Of a stretch of DNA of 46,221 nt, positions 1-46,221 are shown one piece after another. Every line of letters starts with the position of its first letter. Within the stretch, counting starts at the first letter, position 1. Made by a program: the position numbers and the translations under genes. Location: assembly GCA_001593865.1 (NCBI GenBank), contig LUCB01000001.1:87670-133890 (forward strand). Reading direction: 5' to 3'. Source of the DNA: Candidatus Bathyarchaeota archaeon B24 (lineage in GTDB: Archaea; Thermoproteota; CALKCG01; B24). Under the pieces are notes generated by a model. That model had not been told where the DNA came from and ran no database searches. It saw only the letters and a list, made by a program, of their open reading frames with translations.

Positions 1-1
1 C

Positions 2-586
2 GACGATGCCTTGGCTAAGATCATCAGGATGGGATTCGTAGATGCTCTTTTAACAGGGAACGCCCTAGCCGTTCACGACATCGAATACAACTTATTTGGA
101 ACCTCTCTCGGTATGTCGATAGAAACTGGTAAAACAGCCGCCGGAAGCAACAGAAACCATCTTGTGGCCATCAACGAGGTCATGAAGTGCGGTTCGATAA
201 AGGCAGCTGTCATGAAGGGAGTCGTGAAATCAGGCATAATGTATGAATGTATCGTTAACGGTGTCCCATATGTTCTCGCAGGCTCCATCAGAGACGACGG
301 ACCTCTGCCAGATGTGGTCACAGACGTGATCGAAGCGCAGAGGCTCTACATGAAATACCTCAGGAACGCAAGCATGGTTTTGATGCTCGCGACTATGTTG
401 CATTCGATAGCTGTAGCCAACATGCTACCGTCGACCGTTAAAGTGGTGTGCGTAGACATAAACCCAGCCGTGTTGATCAAGCTCTTAGATAGAGGCTCAG
501 CTCAAGCCTTGGGAATAGTCTCAGACGTCGGGACTTTCCTACCGATACTCGCTGAGGAACTCGCTAAACTTAAGATAAGAGGTTGA
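2..586 (+). CDS. LOR/SDH-type (TIGR00300) protein, C-terminal part, 5' end cut by window
   Basis: The reading frame is open from the first bases of the window (codons start at base 2), so this is the C-terminal ~194 residues of a longer protein. The segment around [15 protein letters not shown] followed by LFGTSLG, and the later [18 protein letters not shown], resemble the conserved C-terminal half of the TIGR00300 LOR/SDH (lysine-oxoglutarate reductase/saccharopine dehydrogenase-like) family. Archaeal members of that family have been linked to ornithine cyclodeaminase or arginine dihydrolase activity, presumably using a Rossmann-type NAD site in this half. The substrate cannot be told from this fragment. 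The stop overlaps the next possible TTG start by a few bases, which suggests co-transcription with the kinase remnant downstream. Family assignment is from remembered motifs and is fairly confident; the function is not settled. Confidence 0.7.
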
Positions 587-1165
587 ATCTGCTTAGCGTC
601 GGAAAGGAAAGAGCCATGAAGCATAGAGAACGTTCGAGCTTTAAGCCATTGCCTAAAAGCATGATCTTCGAGCTCGTAAAGAGGGCTACCGGGCTTGATC
701 CTGCGAGGATCGAGAGAACCGCTAGAGGATATGACAATGAAGTTTATTTCGTTAAGACACGCGGTGGAAAAGCTTTCGTAGTGAGGGTTAAAATGTTCGG
801 AGAAGCCGGTTTTAGGCAGGAGGCATGGGCTATAGAGAGGTGCAGAGAGGCTGGGGTTCCTGTCCCTACGGTGCTTCTCGTCGACGAGATCTCGTTTGGA
901 GGACGGAGCATACGACTTCGCCGTCCTCAGCTTCGAATGTCCGACGCTTGATTTGTCGCCTCTGTTAGAAGGCTATCCCTACAGAGATTGTTTAAACGAG
1001 GGCTTCGAGTTGAGGCTCAACTTACATAAGCTAGCCCTGCTCATAGGGTATCTGGTGCACCACATGAGGATAGGGAACGTAAAGGAGGCTAAGTCCAACG
1101 CTCGTGCTCTGAGAGAGACCTTAAAAACCTTGAAAGAATATACTTCGCCTTCTTCCAGCGTTTGA
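583..1165 (+). pseudogene. APH/choline-kinase-fold phosphotransferase, internally deleted
   Basis: Two frames each hold one end of an aminoglycoside-phosphotransferase-fold kinase. The first part (TTG 583 or ATG 616 to about 900) has the N-lobe: YDNEVYFVKT, the ATP-binding lysine strand AFVVRVK, and an alpha-C-like stretch with FRQEAWAIERCREAGVP. The second part (about 900-1165, other frame) begins DGAYDFAVLSFEC, which normally follows the magnesium-binding Asp of the catalytic loop. Everything between, including the HGDxxxxN catalytic loop and the IDWE-type metal site, is missing. The two parts meet at about 893-905 with a frame change. This looks like a deletion of roughly 130-150 codons, so the product cannot be an active kinase. 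An assembly error at the same place would look identical. Confidence 0.75.
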
Positions 1166-1171
1166 GGTTGA

Positions 1172-1184
1172 AGTTAAATATTAG
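1172..1184 (+). promoter_or_regulatory. TATA-like promoter of cytidylate-kinase-like gene
   Basis: An AT-rich box (GTTAAATATTAG) lies about 30-40 bases upstream of the proposed TTG start at 1214, the usual distance for an archaeal TATA box with a short leader. It is seen by eye only. Confidence 0.4.
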
Positions 1185-1213
1185 AGTATGCGTTTACCTT
1201 CTTGGTGGTTGTT

Positions 1214-1750
1214 TTGAAGATAGCTTTAGCAGGTCAACTTGGGGCGGGTTGTACGGAAGTCGCTAGGCTCATCTCGGAGAAAACCGGCGTCAAGGTATTC
1301 AATAGTGAAACGCTGATACGGAAGCTTATAGTAGACTTAGGAACGAGCTTTAGAAACCTTCAGGAATACGTAGCCTCTGGTGAGGTGAATATGGATAAAA
1401 TCTTGGACAGCCTAGTATTGGACATAATAAACGCCGAGGAAGATGTCGTAATCGAAGGTAGGTCCGCGTTTTTCTTACTAAAGAGAAAAGATGTTTTCAA
1501 GGTTCTACTGGTAGCCGATGACGACTTTAGAGCTGAAAGAGTTTCTAATAGAAGAGGTATAACCCTCGAGGAGGCTAAGGAGGATATCAAGCATAGCGAT
1601 GAGGAGAGGAGGAACCTTGTTAAAAGATTTCATAACGTAGACTGGTTAGACCCTAAATTGTACGATCTTGTCATCAATACAAGTTTTAGAGATATGGAAG
1701 ACATTGCGAATTTGATGCTTAAAGCCTACGAAGAGTTATTTAAGATATAG
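1214..1750 (+). CDS. Cytidylate-kinase-like (Cytidylate_kin2) nucleotide kinase
   Basis: A 178-residue P-loop protein. The N-terminus KIALAGQLGAGCTEVARLI is the glycine-rich loop of the cytidylate kinase-like family, where the usual GKS/T lysine is often replaced; here the loop reads GQLGAGCT. A conserved VVIEGRSAFFLL strand follows near residue 83, then a lid-like region rich in Arg (RAERVSNRRGI). The reaction would be phosphoryl transfer to CMP/dCMP or a related nucleotide, but relatives of this subgroup are poorly characterised. I chose TTG 1214 because GGTGGT sits 4-9 bases upstream; an in-frame TTG at 1202 would overlap that ribosome site. It stands alone between the kinase remnant and the phosphatase-like gene. 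Confidence 0.65.
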   Translation: MKIALAGQLGAGCTEVARLISEKTGVKVFNSETLIRKLIVDLGTSFRNLQEYVASGEVNMDKILDSLVLDIINAEEDVVIEGRSAFFLLKRKDVFKVLLVADDDFRAERVSNRRGITLEEAKEDIKHSDEERRNLVKRFHNVDWLDPKLYDLVINTSFRDMEDIANLMLKAYEELFKI

Positions 1751-1765
1751 TTTTCGACGCCGTTA

Positions 1766-1796
1766 AAATATGGCTTTACCGGTCCTTTTTGTCGAA
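1766..1796 (+). terminator. T-rich terminator after cytidylate-kinase-like gene
   Basis: The spacer after the stop at 1750 contains a run of five T (CCTTTTTGTCG), typical of the oligo-T stretches that end archaeal transcripts. No strong hairpin is needed or seen. Confidence 0.3.
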
Positions 1797-1849
1797 ATCC
1801 TGCATCTTATTCGCACTATGTCTTCATAACCGTTTTAATTCTACAGTTA

Positions 1850-1863
1850 AAAACTTAAATATA
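1850..1863 (+). promoter_or_regulatory. TATA box for IMPase-fold gene (leaderless start)
   Basis: ACTTAAATATAATC lies 25-35 bases upstream of ATG 1888. This spacing puts transcription start at or next to the ATG, as in leaderless archaeal mRNAs, and supports starting the protein at 1888 rather than at the longer in-frame TTG at 1789. Confidence 0.55.
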
Positions 1864-1887
1864 ATCGGCGGATTCCATCGATACACG

Positions 1888-2727
1888 ATGGTTTCCCGCT
1901 TCAGAAGTAAGTGGCTTAAGCTTTGTAAGGAGACGCTTGAGCTGATAGACGATACTATTACGCCTAGGATCGAGAGGATAATGCGTAGAAGGGTGAACTA
2001 CGTGGTCTTTAAGGAGCTGGGTAAGAAGCTTCATATCCTAGCCGATGAGGTGGCGGAAGATTATCTCAGGGAGACAGCCGATAACGTCATACTGATCGAC
2101 CATGAGTTTGAGAAGATTTTAAGAGAAGACGAGGAGCCTGAGGCTATAGTGTTGATCAACGCCTTCGACGGTTCTCAGAACGGGGTAAGAGGGATACCGT
2201 TTTACGGTGGTTCTATGGCCGTAGCTAGATACAAGCCAAACGCTACCTTAGAAGACCTCGAGGTCTCTGTCGTAAGAAACTTCGCTACAAACGACGTCTA
2301 CACAGCCGTACTTGGAGACGGAGCCCTTTTGAACGATATGCGTATCCACCCATCTGTCGAGGTGAGGATCGAGGATTCGATAATAGGTATGGATACTTCT
2401 GTTCCAGACCTAGCGGCTTTGATAGGTAAGTTAGGAGGAGTTCTAAGGCTTGTTAAGGACGTTAGACGCATGGGGTGTTCGTCGCTCGAAGTCTGTGAGG
2501 TCGCACGAGGAGCTATAGACGCTTTCATAGACATCCGCGGAAGGACAGATATAGTTCACTTAGCGTCGAAGCTTATAGTCGAAGAGGCAGGTGGAATTAT
2601 CACAGACGACTTAGGCTACCCTTTAAAAACGCCGTTGAAGGCTAAGGAACGGGTGAAGTTCATAGCCTCCGGGAACGAGAAACTACATAGACGTATCCTC
2701 AGCCTAATACGTAAGACTAGCGACTAG
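1888..2727 (+). CDS. Inositol monophosphatase/FBPase-fold protein with altered metal site
   Basis: A 279-residue member of the IMPase/archaeal fructose-bisphosphatase superfamily. The family DPLDGT/S-N loop is present as INAFDGSQNG, and the C-terminal signature as TDIVHLASKLIVEEAGGIITDD. These enzymes remove phosphate from inositol phosphate or fructose-1,6-bisphosphate using three metal ions. Here the first Asp of the DxxD metal loop is Asn, and the upstream Glu-Glu metal site reads DHEFEKIL, so one or two ligands differ from catalytic relatives. The C-terminal Asp of TDI is kept. It may be a weak, altered or non-catalytic member. The start at 1888 is supported by a TATA box about 30 bases upstream; the longer frame has an atypical, Cys-rich N-terminus. 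Confidence 0.7.
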   Translation: MVSRFRSKWLKLCKETLELIDDTITPRIERIMRRRVNYVVFKELGKKLHILADEVAEDYLRETADNVILIDHEFEKILREDEEPEAIVLINAFDGSQNGVRGIPFYGGSMAVARYKPNATLEDLEVSVVRNFATNDVYTAVLGDGALLNDMRIHPSVEVRIEDSIIGMDTSVPDLAALIGKLGGVLRLVKDVRRMGCSSLEVCEVARGAIDAFIDIRGRTDIVHLASKLIVEEAGGIITDDLGYPLKTPLKAKERVKFIASGNEKLHRRILSLIRKTSD

Positions 2728-2728
2728 C

Positions 2729-4120
2729 TTAGTTGGAACCTCCAAGCCTGAATTCTTCATGTATAGCTCGTACCGCTTTCTCGCAATCTCCCTCTTTGAC
2801 TACGAGCGATATGTTAAGCTCAGAAGAGCCTTGGGCGATCATCCTAATGTTTACCCCCTTCTCTGCGACGGCTTTGAATATCCGAGCGGCAGTGCCCGGT
2901 CGACCTCTCATGCCTCTACCGACCGCAGCCACGACCGATACGTCAGATTCATAAGTTATATCTTTCACCAAGCCTGTGCCCAACAAAGCAGTCTCGAGCA
3001 GAGATACCGCTTTCATCAGGACACTACCCGGGACTATCATAGATATATTGCTCTCGCTTACGGTCTGCGAGATCATCATTATGTTTATACCTGCGTTGCC
3101 GAGTACTTGAAATATTCTAGCCGCGGTACCCGGCGTCCCGACCATACCGAAGCCCTGGACGTTTATCAAGCCGACATCCCTGACGAGAGTGACGGCTTTA
3201 ACTATCCCACCCGGTTCCTTAGGCTTCGACGTTATGATCGTACCAGGATTATCGGGGTTAAACGTATTCCTGATCCTAACAGGTATATCCTCCTCCATAG
3301 CGGGCTCTAGGGCTCTAGGGTGCATCCTCTTCGCCCCTAGAGCGGTCATCTCAACAGCCTCCTCAAAGCTCAACTCCTTGATCGTCTTAGCGGAGGGTTC
3401 TATTCTAGGGTCGGCGGTCATGAGCCCGTCTACATCCGTCCAGAGCCAAACCTCATCCACCTTGAGAGCCGCGGCTATCAGAGTAGCCGTATAATCGGAG
3501 CCTCCTCTGCCGAGGGTGGTTATAGAGCCATCTTGGCTTTTAGCGATATAACCCGTGACCACAGGTACTTCGCCTCTATCGATTATGGGTTGAAGTCTTG
3601 TCTTCAGCTGAAGTTTACTGAGTTCTATGAAGGGTTTAGCCTCCCCGTAGTTGGAATCCGTTACTATTCCAGCGTCCCATCCCGTTAGCCACCTTGTCTT
3701 TACACCTATGCTCGTCAGAGAGCCCCACAGTATAGGTGTGGACATCCTCTCCCCGAAGGAGAGCACATAGTCTCTAGACCTGGGTGTAACCTCTCTTATG
3801 TAGTGTATCCCGTAGAGAAGCTTCTCAAGCTCATCTCTAAGCTCCTCCAGCGTTTTAACCACCGTGTTTAAGGCATCGGAGTTACTAACAGCGTTTTCAG
3901 CTATGCCAATGTGTTTTTCAAACAGTTTGTCAACCCATCCAGTTACATCGGCATCAGCTCTCGATGCATCTCTGCTCATCTTCAGAAGCTCATCGGTAAC
4001 ACCTGATAAGGCCGAAGCCACGACTACTAACTCGTATCCCTCGTCGAGATATCGGCTAATCAAACCGGCTACATGTTTCATCTTCTCCGCGTCGTCGAGC
4101 GAGGTTCCTCCAAATTTCAT
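2729..4120 (-). CDS. lysC: Aspartate kinase
   Basis: Phosphorylates L-aspartate to aspartyl-4-phosphate, the first step toward threonine, methionine and lysine. The 463-residue protein opens with the kinase signature KFGGTSL at residues 2-8, has the GYIAKSQDGSITTLGRGGSD nucleotide/aspartate region near the middle, and two C-terminal ACT domains (beginning about VGLINVQGFGMVG and VSVVAAVGRGMRG), each ending in a GxNI-type turn. ACT pairs in this family bind the feedback inhibitor threonine or lysine. It is the last gene of the thrB-thrC-hom-lysC operon and starts 16 bases after hom ends, so threonine feedback is likely but unproven. ATG 4120 gives almost no residues before KFGG, which is normal. 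The 3' end nearly touches the convergent IMPase-like gene. Confidence 0.95.
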   Translation of the reverse strand: MKFGGTSLDDAEKMKHVAGLISRYLDEGYELVVVASALSGVTDELLKMSRDASRADADVTGWVDKLFEKHIGIAENAVSNSDALNTVVKTLEELRDELEKLLYGIHYIREVTPRSRDYVLSFGERMSTPILWGSLTSIGVKTRWLTGWDAGIVTDSNYGEAKPFIELSKLQLKTRLQPIIDRGEVPVVTGYIAKSQDGSITTLGRGGSDYTATLIAAALKVDEVWLWTDVDGLMTADPRIEPSAKTIKELSFEEAVEMTALGAKRMHPRALEPAMEEDIPVRIRNTFNPDNPGTIITSKPKEPGGIVKAVTLVRDVGLINVQGFGMVGTPGTAARIFQVLGNAGINIMMISQTVSESNISMIVPGSVLMKAVSLLETALLGTGLVKDITYESDVSVVAAVGRGMRGRPGTAARIFKAVAEKGVNIRMIAQGSSELNISLVVKEGDCEKAVRAIHEEFRLGGSN

Positions 4121-4135
4121 AACGACCTTGATGAC

Positions 4136-5164
4136 CTATCCCCCCAGGCCTCTCATGAGAAATCTTTTAACGGCTATGAGATCCCGTATAACTGCTATAG
4201 CTGTTTCTATTCCACCCGCGCCTTTACCGACTATCGTCTCTGAACCTAGATGCTCCGTATGAAACGTAACCGCGTTAAGCGTCCCCCATACGCAGAGCGG
4301 ATCCGTCAAGCTCACCTCTCTAGGCTCTACGACCAAGCCCTCCCCGTCTATAACCCCTAGAAGCTTTATCGTCTTACCAGATTCGCCGAGCCGTTTAAGA
4401 ACGTCGTAGGTTACATCCCGTATACCCTTTATCCTGACATCCCTGAGGGTAACCTTTAACCCCATAACGTAGTTAGCTATTATCACGAGCTTACACGCAG
4501 TGTCGTACCCCTCTACATCCATAGTGGGGTCCCTCTCAGCGTAACCAGCATCTTGAGCCTCCTTTAAGGCCTCTTCGAAGCTCAATCCACCTTTATACAT
4601 CCTAGTTAGTATGTAGTTTGTAGTGCCGTTTAGAATCCCTTCGACCTTGACGACTCTATCACCGGATAGACACATCCTACCGAAGTCTAGAATAGGTGTG
4701 CCGCCACCCACAGTTCCGCTGAACCTTAAGAGAGCCCCGTTTCTTTCGGCGAGCTCCAAAAGAGCCGGTAAAGCTATTGCCAGAGGGCCTTTATTCGTAG
4801 TCACGACGCTTTTACCCATGCTTAACGCTTTTTTCACATGGGTTAGACCAGGCTCGCCGTCTACTATGTTAGTAGGAGTCGTTTCGACTAAGACGTCGTA
4901 GTCGAGCTCATCTAAGAGCTCCGAGGAAGAGAGGGGCTTGACCTCGTCCGGCATACCCTTAGCCAGACTTCCGAGTCTCCTCTTTGCATCTAGCGCTTTC
5001 TTAAGGTCCACACCCCTCTCGTTAACCAAGGCTCCAGAGGTATCCGCGACCGCTACGACTCTAGGTTTTAACCCGAAATTCGAAGCTAGATAGTTCTGAT
5101 CCGCTATGAACCTCTCTGCCAAAGCTCTACCAACTACCCCGAAACCGACCATAACGATCCTCAA
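4136..5164 (-). CDS. hom: Homoserine dehydrogenase
   Basis: Reduces aspartate semialdehyde to homoserine with NAD(P)H. The N-terminus has the Rossmann GFGVVG motif; VVTTNKGPLA and ILNGTTNYILTRM carry the catalytic and substrate residues, and the family stretch ERDPTMDVEGYDTACKL is intact. There is no C-terminal ACT domain, as in many archaeal forms. I chose TTG 5164, which overlaps the thrC stop as TTGA and gives RIVMVGFG right after the start; a longer frame reaches ATG 5200 inside thrC and adds 12 unlikely residues. The overlap suggests translational coupling with thrC. The preceding enzyme of the pathway, aspartate semialdehyde dehydrogenase, is not in the window. Confidence 0.95.
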   Translation of the reverse strand: MRIVMVGFGVVGRALAERFIADQNYLASNFGLKPRVVAVADTSGALVNERGVDLKKALDAKRRLGSLAKGMPDEVKPLSSSELLDELDYDVLVETTPTNIVDGEPGLTHVKKALSMGKSVVTTNKGPLAIALPALLELAERNGALLRFSGTVGGGTPILDFGRMCLSGDRVVKVEGILNGTTNYILTRMYKGGLSFEEALKEAQDAGYAERDPTMDVEGYDTACKLVIIANYVMGLKVTLRDVRIKGIRDVTYDVLKRLGESGKTIKLLGVIDGEGLVVEPREVSLTDPLCVWGTLNAVTFHTEHLGSETIVGKGAGGIETAIAVIRDLIAVKRFLMRGLGG

Positions 5165-6384
5165 ACGACACCAATCCTCCTTAATTCTTCTAAAACACAT
5201 TCCGTATTAGGCTCGACCTCCTTAGGTTTTTCAGAAAATCTTATCGCTATATCAGGGTCTTTCAAGCCGTTACCCGTAGCCACACAGACGACGACATCGT
5301 CTACGTCGATCAGCCCATCTTCACGATGTTTCATCAAGTACGCTATGGGCACAGCCCCAGCAGGCTCGACAAACAATCCCTCCGTCTTAGCTAGAAGCCT
5401 CTGAGCCTTGATTATGTCCTCGTCATCCACGTCGTCTAAAAGACCACCGGATTCCTCGACAGCCCTAATAGCTTTTCTCCAGTTAACCGGGTTGCCGATT
5501 CTTATAGCGGTCGCGACGGTCTCGACCTGGTCTAAGGGGGTTAAATCCTTATGCTTTCTAAACGCTTTCACAAGCGGGTTAGCGCCTCTGGCTTGAACCC
5601 CCACCATCTTAGGCCTAAGGTCGGTTAGCCCGAGTAGCGTAAGCTCCTTAAATCCCTTCCAGTATGCAGATATATTTCCTGCGTTACCAACCGGTATTAT
5701 AAGCCAGTCAGGAGGTCTTCCGCCGAGCTGCTCGTATATCTCGAAAGAACCGGTCTTCTGACCCTCAAGCCTGTATGGGTTTAGAGAATTCAGCAGGTAG
5801 AAGTCTGGCTTGGCGCTGAGCTCTCTGACTATTCTAAGGGCTTCATCAAATCCTCCTTTAACCGCCAAGACCTTTGCTCCATATATGAGTGCTTGAGCGA
5901 GCTTACCTAACGCGATCTTACCCGAAGGTATGAGGACTATACAGTTCAAACCGGCCCTAGCAGAGTAGGCGGCTAAAGAACTGCTGGTATTTCCCGTAGA
6001 GGCGCAGATGAGGTTTCGAACCCCTAATTCAAGAGCCTTAGTGACCCCTATCGTCATACCTCTATCCTTGAAAGAACCGGTCGGATTACCTCCCTCATCT
6101 TTGACATATAAATGCCTAAGGTTAAGCATCTTACCGAGCCTTCTACAGTGCACCAGCCTTGTACCTCCCTCACCCATCGAGACCCTTAAAGATGGATTCA
6201 ACACCGGTAGTAGTTCTAGATATCTCCATACTCCCATCGACCTTTTAAGCCAGACAGATGGGACGACTTCTTTCACAGCCTCATAGTCATACTCTATGTC
6301 AAGCAGGCCTCCGCAGCTTCGACACGTGTAGACTCTATCCATTAAACCATATTCTTTACCACACTCTATACAGTAGACCCTCAA
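5161..6384 (-). CDS. thrC: Threonine synthase
   Basis: Converts O-phosphohomoserine to threonine using PLP. The 407-residue protein begins with a small zinc ribbon (CIECGKEYG, later CRSCGG) as in archaeal threonine synthases. GSFKDRGMTIG carries the PLP lysine, followed by the phosphate loop CASTGNTSSSLAAYSA; a C-terminal VATGNGLKDPD is also typical. The TTG start at 6384 has a GGAGG about ten bases upstream, and the gene begins only a few bases after the thrB stop. It is the second gene of the operon. Confidence 0.95.
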   Translation of the reverse strand: MRVYCIECGKEYGLMDRVYTCRSCGGLLDIEYDYEAVKEVVPSVWLKRSMGVWRYLELLPVLNPSLRVSMGEGGTRLVHCRRLGKMLNLRHLYVKDEGGNPTGSFKDRGMTIGVTKALELGVRNLICASTGNTSSSLAAYSARAGLNCIVLIPSGKIALGKLAQALIYGAKVLAVKGGFDEALRIVRELSAKPDFYLLNSLNPYRLEGQKTGSFEIYEQLGGRPPDWLIIPVGNAGNISAYWKGFKELTLLGLTDLRPKMVGVQARGANPLVKAFRKHKDLTPLDQVETVATAIRIGNPVNWRKAIRAVEESGGLLDDVDDEDIIKAQRLLAKTEGLFVEPAGAVPIAYLMKHREDGLIDVDDVVVCVATGNGLKDPDIAIRFSEKPKEVEPNTECVLEELRRIGVV

Positions 6385-6390
6385 AGTCCA

Positions 6391-7311
6391 CTAGCCTCCC
6401 CCTATTTCACATATTCCATCCCCAGGCTCGGTCTTATAAAACATACAGCCTAACCCCAAAGACCTGCATACACCTTTAAAAGCTTCGTAAAGCATTTCGA
6501 CCTTTTCTTTTTCGACCACCCCTACTACCGCAGGTCCAGCCCCGCTAGCCGCTACGCCTGCACCGACCTCCAAACCGGCTCTCTTAAACAGTTTAAACCC
6601 CTTGAGTATACCTGCTTCGGCTCTAGCAGGCTCCACTACACAGTCGTTCATACCCATCTTCACGAGCGATACGTCTCCAGTTACCATACCTATGGCTAGC
6701 ATAGAGGCATAACTAATGTTTCGCACCATGGATTCTAGCGGAATCATCTTCGGTACAACGGCTCTAGCGAGCTTTGTAGAACCCTTCTCTACATCGGGTA
6801 AGGCTATCACGACACTCATAGGCGGCGGTTTAAATCTTAAAACCTTCAGTGGCTCTCTAGAAGCTATAACCGTAAAGCCGCCGTAGATCGCCGGTGCCAC
6901 GTTATCCGCGTGGGGAACACCTGCTGAAACTGTTTCACCTAAAGCCGCATACTCCACAAGCCTATTCATGCTAAGCCGCAGGTTGAACAGTTTATTCATC
7001 GCATAAGCCACCCCAGAGGCTGTAGCGGCAGAGCTGCCTAATCCACTACCAGGTTTTATACGCTTGAATATCCTAATTTGCACGCCATATTCTAGGTTAA
7101 AGTCTTCCAGCATCCTTAAGGCTACGTAGCCTCCCGTGTTCTCTTCAGGTTTCGTAGGGACTTCGTAGCCTTCTACATCTATCTCTATACCCTTCTCCTG
7201 AACCTTAACTTCGATTATATCATACGGCTCCTTGAGGGCCATTCCAAACACGTCGAAGCCGGCTCCTAGATTGGCGACTGTCGCCGGGCATCTGACTTTT
7301 ATGACCTCCAT
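6391..7311 (-). CDS. thrB: Homoserine kinase
   Basis: Phosphorylates homoserine with ATP. This is a 306-residue GHMP kinase: motif 1 near the N-terminus (CPATVANLGAGFDVFGMAL), the ATP loop PGSGLGSSAATASG near residue 90, and the C-terminal motif 3 VAASGAGPAVVG. ATG 7311 has GGGGGAGG about eight bases upstream. It is the first gene of the threonine operon, followed at once by thrC, hom and lysC, so the operon holds all steps from aspartate to threonine except the semialdehyde dehydrogenase. Confidence 0.95.
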   Translation of the reverse strand: MEVIKVRCPATVANLGAGFDVFGMALKEPYDIIEVKVQEKGIEIDVEGYEVPTKPEENTGGYVALRMLEDFNLEYGVQIRIFKRIKPGSGLGSSAATASGVAYAMNKLFNLRLSMNRLVEYAALGETVSAGVPHADNVAPAIYGGFTVIASREPLKVLRFKPPPMSVVIALPDVEKGSTKLARAVVPKMIPLESMVRNISYASMLAIGMVTGDVSLVKMGMNDCVVEPARAEAGILKGFKLFKRAGLEVGAGVAASGAGPAVVGVVEKEKVEMLYEAFKGVCRSLGLGCMFYKTEPGDGICEIGGG

Positions 7312-7340
7312 ACGTCGAGCATCCTCCCCCTTGTTAAGGG

Positions 7341-7354
7341 TAAGATTTATCTAA
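7341..7354 (-). promoter_or_regulatory. TATA box of the threonine operon
   Basis: Read on the minus strand, TTAGATAAATCTTA lies about 30-43 bases before the thrB ATG, with GGGGGAGG between it and the start. The sequence is nearly palindromic and sits in the divergent spacer with glyA, so it might serve either direction. Confidence 0.5.
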
Positions 7355-7405
7355 TGCCGCTAATAATGTCTTTCTTCTGTCTCCTTTGCCATTGGTGGGA
7401 TCAGC

Positions 7406-8656
7406 TTGTATGGTAAGATGTTAGATGAGATTTTAGAATACGTTAGGCGACACCACGAGTATAGGTCTCGATGTCTAAACCTAATAGCCAGCGAGAACGT
7501 AACCAGCCCCCAAGTAAGGAGGGTTTTGAGTTCGGACCTTGGGCATAGATACGCGATAGGCTTCCTTTATACGAGGATCTACAGGGGATGCAGGTTCATA
7601 GACTCCATCGAGGAGCTTACAGGATACTTAGCCAGAACCCTCTTCAAAGTAGACCACGTCAACTATATCCCGATAAGCGGAACCGTAGCCAACCTGATAA
7701 TGTTCAACGCCCTCACAAGCCCAGGAGACTCCGTAGCGGCCCTAAGCGTGTTAGACGGAGGGCATAGCAGCTTTAGGGAGTGTAGCCGCGTCAGAGGTGT
7801 AGCCATGACCCCCTTGCCTCTCGACCAGAAAGAGTATAACATAGATGTCGGGGAAGCCGAGAAGCTTATCAGAAGAGTTAGACCTAAGATCGTCCTCCTA
7901 GGCGCTTCGGACATCCTTTTCCCCCATCCGGTTAAGGAGCTCAGAAGCGTCGTCGACGAGTATGGAGGTATACTGGCATACGACGCGGCTCATGTCTTGG
8001 GACTGATAGCCGGCGGTGTGTTTCAAGACCCGTTGAGAGAGGGGGCTGAAGTCGTTACGGGTAGCACTCATAAGACGTTTTTCGGTCCTCAGGGTGGCAT
8101 AATACTATGCCGTCGGAGATACAGCACAGCTATAGACCACTCGGCTTGGCAGATGGTCAACAACCATCACATCCACAGGGTAGCCGGTCTAGCGATAACC
8201 CTCTGTGAGTTCCTAGCCTTCGGTAACGAGTACGCAAGGCAAGTGGTTAAGAACGCCAAGGCCTTGGCGGAAAACCTTTACGATAAGGGTTTGAAGCCGT
8301 TGTGTCCGGATAAGGGCTTCACGGAGTCCCATCAGGTCATACTCGATATAGGTGACGGCGGAGGTGTGGAGGCGAGTTTGAAGCTTGAGGCGGCGAATAT
8401 AATAGCGAACCCCATGCCTCTTCCATGGGATCAAGGCGAAGAAAAATGCTCAGGGCTTAGGCTAGGGGTTCAAGAGGTCACGAGGCTGGGTATGTCTGAG
8501 GGTGATATGGAGTTTATAGCGGAGCGGATAGCGGCCGTCTTACTCGGTAAGGAAAGCGTCGAAGAAGCCCGGAGTAAGGTCTCAGAGTTCATGGAGAACT
8601 ATCAAATGATCCACTACTGTTTCGACAACGCCGAGGCTTATGGGTTCCCCGGCTGA
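7406..8656 (+). CDS. glyA: Serine hydroxymethyltransferase (archaeal type)
   Basis: Interconverts serine and glycine with transfer of the C1 unit to a tetrahydropterin, probably tetrahydromethanopterin given mtd and ftr nearby. The 416-residue PLP enzyme shows CLNLIASENVTSP near residue 25, the HRYA motif, AYDAAHVLGLIAGG, and the PLP-lysine loop GSTHKTFFGPQGG. Thr-Ser-rich loops and overall length fit archaeal SHMT. TTG 7406 has GGTGGGA six bases upstream; ATG 7418 would be too far from it. It is divergent from the threonine operon, and glycine/serine and threonine metabolism are related, which makes shared control plausible. Confidence 0.93.
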   Translation: MYGKMLDEILEYVRRHHEYRSRCLNLIASENVTSPQVRRVLSSDLGHRYAIGFLYTRIYRGCRFIDSIEELTGYLARTLFKVDHVNYIPISGTVANLIMFNALTSPGDSVAALSVLDGGHSSFRECSRVRGVAMTPLPLDQKEYNIDVGEAEKLIRRVRPKIVLLGASDILFPHPVKELRSVVDEYGGILAYDAAHVLGLIAGGVFQDPLREGAEVVTGSTHKTFFGPQGGIILCRRRYSTAIDHSAWQMVNNHHIHRVAGLAITLCEFLAFGNEYARQVVKNAKALAENLYDKGLKPLCPDKGFTESHQVILDIGDGGGVEASLKLEAANIIANPMPLPWDQGEEKCSGLRLGVQEVTRLGMSEGDMEFIAERIAAVLLGKESVEEARSKVSEFMENYQMIHYCFDNAEAYGFPG

Positions 8657-8688
8657 ACGAAAAAACCTACGCATCGCCGTATCACATT

Positions 8689-11136
8689 TTATGTCAAGAC
8701 CTCTAGACGGCTTAAGCCTCTGTGGTCTCTGTAAACCCGTATGTATGAGTCGAAGTACGGGCTTTCCCGTATGTCCTCTACGTGCGATATGACTATTATC
8801 TTATCGTAGTCTTTTCTAAGCTCGCTAAGGGTCTTGAGGACTTCTTCCCTGAACTCTGAGCTTAGAGGCCCGAATCCCTCGTCTATTATAAGCATCTTCG
8901 GCGTGGCTGCCAGCGCCTTCTCGGCTATGGCCTTGGCTATACCCAACCTGATGGCGAAGCCTATGAGCGTGGACTCCCCGCCGCTGTAGGTGGATAGGTT
9001 TCTGACCGTCGACCCGTCTAGGACTTCTATACTTATCCTACCCTCCTCGTCGACCCTTATCCTCACGTCCTTACCAGGCAGGAACCTCTGAAGATGCATA
9101 CGGCTCCATGCTTCGACCGACGATAAAAACTCCCTCAGAAGAGACAGCGGCAATCCTCTGTCGTGAAAGACCTCGTTATACAGTATACGGTAGACTGTTT
9201 CATAACGCTTAAGATTTAGCCTCTCTTTTTCAAGAGCCTTAATCCTGACGGAGGCCTCCTTAGCCTTTCTAAGCTCCTCTTGAACCTTCGATATGGAGCC
9301 TTTCAAAACCCCGACCTCCCTGTTGAGACTAGAATACTCTTCATCGCATTTTCTGAACTCCTCTTCAAGACGCTGGAGCTTGTCTAGAGTCCTCTGGTAC
9401 TCGCTTCTGACGGGTTCGAGGTTTTTCAACTCCAGCTTAAGCTCATCTATGGTTTTTTTAAGCCTGTCTAGGTCTTTCTCGAGTAGAGATATTTTGCTAG
9501 TTGCCTCGTAGAGGCTTCGAAGCATCTCGTTTACACGGTCGAGACGGTTAGTCAATCTCTCAATCTCTAAGCTGACTTCTTTAAGAGTTTTCACACATCC
9601 TATCGCCGACTGAACCTTCTTTTTAACCCCTTCCAAGCGCTCTTCAAGCATCTTAAGCCTTTCAAGAGCGTTAACGAAGTCTTTCTCCACAGGTTTCATC
9701 GTTCTAAGGACGTCTTCGGCTTCCCTGAGCCTGTCGAAGGCGCTTTTACAGCTTGAATACCGTTCTTCAAGTTTAATCCTCTTCGATTCGAGCAATCTCA
9801 ACTTTAAAACTTCGCTATGAAGTTTATCTCTCTCCGAGGTTAGCTCGCTTTTAAGGTGCTGTAATACCTCCTCAAGCTCTATACGACTTAAGGGTCTGTT
9901 ACAGACAGGGCATTTTGAAACCTCGCCGCTGCTCGTCAAAGCGTCTATACTCGCCTCAAGCATACGTATTCTTTCACTTATCCTGCTCACAGAGTCCTTA
10001 ACCCTAGCCACTTCCTCCTCGACTTTAGACCTTTCTTCGGCAAGCTCATCTAGCCCGCTAGCCAATTTCTTAAGCTCTTCGACTCTAGCTTTAACTTCTT
10101 CAAGTTTGAGAAGCCTGCCCTGAAGCTTCTCGATATCTGAAGATACTCTCTCGTACTCGTACCTGGTCTTCCAATACTCTTCAAGAGTCGGTATGACGTT
10201 TCTGAGAGTCTCTATCTGCCTCCTTATCGAGAAAGCTTCGGCCTCCAAGTTTTTAAGACCTCTAAGAGAGGCTTTGAGACGTTCGACCTCTGATTTTTTG
10301 GTACCAGATTCAGCTTTAAGCTCAGCTAAAAGCCTCTCCCTTTCTTTAAGAATCGAAAGTTTTGCGGAGAGACCGTGAATGTTCTCCCTTAAAGCCTTGA
10401 TCTCGCCTTTTAGCTTGTTCCTCATGTTTTCCACGAGCCTAAGCCTACGCTCTAGGGATTCTAGCTGGAAAGTGAGTTTACCTAGCTCCTCTCTCAACGC
10501 ATCGGCTTCCTCGACTTTCTTTCTCAGTATCTCTAATTCCGCCTCGACCCTACTGAGCTTATCCCTAGTCTCCCTCAAGAGGCTACCGGCTTTATCCCTA
10601 TATTTCGAGAAGCTTATCCTGAAAGCTTTCAGAAATATCTCCCGTCTCTCAGAAGGTCTGATGCCACGGCTTATTATCTTGGAAACCTCTCCTTGTCTGA
10701 CCACGACGGTCGAGAGATAGGTCGAGAAATCTAACCCAGTCATTTCCCGTATTAATTTATCGACACTCCTGACACCCGAGGCCACTACGGCGACTTCTCT
10801 ACCGTCATCGTCAAGCCTACTGAGCCTAGCTTCCCAGCTCCTCTCAGGCGATGAGAGTTTACGTATAACCCGGTAAGAGGTACCACCTACTCTGAAGTCT
10901 AGCTGGATGAATGTTGTACCTCTACGTGACGGTGGGACGACCCACTTAGAAGCCTCACGGCTCTCTTCACCATAGGCTTTACCGAACAAAGCTAGGGTCT
11001 GAGAATCTATAAAGAACGTAGTTTTACCTGCCCCGGTGCTACCGTGTACGAAGACCGTGTTACCTAGCTTTCTAAAGTCTAAGGTTGCTTCCTCATAGGA
11101 AGCGAAGTTTAAAACCCTTATACGCTCTATGATCAA
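8689..11136 (-). CDS. rad50: DNA double-strand break repair ATPase Rad50
   Basis: SMC-like ATPase that works with Mre11 at DNA ends. The 815-residue protein has Walker A GSTGAGKT at residues 32-39, long heptad-rich coiled coils from about 180 to 390 and 430 to 640, a zinc hook CPVC near residue 408 at the apex, the ABC signature STYSGGESTL, and Walker B MLIIDEGFG near residue 750. The layout is complete for an archaeal Rad50, though a little shorter than some. It starts two bases after the mre11 stop and is clearly co-transcribed. HerA and NurA, often in the same archaeal operon, are absent here. Confidence 0.93.
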   Translation of the reverse strand: MIIERIRVLNFASYEEATLDFRKLGNTVFVHGSTGAGKTTFFIDSQTLALFGKAYGEESREASKWVVPPSRRGTTFIQLDFRVGGTSYRVIRKLSSPERSWEARLSRLDDDGREVAVVASGVRSVDKLIREMTGLDFSTYLSTVVVRQGEVSKIISRGIRPSERREIFLKAFRISFSKYRDKAGSLLRETRDKLSRVEAELEILRKKVEEADALREELGKLTFQLESLERRLRLVENMRNKLKGEIKALRENIHGLSAKLSILKERERLLAELKAESGTKKSEVERLKASLRGLKNLEAEAFSIRRQIETLRNVIPTLEEYWKTRYEYERVSSDIEKLQGRLLKLEEVKARVEELKKLASGLDELAEERSKVEEEVARVKDSVSRISERIRMLEASIDALTSSGEVSKCPVCNRPLSRIELEEVLQHLKSELTSERDKLHSEVLKLRLLESKRIKLEERYSSCKSAFDRLREAEDVLRTMKPVEKDFVNALERLKMLEERLEGVKKKVQSAIGCVKTLKEVSLEIERLTNRLDRVNEMLRSLYEATSKISLLEKDLDRLKKTIDELKLELKNLEPVRSEYQRTLDKLQRLEEEFRKCDEEYSSLNREVGVLKGSISKVQEELRKAKEASVRIKALEKERLNLKRYETVYRILYNEVFHDRGLPLSLLREFLSSVEAWSRMHLQRFLPGKDVRIRVDEEGRISIEVLDGSTVRNLSTYSGGESTLIGFAIRLGIAKAIAEKALAATPKMLIIDEGFGPLSSEFREEVLKTLSELRKDYDKIIVISHVEDIRESPYFDSYIRVYRDHRGLSRLEVLT

Positions 11137-11138
11137 GC

Positions 11139-12323
11139 CTAGTCCTCCTCCTTGAGAATTTTCAGACCTTCTGACACTACGAGACGCATGGTTTCCGGGT
11201 CCAACCTATGTTTAAAAACCGTTTCGACATAATGTTTGAAGTAATCCTCTAGGCTGAAGACCTTCTTCTCGATAGGCTTAGCTTCACCACCTACCCTCTC
11301 GACCTCGATTATCCAGTGGAAAACTTTCTTCGACCTGAGAGCCTCCTCCAAAGCTCTAGACGGAATTACCTGGGAAGGATCTAGACGCATCTTGATCCTT
11401 AAAATGGCGTCTTCGACCCCCCTGAGGCTTCGTATATATTCCCTCAAAACGGCTTCGTAGTTTCTCCTACCCCTCAACTCTAAGAAGCCATCTCTGGGTA
11501 TCGTCAACATAGGTCTGCAAGGCAGCCTTATGAAGGAGCCTCTAAGCCCTCCCTCATACTCCTCAAAGTACACGAAGCCTTTCTCCTCACCTTCCTCTCC
11601 GAAGTCTATACGCTCTATGGAGCCTGCGTACACGATTTTACCTGTTAAAAACTGGTGTCTATGGATGTGCCCCATCATAGATGCGTCAAACCCGTTAAAC
11701 AGTCTTAGGGGGAGCGGGATGTCTCCTATATAGCTGGGCGTATGCTCTCGAATGATCGCTCCTTCTAAGTAGAAGTGGCCGACCGCGACCGTGTAGTCGT
11801 AGGATTCGACGGGCTCCGATAATAGTCTCCGAATGCTCTGTTCGACCGACGAGATGTATTCATGGGGTTTAAACATGGTTTGCGGGATGTAAGGTAGGCA
11901 AAGAAACCTAACTTTCTTTCCGCTAATGTTGCCTTTTAGGGTTATCACACCTGGTTTACGGAAAAAGTAAAAATTTGGAGCCCCGACGTCTTCGAGAGCC
12001 TTCATGTAGGCTTCGGAGGTCTCTGTCCTAGGCTGGTCGTGTGTACCGGCTATACAGACTACCTGAACCTTCTCTACCGTTAGAGAACGTATGAACTTCG
12101 CAAACTCGTCGAAGACGTAGGGGTTCGGTCTTATGGTGTGGAAAACGTCCCCGGCTATGACTAGAAAGTCACATCCACGGTCTAGGACAAACTCCCTTAT
12201 CCTATCGAGCTGCTTGAGAAAATCCTGGATCCTAATCCTACCCTTCTCAGAGACCGGAGACAAGCCTCGAAGAGAGACGCCCAGGTGATAGTCAGCCGTA
12301 TGTGCTATCCTAAGAACCCCCAT
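11139..12323 (-). CDS. mre11: DNA double-strand break repair nuclease Mre11
   Basis: Manganese-dependent nuclease of the Mre11-Rad50 complex. The 394-residue protein shows the calcineurin-like phosphoesterase motifs in order: HTADYHLG (DxH) near residue 10, IAGDVFH, AGTHDQP in place of GNHD, GHFYLEG, and GHIHRHQ. The Asn-to-Thr change in the GNHD motif (GTHD) is worth noting because that residue helps bind metal, but GTHD also occurs in archaeal relatives. The C-terminal third is the Rad50-binding/cap region. It is the first gene of the pair and is followed immediately by rad50. Confidence 0.9.
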   Translation of the reverse strand: MGVLRIAHTADYHLGVSLRGLSPVSEKGRIRIQDFLKQLDRIREFVLDRGCDFLVIAGDVFHTIRPNPYVFDEFAKFIRSLTVEKVQVVCIAGTHDQPRTETSEAYMKALEDVGAPNFYFFRKPGVITLKGNISGKKVRFLCLPYIPQTMFKPHEYISSVEQSIRRLLSEPVESYDYTVAVGHFYLEGAIIREHTPSYIGDIPLPLRLFNGFDASMMGHIHRHQFLTGKIVYAGSIERIDFGEEGEEKGFVYFEEYEGGLRGSFIRLPCRPMLTIPRDGFLELRGRRNYEAVLREYIRSLRGVEDAILRIKMRLDPSQVIPSRALEEALRSKKVFHWIIEVERVGGEAKPIEKKVFSLEDYFKHYVETVFKHRLDPETMRLVVSEGLKILKEED

Positions 12324-12367
12324 GGCTACGACCTTTCTTCAAAGCTATTTTTCTGAATAGCCTGGTC

Positions 12368-12377
12368 TTTATAGGTT
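12368..12377 (-). promoter_or_regulatory. TATA-like box upstream of mre11-rad50
   Basis: On the minus strand CCTATAAAG lies about 45-50 bases before the mre11 ATG, leaving room for a short leader containing AAAGG. Identified by eye in the divergent spacer with the SWIM gene. Confidence 0.35.
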
Positions 12378-12442
12378 ATCCCCGGAAAGCTGTTTAATAG
12401 CAGAAAGCTTTACCCGTATGTTTTCGAAAATATTGTTTGAGA

Positions 12443-12670
12443 ATGGGTCTAGAGAGGATGGTCGAGAAGGCCGAGAGACTCGTTCGCCAGGGTAGAGTCA
12501 TTTATCTCGGAGGGGGTAGGTACAACGTCATCGGAGACCATGGAACCTACCTTGTCAATATGCTACCTGACGGAAAGCTCACATGTACCTGTCAGGGCTT
12601 TCAAACCAGACGTGTATGCTCACACGTAGCAGCCGTCATAATACTACGGGAGATCAGAGGATTCAAATAG
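12443..12670 (+). CDS. SWIM zinc-finger small protein
   Basis: A 75-residue protein made mostly of a SWIM zinc finger: CTCQGFQTRRVCSHV gives CxC-x8-CxH. SWIM domains bind DNA or protein partners and occur in Sws1-type recombination proteins. Here the domain stands alone, preceded by GGGRYNVIGDHGTYLVN. Its place divergent from mre11-rad50 could hint at a repair role, but that is only an inference. ATG 12443 is preferred; an in-frame TTG six bases earlier is also possible. Confidence 0.75.
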   Translation: MGLERMVEKAERLVRQGRVIYLGGGRYNVIGDHGTYLVNMLPDGKLTCTCQGFQTRRVCSHVAAVIILREIRGFK

Positions 12671-12718
12671 CTTGGGAAGGAACGTTTATATCTGTCCTGG
12701 ATCCATGTTGAAGGGTTT

Positions 12719-13198
12719 ATGGTCACGATCGGAGAGCCCCATATCGTAATGCCGATGTTCGACACTAGGCTCAGGTTTGAATGCCAGAAATGCGGCGCAT
12801 GCTGCAGTTTCAGCCTTAAAAGGCTTAAGATAGTGCCTCTGGAGCTTTATCCCGCCGAAGTCGCTAGACTCAGCAGGCTTGGCTATAGCTCGGAGTTCAG
12901 AAGGATAAGGAACAGGTTTTTCCTAAATATGGATGGAAGAGGGGTATGCCCATTTCTCACGAGAGATAGACTTTGCGGTTTAAGGCTTGAAACCGGCTGG
13001 ACGCCTATAAACTGTAGGCTCTTCCCGTTCACGCTTTATACGAGAGACGGCATCCACGTGTTGACGGTTAACTGGGAATACGCCGCTAGGGTAGGATGCA
13101 GAGGATTCGGCCACGGGCCGACGATAGCAGAGCGAATAAGCGAGTATGAGAAAATAGCGTGGGAGATCGACCGGCTCATCGAGGCTATGAGACTTTAA
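12719..13198 (+). CDS. YkgJ-family cysteine-cluster protein
   Basis: A 159-residue protein of the YkgJ/UPF0153 zinc- or iron-chelating family. ECQKCGACCSFS near residue 20 is the CxxCxxCC signature; CPFLTRDRLCGL and PINCRLFPFTLY supply further cysteines of the metal cluster. The exact biochemical role of the family is not established. A TATA-like AACGTTTATATC lies about 30 bases before ATG 12719, consistent with its own promoter. The last 14 bases overlap the 3' end of the convergent oxidoreductase gene. Confidence 0.8.
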   Translation: MVTIGEPHIVMPMFDTRLRFECQKCGACCSFSLKRLKIVPLELYPAEVARLSRLGYSSEFRRIRNRFFLNMDGRGVCPFLTRDRLCGLRLETGWTPINCRLFPFTLYTRDGIHVLTVNWEYAARVGCRGFGHGPTIAERISEYEKIAWEIDRLIEAMRL

Positions 13199-14231
13199 CC
13201 TCTTTACCCTTTTCGGCGGATTCGAGTACGGCATCTAATATCTTCTGCAGGGAGATCATTTCTTCTGGTTTTGTGACCGGCTCTCCGTCGTTGAGTATAC
13301 AATCCACTATAAAATGTCTAACCTCGTTTAGATACGGGTCTTCCCGTCTATCGTACTCCATGCTTTTAACCGTTATACGTCCGGCCTCCTCTGTTATCAG
13401 CCTCATAGCCGGATACTCCAAACCAGCCTTATCGCCTAGTAGATGAACATAGAACTCTGTCTTAGGCGAGAAACTGGCCCAAGCAGCCTCTAGGTAAACG
13501 GTCGCGCCGCTTTTCATCTTTATGAGCGCTACACCTAGGTCTTCGACGTCGAAAGGTCCTCCTGGAACAGGCTTCCCCCAGTCGCCAGCAGCCTTCCCTC
13601 TGGGGCCGAATTTAGCATATGTCGACGCCAAAACAGACTCGGCCTTGAAATCGTTCATGATCCATAGGGTGGTATCTAAGGCGTGTACGCCTATATCGAA
13701 CACCGCTCCTGAGCCCGCCATAGACTTCGTGGTAAACCAGCTTCCCATGCCAGGTATACCCGTCTGCCTGAGATAACCGCATTTAGCCAGGTAAACCTCG
13801 CCTAGAACATCGTCTTTGACGTATTTCCTAGCGGTTCTAGTTATGGAGAGGAAACGCCTAGTTAAACCTATCAAAAGCTTCTTCCCAGTTTTCTTCGCCA
13901 CTTCAAACATTTCTTCTACCTGGTTAGCGTTCAAAGCAGGAGGCTTCTCGCACAGTACATGCTTCCCAGCCTTTAACGCGTCTATGGTTACGGGAGCATG
14001 CAGGTAGTTAGGTAGACAAACCGAAACCGCCTCTACGTCGTCTCTAGCCAGGAGGTCGTGATAGTCTGTGTAGAGGTTTTCGATCCCCCACCTCCTTTTA
14101 ACCTCTTTGAGAGCCTGCTCGTCTATATCGCAGGCTGCTACGACTTTCGCCTCCTCAAGACGCATATATCTATCCAGGTGCCATGTACCTATGGAGCCGC
14201 ATCCTATAACACCTACGCCCACGGTCTTCAT
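13185..14231 (-). CDS. Gfo/Idh/MocA-family oxidoreductase
   Basis: A 348-residue NAD(P)-dependent sugar or inositol dehydrogenase-like protein. The N-terminus GVIGCGSIGTWH is the Rossmann nucleotide loop, VCLPNYLHAPVT and GKHVLCEKPPA near residue 95 carry the family EKP lysine motif, and the C-terminal half is the alpha/beta substrate domain with FDIGVHALDTTLW. The substrate cannot be predicted. It lies 51 bases downstream of the nicotinate phosphoribosyltransferase gene on the same strand and overlaps the convergent YkgJ gene by 14 bases. A second, different Gfo/Idh gene is at 40.8 kb. Confidence 0.85.
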   Translation of the reverse strand: MKTVGVGVIGCGSIGTWHLDRYMRLEEAKVVAACDIDEQALKEVKRRWGIENLYTDYHDLLARDDVEAVSVCLPNYLHAPVTIDALKAGKHVLCEKPPALNANQVEEMFEVAKKTGKKLLIGLTRRFLSITRTARKYVKDDVLGEVYLAKCGYLRQTGIPGMGSWFTTKSMAGSGAVFDIGVHALDTTLWIMNDFKAESVLASTYAKFGPRGKAAGDWGKPVPGGPFDVEDLGVALIKMKSGATVYLEAAWASFSPKTEFYVHLLGDKAGLEYPAMRLITEEAGRITVKSMEYDRREDPYLNEVRHFIVDCILNDGEPVTKPEEMISLQKILDAVLESAEKGKEVKVS

Positions 14232-14282
14232 AGAGCCACCATAGAGATAGTTTACCCACTCGTAGATAACTCTAACTGTAGG

Positions 14283-15473
14283 CTAGAGGCTGAGCTTCTC
14301 GAGCTGAGAAAGGACGCGTTCACGTATCTCATCCACGCCCTCCCTTACGAGGACTTCACCGTTCTCCATATACTTTCTAAGCATAGGCTTGGTATCTCCT
14401 CCGCAGAGCCTACACCTCGGCGCCTCCTCCCCCATAAGCCTTACATAGTCGACGAGACACTCTGGACATCTCCAAACCTGCTTCCTACCCGAGAACTTCC
14501 CCCTCTTAGCTAGAGGTTTGCCCTCGACTGCTACGATGTCCATCGCGAAGTCGACGGTCGGTGCGTTGCTTATAGACGTACCGACCCCAAAGCCGTCGGC
14601 CCCCGCCTCCGCTAGGGCAGGTATGTTCTCTTCGTTGAGGCCACCAGAGACTATGACCTTCACGTTTTCATAGCCTCGGACCTTAAGCTCCCATTTAACC
14701 TCTCGGACTATCGCCGCGAAGTCGCCTTTCCTAGAGCCAGGTGTATCGAGCCTCACACCGTAGAGCCTTTCACCTAACGCCTCGGCAGCCATGACTGCTT
14801 CGACCTTCTCGTCGTAAAACGTATCCACTAAGGCTATCCTAGGCACGTCTTTCTCGACCACCTGGTCGAAGCTCTTCCAGGCCTTAACCTGATCCCCTAG
14901 GACTATTATCAGTGCGTGTGGCATAGTCCCCATGGGCTTCTTACCTATGGCCTCAGCCCCTATTATACTCGAAACTCCGTCTACACCCCCTATGTAGCTG
15001 GCTCTGTCTATCATGGGTGCTAACGCCGGGTGCATCCTCCGTATACCGAAGCCCAGCACGACTTTATCACCCGCGGCTTTCTTAACCCTAGCCGCCATCG
15101 TAGCGATCCCCGAGGCCTGACATACGAGACCTAGCAGAGGAGTCTCGTAGATGCAGAATTCCCCGTAAGGCCCCTCGATCACCATCACAGGTATCCGTAG
15201 CCCATCCATGTCATAGGGTTTGAATACCGTGCCTTCTGGGAACGAGTAGAGGTCTACGGGTACCCCCTCTAACAGCGTCAATACGTCGTCTAAGCCGCAG
15301 AAGACCGCCCAAGGCCATCCCCTAGGTAAGCTGCCTGACGTGACCTCCATCGAGACTTTTATCTTATCCGCCTTGAGAGCCTTCAGAATCTTCTTAGTCC
15401 TTACGAAATAGATGTCGGTCGTAAGTCCCTTCTTAATATCATCTGGCAATGCTATATGAAATGGCCTAACCAT
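14283..15473 (-). CDS. pncB: Nicotinate phosphoribosyltransferase with C-terminal zinc ribbon
   Basis: Makes nicotinate mononucleotide from nicotinate and PRPP for NAD salvage. The 396-residue protein has the archaeal-type N-terminus with TDIYFVRTKKIL, a central FGIRRMHPALAPMIDRASY active-site stretch, the LVDTFYDE and GVRLDTPGSRKGD phosphate-binding strands, and VIVSGGLNEENIPAL. After residue about 330 comes a zinc ribbon with CPEC and CRLCG, as in short archaeal PncB relatives. ATG 15473 is clear. It follows the amidohydrolase gene by about 47 bases on the same strand. Confidence 0.9.
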   Translation of the reverse strand: MVRPFHIALPDDIKKGLTTDIYFVRTKKILKALKADKIKVSMEVTSGSLPRGWPWAVFCGLDDVLTLLEGVPVDLYSFPEGTVFKPYDMDGLRIPVMVIEGPYGEFCIYETPLLGLVCQASGIATMAARVKKAAGDKVVLGFGIRRMHPALAPMIDRASYIGGVDGVSSIIGAEAIGKKPMGTMPHALIIVLGDQVKAWKSFDQVVEKDVPRIALVDTFYDEKVEAVMAAEALGERLYGVRLDTPGSRKGDFAAIVREVKWELKVRGYENVKVIVSGGLNEENIPALAEAGADGFGVGTSISNAPTVDFAMDIVAVEGKPLAKRGKFSGRKQVWRCPECLVDYVRLMGEEAPRCRLCGGDTKPMLRKYMENGEVLVREGVDEIRERVLSQLEKLSL

Positions 15474-15520
15474 CGAAGGTCACTCGAACCTTATTTAACG
15501 TTAAAACGGCTTTTACATCT

Positions 15521-17008
15521 TTAAGCTTTTCCAAGAGATGGATCTATGTAGACGATTCTACCGTCGACCATCGTCATGAGGACGTTTACGGAGCTTAAAG
15601 TTCCAGGGTCGAACCGGTCCACGGCTATCAGGTCGGCTCTAAGGCCTTCGCACGGCCCATGATGCATCTCTAGAGATACCTCGTCTCCTCCCGTCGTGTA
15701 TATCCTTAAAGCTTCATCAGGGGCTAAGGCCTCGCTAAGCCCATGCTTCGCCAGAAGGCCTCTGGTTACAGCAGCCTCTAAGCCAAGCCATGGGTTCAAA
15801 GGTTCGACGGGGGAATCGCTTCCACCTGCGACTTTAAGCCCCATAGCTATGAGGGTTTTGAACATGTAGACGTATCTAGCTCTAGGGCCTAGACGTCTAT
15901 CGACCCACCAATCGGTAACGGTGAAACGTGGTTGCACCGTTACCATCGGCCTATACTCCCTTAGAAGCTTTAAAGTCTCTGGGGGTGTAAGAGAGACGTG
16001 CTCTATCCGAAGCAGGCGTCTATCGAATTTAAGCTTGGAGGCCGTTTCTAGGACGAGGTTTATGGCTCGATCACCTATCGCGTGTACGGCTAGCTGGAAT
16101 CCCTTCGACTCAGCCATCCGCATATAATATGCTAAACGGTCTTTAGATAGCAGTAGAACCCCTCTCGAAGAAGGGTTATCGATATAGGGCTCTGTTAAAG
16201 CCGCAGTCCAACCTCCGAGGCTTCCATCGGTTAGAAGCTTAAGACCTTTAATTTTTAGGTACTCATCTTCTGACTTACGCGCCTCCTCCATGTAATCGAC
16301 TAGGTTCGGCTTGAAATATATGAAGAGCCTTAAAGGCAGATTCCCTATTCTGCTTTTAAGCACGCGTAACGCTTCGAACTCCGACTTCGAGACGCTCATG
16401 CAGTGTAGGGAGGTTAGCCCTAGACGTGAAGCCTCGATCATCGTCTCGTAGATGGCTTCGGCAAGCTCCTCGACTCTCAGCTTCGGTATGTGCTTGGCGA
16501 CGAGACCCACCTCTTCTTCTCTTAGGATTCCGTCTTTGTTCGTCTCCAGCAGACCCGCTTTTCTAAGGGCTAGCGTGTTTGCGACCGCTATATGGCCGCA
16601 GACCCTGTAAAGTAGGACAGGGTTCTTAGGAGCCACCTCGTCCAGGTCCATCCTATCAGGAAGCTTACCTTCCCTGAAGAGCTCCTGGTCCCATCCCCTA
16701 CCTATGATCCATCTACCCTCACCGAGGCTACGGGCTTTCGCCTTCACAAGCTCTTTAAGCTCCTCTATACTCCGTAGCCCCCTTAGGTCTAGCCCCATTC
16801 TCGCGAGGGCTGTGGACTGAAGGTGCATATGGGAGTCTACTAGACCAGGTAAAACCATAGCTCCTTGAAGGTCTAAGACCTTTTTCACGACGAGCTTACT
16901 GTCAAGCCGCGTCCACCTACCGACATAGCAGACTCTTCCATTCTCTATGGCCACGGTATCGGCTTCGTCTAAACCATAGACTCGACAGTTCGTCAACACC
17001 ACACCCAT
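15521..17008 (-). CDS. YtcJ-like metal-dependent amidohydrolase
   Basis: A 495-residue amidohydrolase-superfamily enzyme of the YtcJ/amidohydrolase-3 group. Motifs in order are VDSHMHLQS (HxH metal site), a carboxylate-lysine region, LTSLHCMS, QLAVHAIGDRAI, LRIEHVSL and the last metal Asp in GGSDSPVEP. The family cleaves amides, formamides or related C-N bonds; the substrate is unknown. It is divergent from coaD and may be co-transcribed with pncB and the oxidoreductase downstream. Confidence 0.85.
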   Translation of the reverse strand: MGVVLTNCRVYGLDEADTVAIENGRVCYVGRWTRLDSKLVVKKVLDLQGAMVLPGLVDSHMHLQSTALARMGLDLRGLRSIEELKELVKAKARSLGEGRWIIGRGWDQELFREGKLPDRMDLDEVAPKNPVLLYRVCGHIAVANTLALRKAGLLETNKDGILREEEVGLVAKHIPKLRVEELAEAIYETMIEASRLGLTSLHCMSVSKSEFEALRVLKSRIGNLPLRLFIYFKPNLVDYMEEARKSEDEYLKIKGLKLLTDGSLGGWTAALTEPYIDNPSSRGVLLLSKDRLAYYMRMAESKGFQLAVHAIGDRAINLVLETASKLKFDRRLLRIEHVSLTPPETLKLLREYRPMVTVQPRFTVTDWWVDRRLGPRARYVYMFKTLIAMGLKVAGGSDSPVEPLNPWLGLEAAVTRGLLAKHGLSEALAPDEALRIYTTGGDEVSLEMHHGPCEGLRADLIAVDRFDPGTLSSVNVLMTMVDGRIVYIDPSLGKA

Positions 17009-17040
17009 GTAGAATCAGCTACCTAATAGAGTATCCTCAT

Positions 17041-17050
17041 GTTTAAATCA
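17041..17050 (+). promoter_or_regulatory. TATA box for leaderless coaD
   Basis: GTTTAAATCA is 25-34 bases before ATG 17075, placing transcription start at about the ATG. This supports the shorter coaD start. Confidence 0.45.
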
Positions 17051-17074
17051 TTCTGGGCATCTCTGGATCCATGT

Positions 17075-17551
17075 ATGCGTAGATTTAAGCTAGTCGCGGT
17101 GGGCGGGACCTTCGACGTTATCCATAAGGGTCATAGAAGGCTTTTGGAGAAGGCTTTCGAAATCGGGGAGCACGTCGTCATAGGGCTTACGACAGACGCG
17201 TTCGCGAAGAAGATGGGAAAAAAGCATAGGGTCAAGCCTTATTTGGAGAGGCTTAGGATGCTTGAGAAGTTTCTAGAGAATATGGGGGTCTCCTGTAGGG
17301 CTAGGGTGGAGCCTTTGAACGACCCCTACGGCCCTGCGTCAACGGACCCGGAAATAGAGGCCATAGTCGTAAGCGATGAGACATACCCGAGAGCCGTCGA
17401 GATAAACAGGATCAGGAGAGCTAGGGGGCTTAAACCCCTAGAGATCGTGAGGATATCTATGGTCATAGCGGAAAACGGTAAGCCGATCTCGTCCACTAGA
17501 ATCAGACTAGGCGAGATAGATGAAGACGGTAGACTTCTCAAAGGTAGATAA
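17075..17551 (+). CDS. coaD: Phosphopantetheine adenylyltransferase, archaeal type
   Basis: Transfers AMP to 4'-phosphopantetheine in coenzyme A synthesis. The 158-residue protein has the nucleotidyltransferase HxGH motif as VGGTFDVIHKGH near the N-terminus and ISSTRIRLGEID near the C-terminus, and the length fits the archaeal/eukaryotic-like enzyme. ATG 17075 is chosen because a TATA-like box is about 30 bases upstream and because KLVAVGGTFD then follows directly. A longer frame starts at 17039 with a poor N-terminus. It precedes the geranylgeranyl reductase gene by about 66 bases. Confidence 0.9.
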   Translation: MRRFKLVAVGGTFDVIHKGHRRLLEKAFEIGEHVVIGLTTDAFAKKMGKKHRVKPYLERLRMLEKFLENMGVSCRARVEPLNDPYGPASTDPEIEAIVVSDETYPRAVEINRIRRARGLKPLEIVRISMVIAENGKPISSTRIRLGEIDEDGRLLKGR

Positions 17552-17617
17552 TCGATAACGGATCTCAGGAGTCTCCTATGAAAACCTCTTAAGGGAGAAC
17601 AACCGTTTATATCGAAC

Positions 17618-18985
17618 ATGGAACACTTCTTCGACCTCGTAGTGGTCGGAGCCGGCCCGGGAGGCTGTTTAACCGCGAAAACCGCCGCAAAAGGTGGTTT
17701 GAAAGTCTGTCTTATAGAGGCTAAGCCGGCTGAGTATGTGGGGCTTAAAGCCTGCGGAGACGCTGTCGGTAAACATCACTTCGACAACATAGGCTTGAGA
17801 TATCCTGAAGGACCTGAGCTATGCTGGGAGCTTAGAGGGGTTAAAATCGTTTCTCCTGATGGTGAAACTGTTTTCAACGTCGAAGGGATGGGCGCAAAGG
17901 CCTTTCTACTCGATAGAAAAGAGTTCGGTAAGAGGCTTGTAAAAGAGGCTCTAGACACGGGGGTAGAGCTCATGGATGAAACCACCGCTATAGAACCCCT
18001 CGTCGAAGACAGCCATATAACAGCCGTCAGGGTAACCGGTAAGAGGTTTAGGGGAACCATAAGGGGTCGGGTTTTCGTAGATGCCTCAGGTGTATCCGCC
18101 GTTTTAAGGAGGAAGGCGCCTGAAACCCCTGGGTTCGAAAGAACAGTGGCTAGAAGAGACCTTGAGCTCGCCTATAGGGAGCTTAGGGTGCTTGAGGGGG
18201 AGCTTGAAGATGTGGAGTATGGGTACATCTACCTAACTCAGAGGTACGCCCCTGGCGGGTATTTCTGGCTGTTCCCTAAAGGGGTCAGAAACGTGAATAC
18301 AGGTCTGGGTGTCCAAGCCGTCGAGGGAAATCCAAACCCCCAGATATCGTTTACCAAGTTCATCGAGGATAGACTTCCTCATATAGCTAAGGCCAAGGTC
18401 TTAGACGGAAGAGGCGCTTACGTACCGACCAGGAGACCTCTGGATAATATGGTTTCTAACGGGCTTCTGGTGGTCGGAGACGCGGCTTGCCAGGTTAACC
18501 CCATACACGGTGGTGGACTAGGACCGGCGATGACTGCGGGTAAGCTGGCCGGTGAAACGGTGTTGGATGCTTTGGAAAGGGGCGACGTCAGCTATAGGGG
18601 GCTTTGGCGCTACAACGTCGAGTATATGCGTGGGTACGGTTCTAAACAAGCGTCCTTAGATGTCTTCCGCATGCTTCTTCAAAGCCTATCGGATGATGAT
18701 TTAAACTATGGTATGAGCCGTGGTTTAATATCGGAAGGGGATGTCCTTAAGGCAAGCATGCAGGGCGAGGTGAAGCTCACGATCACCGAGAAGGTGCTGA
18801 AGTTTCTACGCTCGATCGGTAGGCTAAGCCTGGTAGTGAAGCTTAAAGAAACCGCCGCACTTATGAAGCTTGTTAAGAGCCACTACCAAGCCTTCCCTGA
18901 GAACCCAGACGAGTACCTGAGTTGGCTTAGGGAAACCAGAAGACTCTTCGAGGAGGCTAGGAAGATAGGTTTGAGAAAAGCTTAA
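17618..18985 (+). CDS. Geranylgeranyl reductase-family flavoprotein
   Basis: A 455-residue FAD enzyme that saturates isoprenoid double bonds, in archaea mainly of digeranylgeranylglycerophospholipids at the membrane. [17 protein letters not shown] is the FAD dinucleotide site, [13 protein letters not shown] contains the family cysteine, [12 protein letters not shown] is the substrate-cavity motif, and [20 protein letters not shown] closes the FAD site. With the tetraether-synthase-like gene at 44 kb it would contribute to making saturated membrane-spanning lipids. The stop is followed 28 bases later by pcm on the same strand. Confidence 0.88.
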
Positions 18986-18993
18986 CCGAATAT
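18984..18993 (+). promoter_or_regulatory. TATA-like box for pcm
   Basis: CGAATATTTA lies about 21-30 bases before the GTG at 19014, so pcm may be transcribed as a leaderless message of its own as well as by read-through from the upstream reductase. Confidence 0.35.
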
Positions 18994-19013
18994 TTACACG
19001 AACGTTTTATACG

Positions 19014-19740
19014 GTGAAATTTTTGTCCTATGAGAGTTTTAAGGAGGAAAAAGAACGGCTCATAGAGATCTACATCAGAGAAGGGATCTTAAAGACCAAG
19101 CTCGTTATAGAGGCCTTCAGAAAGGTCCCACGTGAAAACTTCGTCCCAGATTACCTTAAACACTACGCGTATGCAGACACTCCTCTACCCATAGGTCATG
19201 GCCAAACGATATCTGCACCACACCTTTAGCCGTTTAAAGCGGCTAAAGGGGTGAAACATGGTGTGTATAATGAACGAAGAGCTTGAGCTAGAGATAGGGT
19301 TAAAGGTGCTTGAGGTAGGAACCGGGTCTGGATACCATGCATGCACTATAGCCGAGGCAGTCGCCCCTTCAGACACTTCTAAGGAGAAGTGGGGGCACGT
19401 ATGGACCGTCGAGATAATACCTCAGCTCTGTAAACTGGCCGAGAGAAATATACGTAAAAGCGGATATTCAGATAGGGTTACTGTGATATGCGGAGACGGC
19501 TCGCTGGGGTATCCTGAAGAGGCACCCTACGACCGTATCCTCGTGACGGCAGCGGCACCGGATATACCGGATACGCTCGTAGAGCAGCTTAAGCCAGGGG
19601 GTGTCATGGTTCTACCCGTAGGGACGCCTGGGGGATTTCAGGAGCTAGTTAAAGTATACAAAAAGCCTAACGGCTCGGTGGAGACTAAATATCTCGGAGG
19701 AGTAGCGTTCGTTCCTTTAAGGGGTAGGAAAGGCTGGTGA
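19014..19740 (+). CDS. pcm: Protein-L-isoaspartate O-methyltransferase, split by a 34-nt BHB-type intron
   Basis: Repairs isoaspartyl residues in aged proteins by SAM-dependent methylation. Exon 1 (19014-19221) gives [10 protein letters not shown] and [10 protein letters not shown]; exon 2 (19256-19740) gives [14 protein letters not shown], the SAM loop [13 protein letters not shown], and the C-terminal [14 protein letters not shown] and [12 protein letters not shown]. Read straight through, the frame stops at TAG 19227, in the middle of the ISAPHM-V-x-M block that all family members keep intact. Removing 19222-19255 joins CAC to ATG and yields one 230-residue protein of normal length. The removed piece folds into the core of an archaeal splice motif (see the intron entry). 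I therefore annotate it as one spliced gene, not two. GTG 19014 is the likely start. Confidence 0.85.
19222..19255 (+). other. Candidate 34-nt bulge-helix-bulge intron in pcm
   Basis: Seen in sequence: CACC (19216-19219) pairs with GGTG (19250-19253) as a 4-bp central helix. It is followed on the 5' side by the 3-nt bulge ACA (19220-19222) and on the 3' side by the 3-nt bulge AAA (19254-19256). Inside is a perfect 10-bp stem, CCTTTAGCCG with CGGCTAAAGG, and a 7-nt loop (19233-19239). Archaeal splicing endonuclease normally cuts after the second base of each bulge, here after 19221 and 19255, which restores the reading frame exactly. The outer exon helix is weak (two pairs, a mismatch, one wobble), so this would be a relaxed HBh'-type motif. 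The intron carries the in-frame TAG that ends the unspliced frame. Confidence 0.82.
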
Positions 19741-19765
19741 ACGACCATCCTTAGGACAGGGAGCC

Positions 19766-20215
19766 ATGGTTTCCGTGAGGGAGTCTATAACGGCTAAGGG
19801 ACATCCCAACATATCGGCTAGACACAGGAGCACGTTCGAGGTTACGAAAGACCCTTACGTGACACCGAGGGGAGACTGCATAATAGCCGTGTCGGCCTCT
19901 AAAGCGGCGGCTGACCTAAGCCCCGAGTTTAAAAACCTACTTAAAAGTAGTGCAACGGTCATCGTTTTTAGACTCGAAGTCGAGGGCTTTACGTGGGTCG
20001 TCAGGGGCTATGGATCTGAATCTATGGTTTTAACCGATGAGAGGTCTATGGTCTTCCGTAGGAGCAGGTATGTCTGTCCACGGACCGTCATGGTAGGGGC
20101 CGATAAATCGGCTATAGACCTACCTAGGAAGGTGGTCGAGGTTCTGAGAAAACCCGACGCATCTATACGGATAATCCTCGAGGCCTATAGAGGAGATACT
20201 TCGGCTTGTGAATAA
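19766..20215 (+). CDS. DUF371 family protein
   Basis: A 149-residue archaeal protein of unknown function. The signature ITAKGHPNISARHRSTFEVT followed by TPRGDCIIAVSA is the conserved core of DUF371. The family is widespread in archaea and has no settled role. ATG 19766 has GGACAGGGA just upstream. It follows pcm by 25 bases and precedes the Hef-like helicase, and may form an operon with pcm. Confidence 0.85.
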   Translation: MVSVRESITAKGHPNISARHRSTFEVTKDPYVTPRGDCIIAVSASKAAADLSPEFKNLLKSSATVIVFRLEVEGFTWVVRGYGSESMVLTDERSMVFRRSRYVCPRTVMVGADKSAIDLPRKVVEVLRKPDASIRIILEAYRGDTSACE

Positions 20216-20301
20216 GCGATTTCAAACCCCTATTGTTTAATCTTCAGGTGAGTGAAACCGTTATTAGAGTCTCCCCTCTATTCTCGAATCGAAGTTAGCC
20301 T

Positions 20302-21915
20302 ATGGCTAAGCTGAGATGGAGAGATTACCTAGGGATGCTTGAGAGAAGTCCATCATCTTTAGGCACGGTTTTGAGAACCCTGACCCCCAGGGTCCCCCTT
20401 TCTAAGCCCACAGATGTCCGCGTCCTACACACGAAATATAGGCTATGGAGCTTTCAAGAGAGGATTCTAAACCGGATATCAGGGTCCACCCTTATACTCG
20501 GTTTACCCACGGGTCTCGGTAAGACCTACATAGCCGGAGCATACCTTATGAGGGAATCCAGGGTTAAACCGATTAGGGTGCTTTTTCTAGTCCCATCGAT
20601 ACCGCTCGGCGTTCAGCAGACGCTTTTCGCGAGAAACATGCTAGGTGTCAAACATGCATACTTCATATCAGGCGCCGTTCCACCTGAGAAGAGGGCTAGA
20701 CTCGGTGTTTGGAACTGGGGCTTCGTCGTTTGTACACCGCAAACCGTGTACAACGATTTTCTGAAAAAATTCGACAGCGTCTTAGAAGAGGCTAAAAGAA
20801 GCGAAGACCCCGTGGGTTTTCTCAAGAACCATCTCGACGAGGCCCCGATACCATTCGATATCATTATAGCGGATGAATGTCAAAACTACATAGGCGAGAC
20901 AGACGGCTACGGAATACTTTTGACCGCTAGGGCGTGTGGGGTGAAGATACTCGCCCTCAGCGCCACACCTCAGCTGCATTCCGCTAGAAGACTTGAAGAG
21001 CTTAGGAGGGTTTTCGACAGGATAGAAGTTATCTCCATAGATGAGAGCGCGGTTAAAGCCATGGTGCCTAGGAGGACCTTAAGAATCCTGAGGATCCCCA
21101 CTCCCCCTACCTTGCTTAAACTATATAGGGTGCTCAACAAGCTCGTCGACTCGTATAGACGTAAAGTCGTCGAAGCATACGGTGAAGAGCATCTACGTGA
21201 AAACTGCAGACGCCATGGGCTCTGTCTAAATATGAGGATGTTAGAAACCCTAAGAACACGTATGGTCGAAGATGGTGCGAGTAGCGTTTTAGGCTACCGA
21301 GCGTGGAGGCTTAAGGAGCTTCAACGGCCTTTGGAGGAGCTGGGGGGCAGATCGGTCGTAGACCTCTACCGAAGAACACTTTTCGAGTGTAGAAACCATA
21401 AACACGAGGCTGTCTTATCCCTACTGGATAGGGTGAGGTTTAAGAAGGCCATAGTGTTCATGGAATCTATAAGGTCTGCTAGACAGCTTGGGCTTAGGCT
21501 TCTCGAGAGAATGGGCTTCGACAAAGTCTCCATACTCGTGGGTAAAGGCGGTATGTCCCTTGAACAACAGGCGTCGGCGCTTTTACGTTTCAGAAGCGAA
21601 GCTAACGTCCTAGTGGCTACATCGGTCGCCGAGGAGGGGCTTGATATTCCATCAGCCGACTTCGAGGTCTGGCTCGACCCACCTAGTAATCCTAAAAAAT
21701 GGATCCAAAGGTTCGGTAGGATCCTCAGGCAGCCTGAAGGTAAAAAGGAGGCCTTGGTGTATGCTCTCGTATCAGATGGCACTCATGAAGAGGCTAAGCT
21801 ACGTAGAGTGCTGAGGCTCTCTGAGAGAGTCTATGGGTTTACGCAGAACATCTCGGTCGAACGTTTTAAACGAATACTTGGCCCCCAGAAGACCTTAAAG
21901 CGCTTCATAGGCTAA
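20302..21915 (+). CDS. Superfamily 2 helicase, Hef-like, without nuclease domain
   Basis: A 537-residue SF2 ATPase. Motif I is LGLPTGLGKTYIAG near residue 70, motif Ib/IV-like CTPQTVYNDF follows, motif II is IIADECQ (instead of DEAH), motif III is LSATP, and the C-terminal helicase domain has ATSVAEEGLDIPSADFEVW with motif VI QRFGRILRQ. The arrangement matches the helicase half of archaeal Hef/FANCM, which acts on stalled forks. The XPF-type nuclease domain that full-length euryarchaeal Hef carries is missing; the frame ends soon after motif VI. The gene has its own start at ATG 20302 with no visible frame break, so the short form is probably natural. Confidence 0.75.
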   Translation: MAKLRWRDYLGMLERSPSSLGTVLRTLTPRVPLSKPTDVRVLHTKYRLWSFQERILNRISGSTLILGLPTGLGKTYIAGAYLMRESRVKPIRVLFLVPSIPLGVQQTLFARNMLGVKHAYFISGAVPPEKRARLGVWNWGFVVCTPQTVYNDFLKKFDSVLEEAKRSEDPVGFLKNHLDEAPIPFDIIIADECQNYIGETDGYGILLTARACGVKILALSATPQLHSARRLEELRRVFDRIEVISIDESAVKAMVPRRTLRILRIPTPPTLLKLYRVLNKLVDSYRRKVVEAYGEEHLRENCRRHGLCLNMRMLETLRTRMVEDGASSVLGYRAWRLKELQRPLEELGGRSVVDLYRRTLFECRNHKHEAVLSLLDRVRFKKAIVFMESIRSARQLGLRLLERMGFDKVSILVGKGGMSLEQQASALLRFRSEANVLVATSVAEEGLDIPSADFEVWLDPPSNPKKWIQRFGRILRQPEGKKEALVYALVSDGTHEEAKLRRVLRLSERVYGFTQNISVERFKRILGPQKTLKRFIG

Positions 21916-21989
21916 TTTGGGCCTGGTTTGCCGTAGGTCTTTTAAACGGCACATATTAGAGGAGATCATAGGAGAGGGGGCTACGGATC

Positions 21990-22895
21990 ATGTCTATGGA
22001 GGAGATGGTTCTTAACGTTTTTAGAAAGATGGAGCCTGAAGACTTCAGGGTCTTGACGGCTATCGAGCTCGGTATGGTCAGCCATGAGTACACGCCCTTC
22101 GAAGACGTTCTAAGATACTCCTCCCTCCCAGAGGAGGAGGTTCGGTATAGGATAAGTAGGCTTAACGGTTTCAAGCTTTTAAGGTCCATCAGCAGACCGT
22201 TTGAGGGCTATGCGCTGAACTATTATAGCTACGATTTCCTTGCCTTAAACGCTTTGGTTAAAGCGGGTAAGCTCGAGGCGCTCGGTAAGCCTGTGGGAAT
22301 AGGTAAGGAGGCCGATGTCTTCGACGGCTTAACGCCTGACGGGAAAAAAGTCATAGTTAAGTTCCATAGGGTCGGTAGGGTAAGCTTCAGACAGACTAGA
22401 CGGATTAGACGCTACGTAGCCGATAGGAGGCATATATCTTGGCTGTACCAGAGCCGGATAGCGGCTGAGAGAGAGTATGAAGCCCTTAAAACTCTCGTTA
22501 AGGCTCGGGCTAAGACTCCTCGACCTATCGCGCAAAACAGGCACGTAGTCGTTATGAGCTACTTCAGCGGCGTCGAGCTTATAGACGTGGCCTACATAGA
22601 CGAGCCTAAGCTCTTATTGAAGGACATAATAGATGAGGTTAGGAGGATCTACCTTGAGGCGGGGCTTATACACGGCGACTTAAGCGAATACAACATAGTC
22701 GTGAAGGAAGATGGGGATTTTTTGATCATAGACTGGCCTCAGTTCGTCAAAAGAGGAGAGCCTGGGTTTGAGTCCTATCTCAGAAGAGACTTAAGAAACC
22801 TCCTGAAATTCTTCCGTAAAAAATTTGGTTTAAAAATATCCCTGGACGACGCTATAAGTTACGTAACCGGTGCTTCGGAACATCTAGACGTTTAA
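21990..22895 (+). CDS. rio2: Rio2 atypical serine/threonine kinase
   Basis: Kinase/ATPase needed for maturation of the small ribosomal subunit. The 301-residue protein has an N-terminal winged-helix domain (residues 1-85, EDFRVLTAIELGM), the RIO nucleotide loop GIGKEADVFDG, the ATP lysine in KVIVKFHRVGR, the catalytic loop GLIHGDLSEYNIVV near residue 230, and the metal loop FLIIDWPQFV. All catalytic residues are present. ATG 21990 is followed by a second in-frame ATG; GGAGAGGGGG lies upstream. It converges on metK, and the two stops are one base apart. Confidence 0.95.
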   Translation: MSMEEMVLNVFRKMEPEDFRVLTAIELGMVSHEYTPFEDVLRYSSLPEEEVRYRISRLNGFKLLRSISRPFEGYALNYYSYDFLALNALVKAGKLEALGKPVGIGKEADVFDGLTPDGKKVIVKFHRVGRVSFRQTRRIRRYVADRRHISWLYQSRIAAEREYEALKTLVKARAKTPRPIAQNRHVVVMSYFSGVELIDVAYIDEPKLLLKDIIDEVRRIYLEAGLIHGDLSEYNIVVKEDGDFLIIDWPQFVKRGEPGFESYLRRDLRNLLKFFRKKFGLKISLDDAISYVTGASEHLDV

Positions 22896-22896
22896 A

Positions 22897-24136
22897 TTAT
22901 AATATGTTTATCGAGCCTTCAGCCAATTTTAGACAGAACTCCTGTATATGGTCGAGCTCGTCGAGTATTATCGCCCGAACAGGCTCTCTGATCGTTTTAA
23001 GCTTTAACCCCCTCTCTGGGACTACCTGTACCGCGGCCACCCTAGGCTTGTTTATGGGTTCTCCGATGTGGCTCAGAAGCCAGACGTAGACTTCTCTGAG
23101 CCCCGAGACTTCTCGATATATCCTATCGGCTATTCGATAGGTGAGCACGTTGTATATCTTCCCGATATGCGACACCGGGTTTTTACCGGCTGCAGCCTCG
23201 CTACTTATGGGACGGTTCAACGGTATGATCCCGTTAACCCTATTCCCTCTACCGACTTGACCTGAGTCTGCATCGTCGGCGCACGTCCCCAATACGGTTA
23301 GATACACTCCTTTAACTCCTCTACCCCTCCTATCGAGGGTATTCAGGTGAACACTAACACTCCCTCTGGTATACCTTTCAGAGGCCCACTCTCTAAGCTC
23401 TTCCAGTATCTCATCCTTACGTTTGAAATAGGCGGCCTCAGACTCGACAAACCTATCGACAAACGCCATGGCGACCGTAAGCTCTAAACGTCTTCCTCGC
23501 CTGAAACCCATGACTTTAACATCCTCACCTGCTTCAGGATGTCTACGTTTGAACTCTTTGGAGTTTAGGAAACGCTCTGTATCTAAAACCAGCCTCTCCG
23601 TCTCCGTCATAGGTGCATACCCGACGGCGGCGGAGGTATCGTTAGCTCCTAGAACCTTGGTTTTCCGCTCGAAAATGTCTCTTAGGGCCTCAGAACCTCT
23701 CCTAAGCTCGATCTGGTACCTGACATGAACGTCTGGGTCTACAAACCGTAGGTTCTCCCTGAACCACTTCTTCGCCGTGTTTATGGCTATCTCGTCGACA
23801 GGTACATACTCATCGCCGACGGTGTAGGTCGCCCTGTCGCCGAATATAAGAGTCATAGGCTTCTTGAGGATTCCGCCGCCGAACCTATGCTCAGCCTCCC
23901 CTGCGGCTAGTAGAGCCTTATCTATGTTATGGTGAGCTATGAAGCCGAATCTTTTGATATATTCTAAGCTTAGGTTTACTGAGACAGACTCCATGATAGC
24001 GTCGCATATGTAGTCTGGGTGGCCTAATCCTTTAAGGACCGGGGGGTTAACCCGACCCGGTTTTCCTCTCGACGATCTCCACAGCTTGCTTTGAAACCGG
24101 TTTGCGGTTGAGCTTCTCAAGTGATATTATAGTCAT
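22897..24136 (-). CDS. metK: Archaeal S-adenosylmethionine synthetase, split by a 31-nt BHB-type intron
   Basis: Makes SAM from methionine and ATP; expected to be essential. Exon 2 (24031-22897) has GLGHPDYICDAIMESVS, HHNIDKALLAAG, FGDRATYTVGDEYVP and GKNPVSHIGKIYNV, all typical of archaeal MAT. Its frame has no proper start: upstream it runs into an unrelated-looking reading. The missing N-terminus is in another frame from ATG 24136 (MTIISLEKLNRKPVSKQAVE, then IVERK) and stops at TAA 24049-24047 after 29 codons. Removing 24062-24032 joins IVERK to GLGHPDY, exactly the family sequence, giving 402 residues, the usual length. It is the last gene of the mtd-methyltransferase-lsm-metK cluster, with a possible TATA box (CTTTAATTCC on the minus strand) near 24164-24173. 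Confidence 0.88.
24032..24062 (-). other. Candidate 31-nt bulge-helix-bulge intron in metK
   Basis: Seen on the minus strand: GAGG (24068-24065) pairs with CCTT (24037-24034) as a 4-bp central helix with one G-U. The 3-nt bulges are AAA (24064-24062) and AAA (24033-24031). The inner stem is ACCGGG with CCCGGT, then a 2-nt bulge (TC), then GGG with CCC closed by a TTAA loop: nine pairs in all. Cutting after the second base of each bulge (after 24063 and 24032) removes 31 nt and restores ERK-GLGHPD in frame. No convincing outer exon helix is visible, so this is a relaxed HBh'-type motif. The intron contains the in-frame TAA of the unspliced message. Confidence 0.82.
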
Positions 24137-24229
24137 AGGTATCCGGCTCTAAGGTTAGAGGTTCTTGGAATTAAAGGTTTGCGGTTTCAGGAATCTAACA
24201 AAGCCCCTTTATTACTCGCAAGAATATCT

Positions 24230-24463
24230 TTAGCTTCTAAGCCTTATGTAGAGGATGTTGTTGCCCCGTATGAATATGTTCCCGTAATGGGCTGTGGGGT
24301 CGTTACCCTTATACTCGTCGGCATCGGTAAGTATCAAGTTCATGTAGTTGTCGCAGACCATCATCCTACCCACATACTCGTAATCGTTCTTCAGCTTTAT
24401 ACGGACTACCGCATTCCTATAGCGTACCAGAACGTTAAGAGGCTTCTTACTAGGCTCGACCAT
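24230..24463 (-). CDS. Sm-like archaeal protein (LSm)
   Basis: A 77-residue RNA-binding protein that forms ring oligomers. The Sm1 motif is VRIKLKNDYEYVGRMM with DNYMNLIL, and the Sm2 motif is IFIRGNNILYIRL near the C-terminus. The RNA-contact residues (Asp-x-x-Met-Asn and Arg-Gly-Asn) are intact. ATG 24463 gives the standard N-terminus; a GTG at 24475 would add four residues. It begins 18 bases after the methyltransferase stop, within the mtd-metK cluster. Confidence 0.92.
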   Translation of the reverse strand: MVEPSKKPLNVLVRYRNAVVRIKLKNDYEYVGRMMVCDNYMNLILTDADEYKGNDPTAHYGNIFIRGNNILYIRLRS

Positions 24464-24481
24464 TAGCCCACACACCCCCTT

Positions 24482-25051
24482 CTACAAGGAGGTAGAATAA
24501 AAAGATTTCTTGGAGCAGACGTAAATGTGATCCATAACTCCTCTTCCTGAATATCTCATTTTTTCGAAGCCGCAGAAATCTAGAAGCCGTTCTGCATAGG
24601 TTTTCGCGAAACTCTTCTTGAGAAAGCTGACGGCTAAATATCCGCTCCTCCTTAGAACTCTATATGCCTCCTTTAAAGCCGCCGAGGGATCCGGAGTATT
24701 CTGTAAAACCGTGAACATGAAGACCATGTCGAATACGTCATCTCTGAAGGGTAGCTTCTCCACATCCCCCCTCACAAGCGCGACGTTTCGCTGTTTAAAC
24801 TTGTCTCTAGCTATCCTAAGCATAGCCTTGGAAAAGTCTAGACCAACTATGAGCCCAGCCGTATCCGCTAGCTTTTCGATCAAAAGCCCTGAACCGCATC
24901 CGGCGTCCAACACTATAGCGTCTTCGATAGACGGCATCATCCGTATCCCTCTTAGATGCTTGGCCTCCTGCTCCTCTCCGTAAAGACGGTCGTATGTGAA
25001 AGCCGACGAATCGTAGCTCTCCATCAGAGCCCTTTTGAGGCTTTTCCGCAT
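24482..25051 (-). CDS. Class I SAM-dependent methyltransferase
   Basis: A 189-residue methyltransferase of the UbiE/Methyltransf_11 type. SAM motif I is VLDAGCGSGLLIEKLA near residue 47, the acidic ribose contact follows in VGLDFSKAM, motif II-like LVRGDVEKLPFRDDVFDMVF and ALKEAYRVLRRSGYLAVSF complete the fold. The methyl acceptor is unknown. The start at 25051 lies two bases after the mtd stop, so the two are co-translated, and it uses the product of metK two genes downstream. Confidence 0.82.
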   Translation of the reverse strand: MRKSLKRALMESYDSSAFTYDRLYGEEQEAKHLRGIRMMPSIEDAIVLDAGCGSGLLIEKLADTAGLIVGLDFSKAMLRIARDKFKQRNVALVRGDVEKLPFRDDVFDMVFMFTVLQNTPDPSAALKEAYRVLRRSGYLAVSFLKKSFAKTYAERLLDFCGFEKMRYSGRGVMDHIYVCSKKSFYSTSL

Positions 25052-25053
25052 CG

Positions 25054-25893
25054 TTAAACTGGTTTAGCCGGCTTCTCTATAAGCTTTCTCTTGGACAGTA
25101 TGAGCCCGGCTCTGCTGTGGGGGCTCCTGTAGACGCTATCCGTCGCCTTTTCAAGCTCCCTAGCCTCGTCGGCCAGTTTAGCCGCGGTCTTCATCATCTC
25201 GTGAGCCGCAGCTACGAGTAAGGTGTAGCGCTCCCACTCCTTAACCATGAAACATCCTTCGACCGTCAGGTCGGCGACCCTTCGAGCTATCTCAAAACTC
25301 GCCATCGCCTTGGCTTTAGCATATGGATTGCTGAAGTTCGCAGCCTCGACAGCCTTATCCTTATCTATTACTATCCTAGGTAGAGTAGGCTTCTCACCGT
25401 TTTTGAAAGCATCGATCACCTTATCCAGCTCTACTTGAACTATGTTGAATACCCCCGTGACGGCTAGAACCTTGATCAGGTCGGCGTTGAACAACGCCAT
25501 CTCCACAGGGTCTAGAAACTCCCTCCTAGCACCTATCATAGCGTCTGCGGTCACGATTATATACCCGAACCCAGCCTCCTGAAGCTTCTTAACGATCTTC
25601 TTAGCAGGAGCATCTGAGACCACTATAACCGGAATACCTCCCTCGGCTAGAAGCTCCCTAAGCCTCTTAGGACCAGGTAGAGTAGCATTAGGACTCGTCA
25701 CGACGGCGAAGTCTGGTTTAAACTCTAACAGCTTCTTAGCGACCTCCTCGGCTTGTTCAACCCCCATTTTAGCACCCGACGACACGACGCGAACATCGAT
25801 GTCGTTCCGGTCTGCCCTCTCATCTAGGAGAAACTCTATCAGAGGCGCCGTAGCTATGTTACCGACCTTAGCAAACCCAACCTTCACGACCAA
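25054..25893 (-). CDS. mtd: F420-dependent methylene-tetrahydromethanopterin dehydrogenase
   Basis: Oxidises or reduces the C1 unit between methylene- and methenyl-H4MPT using coenzyme F420. The 279-residue protein matches Mtd throughout: VKVGFAKVGNIATAPLIEFL at the N-terminus, VRVVSSGAKMGVEQAEEV, VTSPNATLPGPKRLRELL, and VTADAMIGARREFLDP. TTG 25893 has GGGGGTG seven bases upstream; a GTG two codons in is the alternative. It heads the operon with a methyltransferase, LSm and metK, and is divergent from ftr. This supports a working tetrahydromethanopterin C1 pathway, as in archaeal Wood-Ljungdahl or methanogen metabolism. Confidence 0.95.
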   Translation of the reverse strand: MVVKVGFAKVGNIATAPLIEFLLDERADRNDIDVRVVSSGAKMGVEQAEEVAKKLLEFKPDFAVVTSPNATLPGPKRLRELLAEGGIPVIVVSDAPAKKIVKKLQEAGFGYIIVTADAMIGARREFLDPVEMALFNADLIKVLAVTGVFNIVQVELDKVIDAFKNGEKPTLPRIVIDKDKAVEAANFSNPYAKAKAMASFEIARRVADLTVEGCFMVKEWERYTLLVAAAHEMMKTAAKLADEARELEKATDSVYRSPHSRAGLILSKRKLIEKPAKPV

Positions 25894-25982
25894 AGCGGAA
25901 CACCCCCTAAACCATTACCCCGATCTGTTTTTAGATTTTTCTAAAGCCGCGCGATACGAGACTACCACTCGCCTGCATGGTA

Positions 25983-25997
25983 CAACCTAAATATATC
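25983..25997 (+). promoter_or_regulatory. BRE/TATA promoter of ftr
   Basis: AACCTAAATATATCA, a good archaeal BRE-TATA match, ends about 35 bases before TTG 26032, with GTGGTGG as ribosome site between them. It lies in the divergent spacer with mtd. Confidence 0.6.
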
Positions 25998-26031
25998 ACT
26001 TGGTGTATTCCTAAGTTATGTGGTGGTTTAG

Positions 26032-26925
26032 TTGAAGCTGAACGGTGTCGATATCGTAGATACTTTTACCGAGATGTTTCCGATGTGGTTTATGAGATTC
26101 CTTATAACCGCTGAAAGCTATAAGTGGGCTCTGAGAGCCGGTAGAGCTGCGACAGGTTTTGGAACGTCGATCATCATGAGCCCCGCCGAGTGCGGTATAG
26201 AGGCTCTCGTCCCATCGAGTAAGACACCAGACGGCAGACCAGGAGTGCTCGTCCAGATATATCATACGGATAGGGTTTTGCTGAAGGCTCAGTTTCTAGC
26301 TAGGATCGGCCAGTGTGTATTGACATGCCCTACGACCGCGGTGTTCGACAGCTTAGTAAAGGCTAAGAGAAGGGCTAAAGTGGGTAAAAGCCTAGCCACC
26401 TTCGGAGACGGCTTCCAAGTCAGGGATAAGCTCTCAGGTAGAGACATCTGGAGGATACCTGTGATGGAGGGGGAGTTTATAATCGAGGAAAGCTTCGGAA
26501 TTATGAGAGGCGTGGCGGGTGGGATGTTCCTGATACTCGCCGAGGACTGGAAAAGCGGTTTGAAGGCGGCTGAAGAGTCGATCAAGGCCATAAGAAAAGT
26601 CGGAGGTGTTATAACTCCATTCCCAGGAGGTATATGCCGTTCAGGCTCGAAGGTCGGTTCTATGAAGTATAAGCTTAGGGCGTCTACAAACCATCTATTC
26701 TGCCCGACTCTTAAAGACGTAGTCAAGGAAAGCCTGATACCTGAAGGAGTTAAGAGCGTATATGAGATCGTCATAAACGGCGTGAACCTGGCGAAGGTCA
26801 AAGAGGCGTTAGGAGCCGGTATAAAAGCCGCCGCAAAAGTACCAGGGGTCATTCAGATAACATCCGCAAACTACGGAGGGAAACTAGGACCCTACAAGCT
26901 ATATCTCAAGGAAGCGTTAGAGTAG
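26032..26925 (+). CDS. ftr: Formylmethanofuran:tetrahydromethanopterin formyltransferase
   Basis: Moves the formyl group between methanofuran and tetrahydromethanopterin. The 297-residue protein starts LNGVDIVDTFTEMFPMW as in Ftr, with FGTSIIMSPAECGIE near residue 45, GQCVLTCPTTAVFDS, and the C-terminal VNLAKVKEALGAGIKAA and GKLGPYKLYLKEAL. Length fits the family. TTG 26032 follows GTGGTGG by a few bases and a strong TATA box. It is divergent from mtd, another enzyme of the same C1 branch, so the two are likely co-controlled. Confidence 0.95.
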   Translation: MKLNGVDIVDTFTEMFPMWFMRFLITAESYKWALRAGRAATGFGTSIIMSPAECGIEALVPSSKTPDGRPGVLVQIYHTDRVLLKAQFLARIGQCVLTCPTTAVFDSLVKAKRRAKVGKSLATFGDGFQVRDKLSGRDIWRIPVMEGEFIIEESFGIMRGVAGGMFLILAEDWKSGLKAAEESIKAIRKVGGVITPFPGGICRSGSKVGSMKYKLRASTNHLFCPTLKDVVKESLIPEGVKSVYEIVINGVNLAKVKEALGAGIKAAAKVPGVIQITSANYGGKLGPYKLYLKEALE

Positions 26926-26937
26926 GCTTAATCCATA

Positions 26938-26968
26938 GCGAATTTTTGTCCTCTCTAAATTTTCCCCT
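26938..26968 (+). terminator. T-rich terminator between convergent ftr and cytosine methyltransferase
   Basis: GAATTTTTGTCC and AAATTTTCCCC follow the ftr stop, giving oligo-T runs of the kind that end archaeal transcripts. Confidence 0.35.
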
Positions 26969-26971
26969 TCC

Positions 26972-27919
26972 TTAAAGCCTCTTTAAGGTCTCTAATATGC
27001 TCTCGGCTATAGCTTCGGCTAAGGGCACAGGCACCGCTTCGCCGACCATATCGTACTGATTTTTGAGACCTCCTAAGAAGACGTGGTCATCTGGGAAGCC
27101 CATGAGCCTAGCTTGCTCTCTAACCGTTAGAAGCCTATCCTCCCAAGGATGGATAAACCTGGAGTTTCCCAACACGGGTGGAGCAGGTTTATCAGGTATC
27201 AACCGCACCCAGTTTCGATAAGTTCTTCCTCCGGCTCCCCTATACCTTACGAGAGCCTCGCCCTGCCTAAGCCTAGATATCTGAAGAAGCCTCCTTCTAG
27301 ATATGGGTGTAAGCCTATGGTTCGGCACCCCGTTCGAACCCGGAGGTGGAAGACCCTTAAGTGCCTCTCGGACCGTTACAGGCTTAACGACTGTCGGTTC
27401 CGGCCTGATCTCTACGTTAGAGATGAAGACCCTTCTCCTCAGGCTTGGGCAACCGTAATTCTCCGCCCGTAAGAGGTTAAAATATACTTTAGGATAGCCT
27501 ATCCGTCTAAACTCCTTGGCTAAAGCACTTCTGATCACTGGAGCAGCGACCTCTGGAACGTTCTCTATAATGAATATCTTAGGCTTCAGAAGCGCTATGA
27601 GCCTGACGGCTTCTAGCATAAGCATGCCAGACGGATCCTTATATAGCCGGTCTAACGGTCTCTTTCGCCTATTAGGGTTAGATGCGGTGAAGGCTTCGCA
27701 GGGTGGCCCAGCTATGACCACGTCTATTTCCTTCGGAAGCTCCTCGGCTGAAACCTTCCTAACATCCTTAGCTAAAAGCTCGGTCTCGGGGAAGTTAATC
27801 CTATACGTCCTGACGGCGGGTGGAAAGTTCTCGACGGCCGCCGATATGAGGAAGCCTCGGCGTTTAAACCCTAGCGAAAACCCTCCGGCTCCTGAGAACA
27901 GGTCTATGACGGCTGGCAA
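26972..27919 (-). CDS. DNA (cytosine-5) methyltransferase, no partner nuclease seen
   Basis: Methylates cytosine C5 in DNA. The 315-residue protein has motif I DLFSGAGGFSLGF, motif IV GPPCEAFTAS with the catalytic Cys (Glu instead of the common Gln after it), motif VI IIENVPEV, motif VIII RRRVFISN, and the C-terminal motifs IX-X (REQARLMGFPDDH, NQYDMVGEAVPVPLA). The target-recognition segment between VIII and IX is short. No restriction endonuclease is next to it, so it looks like an orphan methylase. TTG 27919 follows GGAGGTG at a suitable distance. It begins five bases after the PfkB stop. Confidence 0.88.
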   Translation of the reverse strand: MPAVIDLFSGAGGFSLGFKRRGFLISAAVENFPPAVRTYRINFPETELLAKDVRKVSAEELPKEIDVVIAGPPCEAFTASNPNRRKRPLDRLYKDPSGMLMLEAVRLIALLKPKIFIIENVPEVAAPVIRSALAKEFRRIGYPKVYFNLLRAENYGCPSLRRRVFISNVEIRPEPTVVKPVTVREALKGLPPPGSNGVPNHRLTPISRRRLLQISRLRQGEALVRYRGAGGRTYRNWVRLIPDKPAPPVLGNSRFIHPWEDRLLTVREQARLMGFPDDHVFLGGLKNQYDMVGEAVPVPLAEAIAESILETLKRL

Positions 27920-27924
27920 CCAGG

Positions 27925-28863
27925 TTAAGCACCTCCCCAGCTCATGTAGTCGGTGAGCTTACGCTGCCTTCTATCTCCTCTCAAGGCTATGACGTGTTTT
28001 ATAAGCTCGTCGACGCTGCCGAATCTGAGGCCAGATATGGCTCTGAAGTACCAGTCTAGGCATTTTAGACCCGCGAGTATCGAAGCCGAGACGACGGCTT
28101 TGTTGAAATCCCCTGTCAGCATGTATCCCGCTAGGAAGCCCCCGCACCACACGTCTCCTGCTCCGGTGGTATCGACCGTTTCGCCGAAGAAACCGGTTAA
28201 GGCCGGAATAAGCATTATTTCGCTGTCCCTCTTGACCACCGCACCCAGCTCGCCGAGAGTTACCACGAGAGTTCTGGCCCTAAGCTTTGCGACAGCCCTT
28301 GCCAGGCTTCTCAGGCCGGTTAACCCGTAAGCCTCAGCCTCATTTAATACGAAGAAGTCTACTTGCCTAGCGATCTCCCTGAAGACGCTTACGCTACTTT
28401 TCGTGATGTAACCCTTCCATGCGTTCACCGATATCACAGTTTCCGGAGCTATCTCCCGAACATGCTCTATCACCTTAAGGACCCGGGAAGGCGGCATGGG
28501 AGCTAAATGTAGGACCGTCTTCTCGCTAAGCCACTCCTCTGGTATCAGAGACGGCTTGATGTACACACCTGCCCCTACTTTCGCCTCTAGATACTCGGCT
28601 CTCCAGTCTTTGTCGTATCTGATCGTGAACCTCGTAGAAGGACGGGATGAAACCTTTATCCCCTTAAGGTCGAAGCGCCTGAGGATATCCATGTAAGCGT
28701 AGTCCCTACCAATGCAAGTAACCAGGTATACGCTTCTTAAAAGGGTCTTAGCGGCTATAGCCGTATACAGGGCTGCGCCGCCGGGCTGACGGTTCTCACC
28801 TTTAGACGTTATCACCTTATCCATGGAGACGTGACCCATGACCACGAGCCTCAAACGCTTCAA
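27925..28863 (-). CDS. PfkB-family carbohydrate/nucleoside kinase
   Basis: A 312-residue ribokinase-fold kinase. The glycine-rich start of the family appears as RQPGGAALYTAIAAK, and the C-terminal catalytic signature as DTTGAGDVWCGGFLAGYM with the catalytic Asp. The substrate is not predictable. Possible starts are TTG 28863 and a TTG three codons later; upstream GGGGG sits closer to the second at a normal spacing. It is co-transcribed with the cytosine methyltransferase. Confidence 0.82.
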   Translation of the reverse strand: MKRLRLVVMGHVSMDKVITSKGENRQPGGAALYTAIAAKTLLRSVYLVTCIGRDYAYMDILRRFDLKGIKVSSRPSTRFTIRYDKDWRAEYLEAKVGAGVYIKPSLIPEEWLSEKTVLHLAPMPPSRVLKVIEHVREIAPETVISVNAWKGYITKSSVSVFREIARQVDFFVLNEAEAYGLTGLRSLARAVAKLRARTLVVTLGELGAVVKRDSEIMLIPALTGFFGETVDTTGAGDVWCGGFLAGYMLTGDFNKAVVSASILAGLKCLDWYFRAISGLRFGSVDELIKHVIALRGDRRQRKLTDYMSWGGA

Positions 28864-29003
28864 TCCCCCGCGTAAGATGGAGGTTTAAGGGGAAACATCC
28901 CTACAGCATAAATTAGTTGGGGATACTTTCTTTTAAACGAGTTAGCCATAAACGGGTTAATTTTAAAAGCCCTATAGCTTAAGGTAAGCCCGGTGTTTAT
29001 CTG

Positions 29004-29663
29004 ATGAAGATATTCGGAGTCGAGTGTAGAGTCATAGATTTAAGTTTTAAACTTCATCCCGGTAAAGAGGAACGTAGACTCGAGATCAGGCGGTTCACCT
29101 ACGGTGCCGGAGAGTTTATGCACGACATAGATACGATGAGCCACATAGGCACCCATGTTGAATGCCCATCCCATTACGTGGACGCTAGGTACGGTAAAAG
29201 GGGAGCCGACCTGTCGAAGATCCCGGTCGAAGCTTTCTTAGGCGAGGCCGTGCTCGTAGACCTATCCGATAAAGCGGCTCGTGAACCCGTGACCGTCAAG
29301 GACCTTGAAGACTCAGGCGTACAGGAGGGGGATATAGTGCTCATAGGTAATAGCCGGTTTACCGGGGACGATAGGCCTTACATATCTCCTGAGGCGGCTA
29401 GGTGGCTTGCAGAGACCAGGGTTAAGATGGTGGGTGTAGACGACTCTGTCCACGTCGAGGCCCCGTGGAACTACGAGTCGCTAGATAAGATGGCGACCCA
29501 CGACAACCTGTTATCGAACAACATACCGCTTATCGAGAGGCTGACAAACCTGGACAAGCTTAGAAAACGAAGGTTTCTGTTCATAGGGTTGCCGGTCAAC
29601 GTCGAAGGGTTGGATGCCTTCCCGATCAGGGCCATAGCCCTAGAGCCTCTAGAGGGGGAGTAG
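29004..29663 (+). CDS. Cyclase/kynurenine-formamidase-like metal hydrolase
   Basis: A 219-residue protein of the cyclase family (PF04199). SHIGTHVECPSHYV near residue 46 is the HxGTHxDxP metal motif, with Glu in the usual Asp place. The C-terminal region keeps the family His/Glu (KMATHDNLLSNNIP). Relatives hydrolyse formyl-kynurenine or related amides; the true substrate here is unknown. ATG 29004 is preceded by AGCCCGGTG. The next gene, a cupin, starts three bases after its stop, so the two form an operon. Confidence 0.82.
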   Translation: MKIFGVECRVIDLSFKLHPGKEERRLEIRRFTYGAGEFMHDIDTMSHIGTHVECPSHYVDARYGKRGADLSKIPVEAFLGEAVLVDLSDKAAREPVTVKDLEDSGVQEGDIVLIGNSRFTGDDRPYISPEAARWLAETRVKMVGVDDSVHVEAPWNYESLDKMATHDNLLSNNIPLIERLTNLDKLRKRRFLFIGLPVNVEGLDAFPIRAIALEPLEGE

Positions 29664-29666
29664 GGG

Positions 29667-30041
29667 TTGAAGCTCGTCCGGTCATGGGAGGTCGAAGGCG
29701 TCAAGGTGAAGCCTCCCTACGAGAGGGTTCTCAAGGTCCTCATGAGCCCGGATACCCATGGCGTCAGAGGCTTATCCATCGGTATGGTGATAATACCGCC
29801 AGGTAGTAAAAGCGATAAGCATTCGCATGAGGATAGTGAGGAGTATTGGATAGTCGTGGACGGCCGGGGAGAGATAGAGGTCGACAGGGAGAGAGCTAAG
29901 CTTGAGCCAGGGGTCGTCGTGTATGCTCCACCAGGAGCCGAGCATCAGCTCTTCAACACGAGCCAAGAGCCTCTGAAAGCATACTACATATTCGCCCCGC
30001 CGGGTCCCGAGAAGGAAACGCTTAAACGCGTTCGACGCTGA
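29667..30041 (+). CDS. Cupin-domain protein
   Basis: A 124-residue single cupin barrel. The first metal motif is KSDKHSHEDSEEYWIVVDG (HxH...E) and the second GVVVYAPPGAEHQLFN (H). Such small proteins are often sugar isomerases, dioxygenases or binding proteins; no specific function can be assigned. TTG 29667 sits three bases after the cyclase stop with GGGGGAG upstream, which suggests co-translation. The gene converges on the ZIP transporter across about 10 bases containing an oligo-T run. Confidence 0.8.
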   Translation: MKLVRSWEVEGVKVKPPYERVLKVLMSPDTHGVRGLSIGMVIIPPGSKSDKHSHEDSEEYWIVVDGRGEIEVDRERAKLEPGVVVYAPPGAEHQLFNTSQEPLKAYYIFAPPGPEKETLKRVRR

Positions 30042-30051
30042 GCCCTCTTTT

Positions 30052-30813
30052 TCAACCCAAGAGGACATCGAGCGTAAGCATAACGATCAACCCTATCACT
30101 AAACCATAGGACGCTAGTCTTTCGTGTCCCATCCGGTGGGTTTCAGGGATCATCTCGTCGCTTACCACGAACATCATGGCTCCCCCGGCGAAGCCCATCG
30201 CGTAGGGAATTATGGGCTTTACCAAAGACACTAGGGCGGCTCCTAAGATAGATAGCGGCAACTCGACCAAACCTGATAGAAAGGATATTAGAAAAGCCTT
30301 CCACCTAGGGGTTCCCTCTATCGATATCGTCGAGAAGCCTATGGACATACCCTCGGGGATATTCTGGAGACCTATCGCGATGGCAAGAGCCATAGCTTCG
30401 GATAGTCTTCCTGAGCCAAACCCCACCCCGACAGCCAACCCTTCAGGCATGTTGTGTAGGGTGACCGCTATCACGAAGAGCCATATGGCTTTAAGCCTTC
30501 CGGTCGACGGTCCTTCTGCTCCGATTATCGCATGCATGTGTGGGATGACTTTATCCGCAAGGCTGATGGTGATCGTGCCGAACGCGATACCTACTAAAAC
30601 CGGTAATATGCCGCCTAACTCTATACCCGGGATTATTAGGCTGGTGAAGCTTGCGGCTATCATGACCCCAGAGGCGAAGCCCAAGCCTATGTCTAACGTC
30701 CTCTGAGAGATACGTTTCATGAACAACACCGGTACGGCTCCTAAGGCGTTAAGCATGGTAGTCAATAAACCGGCTTGAAAAGCTAAAAAGACCAGTCGAC
30801 TCAATATCTCCAC
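30052..30813 (-). CDS. ZIP-family divalent metal transporter
   Basis: A 253-residue membrane protein with about eight hydrophobic segments. The paired metal-site motifs HNMPEGLAVGVGFG and LQNIPEGMSIGFS lie on neighbouring helices, and SGLVELP follows, all as in zinc/iron ZIP carriers. A His/Glu-bearing cytoplasmic loop (VIPHMHAIIGAEG) precedes them. It would move Zn, Fe or Mn into the cytoplasm. ATG 30813 gives a short N-terminus before the first helix. Confidence 0.88.
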   Translation of the reverse strand: MEILSRLVFLAFQAGLLTTMLNALGAVPVLFMKRISQRTLDIGLGFASGVMIAASFTSLIIPGIELGGILPVLVGIAFGTITISLADKVIPHMHAIIGAEGPSTGRLKAIWLFVIAVTLHNMPEGLAVGVGFGSGRLSEAMALAIAIGLQNIPEGMSIGFSTISIEGTPRWKAFLISFLSGLVELPLSILGAALVSLVKPIIPYAMGFAGGAMMFVVSDEMIPETHRMGHERLASYGLVIGLIVMLTLDVLLG

Positions 30814-30939
30814 CGGAAGACGTTATGCGATAGAGATGACATCTACCTCTATTTTAAACTTTTCAGGAAACGTCTCGTCATCTAAGTACTGATAGAAGAT
30901 ATCACCGATTAAAGCGGTTTAATGAAGTTTAACTGTTCA

Positions 30940-31604
30940 CGATGGGTAAAATATCTACTATGACTTCTCATGAGAGTATGCTCTCATGCTTCTTTTCACG
31001 CTCTCCTCTGCAGGGACTTCTGATCAACTACATGGGTGTGGAGAGGTGTTTTAGGTTTCTGCCAAGATACCGTCTGAGATTAAGGGTTTAATGGAGGCTA
31101 TAAAGATGTCTAACGATAGTTCCATGAAGTCGTAGCCCAATCACCCGTTAAAATCCTAAACTTAGGAGAGAACTGTTCGGATCACTTCCCCCTAAGCTTT
31201 TTTAAGAAATTCTGTATACCGTGCTATCAAGGGACGAGCGATTATCTGCATAAGCATGGTAAATACGTCACATCCATATAGACGGATGGGCTAAACCCCT
31301 CTTGCCGCTTCTTCAGGAGACCGGGTTAGATGGGGTCGAGGCTTTAACAGTTAAACACGTGGGCGATACGACGCTTGAAGACGTTAAGAGGCTTTAGGGG
31401 ACGAGATGGTTCTACTGGGTGGAATACCGTATATACTCTATACCAGAGGCTGTCAGCTTTGAGAAGTTCGACGAATTCGTCATGTGGATAATTTCCATGT
31501 TTTCAGACGACTTCGTCCTCGGTATATCAGATGGGCTACCACCAGCTGACGATGGCAAAGTCAGAAGGGTTTCAAAGATAATAAAGCATATGTGTAGAAG
31601 ATGA
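30940..31604 (+). pseudogene. Decayed uroporphyrinogen-decarboxylase/MtaA-like gene
   Basis: Pieces of one protein can be followed through several frames: SPLQGLLINYMGVERCF, PSEIKGLMEAIKMSND, QSPVKILNLGENCSDHF, FKKFCIPCYQGTSDYLHKHG then KYVTSI, PLLPLLQETGLDGVEAL then HVGDTTLEDVK, GDEMVLLGGIP, and from about 31467 FVMWIISMFSDDFVLGISDG then LPPADDGKVRRV. In this order they match the URO-D superfamily as used in corrinoid/methyl-transfer proteins (the HKHGK segment, GLDGVEAL and GGIP). At least three frameshifts and several stops separate them, so the gene is dead. A 61-codon open piece remains at 31419-31604. Bases 30814-30939 hold nothing recognisable. The fragments were assigned by eye. Confidence 0.72.
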
Positions 31605-31647
31605 CAGGCTTAGAAGAATCTCTGATGACATTCATTGCATACTAGGA

Positions 31648-31661
31648 AAAAGCTAAATATA
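31648..31661 (+). promoter_or_regulatory. TATA box of beta-helix protein gene
   Basis: AAAGCTAAATATAA lies about 35-45 bases before GTG 31694, with GAAAGAGGGCG between them as a possible ribosome site. Confidence 0.5.
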
Positions 31662-31693
31662 ACCTTGAAAAATATGAAAGAGGGCGCGTTTAG

Positions 31694-33418
31694 GTGACTA
31701 AGCGGGCTTTCATCCTTCTTCTATGTTTTCTAGTGGTTAGCTTCGCTAGAATCATAGTTTTAACGGAAGCTACTGCTCCTAGCATTTGGGTCGATAAGAA
31801 TAAGAACTATACGTTCGACTCTGGCGTAGATACACCCTGCCCGACGATACAGGATGCCGTTAACACCGCTGATATATATGATTGGATATGCGTAGACGAG
31901 GGTAAATATAAAGAAAACGTGGTAGTGAATAAAACCGGCCTCTATCTGGTTGCCGTAAAGGGTCCGGAGTTAACCGAGGTGGGTGTGGAGGATGTTAATA
32001 AACCTGTGTTCAATATTACAGCCTCCGATGTGATCGTCGAGGGATTTAAACTCGTCAATGCAACTGGTAATTATCCTGCAACTGGGATTTACATGAAAAA
32101 CATCGATAACTGTACAATCAGGGCTAATATTATAGAGGGCGATAGGTCAGGTATATGGGGAAAATCTATAACCAACTGTTTGATCGAGGAGAATGAGATA
32201 TGTAATATCGTTTATCTTCACGGTATATATCTTGCCGATCCTGTGAACTGTCAGATTCTAAACAACAATATCACTAAAATTCCTGATACCGGAATAGCTC
32301 TATGTAGACCATATCATACATTGGTTAAAGGAAATGAGGTAAAGTTTTATGTGTATAATGGAATAAAAATATATAATTCTCCAATGTATAACTGTACTAT
32401 AGAGGATAATTTAATCGACGGCGGCTATTACTCAAGTGGCCAAATTGGAGTTCAGGTCCACATGTGCGGTGACAGCTTTATAACGATTAGGAACAATACT
32501 ATCATAGATAATGAGTATGGTGGTATAGCTATCTTTAGCAGCAACTACATCACAATAATGGGAAATTCTATAGAAAATAGTCAACGATATTATGGAGTAG
32601 CCATCCATGAAAGTGGTCATGTCTGTGTAATAGGGAATTTAATGACCGGAAATTCTAAAGGAATCTGGCTCACCCATAGCTCAGAGGACATAGTCACTGT
32701 TTACAACGATATCGTCGACAATACCGAATATGGCGCCTTCGCAGACGATCAATCAAACCTAGACGCTCGGCTCAACTGGTGGGGGGATCCAACCGGGCCG
32801 AGCGGGGTAGGTCCAGGAAACGGAGACCCTGTATCTTCAAACGTCATCTACGAGCCCTGGCTCACTGCACCTATAACTTCAGAACCAGACGCCGTGGGTT
32901 TAGTAGCTTATAATAAGTCGGCCCAAGATGAGGTTTTAACCTTCCCGAACATGAACATGGAGATCTCTCTGATAGGCTCGGCTAATGTCTTCATAGCCCT
33001 CTACAAGTCAAACCCAGGCACAGATTTAGAAGGCGACATAGGCATATATATAGACATCTATATACCAGATGCAAGCCAGCTAACTCAAATCTCTGTCAAA
33101 ATATACTACGATGAGACACGTATACAATTCCTAGGGCTAAGGGAATCCAGCCTTACCATGCACTGGTGGGACGGTTCTGAATGGAGGATTTGCTCAGACG
33201 CAGGTGTTAACACAGACGAAAACTATGTATGGGCCGTAATAGGGTGGAATACAAAGCCGAGCTTAACAGACTTATCAGGGACAGCTTTCGGATGCGGCAA
33301 GAAACCGCCTCCCGTCGGGGGGACTGTTACGGTAGGAACATTCTACACACTACTTCCATGGATAAGCTTGGCGACCCTAACCATAGCAACGATATACCTC
33401 CTGTGGAAGAGGAGCTAA
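31694..33418 (+). CDS. Secreted, membrane-anchored right-handed parallel beta-helix protein (NosD-like)
   Basis: A 574-residue surface protein. An N-terminal signal peptide (RAFILLLCFLVVSFARIIV) leads to a region resembling pectate-lyase/NosD beta-helices with many short repeats of the NCTIxxNxI type (residues about 95-360). The hallmark end of such domains, LNWWGDPTGPSGVG followed by VIYEPWL, is present. A beta-sandwich-like domain follows, and a single C-terminal transmembrane helix (LPWISLATLTIATIYLLW) with a short basic tail anchors it outside. Likely role: carbohydrate or surface binding, not proven enzymatic. The first two thirds are visibly richer in A and T than neighbouring genes, and it sits beside a decayed gene and toxin-antitoxin pairs, which suggests transfer. 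Confidence 0.8.
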   Translation: MTKRAFILLLCFLVVSFARIIVLTEATAPSIWVDKNKNYTFDSGVDTPCPTIQDAVNTADIYDWICVDEGKYKENVVVNKTGLYLVAVKGPELTEVGVEDVNKPVFNITASDVIVEGFKLVNATGNYPATGIYMKNIDNCTIRANIIEGDRSGIWGKSITNCLIEENEICNIVYLHGIYLADPVNCQILNNNITKIPDTGIALCRPYHTLVKGNEVKFYVYNGIKIYNSPMYNCTIEDNLIDGGYYSSGQIGVQVHMCGDSFITIRNNTIIDNEYGGIAIFSSNYITIMGNSIENSQRYYGVAIHESGHVCVIGNLMTGNSKGIWLTHSSEDIVTVYNDIVDNTEYGAFADDQSNLDARLNWWGDPTGPSGVGPGNGDPVSSNVIYEPWLTAPITSEPDAVGLVAYNKSAQDEVLTFPNMNMEISLIGSANVFIALYKSNPGTDLEGDIGIYIDIYIPDASQLTQISVKIYYDETRIQFLGLRESSLTMHWWDGSEWRICSDAGVNTDENYVWAVIGWNTKPSLTDLSGTAFGCGKKPPPVGGTVTVGTFYTLLPWISLATLTIATIYLLWKRS

Positions 33419-33493
33419 CTACCCTTCTTCCCTCCGTTTTTTACAACCGAATCCTTTATCTCCATAAGCTAAGCATAATTAATTTTACAGAGA

Positions 33494-34000
33494 TTGACTC
33501 TGGATGAGCTTAAAGAGCCTTATAGGTCTTTGATGGAAAGGCTTGTTAAACTTCTCCAAGCTAGGCTCGGCGATAGACTCATCTCTGTCGTCGTTTACGG
33601 TAGCGTAGCCAGGGGAACAGCCCGTAAAGATAGCGATATAGACCTCTTGGTGGTGGCTGAGGGGCTACCTAAAAGCCGTATGAAGCGTCAACAGATATTC
33701 TTGGAAGTAGAGGAGGGGCTTAACTCTGTGGTCGAAGAACTCTGGAGTAAGGGGGTTCATGTAGACTTCTCACCGATAATGCTAACTCCTGAGGAGGCGT
33801 CTAAGATAAGACCGGTATATTTAGATATGGTCGAGGATGCCGTAGTGTTATACGATAAGGACATGTTCTTCGAGACAATTCTTGAAAGGCTTAGAAAAAG
33901 GCTGAAAGAGCTTGGTGCCAAACGCATATGGGTGGGCGATAAATGGTATTGGATGCTTAAACCGGATATAAGGTTCGGGGAGGTAGTCGAGATTGAATAA
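33494..34000 (+). CDS. MNT-type nucleotidyltransferase (antitoxin of HEPN/MNT pair)
   Basis: A 168-residue minimal nucleotidyltransferase. VVYGSVARGTARKDSDIDLL near residue 35 is the GSxxRG...DxD catalytic motif, and a third carboxylate (VDFSPIML) follows. In HEPN/MNT toxin-antitoxin systems the MNT protein neutralises the HEPN RNase, in some cases by AMPylating it. The TTG start at 33494 is tentative. It overlaps the HEPN gene by eight bases, which ties the two together. Confidence 0.85.
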   Translation: MTLDELKEPYRSLMERLVKLLQARLGDRLISVVVYGSVARGTARKDSDIDLLVVAEGLPKSRMKRQQIFLEVEEGLNSVVEELWSKGVHVDFSPIMLTPEEASKIRPVYLDMVEDAVVLYDKDMFFETILERLRKRLKELGAKRIWVGDKWYWMLKPDIRFGEVVEIE

Positions 34001-34415
34001 CGTCGAGATGGCTAGATCCTATCTTAGGCAAGCTAAGGAGAGGGTTAAACACGCTAGAGAGGCTCTTGAAACAGGCAACTACGCCTATACTATTCGTCAA
34101 AGCCAAGAAGCGGTTGAACTTGCGTTAAAAGGTGTTTTAAGGCTTCTAGCCATAGAGCCGCCTAAATGGCACGACGTAGGACCTATCCTCAAGAGACATA
34201 GGGACAAGTTCCCTGAATGGTTTAGGTCTAGGATAGACGAGCTAGCCTCGATGTCGAGGAAGCTCAGGAGAGAAAGGGAGGCGAGCATGTACGGTGATGA
34301 GGAAACAGGTACCCCTCCTGACCAGCTCTACAGTCGTGCAGACGCGGAGGAAGCACTGAGCTATGCTGAAACCACCTTATCCCTATGTGTTAGGCTTCTA
34401 GAGGAGTTTATCTGA
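33993..34415 (+). CDS. HEPN-domain protein (toxin of HEPN/MNT pair)
   Basis: A 140-residue all-helical HEPN protein. ARSYLRQAKERVKHAREALE and AYTIRQSQEAVELALKGVLR are the first two helices, and REREASMYGDEE is the family segment before the last helix ADAEEALSYAETTLSLC. HEPN toxins are metal-independent RNases with an R-x(4-6)-H site; the exact Arg/His pair is not obvious here. It overlaps the MNT gene and its stop is four bases from the end of the convergent aminotransferase. Confidence 0.82.
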   Translation: MNNVEMARSYLRQAKERVKHAREALETGNYAYTIRQSQEAVELALKGVLRLLAIEPPKWHDVGPILKRHRDKFPEWFRSRIDELASMSRKLRREREASMYGDEETGTPPDQLYSRADAEEALSYAETTLSLCVRLLEEFI

Positions 34416-34418
34416 ACA

Positions 34419-35669
34419 CTATCTACGCCGGTAGTAGTACAGCACCTTCTCCAGGGCTTCGGCTATGTCTTCGACATCCTCCTCCGTAAAGTATTCGTTA
34501 CACGGTAGCGTTATAAGTTGCCGTATCGTTTTCTCGGCCTGGGGACACAAGCCCTCGTAGTAATCGATCTCTCTACCATAGAGCGGGCATATCCATGGGC
34601 ATTTCGTCCCGCCGTAGCCTCTCTTCTCGGTGAATAGCGGAGCCATGTATATGGGTTTACCTATGTAGCCAGCCCCGGCCGGTATACCCTCTGCCTGTAG
34701 GGCCTTAACTATATCGTCGAGGGTGGCGTCGAACATCGAGAGTTCTATCTTCAACGGATAGAGCCAGTAGCTGTGTTTACAACCCTTAGGCACCTTAGGC
34801 GGGATAAGCCCATCGATCCCGCTTATCTTCTTTGTTAGAGACTCCGCGACTCTTCTACGCCTCTCGACAACCCATCTAACTTTCTTAAGCTGGGCACGTG
34901 CGACGGCGCCTTGAAGCTCGGTCATCCTATAGTTGAACCCGAGCATTACGTAGGCTCTAGGCAATCCCAAGCTCCTATCCCAGCCCTTATCCATGAACAG
35001 CCTAGCCTTTCTAGCGAGCTCATCGTCGTCGGTGACCGTGATGCCTCCGTCTCCGGTAAACATATGCTTAGACTGCTGGAGGCTGAAACATCCGATGTCT
35101 CCTATGGTGCCCACGAGCCTACCTTTATACTCGGCTAGGTAGGCTTGGGCGCAGTCCTCTATCAGGACGAGGTCTTTCTCCTCGGCGAGTTCGACGAGGG
35201 GATCCATATCGGCGGGTAGACCGAATATGTGCACGGCTATGACCGCCCTAGTTTTATCCGTGACCTTATTCCTAACGTCTTCAGGGTCCAAGTTATACGT
35301 GTCAGGGTCTATATCCGCGAAAACGGGTATGGCGTTTTGACCGAGTATGGCGATTATGGTTCCTATATCCGTCAGAGGAGACGTTATGACTTCCATACCC
35401 GGCCCTATCCCGGCTGCACCGGTGGCTATGTGCAGCGCAGCCGTGCCGGAGGTCGAGGCGACCGCGTGTTTAACCCCGAGAAAACCCGCAAACTCCCTCT
35501 CAAAGCTACTGACCATCGTCCCAGAGTACCGGAATAAAGCCCCAGACTCTACGACCCTCTTGAGGAGTTCAAGCTCTTCACGACCGATGTTTCTCCCAGA
35601 CTTATCGCTCACCGTCGGAAACGGGCTGCGTCTAACAGGCTCCCCACCATGGATAGCGAGCTTAACCAT
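34419..35669 (-). CDS. DegT/DnrJ/EryC1 PLP aminotransferase
   Basis: A 416-residue sugar or cyclitol aminotransferase-like enzyme. AIHGGEPVRRSPFP opens the protein as in the AHBA/StsC-like subgroup; ASTSGTAALHIA binds the PLP phosphate, IEDCAQAYLAEY carries the PLP Asp, and LQQSKHMFTGDGG contains the PLP lysine. It would transfer an amino group to a keto-sugar or keto-cyclitol. I chose ATG 35669 because homologous sequence begins there; earlier in-frame starts at 35684 and 35741 add unlikely residues. No other sugar-nucleotide genes are adjacent. Confidence 0.85.
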   Translation of the reverse strand: MVKLAIHGGEPVRRSPFPTVSDKSGRNIGREELELLKRVVESGALFRYSGTMVSSFEREFAGFLGVKHAVASTSGTAALHIATGAAGIGPGMEVITSPLTDIGTIIAILGQNAIPVFADIDPDTYNLDPEDVRNKVTDKTRAVIAVHIFGLPADMDPLVELAEEKDLVLIEDCAQAYLAEYKGRLVGTIGDIGCFSLQQSKHMFTGDGGITVTDDDELARKARLFMDKGWDRSLGLPRAYVMLGFNYRMTELQGAVARAQLKKVRWVVERRRRVAESLTKKISGIDGLIPPKVPKGCKHSYWLYPLKIELSMFDATLDDIVKALQAEGIPAGAGYIGKPIYMAPLFTEKRGYGGTKCPWICPLYGREIDYYEGLCPQAEKTIRQLITLPCNEYFTEEDVEDIAEALEKVLYYYRRR

Positions 35670-35736
35670 AGAACAACACCACATGGTAATTACCCGGTGA
35701 AGCGTTAAGAGTTTAATCCTCGACACACGGAGGAAA

Positions 35737-35750
35737 ACCATAAATAAGGG
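35737..35750 (+). promoter_or_regulatory. BRE/TATA promoter of tRNA-Met
   Basis: AACCATAAATAAGG lies about 25-38 bases upstream of the tRNA 5' end, the expected position of an archaeal TATA box. Confidence 0.6.
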
Positions 35751-35774
35751 AGCGCTATTCTCAAAAACTATAGA

Positions 35775-35848
35775 GGGCCCGTAGCTCAGCCAGGCAGAGC
35801 GACAGGCTCATAACCTGTTGGTCGGGGGTTCGAATCCCTCCGGGCCCA
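35775..35848 (+). tRNA. tRNA-Met (CAT anticodon), intronless
   Basis: A 74-nt cloverleaf. The acceptor stem is GGGCCCG with CGGGCCC and discriminator A; the D arm starts GCTCAGCCAGGCAGAGC; the anticodon stem ACAGG/CCTGT encloses loop CTCATAA with anticodon CAT; the T arm is GGGGG-TTCGAAT-CCCTC with one G-U pair. CCA is not encoded. It lacks the features expected of the archaeal initiator 5' end, so elongator Met is most likely, though a CAT tRNA-Ile modified at C34 cannot be fully excluded. The anticodon loop has no intron. Confidence 0.93.
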
Positions 35849-35928
35849 CGATTTTCTCTGAAATAAACCCTCAGCGAGGCTGAGGGGTGGTTAGGGAAAA
35901 AACCACGGATATTTAATTTTCTCCCCGA

Positions 35929-36345
35929 CTAACTTAGGTATATTACTTTTAGCCCCATATTCTCTGCTATCTTCTTTTGTTTTCTATCGCTCGTGACTAA
36001 TTTGGCTTCGAGCCTTTTCGTCTGTGCTAGGAATAGACTATCGTAGACAGGGATGAGGTGGTTTAAAGCTATGCTTAACGCCTCGCTTAGATACCTTACG
36101 CTAGGCTCTAAAGCTATTACACCCTCCTCTATAAGCCTCTCTACGTGCTCCTGAAGCCTTACGGCTTGTCGCCTAGTTATTAACTTGAACTTTGTTGCAT
36201 ATTTCCATATGGCGTTCGTGACTTCTACGGCTAAAAGATCCGGAGCATGTGGTTCCATCTCAGGTTCTAAATAGGGAATAACTTCCTCCCAGCCATCTTC
36301 CTTGAGGAGTAGTTTTAAAAATGCCGATGAGTCAACGACTATCAC
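35929..36345 (-). CDS. vapC: VapC-type PIN-domain RNase toxin
   Basis: A 138-residue PIN protein. The acidic active-site residues appear in VVDSSAFLKLL (N-terminal Asp), LAVEVTNAIW (Glu), IPVYDSLFLAQT (Asp) and LVTSDRK (Asp). VapC toxins cut tRNA or rRNA. It overlaps the upstream antitoxin gene by 14 bases. It lies about 80 bases beyond the tRNA-Met gene; tRNAs are both frequent VapC targets and integration sites, though no attachment repeat was seen. Confidence 0.88.
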   Translation of the reverse strand: MIVVDSSAFLKLLLKEDGWEEVIPYLEPEMEPHAPDLLAVEVTNAIWKYATKFKLITRRQAVRLQEHVERLIEEGVIALEPSVRYLSEALSIALNHLIPVYDSLFLAQTKRLEAKLVTSDRKQKKIAENMGLKVIYLS

Positions 36346-36562
36346 GGTCCTCCCTCACAAGCTTATCCGCGGTTCCTCCAGGGGCAGATGGGAGGGTTTG
36401 GATGTATGCGATAAGTTCCTGAAGAGCCTTCCTCCTCTTATGCTCGCTGATCCTCTTCTTTATGAAACTCCTAATCTCCTCGCTCCAGTTAACTTCTCCT
36501 CTAAGCCTGTCCATCTCCCGCTTAACTTCAGGCGGGATACGAATGCTTATAACATCCCCCAT
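36332..36562 (-). CDS. vapB: VapB-type ribbon-helix-helix antitoxin
   Basis: A 76-residue protein starting MGDVISIRIPPEVKREMDRL, a ribbon-helix-helix DNA-binding N-terminus, followed by the helix VNWSEEIRSFIKKRI and a charged tail that would bind the toxin. ATG 36562 is chosen because homology begins there; a longer frame to 36628 adds hydrophobic residues read from the promoter region. It overlaps vapC and probably represses its own promoter just upstream, where the sequence is very AT-rich. Confidence 0.82.
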   Translation of the reverse strand: MGDVISIRIPPEVKREMDRLRGEVNWSEEIRSFIKKRISEHKRRKALQELIAYIQTLPSAPGGTADKLVREDRDSR

Positions 36563-36683
36563 GTAGACCACAATAGACGCTGTTGTAATACAAAATATAA
36601 AGATTTTGTAATTCAAAATCGTAGACACCAGGGTAAATCACAGCGAGCTTCTCCGATATGCGTCGGGGTAGGTCTGAAGCTTT

Positions 36684-38030
36684 TTACCTATTTTCCCCGA
36701 CTTTTATTTGGCTTAGAGGATACCATCCGTCTTTGGCGCGTCCGGCTATGGCTAGGCGGATGGCGGGGGTCTCGGTGGCCGGGTCTACTATCGCGACTGC
36801 TAGCTCGTAGAGCCCGGGTTTGAGGCTTTCAGGCAGCTTAAGCCACGTCGTCACTTCGGTTTTACCGGGTAGCCAGCCTTTAACCGAGGCTTGGCTTGTG
36901 AGGGTGAATTTTTCCCCGCTCTCTGTGTTTTTAAGACGGAAGGCTATTAGGTAATCCCTGTAGGGTGGTGCGACGCCTACGTTTTCCCAGACCGTATGGA
37001 TCAGAAGCGGAGAGCCGGGAAGGACGGCTTTATCGTGTTCAAGTTCTCTGAGGACGAGGCGGTAGCCTATCCTACGGAGGAAGTATTCGATTTCGTGTCT
37101 CGTCCCCTCCGGGATGGGTGCGGATTTATTGTTGAAGTAGCTTACATGGTATTTGAGGGCGTACTCGAATATGTAGTGGATATCCCATCCTTCCTGCTTC
37201 CACTTCCTCATATCCCAGCAGCTTTCGAAGGCGACCGGAGCCTTCTTCCACGCCTCCTCGGCACCGGTTTTTCTGACCTGTTGAGGGTAGAAGTGTTCCA
37301 TGTGGTTCCAGCTCTTCGAGAACCCGCCTAGGTCGCCTAGGCAGTCGGCACGCCAGCCGCAGCCTTTACGTATAGCGTACCTCATACCCTCCTCGTCGTC
37401 GATGTTCATGACCTTAGGAGTGTTCGGGAAGGCCTCGCAATACACGTCGATTATAGCGAGACGTGTTTCAAGACTGGGAAGGCTTAGACCTGTGCCGCTC
37501 ATATGCCACTCGCCCCAGAGCCCTACGGAACCTATATCCACGAGACCCAGGTCGGGATGCCCATCATACCGTTTTCCAAGCTCTTCGATTAGTCTGAAAT
37601 GAGCTTCTTGAAAAATCGGGTCGTCCATATCCGGTATCCAGTGTTTTGGACCGCCTCTTCTCCGGTACTCGAAGCCTCTGCAACCCTTATCCTTCAGCCA
37701 CCGGGGAACATACATGTACTCGCTCCCCGTACCGGCACACATGATGCGGAAGGCTAGTTTCTGACCTGCTTTCCGTGCACGAGCTAACAGGTAATCGAAC
37801 TTCGCGAAGTCTATCTCCCCTTCGACAGGTTCGATTTCGCTCCAGTAAAAGCGGAAATATGCCGATGTGCTCGGTAACCCCTCCAAGTTTTCATCCTCAT
37901 CTGCAAAACGGTGGAAGGTTTGCCAACCCATATCTGGGTTGGCGAGTAATTCATCGATTTCTTCTGGGAAAACCTTCACCTTATCTCTATCCGTAAGAAA
38001 CCACCATCCGCTAATCAGACCGCTAGGCAT
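36684..38030 (-). CDS. Glycosidase-like protein (DUF4832-type, TIM barrel plus beta domain)
   Basis: A 448-residue protein. The N-terminal two thirds resemble a clan GH-A-like barrel: ANPDMGWQTFHRF, TSAYFRFYWSEIEPVEGEID with DFAKFDYLL (typical of GH42/GH5-like barrels), and VDIGSVGLWGEWH, whose Glu may be catalytic. The C-terminal part (LVLRELEHDKAVLPGSPLLI onward) is an Ig-like or beta-sandwich domain with LKPGLYELAVAIVDP. No signal peptide is present, so it acts inside the cell. It is divergent from another glycosidase-like gene at 38.1 kb. The start is uncertain: ATG 38030 is nearly inside an AT-rich box. I recall such proteins as DUF4832; the substrate is unknown. Confidence 0.65.
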   Translation of the reverse strand: MPSGLISGWWFLTDRDKVKVFPEEIDELLANPDMGWQTFHRFADEDENLEGLPSTSAYFRFYWSEIEPVEGEIDFAKFDYLLARARKAGQKLAFRIMCAGTGSEYMYVPRWLKDKGCRGFEYRRRGGPKHWIPDMDDPIFQEAHFRLIEELGKRYDGHPDLGLVDIGSVGLWGEWHMSGTGLSLPSLETRLAIIDVYCEAFPNTPKVMNIDDEEGMRYAIRKGCGWRADCLGDLGGFSKSWNHMEHFYPQQVRKTGAEEAWKKAPVAFESCWDMRKWKQEGWDIHYIFEYALKYHVSYFNNKSAPIPEGTRHEIEYFLRRIGYRLVLRELEHDKAVLPGSPLLIHTVWENVGVAPPYRDYLIAFRLKNTESGEKFTLTSQASVKGWLPGKTEVTTWLKLPESLKPGLYELAVAIVDPATETPAIRLAIAGRAKDGWYPLSQIKVGENR

Positions 38031-38124
38031 ATAATTTTAACGTCACCTACCGCCCATAAACCATGGATTTTCCGAGTTTGAGACCTAAACGACAAATATC
38101 GCTACCCGGTAAATAAGGGCTGGT

Positions 38125-39453
38125 ATGTTCTCGGACGACGATAGGATACGACCCTGGCGAGACAATAGATATTATTGGGAGTATAATGGGAAGCCCACGC
38201 TTCTGCTGGGAGGCTCGGATGAAGATAACTTGTTCAACCACCCGGAGTTGATGATGCGTAACCTGGAGGCTTTAGCGGAGTGCGGCGGCAACTATATACG
38301 CTGCACGCTCTCGTGTAGAGACCCCGGTAACCTGTGGCCCTTCGCCATGGTTGATGGGAGATACGACTTGGATAGGTTCGACGCCAGGTTCTGGGGTAGG
38401 CTTAGGAGCTGCCTCAGAGAGGCTCGAAAGCGCGATATAATAGTCCAGGTGGAGCTATGGGATCCCCACGACTTCTGGGACAGAGGCGACGCCAAGATAT
38501 GGTCGAGGAACCCATGGAACCCCGCCATGAACGTCAACTACACCGCTGAGAATACTAGGTTGAAGGAGAGGTGGGACATCCACCCGTCCACGCAGCCAAC
38601 CCCCTTCTTCCTATCCCCTGTTCTCAAGGACGACGTTCTCCTCAGCTATCAGGAAAAGTTTGTCGTGAAGGTTCTTGAAGAGACCCTGGATTTCCCCAAC
38701 GTGCTCTACTGCATAGATAACGAGGTAAGGGCTCCTCCTGAGTGGACGCTGTACTGGGCTAGGCTCGTGCATAGGGTTGCTAGGGAGCATGGAGTCGAGG
38801 TTCAGCTGACGGAGATGTGGGATCCCTGGGACCTGAGACATGAGCTGCACAGCGTAACCTACGCTCATCCTGAACTCTTCACGTTCACAGAGGTCTCTCA
38901 GAACAACTGGAACAGCGGAAGAACACACTATGAGCGGCTGATATGGTTCAGAAACACGCTCATGAAATACGGAGGCCCTAGACCTATGAATAACGTAAAA
39001 ATCTATGGTGCCCCAGAACCACGTAAACAAGCCATCCCTGAGCTTAACGTGGATAGGTTCTGGAAGTGCATATTCGCCGGGTGTGCGAGCGCTAGGTTTC
39101 ATAGACCCCCAACCGGTATCGGTTTGACCGAGACCTCTCGAAGAACGATAAAGGCGGCGAGAACCTTCACCTCAAGCTTTAACCTGTTTAACTGCGAGCC
39201 TAGACCCGATTTGATAGAAGACGCTGAACGCGAAGCGTACTGCTTAGCAGAACCCGGTGAAACGTATGCGCTATACCTACCTAGAGGTTCAAGGGTCAAG
39301 CTTAGAGCCGGCATCTCTAAGGTTAAGACCATGTGGTTCAACGTCGAGAAGTGCAGATTTACGGGAACAGAAACCCTCGTGTCAGAGGATTATGTCTTCC
39401 GTATAAAGCCTCCCTCACGAGGTTTATGGCTAGCTCTCTTAAGCACGTCTTAA
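38125..39453 (+). CDS. Glycoside-hydrolase-like TIM-barrel protein
   Basis: A 442-residue protein. It begins with the pattern WRDNRYYWEYNGKPTLLLGG and proceeds through GGNYIRCTLSCRD and RDIIVQVELWDPHDFW, as in GH140/DUF4038-like barrels. FPNVLYCIDNEVRAPPEW has an Asn-Glu pair (N199-E200) in the place of the acid/base of clan GH-A enzymes, and FTFTEVSQNNWNS could hold the second carboxylate. A short beta domain ends the protein (ETYALYLPRGSRVKLRAG). No signal peptide is seen. It lies between the divergent DUF4832-like gene and the sugar dehydrogenase-like genes, so a role in breaking down a plant- or microbe-derived glycoside is plausible but not shown. Confidence 0.65.
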   Translation: MFSDDDRIRPWRDNRYYWEYNGKPTLLLGGSDEDNLFNHPELMMRNLEALAECGGNYIRCTLSCRDPGNLWPFAMVDGRYDLDRFDARFWGRLRSCLREARKRDIIVQVELWDPHDFWDRGDAKIWSRNPWNPAMNVNYTAENTRLKERWDIHPSTQPTPFFLSPVLKDDVLLSYQEKFVVKVLEETLDFPNVLYCIDNEVRAPPEWTLYWARLVHRVAREHGVEVQLTEMWDPWDLRHELHSVTYAHPELFTFTEVSQNNWNSGRTHYERLIWFRNTLMKYGGPRPMNNVKIYGAPEPRKQAIPELNVDRFWKCIFAGCASARFHRPPTGIGLTETSRRTIKAARTFTSSFNLFNCEPRPDLIEDAEREAYCLAEPGETYALYLPRGSRVKLRAGISKVKTMWFNVEKCRFTGTETLVSEDYVFRIKPPSRGLWLALLSTS

Positions 39454-39593
39454 AACGTTAGAGCCTTCTCAGACATAACAGCATTCAGCCATCTGGACGA
39501 ACTGGCCGAAACTGTCAGGCATGAATCATTAAATTTCAGACGTTAATGTATATTTTAGTTCATTCATTTATAAAGAAAAAAAATTCCCGGGAA

Positions 39594-39612
39594 TAGTTTA
39601 ACTTATAAGCCA
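39594..39612 (+). promoter_or_regulatory. TATA-like promoter upstream of dehydrogenase gene
   Basis: AGTTTAACTTATAAGCC lies about 30-45 bases before TTG 39643. The spacer 39454-39593 before it is AT-rich, with an A run near 39576-39583, and contains no gene that I can see. Confidence 0.4.
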
Positions 39613-39642
39613 AGTCTGGTTGATCGCCCACGGTGACAGGGT

Positions 39643-40695
39643 TTGCCTAGGGAGCTAATCCTGACAGCCCCCAGAACTCTTGAGCTTAGGGAGTATGAAG
39701 AATCTCCTCTTAAGCCTAGTCAGGTCAGGGTTAGGAGTATCCTAACGGCTGAGAAGCATGGCACAACGCTGGCGGAGTACAGGGGTGTAACAGCTTTCCA
39801 CAATAAGCGGTACGACCCGAAGCTCGGGCTATTCCTAAAGCTGAAACCTGGTGAAAAGCCGTCTGCCAGATATCCGGCTAGGGTTGGGAACATGACGGTA
39901 GGCGTGGTCGTCGAGGTCGGGGAGGGAGTTTCAAGGTTTAAGGTCGGGGATAGGGTTTACGGGTACTTACCCGTCAGGGAGACCCACACGGTTGAGGAGA
40001 GCTATGAGTATATTTGGCATGCACCACCTGAGCTTAGCGATGAGGAGCTTGTCTGCATAGACCCGGCGGTGGTTGCTCTTATGGGAGTCAGGGAGGGGCA
40101 TGTGAGGCTTGGAGACACCGTCGCTGTTTTCGGGCTTGGAGCCATAGGGTTGATGACCGTTCAAATGGCTAGGCTCTCGGGAAGCCTTAAGGTGATAGCG
40201 GTTGAGCCCATAGATCTTAGGAGGAAGCTTGCCGAGCGGTATGGTGCAGACCATGTGATAAACCCGAGAACTTGCGACCCTGGGCTTGAGGTTAAAAAGC
40301 TTACAAACGGACGCGGTGTAGATGTCTCCATAGACACGAGCGGCTCCTACAGGGCTCTACATCAAGCTATAAGATGCACAGCCTACGGTGGAAAGGTGGT
40401 GCCGGTTTCGTGGTATCATGGAGACGCCCTGGGGCTGGACCTCGGTGAAGAGTGGCATTTCAACAGATATGTCATGGTATCGGGTGCGAGGGTTGAGAGC
40501 GAGCCCTACAGAGACCACCCCAGGTGGTATAGGGCTAGGGTCTACGAGACGGTGGTCGAACTCTTTAGGCGTAGGATGCTCAGGGTCGACGGGATGCTCA
40601 ACCCGATAGTTCCGCTGGAGGAGGCTGTAGAGGCTTATAGGCTAATAGACGAGCACCCCGAGCAAACAGTTAAGCTAGCCATAAAATACGGCTAA
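39643..40695 (+). CDS. MDR-superfamily (zinc-type alcohol dehydrogenase-like) oxidoreductase
   Basis: A 350-residue medium-chain dehydrogenase. The N-terminal GroES-like domain has VGVVVEVGEGVSRFKVGDRV, and the Rossmann domain VAVFGLGAIGLMTVQMA with the nucleotide-specifying VIAVEPIDLRRKLA, suggesting NAD. The usual catalytic-zinc Cys near the N-terminus (GxCxxD) is absent, and instead RSILTAEKHGTTLAEYRG is seen, like bacterial sugar-pathway MDRs of the bacteriochlorophyllide/threonine-like group. The substrate may be a sugar, given the glycosidase and Gfo/Idh neighbours. The start is TTG 39643 after GGTGACAGGG. Confidence 0.82.
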   Translation: MPRELILTAPRTLELREYEESPLKPSQVRVRSILTAEKHGTTLAEYRGVTAFHNKRYDPKLGLFLKLKPGEKPSARYPARVGNMTVGVVVEVGEGVSRFKVGDRVYGYLPVRETHTVEESYEYIWHAPPELSDEELVCIDPAVVALMGVREGHVRLGDTVAVFGLGAIGLMTVQMARLSGSLKVIAVEPIDLRRKLAERYGADHVINPRTCDPGLEVKKLTNGRGVDVSIDTSGSYRALHQAIRCTAYGGKVVPVSWYHGDALGLDLGEEWHFNRYVMVSGARVESEPYRDHPRWYRARVYETVVELFRRRMLRVDGMLNPIVPLEEAVEAYRLIDEHPEQTVKLAIKYG

Positions 40696-40804
40696 CCGTT
40701 GAACTACCGTCTGAAGCTCGTCGATTTCAGAGCTAGGACGTGTAAGGTAAGGTTATGGTTAAGCGTATAAGTCTGGGCTTGTATGCTATGCTCAGGTGGT
40801 AGGT

Positions 40805-41863
40805 GTGTCTAAATATTCGGTCGGGGTCGTGGGTTGCGGTGGTATAGCCCCTAGCCATATCCGGGGTTGGCTGGATACAGGGTCCGCCGAGGTGGTCGCG
40901 GTCGCCGATATAGACCTCGCCAGGGCTAAGGCTTTGGCCGATAAGTTTGGTGTCGAGAGGTTCTACGGCGATTATACGGAGATGCTTAGGGAGGAGAGCT
41001 TAGACCTTGTGAGCATCTGCACGTGGGCTCAGACCCATGCCGAGATAACGGTTAGAGCCGCCGAAAACGGTGTTAAGGGTATCTTATGCGAGAAACCTAT
41101 GGCCGTGAGTTTAGGCGAGGCCGATGAGATGGTCGAAACATGCGACAGGTATGGTGTTAAGTTGGCTGTGAGATACCAGCGTAGGTTTCACCCGGTCCAC
41201 CTATCCGTTAGAAAGCTCATCTCAGAAGGCTCCATCGGAAGGCCTATGTTGGCGCATGGGAGGAGGGAGGACGGTCTTCTCAACAACGGCTCGCACATGA
41301 TAAATACCGTCAGGTTCTGGCTGGGAGACCCCGAGCCCGATTGGGTCATCGGTCAGGTCGAGCGTAAGACGGATAGGTATGAGAGGGGTATACCCATAGA
41401 GGACCTATGTATGGGTCTCGTCGCTTTCAAAGACGGTGCTAAGCTGCTTATAGAGTCAGATACACCCGTCTCATCCCGTCTGGAGTGGTTTCAGGTGGTA
41501 TTGGAGTGTTCAGACGGCTTAGTGTTCGTTACCGATAGGGAGGCTAGGGTTTTATCGAGCGACGGGTGGTTTAAGCTTGAGCCTGTTAAAGACGAAGCCA
41601 CAGAGTTTTCGCAGCTGATAGATTGGGTCGAGGGGAAGGTCGATAGTCACAGAAGTAGCGGCTATCAGGCTCGGATAGATATCGAGATTATGATGGCTAT
41701 ATACGAGTCAAGCCGCACTAGGAGCTTGGTACGCATGCCTCTAGAGACCTCGGAGAATCCTCTGTTCATGATGATTAGGGAGGGTAAACTACCGGTTCTT
41801 AAACCCGGGAGATACGACATAAGGCTTCCAAAAGAGCTGTGGGGCTTGCTTAAACCACCTTAA
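40805..41863 (+). CDS. Gfo/Idh/MocA-family oxidoreductase
   Basis: A 352-residue NAD(P)-dependent dehydrogenase. VGVVGCGGIAPSHIRGW is the nucleotide loop, VSICTWAQTHAEIT and GILCEKPMAVS carry the EKP catalytic-lysine motif, RYQRRFHPVH and NNGSHMINTVRFWLGDP form the substrate side. It likely oxidises a sugar, amino-sugar or cyclitol. GTG 40805 has AGGTGG six bases upstream; a GTG at 40796 is in frame but overlaps that site. It lies between the MDR dehydrogenase and the GH36 gene on the same strand, suggesting a joint pathway. Confidence 0.85.
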   Translation: MSKYSVGVVGCGGIAPSHIRGWLDTGSAEVVAVADIDLARAKALADKFGVERFYGDYTEMLREESLDLVSICTWAQTHAEITVRAAENGVKGILCEKPMAVSLGEADEMVETCDRYGVKLAVRYQRRFHPVHLSVRKLISEGSIGRPMLAHGRREDGLLNNGSHMINTVRFWLGDPEPDWVIGQVERKTDRYERGIPIEDLCMGLVAFKDGAKLLIESDTPVSSRLEWFQVVLECSDGLVFVTDREARVLSSDGWFKLEPVKDEATEFSQLIDWVEGKVDSHRSSGYQARIDIEIMMAIYESSRTRSLVRMPLETSENPLFMMIREGKLPVLKPGRYDIRLPKELWGLLKPP

Positions 41864-41952
41864 TCCAACCATTTTCCCCACACTATGGTGATATACCCGG
41901 GGGTTCGATAACGCTAAAATCTATCATAACCCGTTAATTCTTACGAACAGCT

Positions 41953-44214
41953 ATGAACGTCGAGGTATCTGCGGATAAAAGCGGCTATATATCCATAAGC
42001 TTCGATGGAAAACCATGCTTCACTAGGGGATGTATTAGACTCAACCACTCCGGCGAGGTATTTAGCCTCGAAGATGGGTCGCTGAGCTTTCAAAGGTCGG
42101 AGCGTTTTGAGAGGGGTGTTAAGTTTTACTATCGGTGCGAGCGCGGAGCCTTATCCGGTGAGGAGCTGTGCTTGGTTTTCGAAAGCTCCGGGAACGCTTT
42201 ATGCGTCTTAGCCGAGCCTAGGTTTGAGAAAACAGGTTTTGGAGAACCCGCCTTAACGCTGAGTTTCAAAGAGGTTAAAGGTTTCAGCTCTGCTTTAGCG
42301 TCTACGAACCTTAGGCTTAACAAGGATGTCGGGGAGGCTTTCGGATACTACTCGAACGGGCTTGCCTTGGGTAAGGAGCCTAAAACCCCAAAGCCCTCAG
42401 ATAAGCCCGTGTATCCGAACCCTGTTAAACCCTCGGGGCCTATGGATTTCTCATGCTGGGCGTTCCCATACTTCCTAAGCTCACCAGAGGATGTTCTACC
42501 GTTTACGGTTCATACGCTTATATCTTTCGAAGACGGTTTCTACGCTTCCTTAGCCGTCGCAAGCTACGGATACGGTAAAAGCTACATCGCAGGCGGGGAA
42601 GGGTTATCCATCGAGGTCTACCTCGGATGCGGAAGCTACGCCCCAAGCGAGCTTCTACTGGCCTCTATAGGGTTTAGCCTCGACCCGTATGAAGCCGTCG
42701 AGACGGCGTACGACGTTTTGGCAGGTAAGCTCGGTGTTAAACGTAGGAGCGAGAAGCGGTTTCCCGAGGTTTTCAAGCATCTGGGCTGGTGTTCCTGGAA
42801 CGCTTTAGTCAGGGATGTCGATGAGAGGTCTGTGCTCGAAAACGTCAAGGGAATAGTCGGTAAAGGCGTCCCCGTTAAGTTCGTCATCATAGACGATGGA
42901 TGGCTTAACGTCGAGGACCGTAGGCTCCTGGGGTTTAAGCCAGACCCTAAGAAGTTTCCGAATGGGTTTAAGAGGCTCGTCGAAGAGCTTAGGAAAGTAG
43001 GTGTTCTAAAGGTCGGTGTTTGGAAGACTCTGCAGGGCTACTGGAGGGGGCTTTCCCCTGAAGGCTTTAAAAAATATGGGGAAGCTGTTGTAAAGTGTAG
43101 CGATGGGAGGGTTCTTCCGAACCCTGACGGGTTTAAATGCTTCAAGCTATACTTCGACTTCTACTCGTACCTCAGAGGCGAAGGTATCAGCTTCCTTAAG
43201 GTCGATAACCAGTATGACATTATACGCTGCTTCAGGTGTCTTAAGCCCGTGGGCTACGCAGCGGCTGGGCTGGAGTACTCTATGCAGTCGGCCGCCCTCG
43301 GAAACGGCTTGGACGTTTTAAACTGTATGTGCATGGTCCCGGAGAACTTCAGCTTCTGGCCCTCCACAAACGTCGCGAGGGTCTCAGAGGACTACATACC
43401 CTTCTGGAGGGGAGGGGCTAAGCTTCATACGCTTTACTGCGTCTACAACAGCCTGTGGTACGGCCAGCTGACGACACCAGACTTCGACATGTTCATGACC
43501 GGAGACCCGTATGGGATTCTCCACGCGGTCCTAAGGGCTATAAGCGGAGGACCGGTTTACATAACCGATAGGGCTGAGACCCTGAACGTCGAAGTCGCCG
43601 GGATGCTCGCGTTCAGCGATGGTAGGGTGCCTATGCCGGACGGCGTTGCCCTGCCTTGTAGAGACTGTCTATTTAAGGACCCGTACAACGGGTCGACGGC
43701 TCTGAAGGTCTTCAACAGGGTGGGGGATAAGGGGTTGGTAGCGGTCTTCAACATAACCAGGGATGAGGTCGATGTGGTGGCGAAGGTCTCAGCCGAGGAT
43801 GCCCTGCTACCGGCTGGTAGATACGTAGCCTACGGTGTCCTAAGCAAGACGTTCACCGTTCTCGAGGAGGGAGGGGTTGTCGAGAGAACCCTGAAGCCTC
43901 TAGAGTGCGAGCTTTACGTGCTCTCACCGTTGAAGGAGGAGGTTGCGGTCGTAGGGCTGGTAAACCTCTTGATAGCTCCGAAAGGTGTCTCGTATGAGGG
44001 AAGGGGTGACGGGGGTCTTGAGCTTATATCCGAGGATAGGGGTGTTTTAGCGGTATACGTCGAGGACGCTGTGTCGTCTGTGTCTGTTAACGGGAAACCC
44101 TGTAAGAAGGTCGAGAGGCTTACAGGAGAACCCTATACATACACCGTCAGAGATAGACTCGTCGAGGTCTACGTAGACCGACCAGGCTCTCTAGTGATCA
44201 TAAGGACCAGGTAG
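41953..44214 (+). CDS. GH36-type alpha-galactosidase/raffinose-synthase-like enzyme
   Basis: A 753-residue glycoside hydrolase. Residues 1-260 are an N-terminal beta-supersandwich, followed by the catalytic barrel with HLGWCSWNALVRDV and FVIIDDGWLNVEDRR. FLKVDNQYDI supplies the probable nucleophile D418, and VARVSEDYIPFW the probable acid/base D480. These match the raffinose-synthase/archaeal alpha-galactosidase branch of GH36 (crenarchaeal GalS type). A C-terminal beta domain follows. There is no signal peptide, so it works on imported sugars. It ends the plus-strand sugar cluster with the MDR and Gfo/Idh genes upstream. Confidence 0.88.
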   Translation: MNVEVSADKSGYISISFDGKPCFTRGCIRLNHSGEVFSLEDGSLSFQRSERFERGVKFYYRCERGALSGEELCLVFESSGNALCVLAEPRFEKTGFGEPALTLSFKEVKGFSSALASTNLRLNKDVGEAFGYYSNGLALGKEPKTPKPSDKPVYPNPVKPSGPMDFSCWAFPYFLSSPEDVLPFTVHTLISFEDGFYASLAVASYGYGKSYIAGGEGLSIEVYLGCGSYAPSELLLASIGFSLDPYEAVETAYDVLAGKLGVKRRSEKRFPEVFKHLGWCSWNALVRDVDERSVLENVKGIVGKGVPVKFVIIDDGWLNVEDRRLLGFKPDPKKFPNGFKRLVEELRKVGVLKVGVWKTLQGYWRGLSPEGFKKYGEAVVKCSDGRVLPNPDGFKCFKLYFDFYSYLRGEGISFLKVDNQYDIIRCFRCLKPVGYAAAGLEYSMQSAALGNGLDVLNCMCMVPENFSFWPSTNVARVSEDYIPFWRGGAKLHTLYCVYNSLWYGQLTTPDFDMFMTGDPYGILHAVLRAISGGPVYITDRAETLNVEVAGMLAFSDGRVPMPDGVALPCRDCLFKDPYNGSTALKVFNRVGDKGLVAVFNITRDEVDVVAKVSAEDALLPAGRYVAYGVLSKTFTVLEEGGVVERTLKPLECELYVLSPLKEEVAVVGLVNLLIAPKGVSYEGRGDGGLELISEDRGVLAVYVEDAVSSVSVNGKPCKKVERLTGEPYTYTVRDRLVEVYVDRPGSLVIIRTR

Positions 44215-44221
44215 ACATCTC

Positions 44222-44240
44222 CACTATTTTTACTTTTTGC
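44222..44240 (+). terminator. Oligo-T terminator after GH36 gene
   Basis: ACTATTTTTACTTTTTGCG follows the stop at 44214, two runs of five T typical of archaeal termination, in the 79-base convergent spacer with the radical SAM gene. Confidence 0.5.
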
Positions 44241-44293
44241 GTAAACACCTTAGCTATGGATGGGAAAGATATAGTTATGGAAGCTTAAGGATG

Positions 44294-45814
44294 CTATACA
44301 TAGTCCGATAGTTTCCTGCCGGTTTTCCTCGTCCACTCCTCTATCGGTATTTTGAACTTCTCCTCTACCTGGCTTCTGTATATCGTGTTGTATGTGCAGA
44401 AGGATCTCAGCTTGCCGTCGGGTGTGGCGTAGTGTATGGCGCATCTGTTCACCCTATCCAGGTCTATGTTCCATACGTCTTGGAAGTGCATGATCCCTAT
44501 CATCACCACGTTGTACATCAGCCTAGCTAGGGCTTCGTAGCTTCCCCTGGTGACCAAGTCTTTGAGCAGGTTTCTTACAAGCTCGGATTTCACGAAGGTT
44601 AGAAGCTTCACCGTCTCGACCTTAGCCATCCTCCTATGCCCCGTGATCCCCAGCTGGTATATGTCTTTGAAAACCTCGGCGAACTTGTCGACGTCGACGA
44701 GCTCTGTGATCGGCGTGTAGGAGCCGTCCTCCTTAACCACTATGAAGGTCGCCGCTCCGCAGTGGGGGTGCATCGTAAACTCGGGGTACATCCTGTCCTT
44801 GAGGATCTCCATACCCCTGGCTATCGGGGTGGGCCAGTTCACAGGACGCCAGCTCCACCTCGATATCGCGCCGTCCGTCTGCTCCTCGATGAGCTTCACC
44901 GCATCTGGTATAGTTATCCTAAGCCTCCTCATCTCCTCCTTCCTAGCCCTCCCGGCCATCGATATCGGCTGGATGTTCACGCACCTGACCACGTCCCTGT
45001 TCTCGACCGCGTATCGTATTATATCGCCTAGGTCTTGGTCGTTAACCCCCTTGGCTAGGGTGACCACGAGGACTATGGACTTGTGCCCTAGCTTCCGGGC
45101 GTTTTCTATGACCTTCTCCTTCACCTTTACGAAGTCTCTCCTCGCCCTGAGCTTCACGTAGATCTCGTCTCTCAGGCCGTCGAACTGCAGATATATCGTA
45201 TCCATACCGGCGTCTAGAAGCCTCTTATAATAGTCTATATCCTCGGCCAGCCTTATCCCATTGGTGTTAACCTCGACGTGCTCGATACCGGCCTTCTTAG
45301 CCTCCCTGACAAGGTCTGGTAGGTCGTTCCTAAGCGTCGGCTCCCCACCGCTGAACTGGAGGGCGTTGGCGGGCCAAGGGCTGTTGGCCCTGAAAAGCCG
45401 AATCATATCGACTATCTGCGCATACGAAGGTTCGTAGACGTAATCCACAGCCCCGGCGTAGGCGAAGCATATGGGGCATGCCATGTTGCACCTGTTGGTG
45501 ACGTCGATTATACCGAGTATCGTATGGGTTTTATGCTGGGGGCATAGGCCGCAGTCGAAGGGGCATCCCCGGGCTATCTGGGTGTGGGGGTTCTTCAGAC
45601 CCCTGCCCATGTACTCGGCCGTGTTCCAGTTTCTCTCGAACCACTTGAAGTATTCGGCGTCGCCCCAGTATACGTCTTCGAACTTCCCATGCTCCGGACA
45701 CGTCTTCTCGAGGTATATAACCCCGTCCTCCTCGTAGATCCGCATGGGGATCCTCCTGAAGCATACTGGGCATATGCTCGCAGACCATCTCTCGAAAGGC
45801 TGATCCTCAGACAT
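44294..45814 (-). CDS. tes: Tetraether lipid synthase-like radical SAM protein (Tes/MJ0619 family)
   Basis: A 506-residue radical SAM enzyme. N-terminal metal sites are SICPVCF (C15, C18), TCPEHG (C39) and CPFDCGLC (84-91). The radical SAM cluster is CNMACPIC (C109, C113, C116), followed by the SAM-binding FSGGEPTLR and later HPHCGAATF and CAIHYATPDGKLRSFCTYN near the C-terminus. Cysteine layout and length match the MJ0619/Tes family, which joins two archaeol lipids into membrane-spanning tetraethers; the same family was earlier proposed to methylate methanopterin. ATG 45814 has a TATA box about 30 bases upstream and looks leaderless. With the geranylgeranyl reductase it points to tetraether membranes. 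Confidence 0.8.
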   Translation of the reverse strand: MSEDQPFERWSASICPVCFRRIPMRIYEEDGVIYLEKTCPEHGKFEDVYWGDAEYFKWFERNWNTAEYMGRGLKNPHTQIARGCPFDCGLCPQHKTHTILGIIDVTNRCNMACPICFAYAGAVDYVYEPSYAQIVDMIRLFRANSPWPANALQFSGGEPTLRNDLPDLVREAKKAGIEHVEVNTNGIRLAEDIDYYKRLLDAGMDTIYLQFDGLRDEIYVKLRARRDFVKVKEKVIENARKLGHKSIVLVVTLAKGVNDQDLGDIIRYAVENRDVVRCVNIQPISMAGRARKEEMRRLRITIPDAVKLIEEQTDGAISRWSWRPVNWPTPIARGMEILKDRMYPEFTMHPHCGAATFIVVKEDGSYTPITELVDVDKFAEVFKDIYQLGITGHRRMAKVETVKLLTFVKSELVRNLLKDLVTRGSYEALARLMYNVVMIGIMHFQDVWNIDLDRVNRCAIHYATPDGKLRSFCTYNTIYRSQVEEKFKIPIEEWTRKTGRKLSDYV

Positions 45815-45841
45815 AACAGAGTAAAGTTAATGACCGCTACC

Positions 45842-45852
45842 AGATATAACGG
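45842..45852 (-). promoter_or_regulatory. TATA box for tes-like gene
   Basis: On the minus strand CGTTATATCTG lies about 28-38 bases before ATG 45814, consistent with a leaderless or short-leader message. Confidence 0.5.
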
Positions 45853-45910
45853 TTTCCCATGACCCATATACTAAACCGTTCGAGAGAATCCTTAGATGGG
45901 GAAGTTATGG

Positions 45911-46060
45911 TTATAACGCTATCCTCTTTACCCACTCGACCACGTCGAAATCTTCATCATCAGTTATCATCTCCTTTACCCCGAGCCTCTTCATCAATTG
46001 TGGCAGAGGGTTAGAGACTCGTGTGAGGACATGGATATGTTCATTCAACGCTTACAGGAT
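45911..46060 (-). pseudogene. Truncated VapC/PIN-domain remnant
   Basis: On the minus strand a short open frame ends LMKRLGVKEMITDDEDFDVV then EWVKRIAL and a stop. This is the typical C-terminal end of a PIN toxin, including the last acidic residue (DDEDFD). Upstream in the same frame is a stop after about 50 codons, and the catalytic N-terminal two thirds are absent. The rest of the spacer 45853-46144 shows nothing else recognisable. Confidence 0.5.
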
Positions 46061-46144
46061 TCATGACAGCTGGCTTCGAATACTTTAATGAGATTGATAA
46101 CTTTGTAAGAAAAGGGGAAATGTGGAAAGGTTTTCCTCTGAGGC

Positions 46145-46221
46145 TTATGGGTTGTATCTCAGCTCCTCTTCGACCGTGAACCTGCCTGTGAGCCTGATGT
46201 CTCTCGATGATGCCCCTACCC
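46145..46221 (-). CDS. C-terminal end of an unidentified gene, cut by window edge
   Basis: The minus strand is open from the window edge to a TAA at 46147-46145 and gives about 24 residues ending VGASSRDIRLTGRFTVEEEL then RYNP. Its codon use resembles the neighbouring genes, so a real gene is likely, but I do not recognise the family from so little. The window begins one or two bases before a complete codon. Confidence 0.5.
   Translation of the reverse strand, partial: VGASSRDIRLTGRFTVEEELRYNP

Follow-up and report, generated by a model that had tools for sequence, protein, structure and literature searches.

A predicted bulge-helix-bulge intron in the pcm gene of Bathyarchaeia and a sister class of archaea

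In the stretch of DNA analysed here (46,221 nucleotides from Candidatus Bathyarchaeota archaeon B24, hereafter the window), the gene pcm, encoding protein-L-isoaspartate methyltransferase, is interrupted by 34 nt at positions 19222–19255. Comparison with homologous genes leaves us in little doubt that this insert is a bulge-helix-bulge (BHB) intron of the pcm pre-mRNA, which would be removed by the splicing endonuclease EndA, with the exons joined by RtcB.

The pcm frame opens with GTG at 19014 and reads through GQTISAP to the C at 19221, after which it continues as HL and meets a stop (TAG, in frame at 19227–19229). The remainder of Pcm starts in another frame at 19258, the second exon reading A CAT GGT from 19256. 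The insert sits between bases 1 and 2 of a His codon (CAC), and is thus in phase 1; excision of exactly 19222–19255 gives a joined pcm frame without a stop, in which SAP-H-MV is rebuilt. Against NF001453 and TIGR00080, two models of protein-L-isoaspartate methyltransferase, the joined Pcm scores 234 and 219 bits, respectively, above the cut-off in both cases, and the two halves match complementary parts of a third model, NF010549 (model positions 4–65 and 65–213). The features of the site are as follows.

19014..19221, plus strand: pcm exon 1, comprising 69 codons and the first base of the His codon; start at GTG or at the in-frame TTG 19023; profile match up to model position 65
19216..19219, plus strand: 5' strand of the central helix, CACC, in exon 1; covaries with 19250–19253 in 111 alleles
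19220..19222, plus strand: 5' bulge ACA, NCN in all 111 alleles; predicted cut after 19221, as the known geometry of EndA cleavage and the restored frame indicate
19222..19255, plus strand: putative 34-nt BHB intron, phase 1; homologous inserts of 20–48 nt at the same codon in more than 100 genomes
19223..19249, plus strand: intron hairpin, 19223–19232 forming 10 perfect pairs with 19240–19249, or 12 pairs with the next two (one G.U)
19250..19253, plus strand: 3' strand of the central helix, GGTG, in the intron; pairs with CACC at 19216–19219
19254..19256, plus strand: 3' bulge AAA, NNA in all 111 alleles; predicted cut after 19255; its last base is base 2 of the His codon
19256..19740, plus strand: pcm exon 2, the rest of the His codon and then M70 to the stop, 160 codons after His; profile match

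An earlier, sequence-only reading of this DNA had described pcm as broken by 34 nt carrying a TAG, with a 4-bp CACC/GGTG helix, bulges ACA and AAA and a perfect 10-bp hairpin, and our reading of the DNA agrees on each count. When the 46-kb window was scanned on both strands, under strict settings, for BHBs bridging two interrupted open reading frames, the pcm site alone was returned, and a looser scan of about 350 kb of the same genome gave mostly noise (weak helices and long loops). Where pcm ends, a loose scan gave a weak BHB-like arrangement (19717–19759), which would fuse pcm to the next open reading frame (19766 onward) and is probably due to chance. Reading the TAG through as a sense codon was considered and rejected, since 34 nt read through in this way would still leave exon 2 out of frame.

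To examine the prevalence of the insert, the joined Pcm was used in a protein search; in several relatives the match was broken in two at one common position, with a small gap between the parts, and a scan of named contigs gave the same picture. The DNA of these relatives carries an insert at the same codon, differing in sequence and length and alike in plan. Within the window's own small class of Thermoproteota, five of the seven genomes carry the intron (G005 and G006 are without it). In Bathyarchaeia, a covariance-model search recovered the intron form from about 112 of 257 genomes, a figure that counts matches of 75–105 nt (57 nt being the length of the intronless gene) and includes a few carriers recognized by match length alone. 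The carrier genomes are mostly metagenome assemblies. One locus from the class holding Bathyarchaeum (L163) is identical at the intron site to that of Ca. Bathyarchaeum tardum (L039), whose pcm intron is 30 nt long, and the sole known genome of a third class, G013, has a 23-nt pcm intron (L190:1-1001, L265). No further carriers were present among 398 genomes sampled over the phylum, where matches in other groups were of intronless length; the gene was likewise intronless wherever the site could be read in Desulfurococcales, Lokiarchaeia, methanogens and others, with SAPHMV or its equivalent running straight through, and in the Asgard homologs read at the site in the scan of named contigs. Intronless sisters (L004, L005 and L037) read SAPHMV directly, the insert being cleanly absent, so that related pcm genes either carry the insert at the same codon or precisely lack it, a comparison that the sequence-only reading had proposed. 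That reading had also called such introns rare, which is true of the kind and does not hold for this one, conserved as it is in more than 100 genomes.

The comparison yielded 111 distinct alleles (106 distinct intron sequences), in which the register is fixed by the coding frame on both sides; the alignment was therefore not fitted to the structure. Apparent 12-nt inserts in L020 and L025 were artefacts of the motif search and were excluded, and of four matches initially left unparsed three are intron carriers, L207 standing outside that count. Intron lengths range from 20 to 48 nt, with a mode of 31, and fall into all three residues modulo 3 (31/49/31), indicating that the insert is not translated as a peptide. 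These lengths also set the inserts apart from self-splicing group I and group II introns, which have a ribozyme core of some hundred nucleotides. A strict 3-4-3 BHB with the intron hairpin inside is found in the window and in essentially all 111 alleles, the central helix being CGCC/GGCG in 102, CACC/GGTG in seven, a G.U variant in one and mismatched in one. With bulges of the form NCN and NNA throughout, a single rule, cutting after the second base of each bulge, restores GQTxSAPHM[VI] in 111 of 111 alleles, extending to the whole family what had been proposed for the window. A linkage of the bulge ACA or TCT to a Pro codon, seen in 14 sequences, disappeared in the 111 alleles, where ACT, TCA and ACG occur as well. 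In Bathyarchaeia family f25 (L191–L208, for example L201), pcm introns of only 20–22 nt keep the full BHB, with 13–15 nt between bulge and central helix and a 4–7-bp hairpin that has a tiny loop; they lie near the lower limit reported for the introns of the archaeal gene cbf5 (16 bp).

Pairing is maintained in the predicted register and falls when the register is moved. For the first five pairs of the intron hairpin, 97% of cells in the 111 alleles are paired, and sliding one strand by -2, -1, +1 and +2 lowers this to 14%, 31%, 57% and 24%, respectively; for the central helix the value is 99.8%, versus 25–37% slid. None of 1000 shuffles reached the value of the second central pair or of any of the seven inner pairs, and pairs deep inside the stem fall to 65% paired. 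In a MAFFT alignment of 14 sequences, 91% of cells are paired (74% shuffled, 24–39% slid), 10 of 15 pairs have changed on both sides, and 49 double changes are seen versus 16 after shuffling. Compensatory changes are thus present in both helices of the pcm intron.

These data bear on the proposal that pcm is simply a split gene, in which exon 1 and the open reading frame from ATG 19258 encode two polypeptides that associate, the hairpin serving as a spacer or regulatory element. A 160-codon open reading frame does begin with ATG right at exon 2, and each half matches pcm profiles by itself; that ATG, however, is the ordinary Met of the HMV motif and is found in intronless homologs too. Two separate polypeptides would make the frame entering exon 2 irrelevant, yet one cutting rule always rebuilds the exact His codon, and a spacer hairpin leaves unexplained both the covariation between exon 1 and the intron in the central helix and the exact 3 + 3 nt bulges of 111 alleles. 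We consider a split gene very unlikely. Full-length protein could also be made from unspliced RNA if the ribosome bypassed the insert, as in T4 gene 60, or shifted frame, and an in-frame stop and a stable hairpin might suit such an event. The take-off and landing codons, however, are unmatched (CAC versus AAC in the window, different in other alleles), the length and frame of the insert vary so freely that simple frameshifting is excluded, and what is conserved is the BHB geometry known from EndA substrates, with no bypass signal; we regard translational bypass as extremely unlikely.

The window segment folds better than its shuffles (z = -3.0), its BHB register lying 0.6 kcal/mol above the predicted minimum. 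Less favorable to a BHB, just 42 of the 111 alleles have the exact register as their predicted minimum at 37°C and 68 at 65°C, the median gap to the minimum being 1.0 and 0 kcal/mol, respectively. The outer helix, which had been called weak, is predicted in the window allele to span 7 bp with a 1-nt bulge; the description holds for the family, because only the first G-C pair is general across alleles, with little beyond it.

Both parts of the gene are under selection. The dN/dS between the window and G001 is about 0.20 for exon 1 and 0.06 for exon 2, and that between G002 and G003 about 0.01 and 0.07, respectively, indicating purifying selection on both exons and hence that both code for functional protein. 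The chance that pcm is a decaying gene disrupted by the insert, or that the insert is an assembly artefact, a thought invited by the draft state of the genome (37 contigs, 90% complete), is practically nil. The comparative data already refute it, since separate assemblies made in many studies have homologous but different inserts at this codon and purifying selection on both exons is strong.

A tree of 133 Pcm proteins, built after removal of the insert, places the window's class together with most Bathyarchaeia (SH-aLRT 85), carriers and non-carriers being mixed within this group. To account for presence and absence of the intron, the tree requires 12 changes, a minimum of four being forced by well supported branches. 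The pattern suggests one old gain and several clean losses. The Pcm of G013 falls elsewhere, beside an intronless Hecatellales sequence (support 81), and its intron may therefore reflect either an older origin or transfer of an intron-bearing gene. In Bathyarchaeia family f4 (L230–L240), many intronless pcm alleles stand among intron-bearing ones and show no scar, which would fit precise loss of the intron on repeated occasions, the outcome expected from replacement of the gene by spliced mRNA in the form of cDNA.

The sequence-only reading had argued that a heteromeric endonuclease would be needed and that its subunits should be sought in the genome. We found two PF01974 proteins and one RtcB. 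The EndA alpha subunit, 186 aa long and encoded at L098:1468-2028, has its match in the catalytic chain of the Aeropyrum pernix enzyme (3p1z_B, E 7e-46) and keeps the catalytic Tyr, His and Lys. It also has a CSL-type loop with K-P-K, ISKPKTADF aligning with VEKPRGADF of A. pernix (K44-P45-R46), so that the expected two-subunit enzyme is present with the crenarchaeal loop lysine motif in its catalytic subunit. The residues of this loop carry the broad specificity of crenarchaeal EndA (PMC6379350, PMC12397907). In the EndA beta subunit (L099:1198-1782, 194 aa) the catalytic His is replaced (KKPAKY), and it looks like a structural subunit. Separate catalytic and structural subunits with a Lys-Pro-(Lys/Arg) loop are thus found at the level of sequence, and an (alpha-beta)2 heterotetramer is predicted. 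In the window's genome, a beta-type EndA gene (C26:74771-75025) has RtcB (C26:70689-72005) as a near neighbor, at a distance of about 3 kb (L287, G000:C26:60001-80000). About nine of 43 tRNA matches in the genome span 94–123 nt, as expected of intron-bearing tRNAs, and one long match was confirmed as tRNA-Gln(CTG) with an intron. EndA, RtcB and intron-sized tRNA genes together indicate that a splicing system is present and has other work. When introns were allowed, ARAGORN called 'Pyl(CTA)' at L274:5704-5798 (minus strand); we rejected this call in favor of the default one, tRNA-Gln(CTG) with an intron, and the locus could easily mislead a search for TAG recoding in this lineage.

EndA and RtcB constitute the established archaeal splicing pathway, on which the following sequence of events is modeled. 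The pcm transcript would fold with CACC, near the end of exon 1, paired to GGTG of the intron, adjoining the intron hairpin; the two-subunit EndA would cut within each 3-nt bulge (19221/19222 and 19255/19256); RtcB would ligate the exons, restoring SAP-H-MV, and would probably circularize the intron. The conserved site and structure, the covariation, the frame rule, purifying selection, clean absences and the presence of the enzymes make splicing by EndA and RtcB very likely.

The closest known counterpart is the cbf5 pre-mRNA intron of Desulfurococcales and Sulfolobales, 16–44 bp long (Watanabe 2002; Yoshinari 2006; Yokobori 2009, PMC2738675). Like it, the pcm intron is of BHB type, belongs to the same size class (20–48 nt), lies in the open reading frame of a conserved protein with intronless homologs, and splits a conserved-motif codon after its first base (the catalytic Asp in cbf5, His in pcm); both are old, show clean lineage-specific losses and go with a heteromeric EndA. 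The pcm intron differs in its mostly strict 3-4-3 geometry, in occurring in many more genomes, and in its gene and lineages (Bathyarchaeia and a sister class), making it a second member of the kind and not a cbf5 intron; its carriers include Bathyarchaeum tardum, a species grown at 30°C (PMC10477458). For cbf5 splicing has been proven; for pcm it is predicted. With archaeal tRNA introns, at 37/38 and elsewhere, the pcm intron shares the recognition motif, the size and presumably the enzymes EndA and RtcB; it differs in that its host is an mRNA without a tRNA fold to guide the enzyme, leaving only the local motif available. EndA also processes an mRNA untranslated region through a BHB motif (PMC7714728), although no split reading frame is joined there. 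Putative 12-bp introns of an archaeal virus (Peng et al., as cited in PMC2738675) are likewise short intron-like inserts in coding genes; as described in that citation, they keep the frame and their splicing was never shown, whereas the pcm inserts break the frame and covary as BHBs. Yokobori et al. (PMC2738675) also mention unconfirmed intron predictions in other archaeal protein genes (virus, Sulfolobus review), and a 2020 study gave cbf5 as the only mRNA intron of this kind then reported (PMC7714728). The sequence-only reading knew of no such intron in pcm, and we found no earlier report of one in open-access full texts; a report in a subscription journal or preprint is possible.

Negative regulation is the role that Yokobori and colleagues suggested for the intron of cbf5 (PMC2738675), and by analogy the pcm intron could act as a negative regulator. 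Tentatively, and as a rather unlikely reading, the intron may have been kept over class-level time for a function, for example a hairpin over the interrupted codon that ties Pcm levels to splicing capacity or temperature, and may belong to a set of several BHB introns so far overlooked in the protein genes of Bathyarchaeia and sister classes, gene calls there being systematically split. One Bathyarchaeia genome contains a BHB-like element (L126:2850-2899, plus strand; 50 nt with a 12-bp hairpin) that would join two open reading frame pieces of about 60 codons; it could be a second mRNA intron or chance.

In more than 20 years, no archaeal protein gene besides cbf5 has been established as carrying a spliced intron, and pcm would be an ancient second case. 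Present in more than 100 genomes and lost several times, the pcm intron offers independent material on how mRNA introns originate and persist without a spliceosome, and it supports the idea that a heteromeric, broad-specificity EndA permits such introns. In Bathyarchaeia, pcm is probably mis-annotated as two fragments, and the cultivated carrier Bathyarchaeum tardum makes the predicted splicing directly testable.

Follow-up and report, generated by a model that had tools for sequence, protein, structure and literature searches.

A probable BHB-type intron in the SAM synthetase gene (metK) of an archaeon labelled Candidatus Bathyarchaeota

Pre-mRNA introns in cbf5, and their loss, have been described in Crenarchaeota, i.e. 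in Desulfurococcales and Sulfolobales (PMC2738675), and splicing of cbf5 has been proven in this group. A statement of 2020 names the cbf5 intron as the sole further BHB intron reported from mRNA (PMC7714728). In sources of 2009 and 2020, cbf5 is the one archaeal protein gene known to contain a BHB intron. In archaeal pre-tRNAs, introns with the relaxed HBh′ motif are cut by (alpha-beta)2 endonucleases (PMC6379350). Introns in metK or pcm were not mentioned in the literature that we searched, which lay mostly outside the subscription journals, so that an earlier report is possible, and a search for archaeal splicing together with metagenomes yielded nothing.

The window analysed here, a stretch of 46,221 nt, belongs to the genome of Candidatus Bathyarchaeota archaeon B24 (G000), which is a metagenome assembly, like all genomes compared. 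Its SAM synthetase gene, metK, is interrupted by 31 nt, which very probably represent a BHB pre-mRNA intron that is spliced to give the full enzyme. The gene is laid out as follows:

24063..24136, minus strand: metK exon 1, 74 nt, start ATG 24136; MTIISLEKLNRKPVSKQAVEIVER, then AA, the first two bases of a Lys codon
24032..24062, minus strand: putative metK BHB (HBh′) intron, 31 nt, carrying a TAA in the frame of exon 1
22897..24031, minus strand: metK exon 2; A completes the Lys codon, followed by GLGHPD...; stop codon TAA; PF01941 match with 1.4e-155

The original prediction had placed the N-terminus and the part from GLGHPDY onward in separate frames, and this is seen in the translations (24136-24063 versus 24031-22897). 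Exon 1 ends with VER plus AA, and exon 2 is read in a different frame of the minus strand; translation from ATG 24136 opens with MTIISLEKLNRKPVSKQAVEIVERK and then hits the TAA within the insert. With the 31 nt cut out between the second and third base of both bulges, the gene encodes an intact protein (...VERK-GLGHPD...), and the predicted junction joins ...GAGAGGAA to AGGATTAGG. The 402 residues foreseen for this cut match PF01941 at positions 3-394 of 395 with 547.5 bits, compared to only 24-394 and 517.4 bits for the unspliced open reading frame that starts at TTG 24120. The spliced product aligns with solved archaeal SAM synthases from residue 4 onward, and NCBIfam calls it methionine adenosyltransferase with a score above the cut-off. 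A group I or group II intron does not fit, with 31 nt far too short for a catalytic RNA core, and neither does an intein, given that the insert is out of frame and carries a stop; an Rfam search of the window returned one tRNA only. The search for a second metK that had been proposed along with the prediction retrieved neither an archaeal-type nor a bacterial-type gene from the assembly; the genome is rated 90% complete, so that a second copy might sit in the missing tenth.

On the minus strand, the insert (24062-24032) and its borders fold as GAGG-AAA-ACCGGG-TC-GGG-TTAA-CCC-CCCGGT-CCTT-AAA, with the following elements:

24065..24068, minus strand: 5′ strand of the central helix H, GAGG (exon 1), invariant in 5/5 genomes
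24062..24064, minus strand: 5′ bulge AAA, predicted cut 24063/24062, AAA in 5/5 genomes
24038..24061, minus strand: intron stem h′, ACCGGG/CCCGGT, TC bulge, GGG/CCC, loop TTAA, with covariation
24034..24037, minus strand: 3′ strand of the central helix H, CCTT, replaced by CCTC in more distant relatives (G-U to G-C)
24031..24033, minus strand: 3′ bulge AAA, predicted cut 24032/24031, middle base A/G/C/T in relatives, outer A fixed

The TAA, the two AAA bulges and the GAGG/CCTT helix are present just as first described. The GC-rich stem had been given as 9 bp; its nine pairs exist, but they are not contiguous, i.e. 6 bp and 3 bp around the TTAA loop are separated by the 2-nt TC bulge. In this genome, as in four relatives, the exon-intron borders form a 4-bp helix that is flanked on both sides by a 3-nt bulge. 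No contiguous outer helix is formed by the exons, which assigns the motif to the relaxed HBh′ type. When the metK introns were shuffled, the central helix together with the required stem (5-6 bp) was obtained in only 8-46 of 200,000 trials. In the alignment of the five metK sequences, 94.3% of the cells in helix H and the 11-pair stem are paired, and 9 of the 11 aligned stem pairs show two-sided compensatory changes. The covariation score of the same alignment is 0.647, compared to a mean of 0.290 after shuffling (0 of 500 as high) and to values of at most 0.133 for slid registers. Glu-Arg-Lys is encoded by the GAGG strand together with the first bulge, and both are constant in the five genomes. 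The 3′ bulge has the form A-N-A, with the middle bases A, A, G, C, and T and a fixed last A, which belongs to the Lys codon. Such a pattern would be expected from splicing that takes place between bases 2 and 3, and relative to the predicted cuts, the variable bulge bases fall on the intron side.

The class of G000 is represented here by seven genomes (G000-G006). At the identical codon position, metK carries inserts of 33, 33, 35, and 37 nt in G001, G002, G005, and G006, respectively; together with the 31 nt of G000, the lengths span all three frame classes, and each of the five inserts contains a TAA that is in frame with exon 1. The metK of G004 is uninterrupted, and no metK was retrieved from G003, a genome that is 72% complete. 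None of 80 homologues that come from named genomes outside the class has an insert at this site, and all 80 retain the ERKGLGHPD motif; the listed matches, from 200 genomes of the phylum, did not include a metK with a comparable stop or truncation. Codon differences in exon 1 are predominantly synonymous, i.e. 7 synonymous versus 1 non-synonymous between G000 and G001, 8 versus 2 between G005 and G006, and 10 versus 4 between G000 and G002. By these counts, exon 1 is under purifying selection.

In the metK tree, the intron-free G004 groups with the G000 family (95/89), and G005 and G006 lie outside. Taken at face value, this tree suggests that the ancestor of the class already had the metK intron, which was lost in G004, and that the pcm intron described below was either gained in the line of G000 and G004 or lost in G005 and G006. 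A tree with the intron-bearing sequences as one clade is not rejected at the 5% level (p-AU 0.08), so that the order of gains and losses is tentative. Two observations concern metK in other families. The metK of G007 (JASEET010000004.1; L040 / L106) has an in-frame insert nine codons past the intron site, within the same conserved motif; it contains a LAGLIDADG domain and weak intein-splicing matches and is thus a likely intein. The near-complete genomes of family f6 (G009, G018, G025, G032, G039, G046, and G053) have no PF01941 match and may use another SAM synthetase.

G000 encodes two subunits of a crenarchaeal-type tRNA-splicing endonuclease (PF01974) and the ligase RtcB, so that it has both components that HBh′ introns require. 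For the alpha subunit, the best match is the Aeropyrum chain 3p1z_B (1.9e-43), and the protein contains the loop lysine that confers broad BHB specificity as well as the triad's His and Lys region; in the alpha subunits compared, this loop lysine is aligned to Aeropyrum K44. The second subunit lacks the catalytic His. Two PF01974 subunits were found in six of the seven class genomes, and one in the 72% complete G003. The motif has no contiguous outer helix, and cleavage would therefore depend on an enzyme that tolerates relaxed motifs. In the proposed mechanism, GAGG in the last part of exon 1 would pair with CCUU in the last part of the intron, beside the intron hairpin, leaving two 3-nt bulges. 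The two-subunit endonuclease would cut each bulge after its second base, and RtcB would ligate the exons to the mature mRNA for the SAM synthetase. In an unspliced message, translation from the ATG would end after about 30 codons. We infer both the cleavage and the ligation from the sequences, and splicing would be required for SAM production. The initial assignment to the BHB-type introns is supported by the splice geometry, the conservation of position and fold, though not of stem sequence, in five genomes, the frame-varying lengths, the constraint on exon 1, and the presence of endonuclease and RtcB.

It had also been suspected that annotation hides further introns of this kind, and three more genes with candidate introns were found, one of them, pcm (protein-L-isoaspartate methyltransferase), in the same window:

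19014..19221, plus strand: pcm exon 1, likely start GTG 19014
19222..19255, plus strand: putative pcm BHB intron, 34 nt, CACC-aca-[10-12 bp stem]-GGTG-aaa
19256..19740, plus strand: pcm exon 2; the spliced protein is an end-to-end PF01135 match (1e-68)
L185:9144-9160 (G000 C36): putative cbf5 intron, 17 nt, with outer helix, between GTL and DP
L148:9654-9675 (G000 C3), minus strand: putative 22-nt BHB intron in a gene for a stand-alone Lrp/AsnC ligand-binding domain; spliced PF01037 match 4.5e-15

The pcm intron is shared by G001 (34 nt), G002 (29 nt), G003 (29 nt), and G004 (31 nt), and it is absent from G005 and G006. In all seven class genomes, cbf5 carries an insert at one and the same site, and its removal after GTL restores GTLDP; the fold was confirmed by a script in G000, G001, G005, and G006, whereas G002-G004 were read by eye. 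The intron in the Lrp/AsnC-domain gene is 21-22 nt long in G001-G003. Homologues of this gene in G005 and G006 likewise show stops near the intron site. The inserts in pcm, cbf5, and the Lrp/AsnC-domain gene have in common the 4-bp helix and the 3-nt bulges of an endonuclease substrate.

The intron survey covered about 802 kb (46%) of G000. A motif scan gave similar numbers of weak candidates in the genome's own and in control sequence, so that the signal is not separable by the scan alone, and a scan with a codon-usage filter missed the pcm intron. With this coverage and these misses, four intron-bearing genes are a lower bound. Three candidates were rejected, i.e. PheT (L173), in which frame 2 is intact, L171, which comprises adjacent ribosomal genes (S28e/L24e), and L172, which comprises two neighbouring amidohydrolase genes. 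Elsewhere in the window (31263-31604, plus strand), two short adjacent coding-like open reading frames look like relics of a single gene that a stop has divided.

Other readings of the metK insert have to be weighed against splicing. Translational bypassing is known from gene 60 of phage T4 and from the byp elements of yeast mitochondria; here, ribosomes would hop over the folded 31-37 nt of an RNA that stays unspliced. Bypassed inserts are short hairpins of similar size, and in G000 the take-off AAA is matched by an AAA immediately ahead of GGA. However, known bypassing requires matched take-off and landing codons, and the landing triplets opposite the take-off AAA are AAA only in G000 and G001, but AGA, ACA, and ATA in G002, G005, and G006. 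In addition, hopping does not need the endonuclease-substrate geometry that is seen in pcm, cbf5, and the Lrp/AsnC-domain gene, and we consider bypassing very improbable. Even less probable is that splicing does not occur at all and exon 1 is dead, with a shorter SAM synthetase made from a downstream start or from TTG 24120 with a replaced N-terminus. In G000, a 407-aa open reading frame from TTG 24120 is indeed open across the insert. In G001, G002, G005, and G006, however, the exon-2 frame is stopped in the insert, with loss of the ERKGLGHPD motif, and it contains no ATG, GTG or TTG from that stop to GLGHPD; in four of the five genomes, the unspliced message thus could not yield an enzyme with this motif. 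The selection on exon 1 also argues against a dead exon. The window comes from a single metagenome assembly, as would suit an assembly or sequencing artefact, or a pseudogene, but the insert recurs in five assemblies with diverged stems that still pair, both exons are constrained, and another metK was not found; this possibility is close to negligible.

Another proposal accepts the BHB intron and adds that its removal is regulated, making it a switch on SAM production. The in-phase stop of all five inserts lies close to the gene's 5′ end, and the other intron in the window sits in the gene of a SAM-dependent enzyme, pcm. However, 10-12 codons are fairly likely to contain an in-phase stop by chance, and one member of the class, G004, manages without the metK intron, so that we regard a switch as quite unlikely. 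The broader statement, i.e. that BHB message splicing recurs in core genes of the class (metK, cbf5, pcm, the Lrp-type gene, and probably more) and that metK splicing controls the SAM supply, is, taken as a whole, unlikely. The preferred reading is a BHB intron that is spliced from the metK message.

On this reading, BHB introns would reach essential metabolic genes, and one little-known archaeal lineage from hot springs would carry several such introns. The class offers a testable system for the gain and loss of introns, with those of metK and pcm lost or absent in different families. At such introns, archaeal annotation places N-termini wrongly without any sign of it, or lists genes as split.

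The fold and the predicted cuts indicate that the metK intron is of a known kind, the archaeal BHB pre-mRNA intron. Its interest lies in the host gene, in the covariation, and in the occurrence of several such putative introns within one lineage. The cbf5 introns (PMC2738675) likewise have a BHB-like fold at the exon-intron borders and a cut between bulge bases 2 and 3, an internal sequence that is free to vary, a link to the two-subunit endonuclease, and vertical inheritance with lineage-specific loss. They differ in that the host here, within a lineage labelled Candidatus Bathyarchaeota, is the essential metabolic gene metK, along with pcm and the Lrp/AsnC-domain gene. The HBh′ introns of pre-tRNAs share with metK the 4-bp central helix, the 3-nt 5′ bulge, the intron hairpin, and the absence of a closed outer helix, whereas the metK intron lies in a protein-coding message, in which the exon strand of the helix is constrained by the codons GAG AGG AAA. 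The BHB motif of Haloferax HVO_1309 (PMC7714728) is, like that of metK, an mRNA substrate of the splicing endonuclease; in contrast to its location in a 5′-UTR, the metK intron interrupts the coding sequence.
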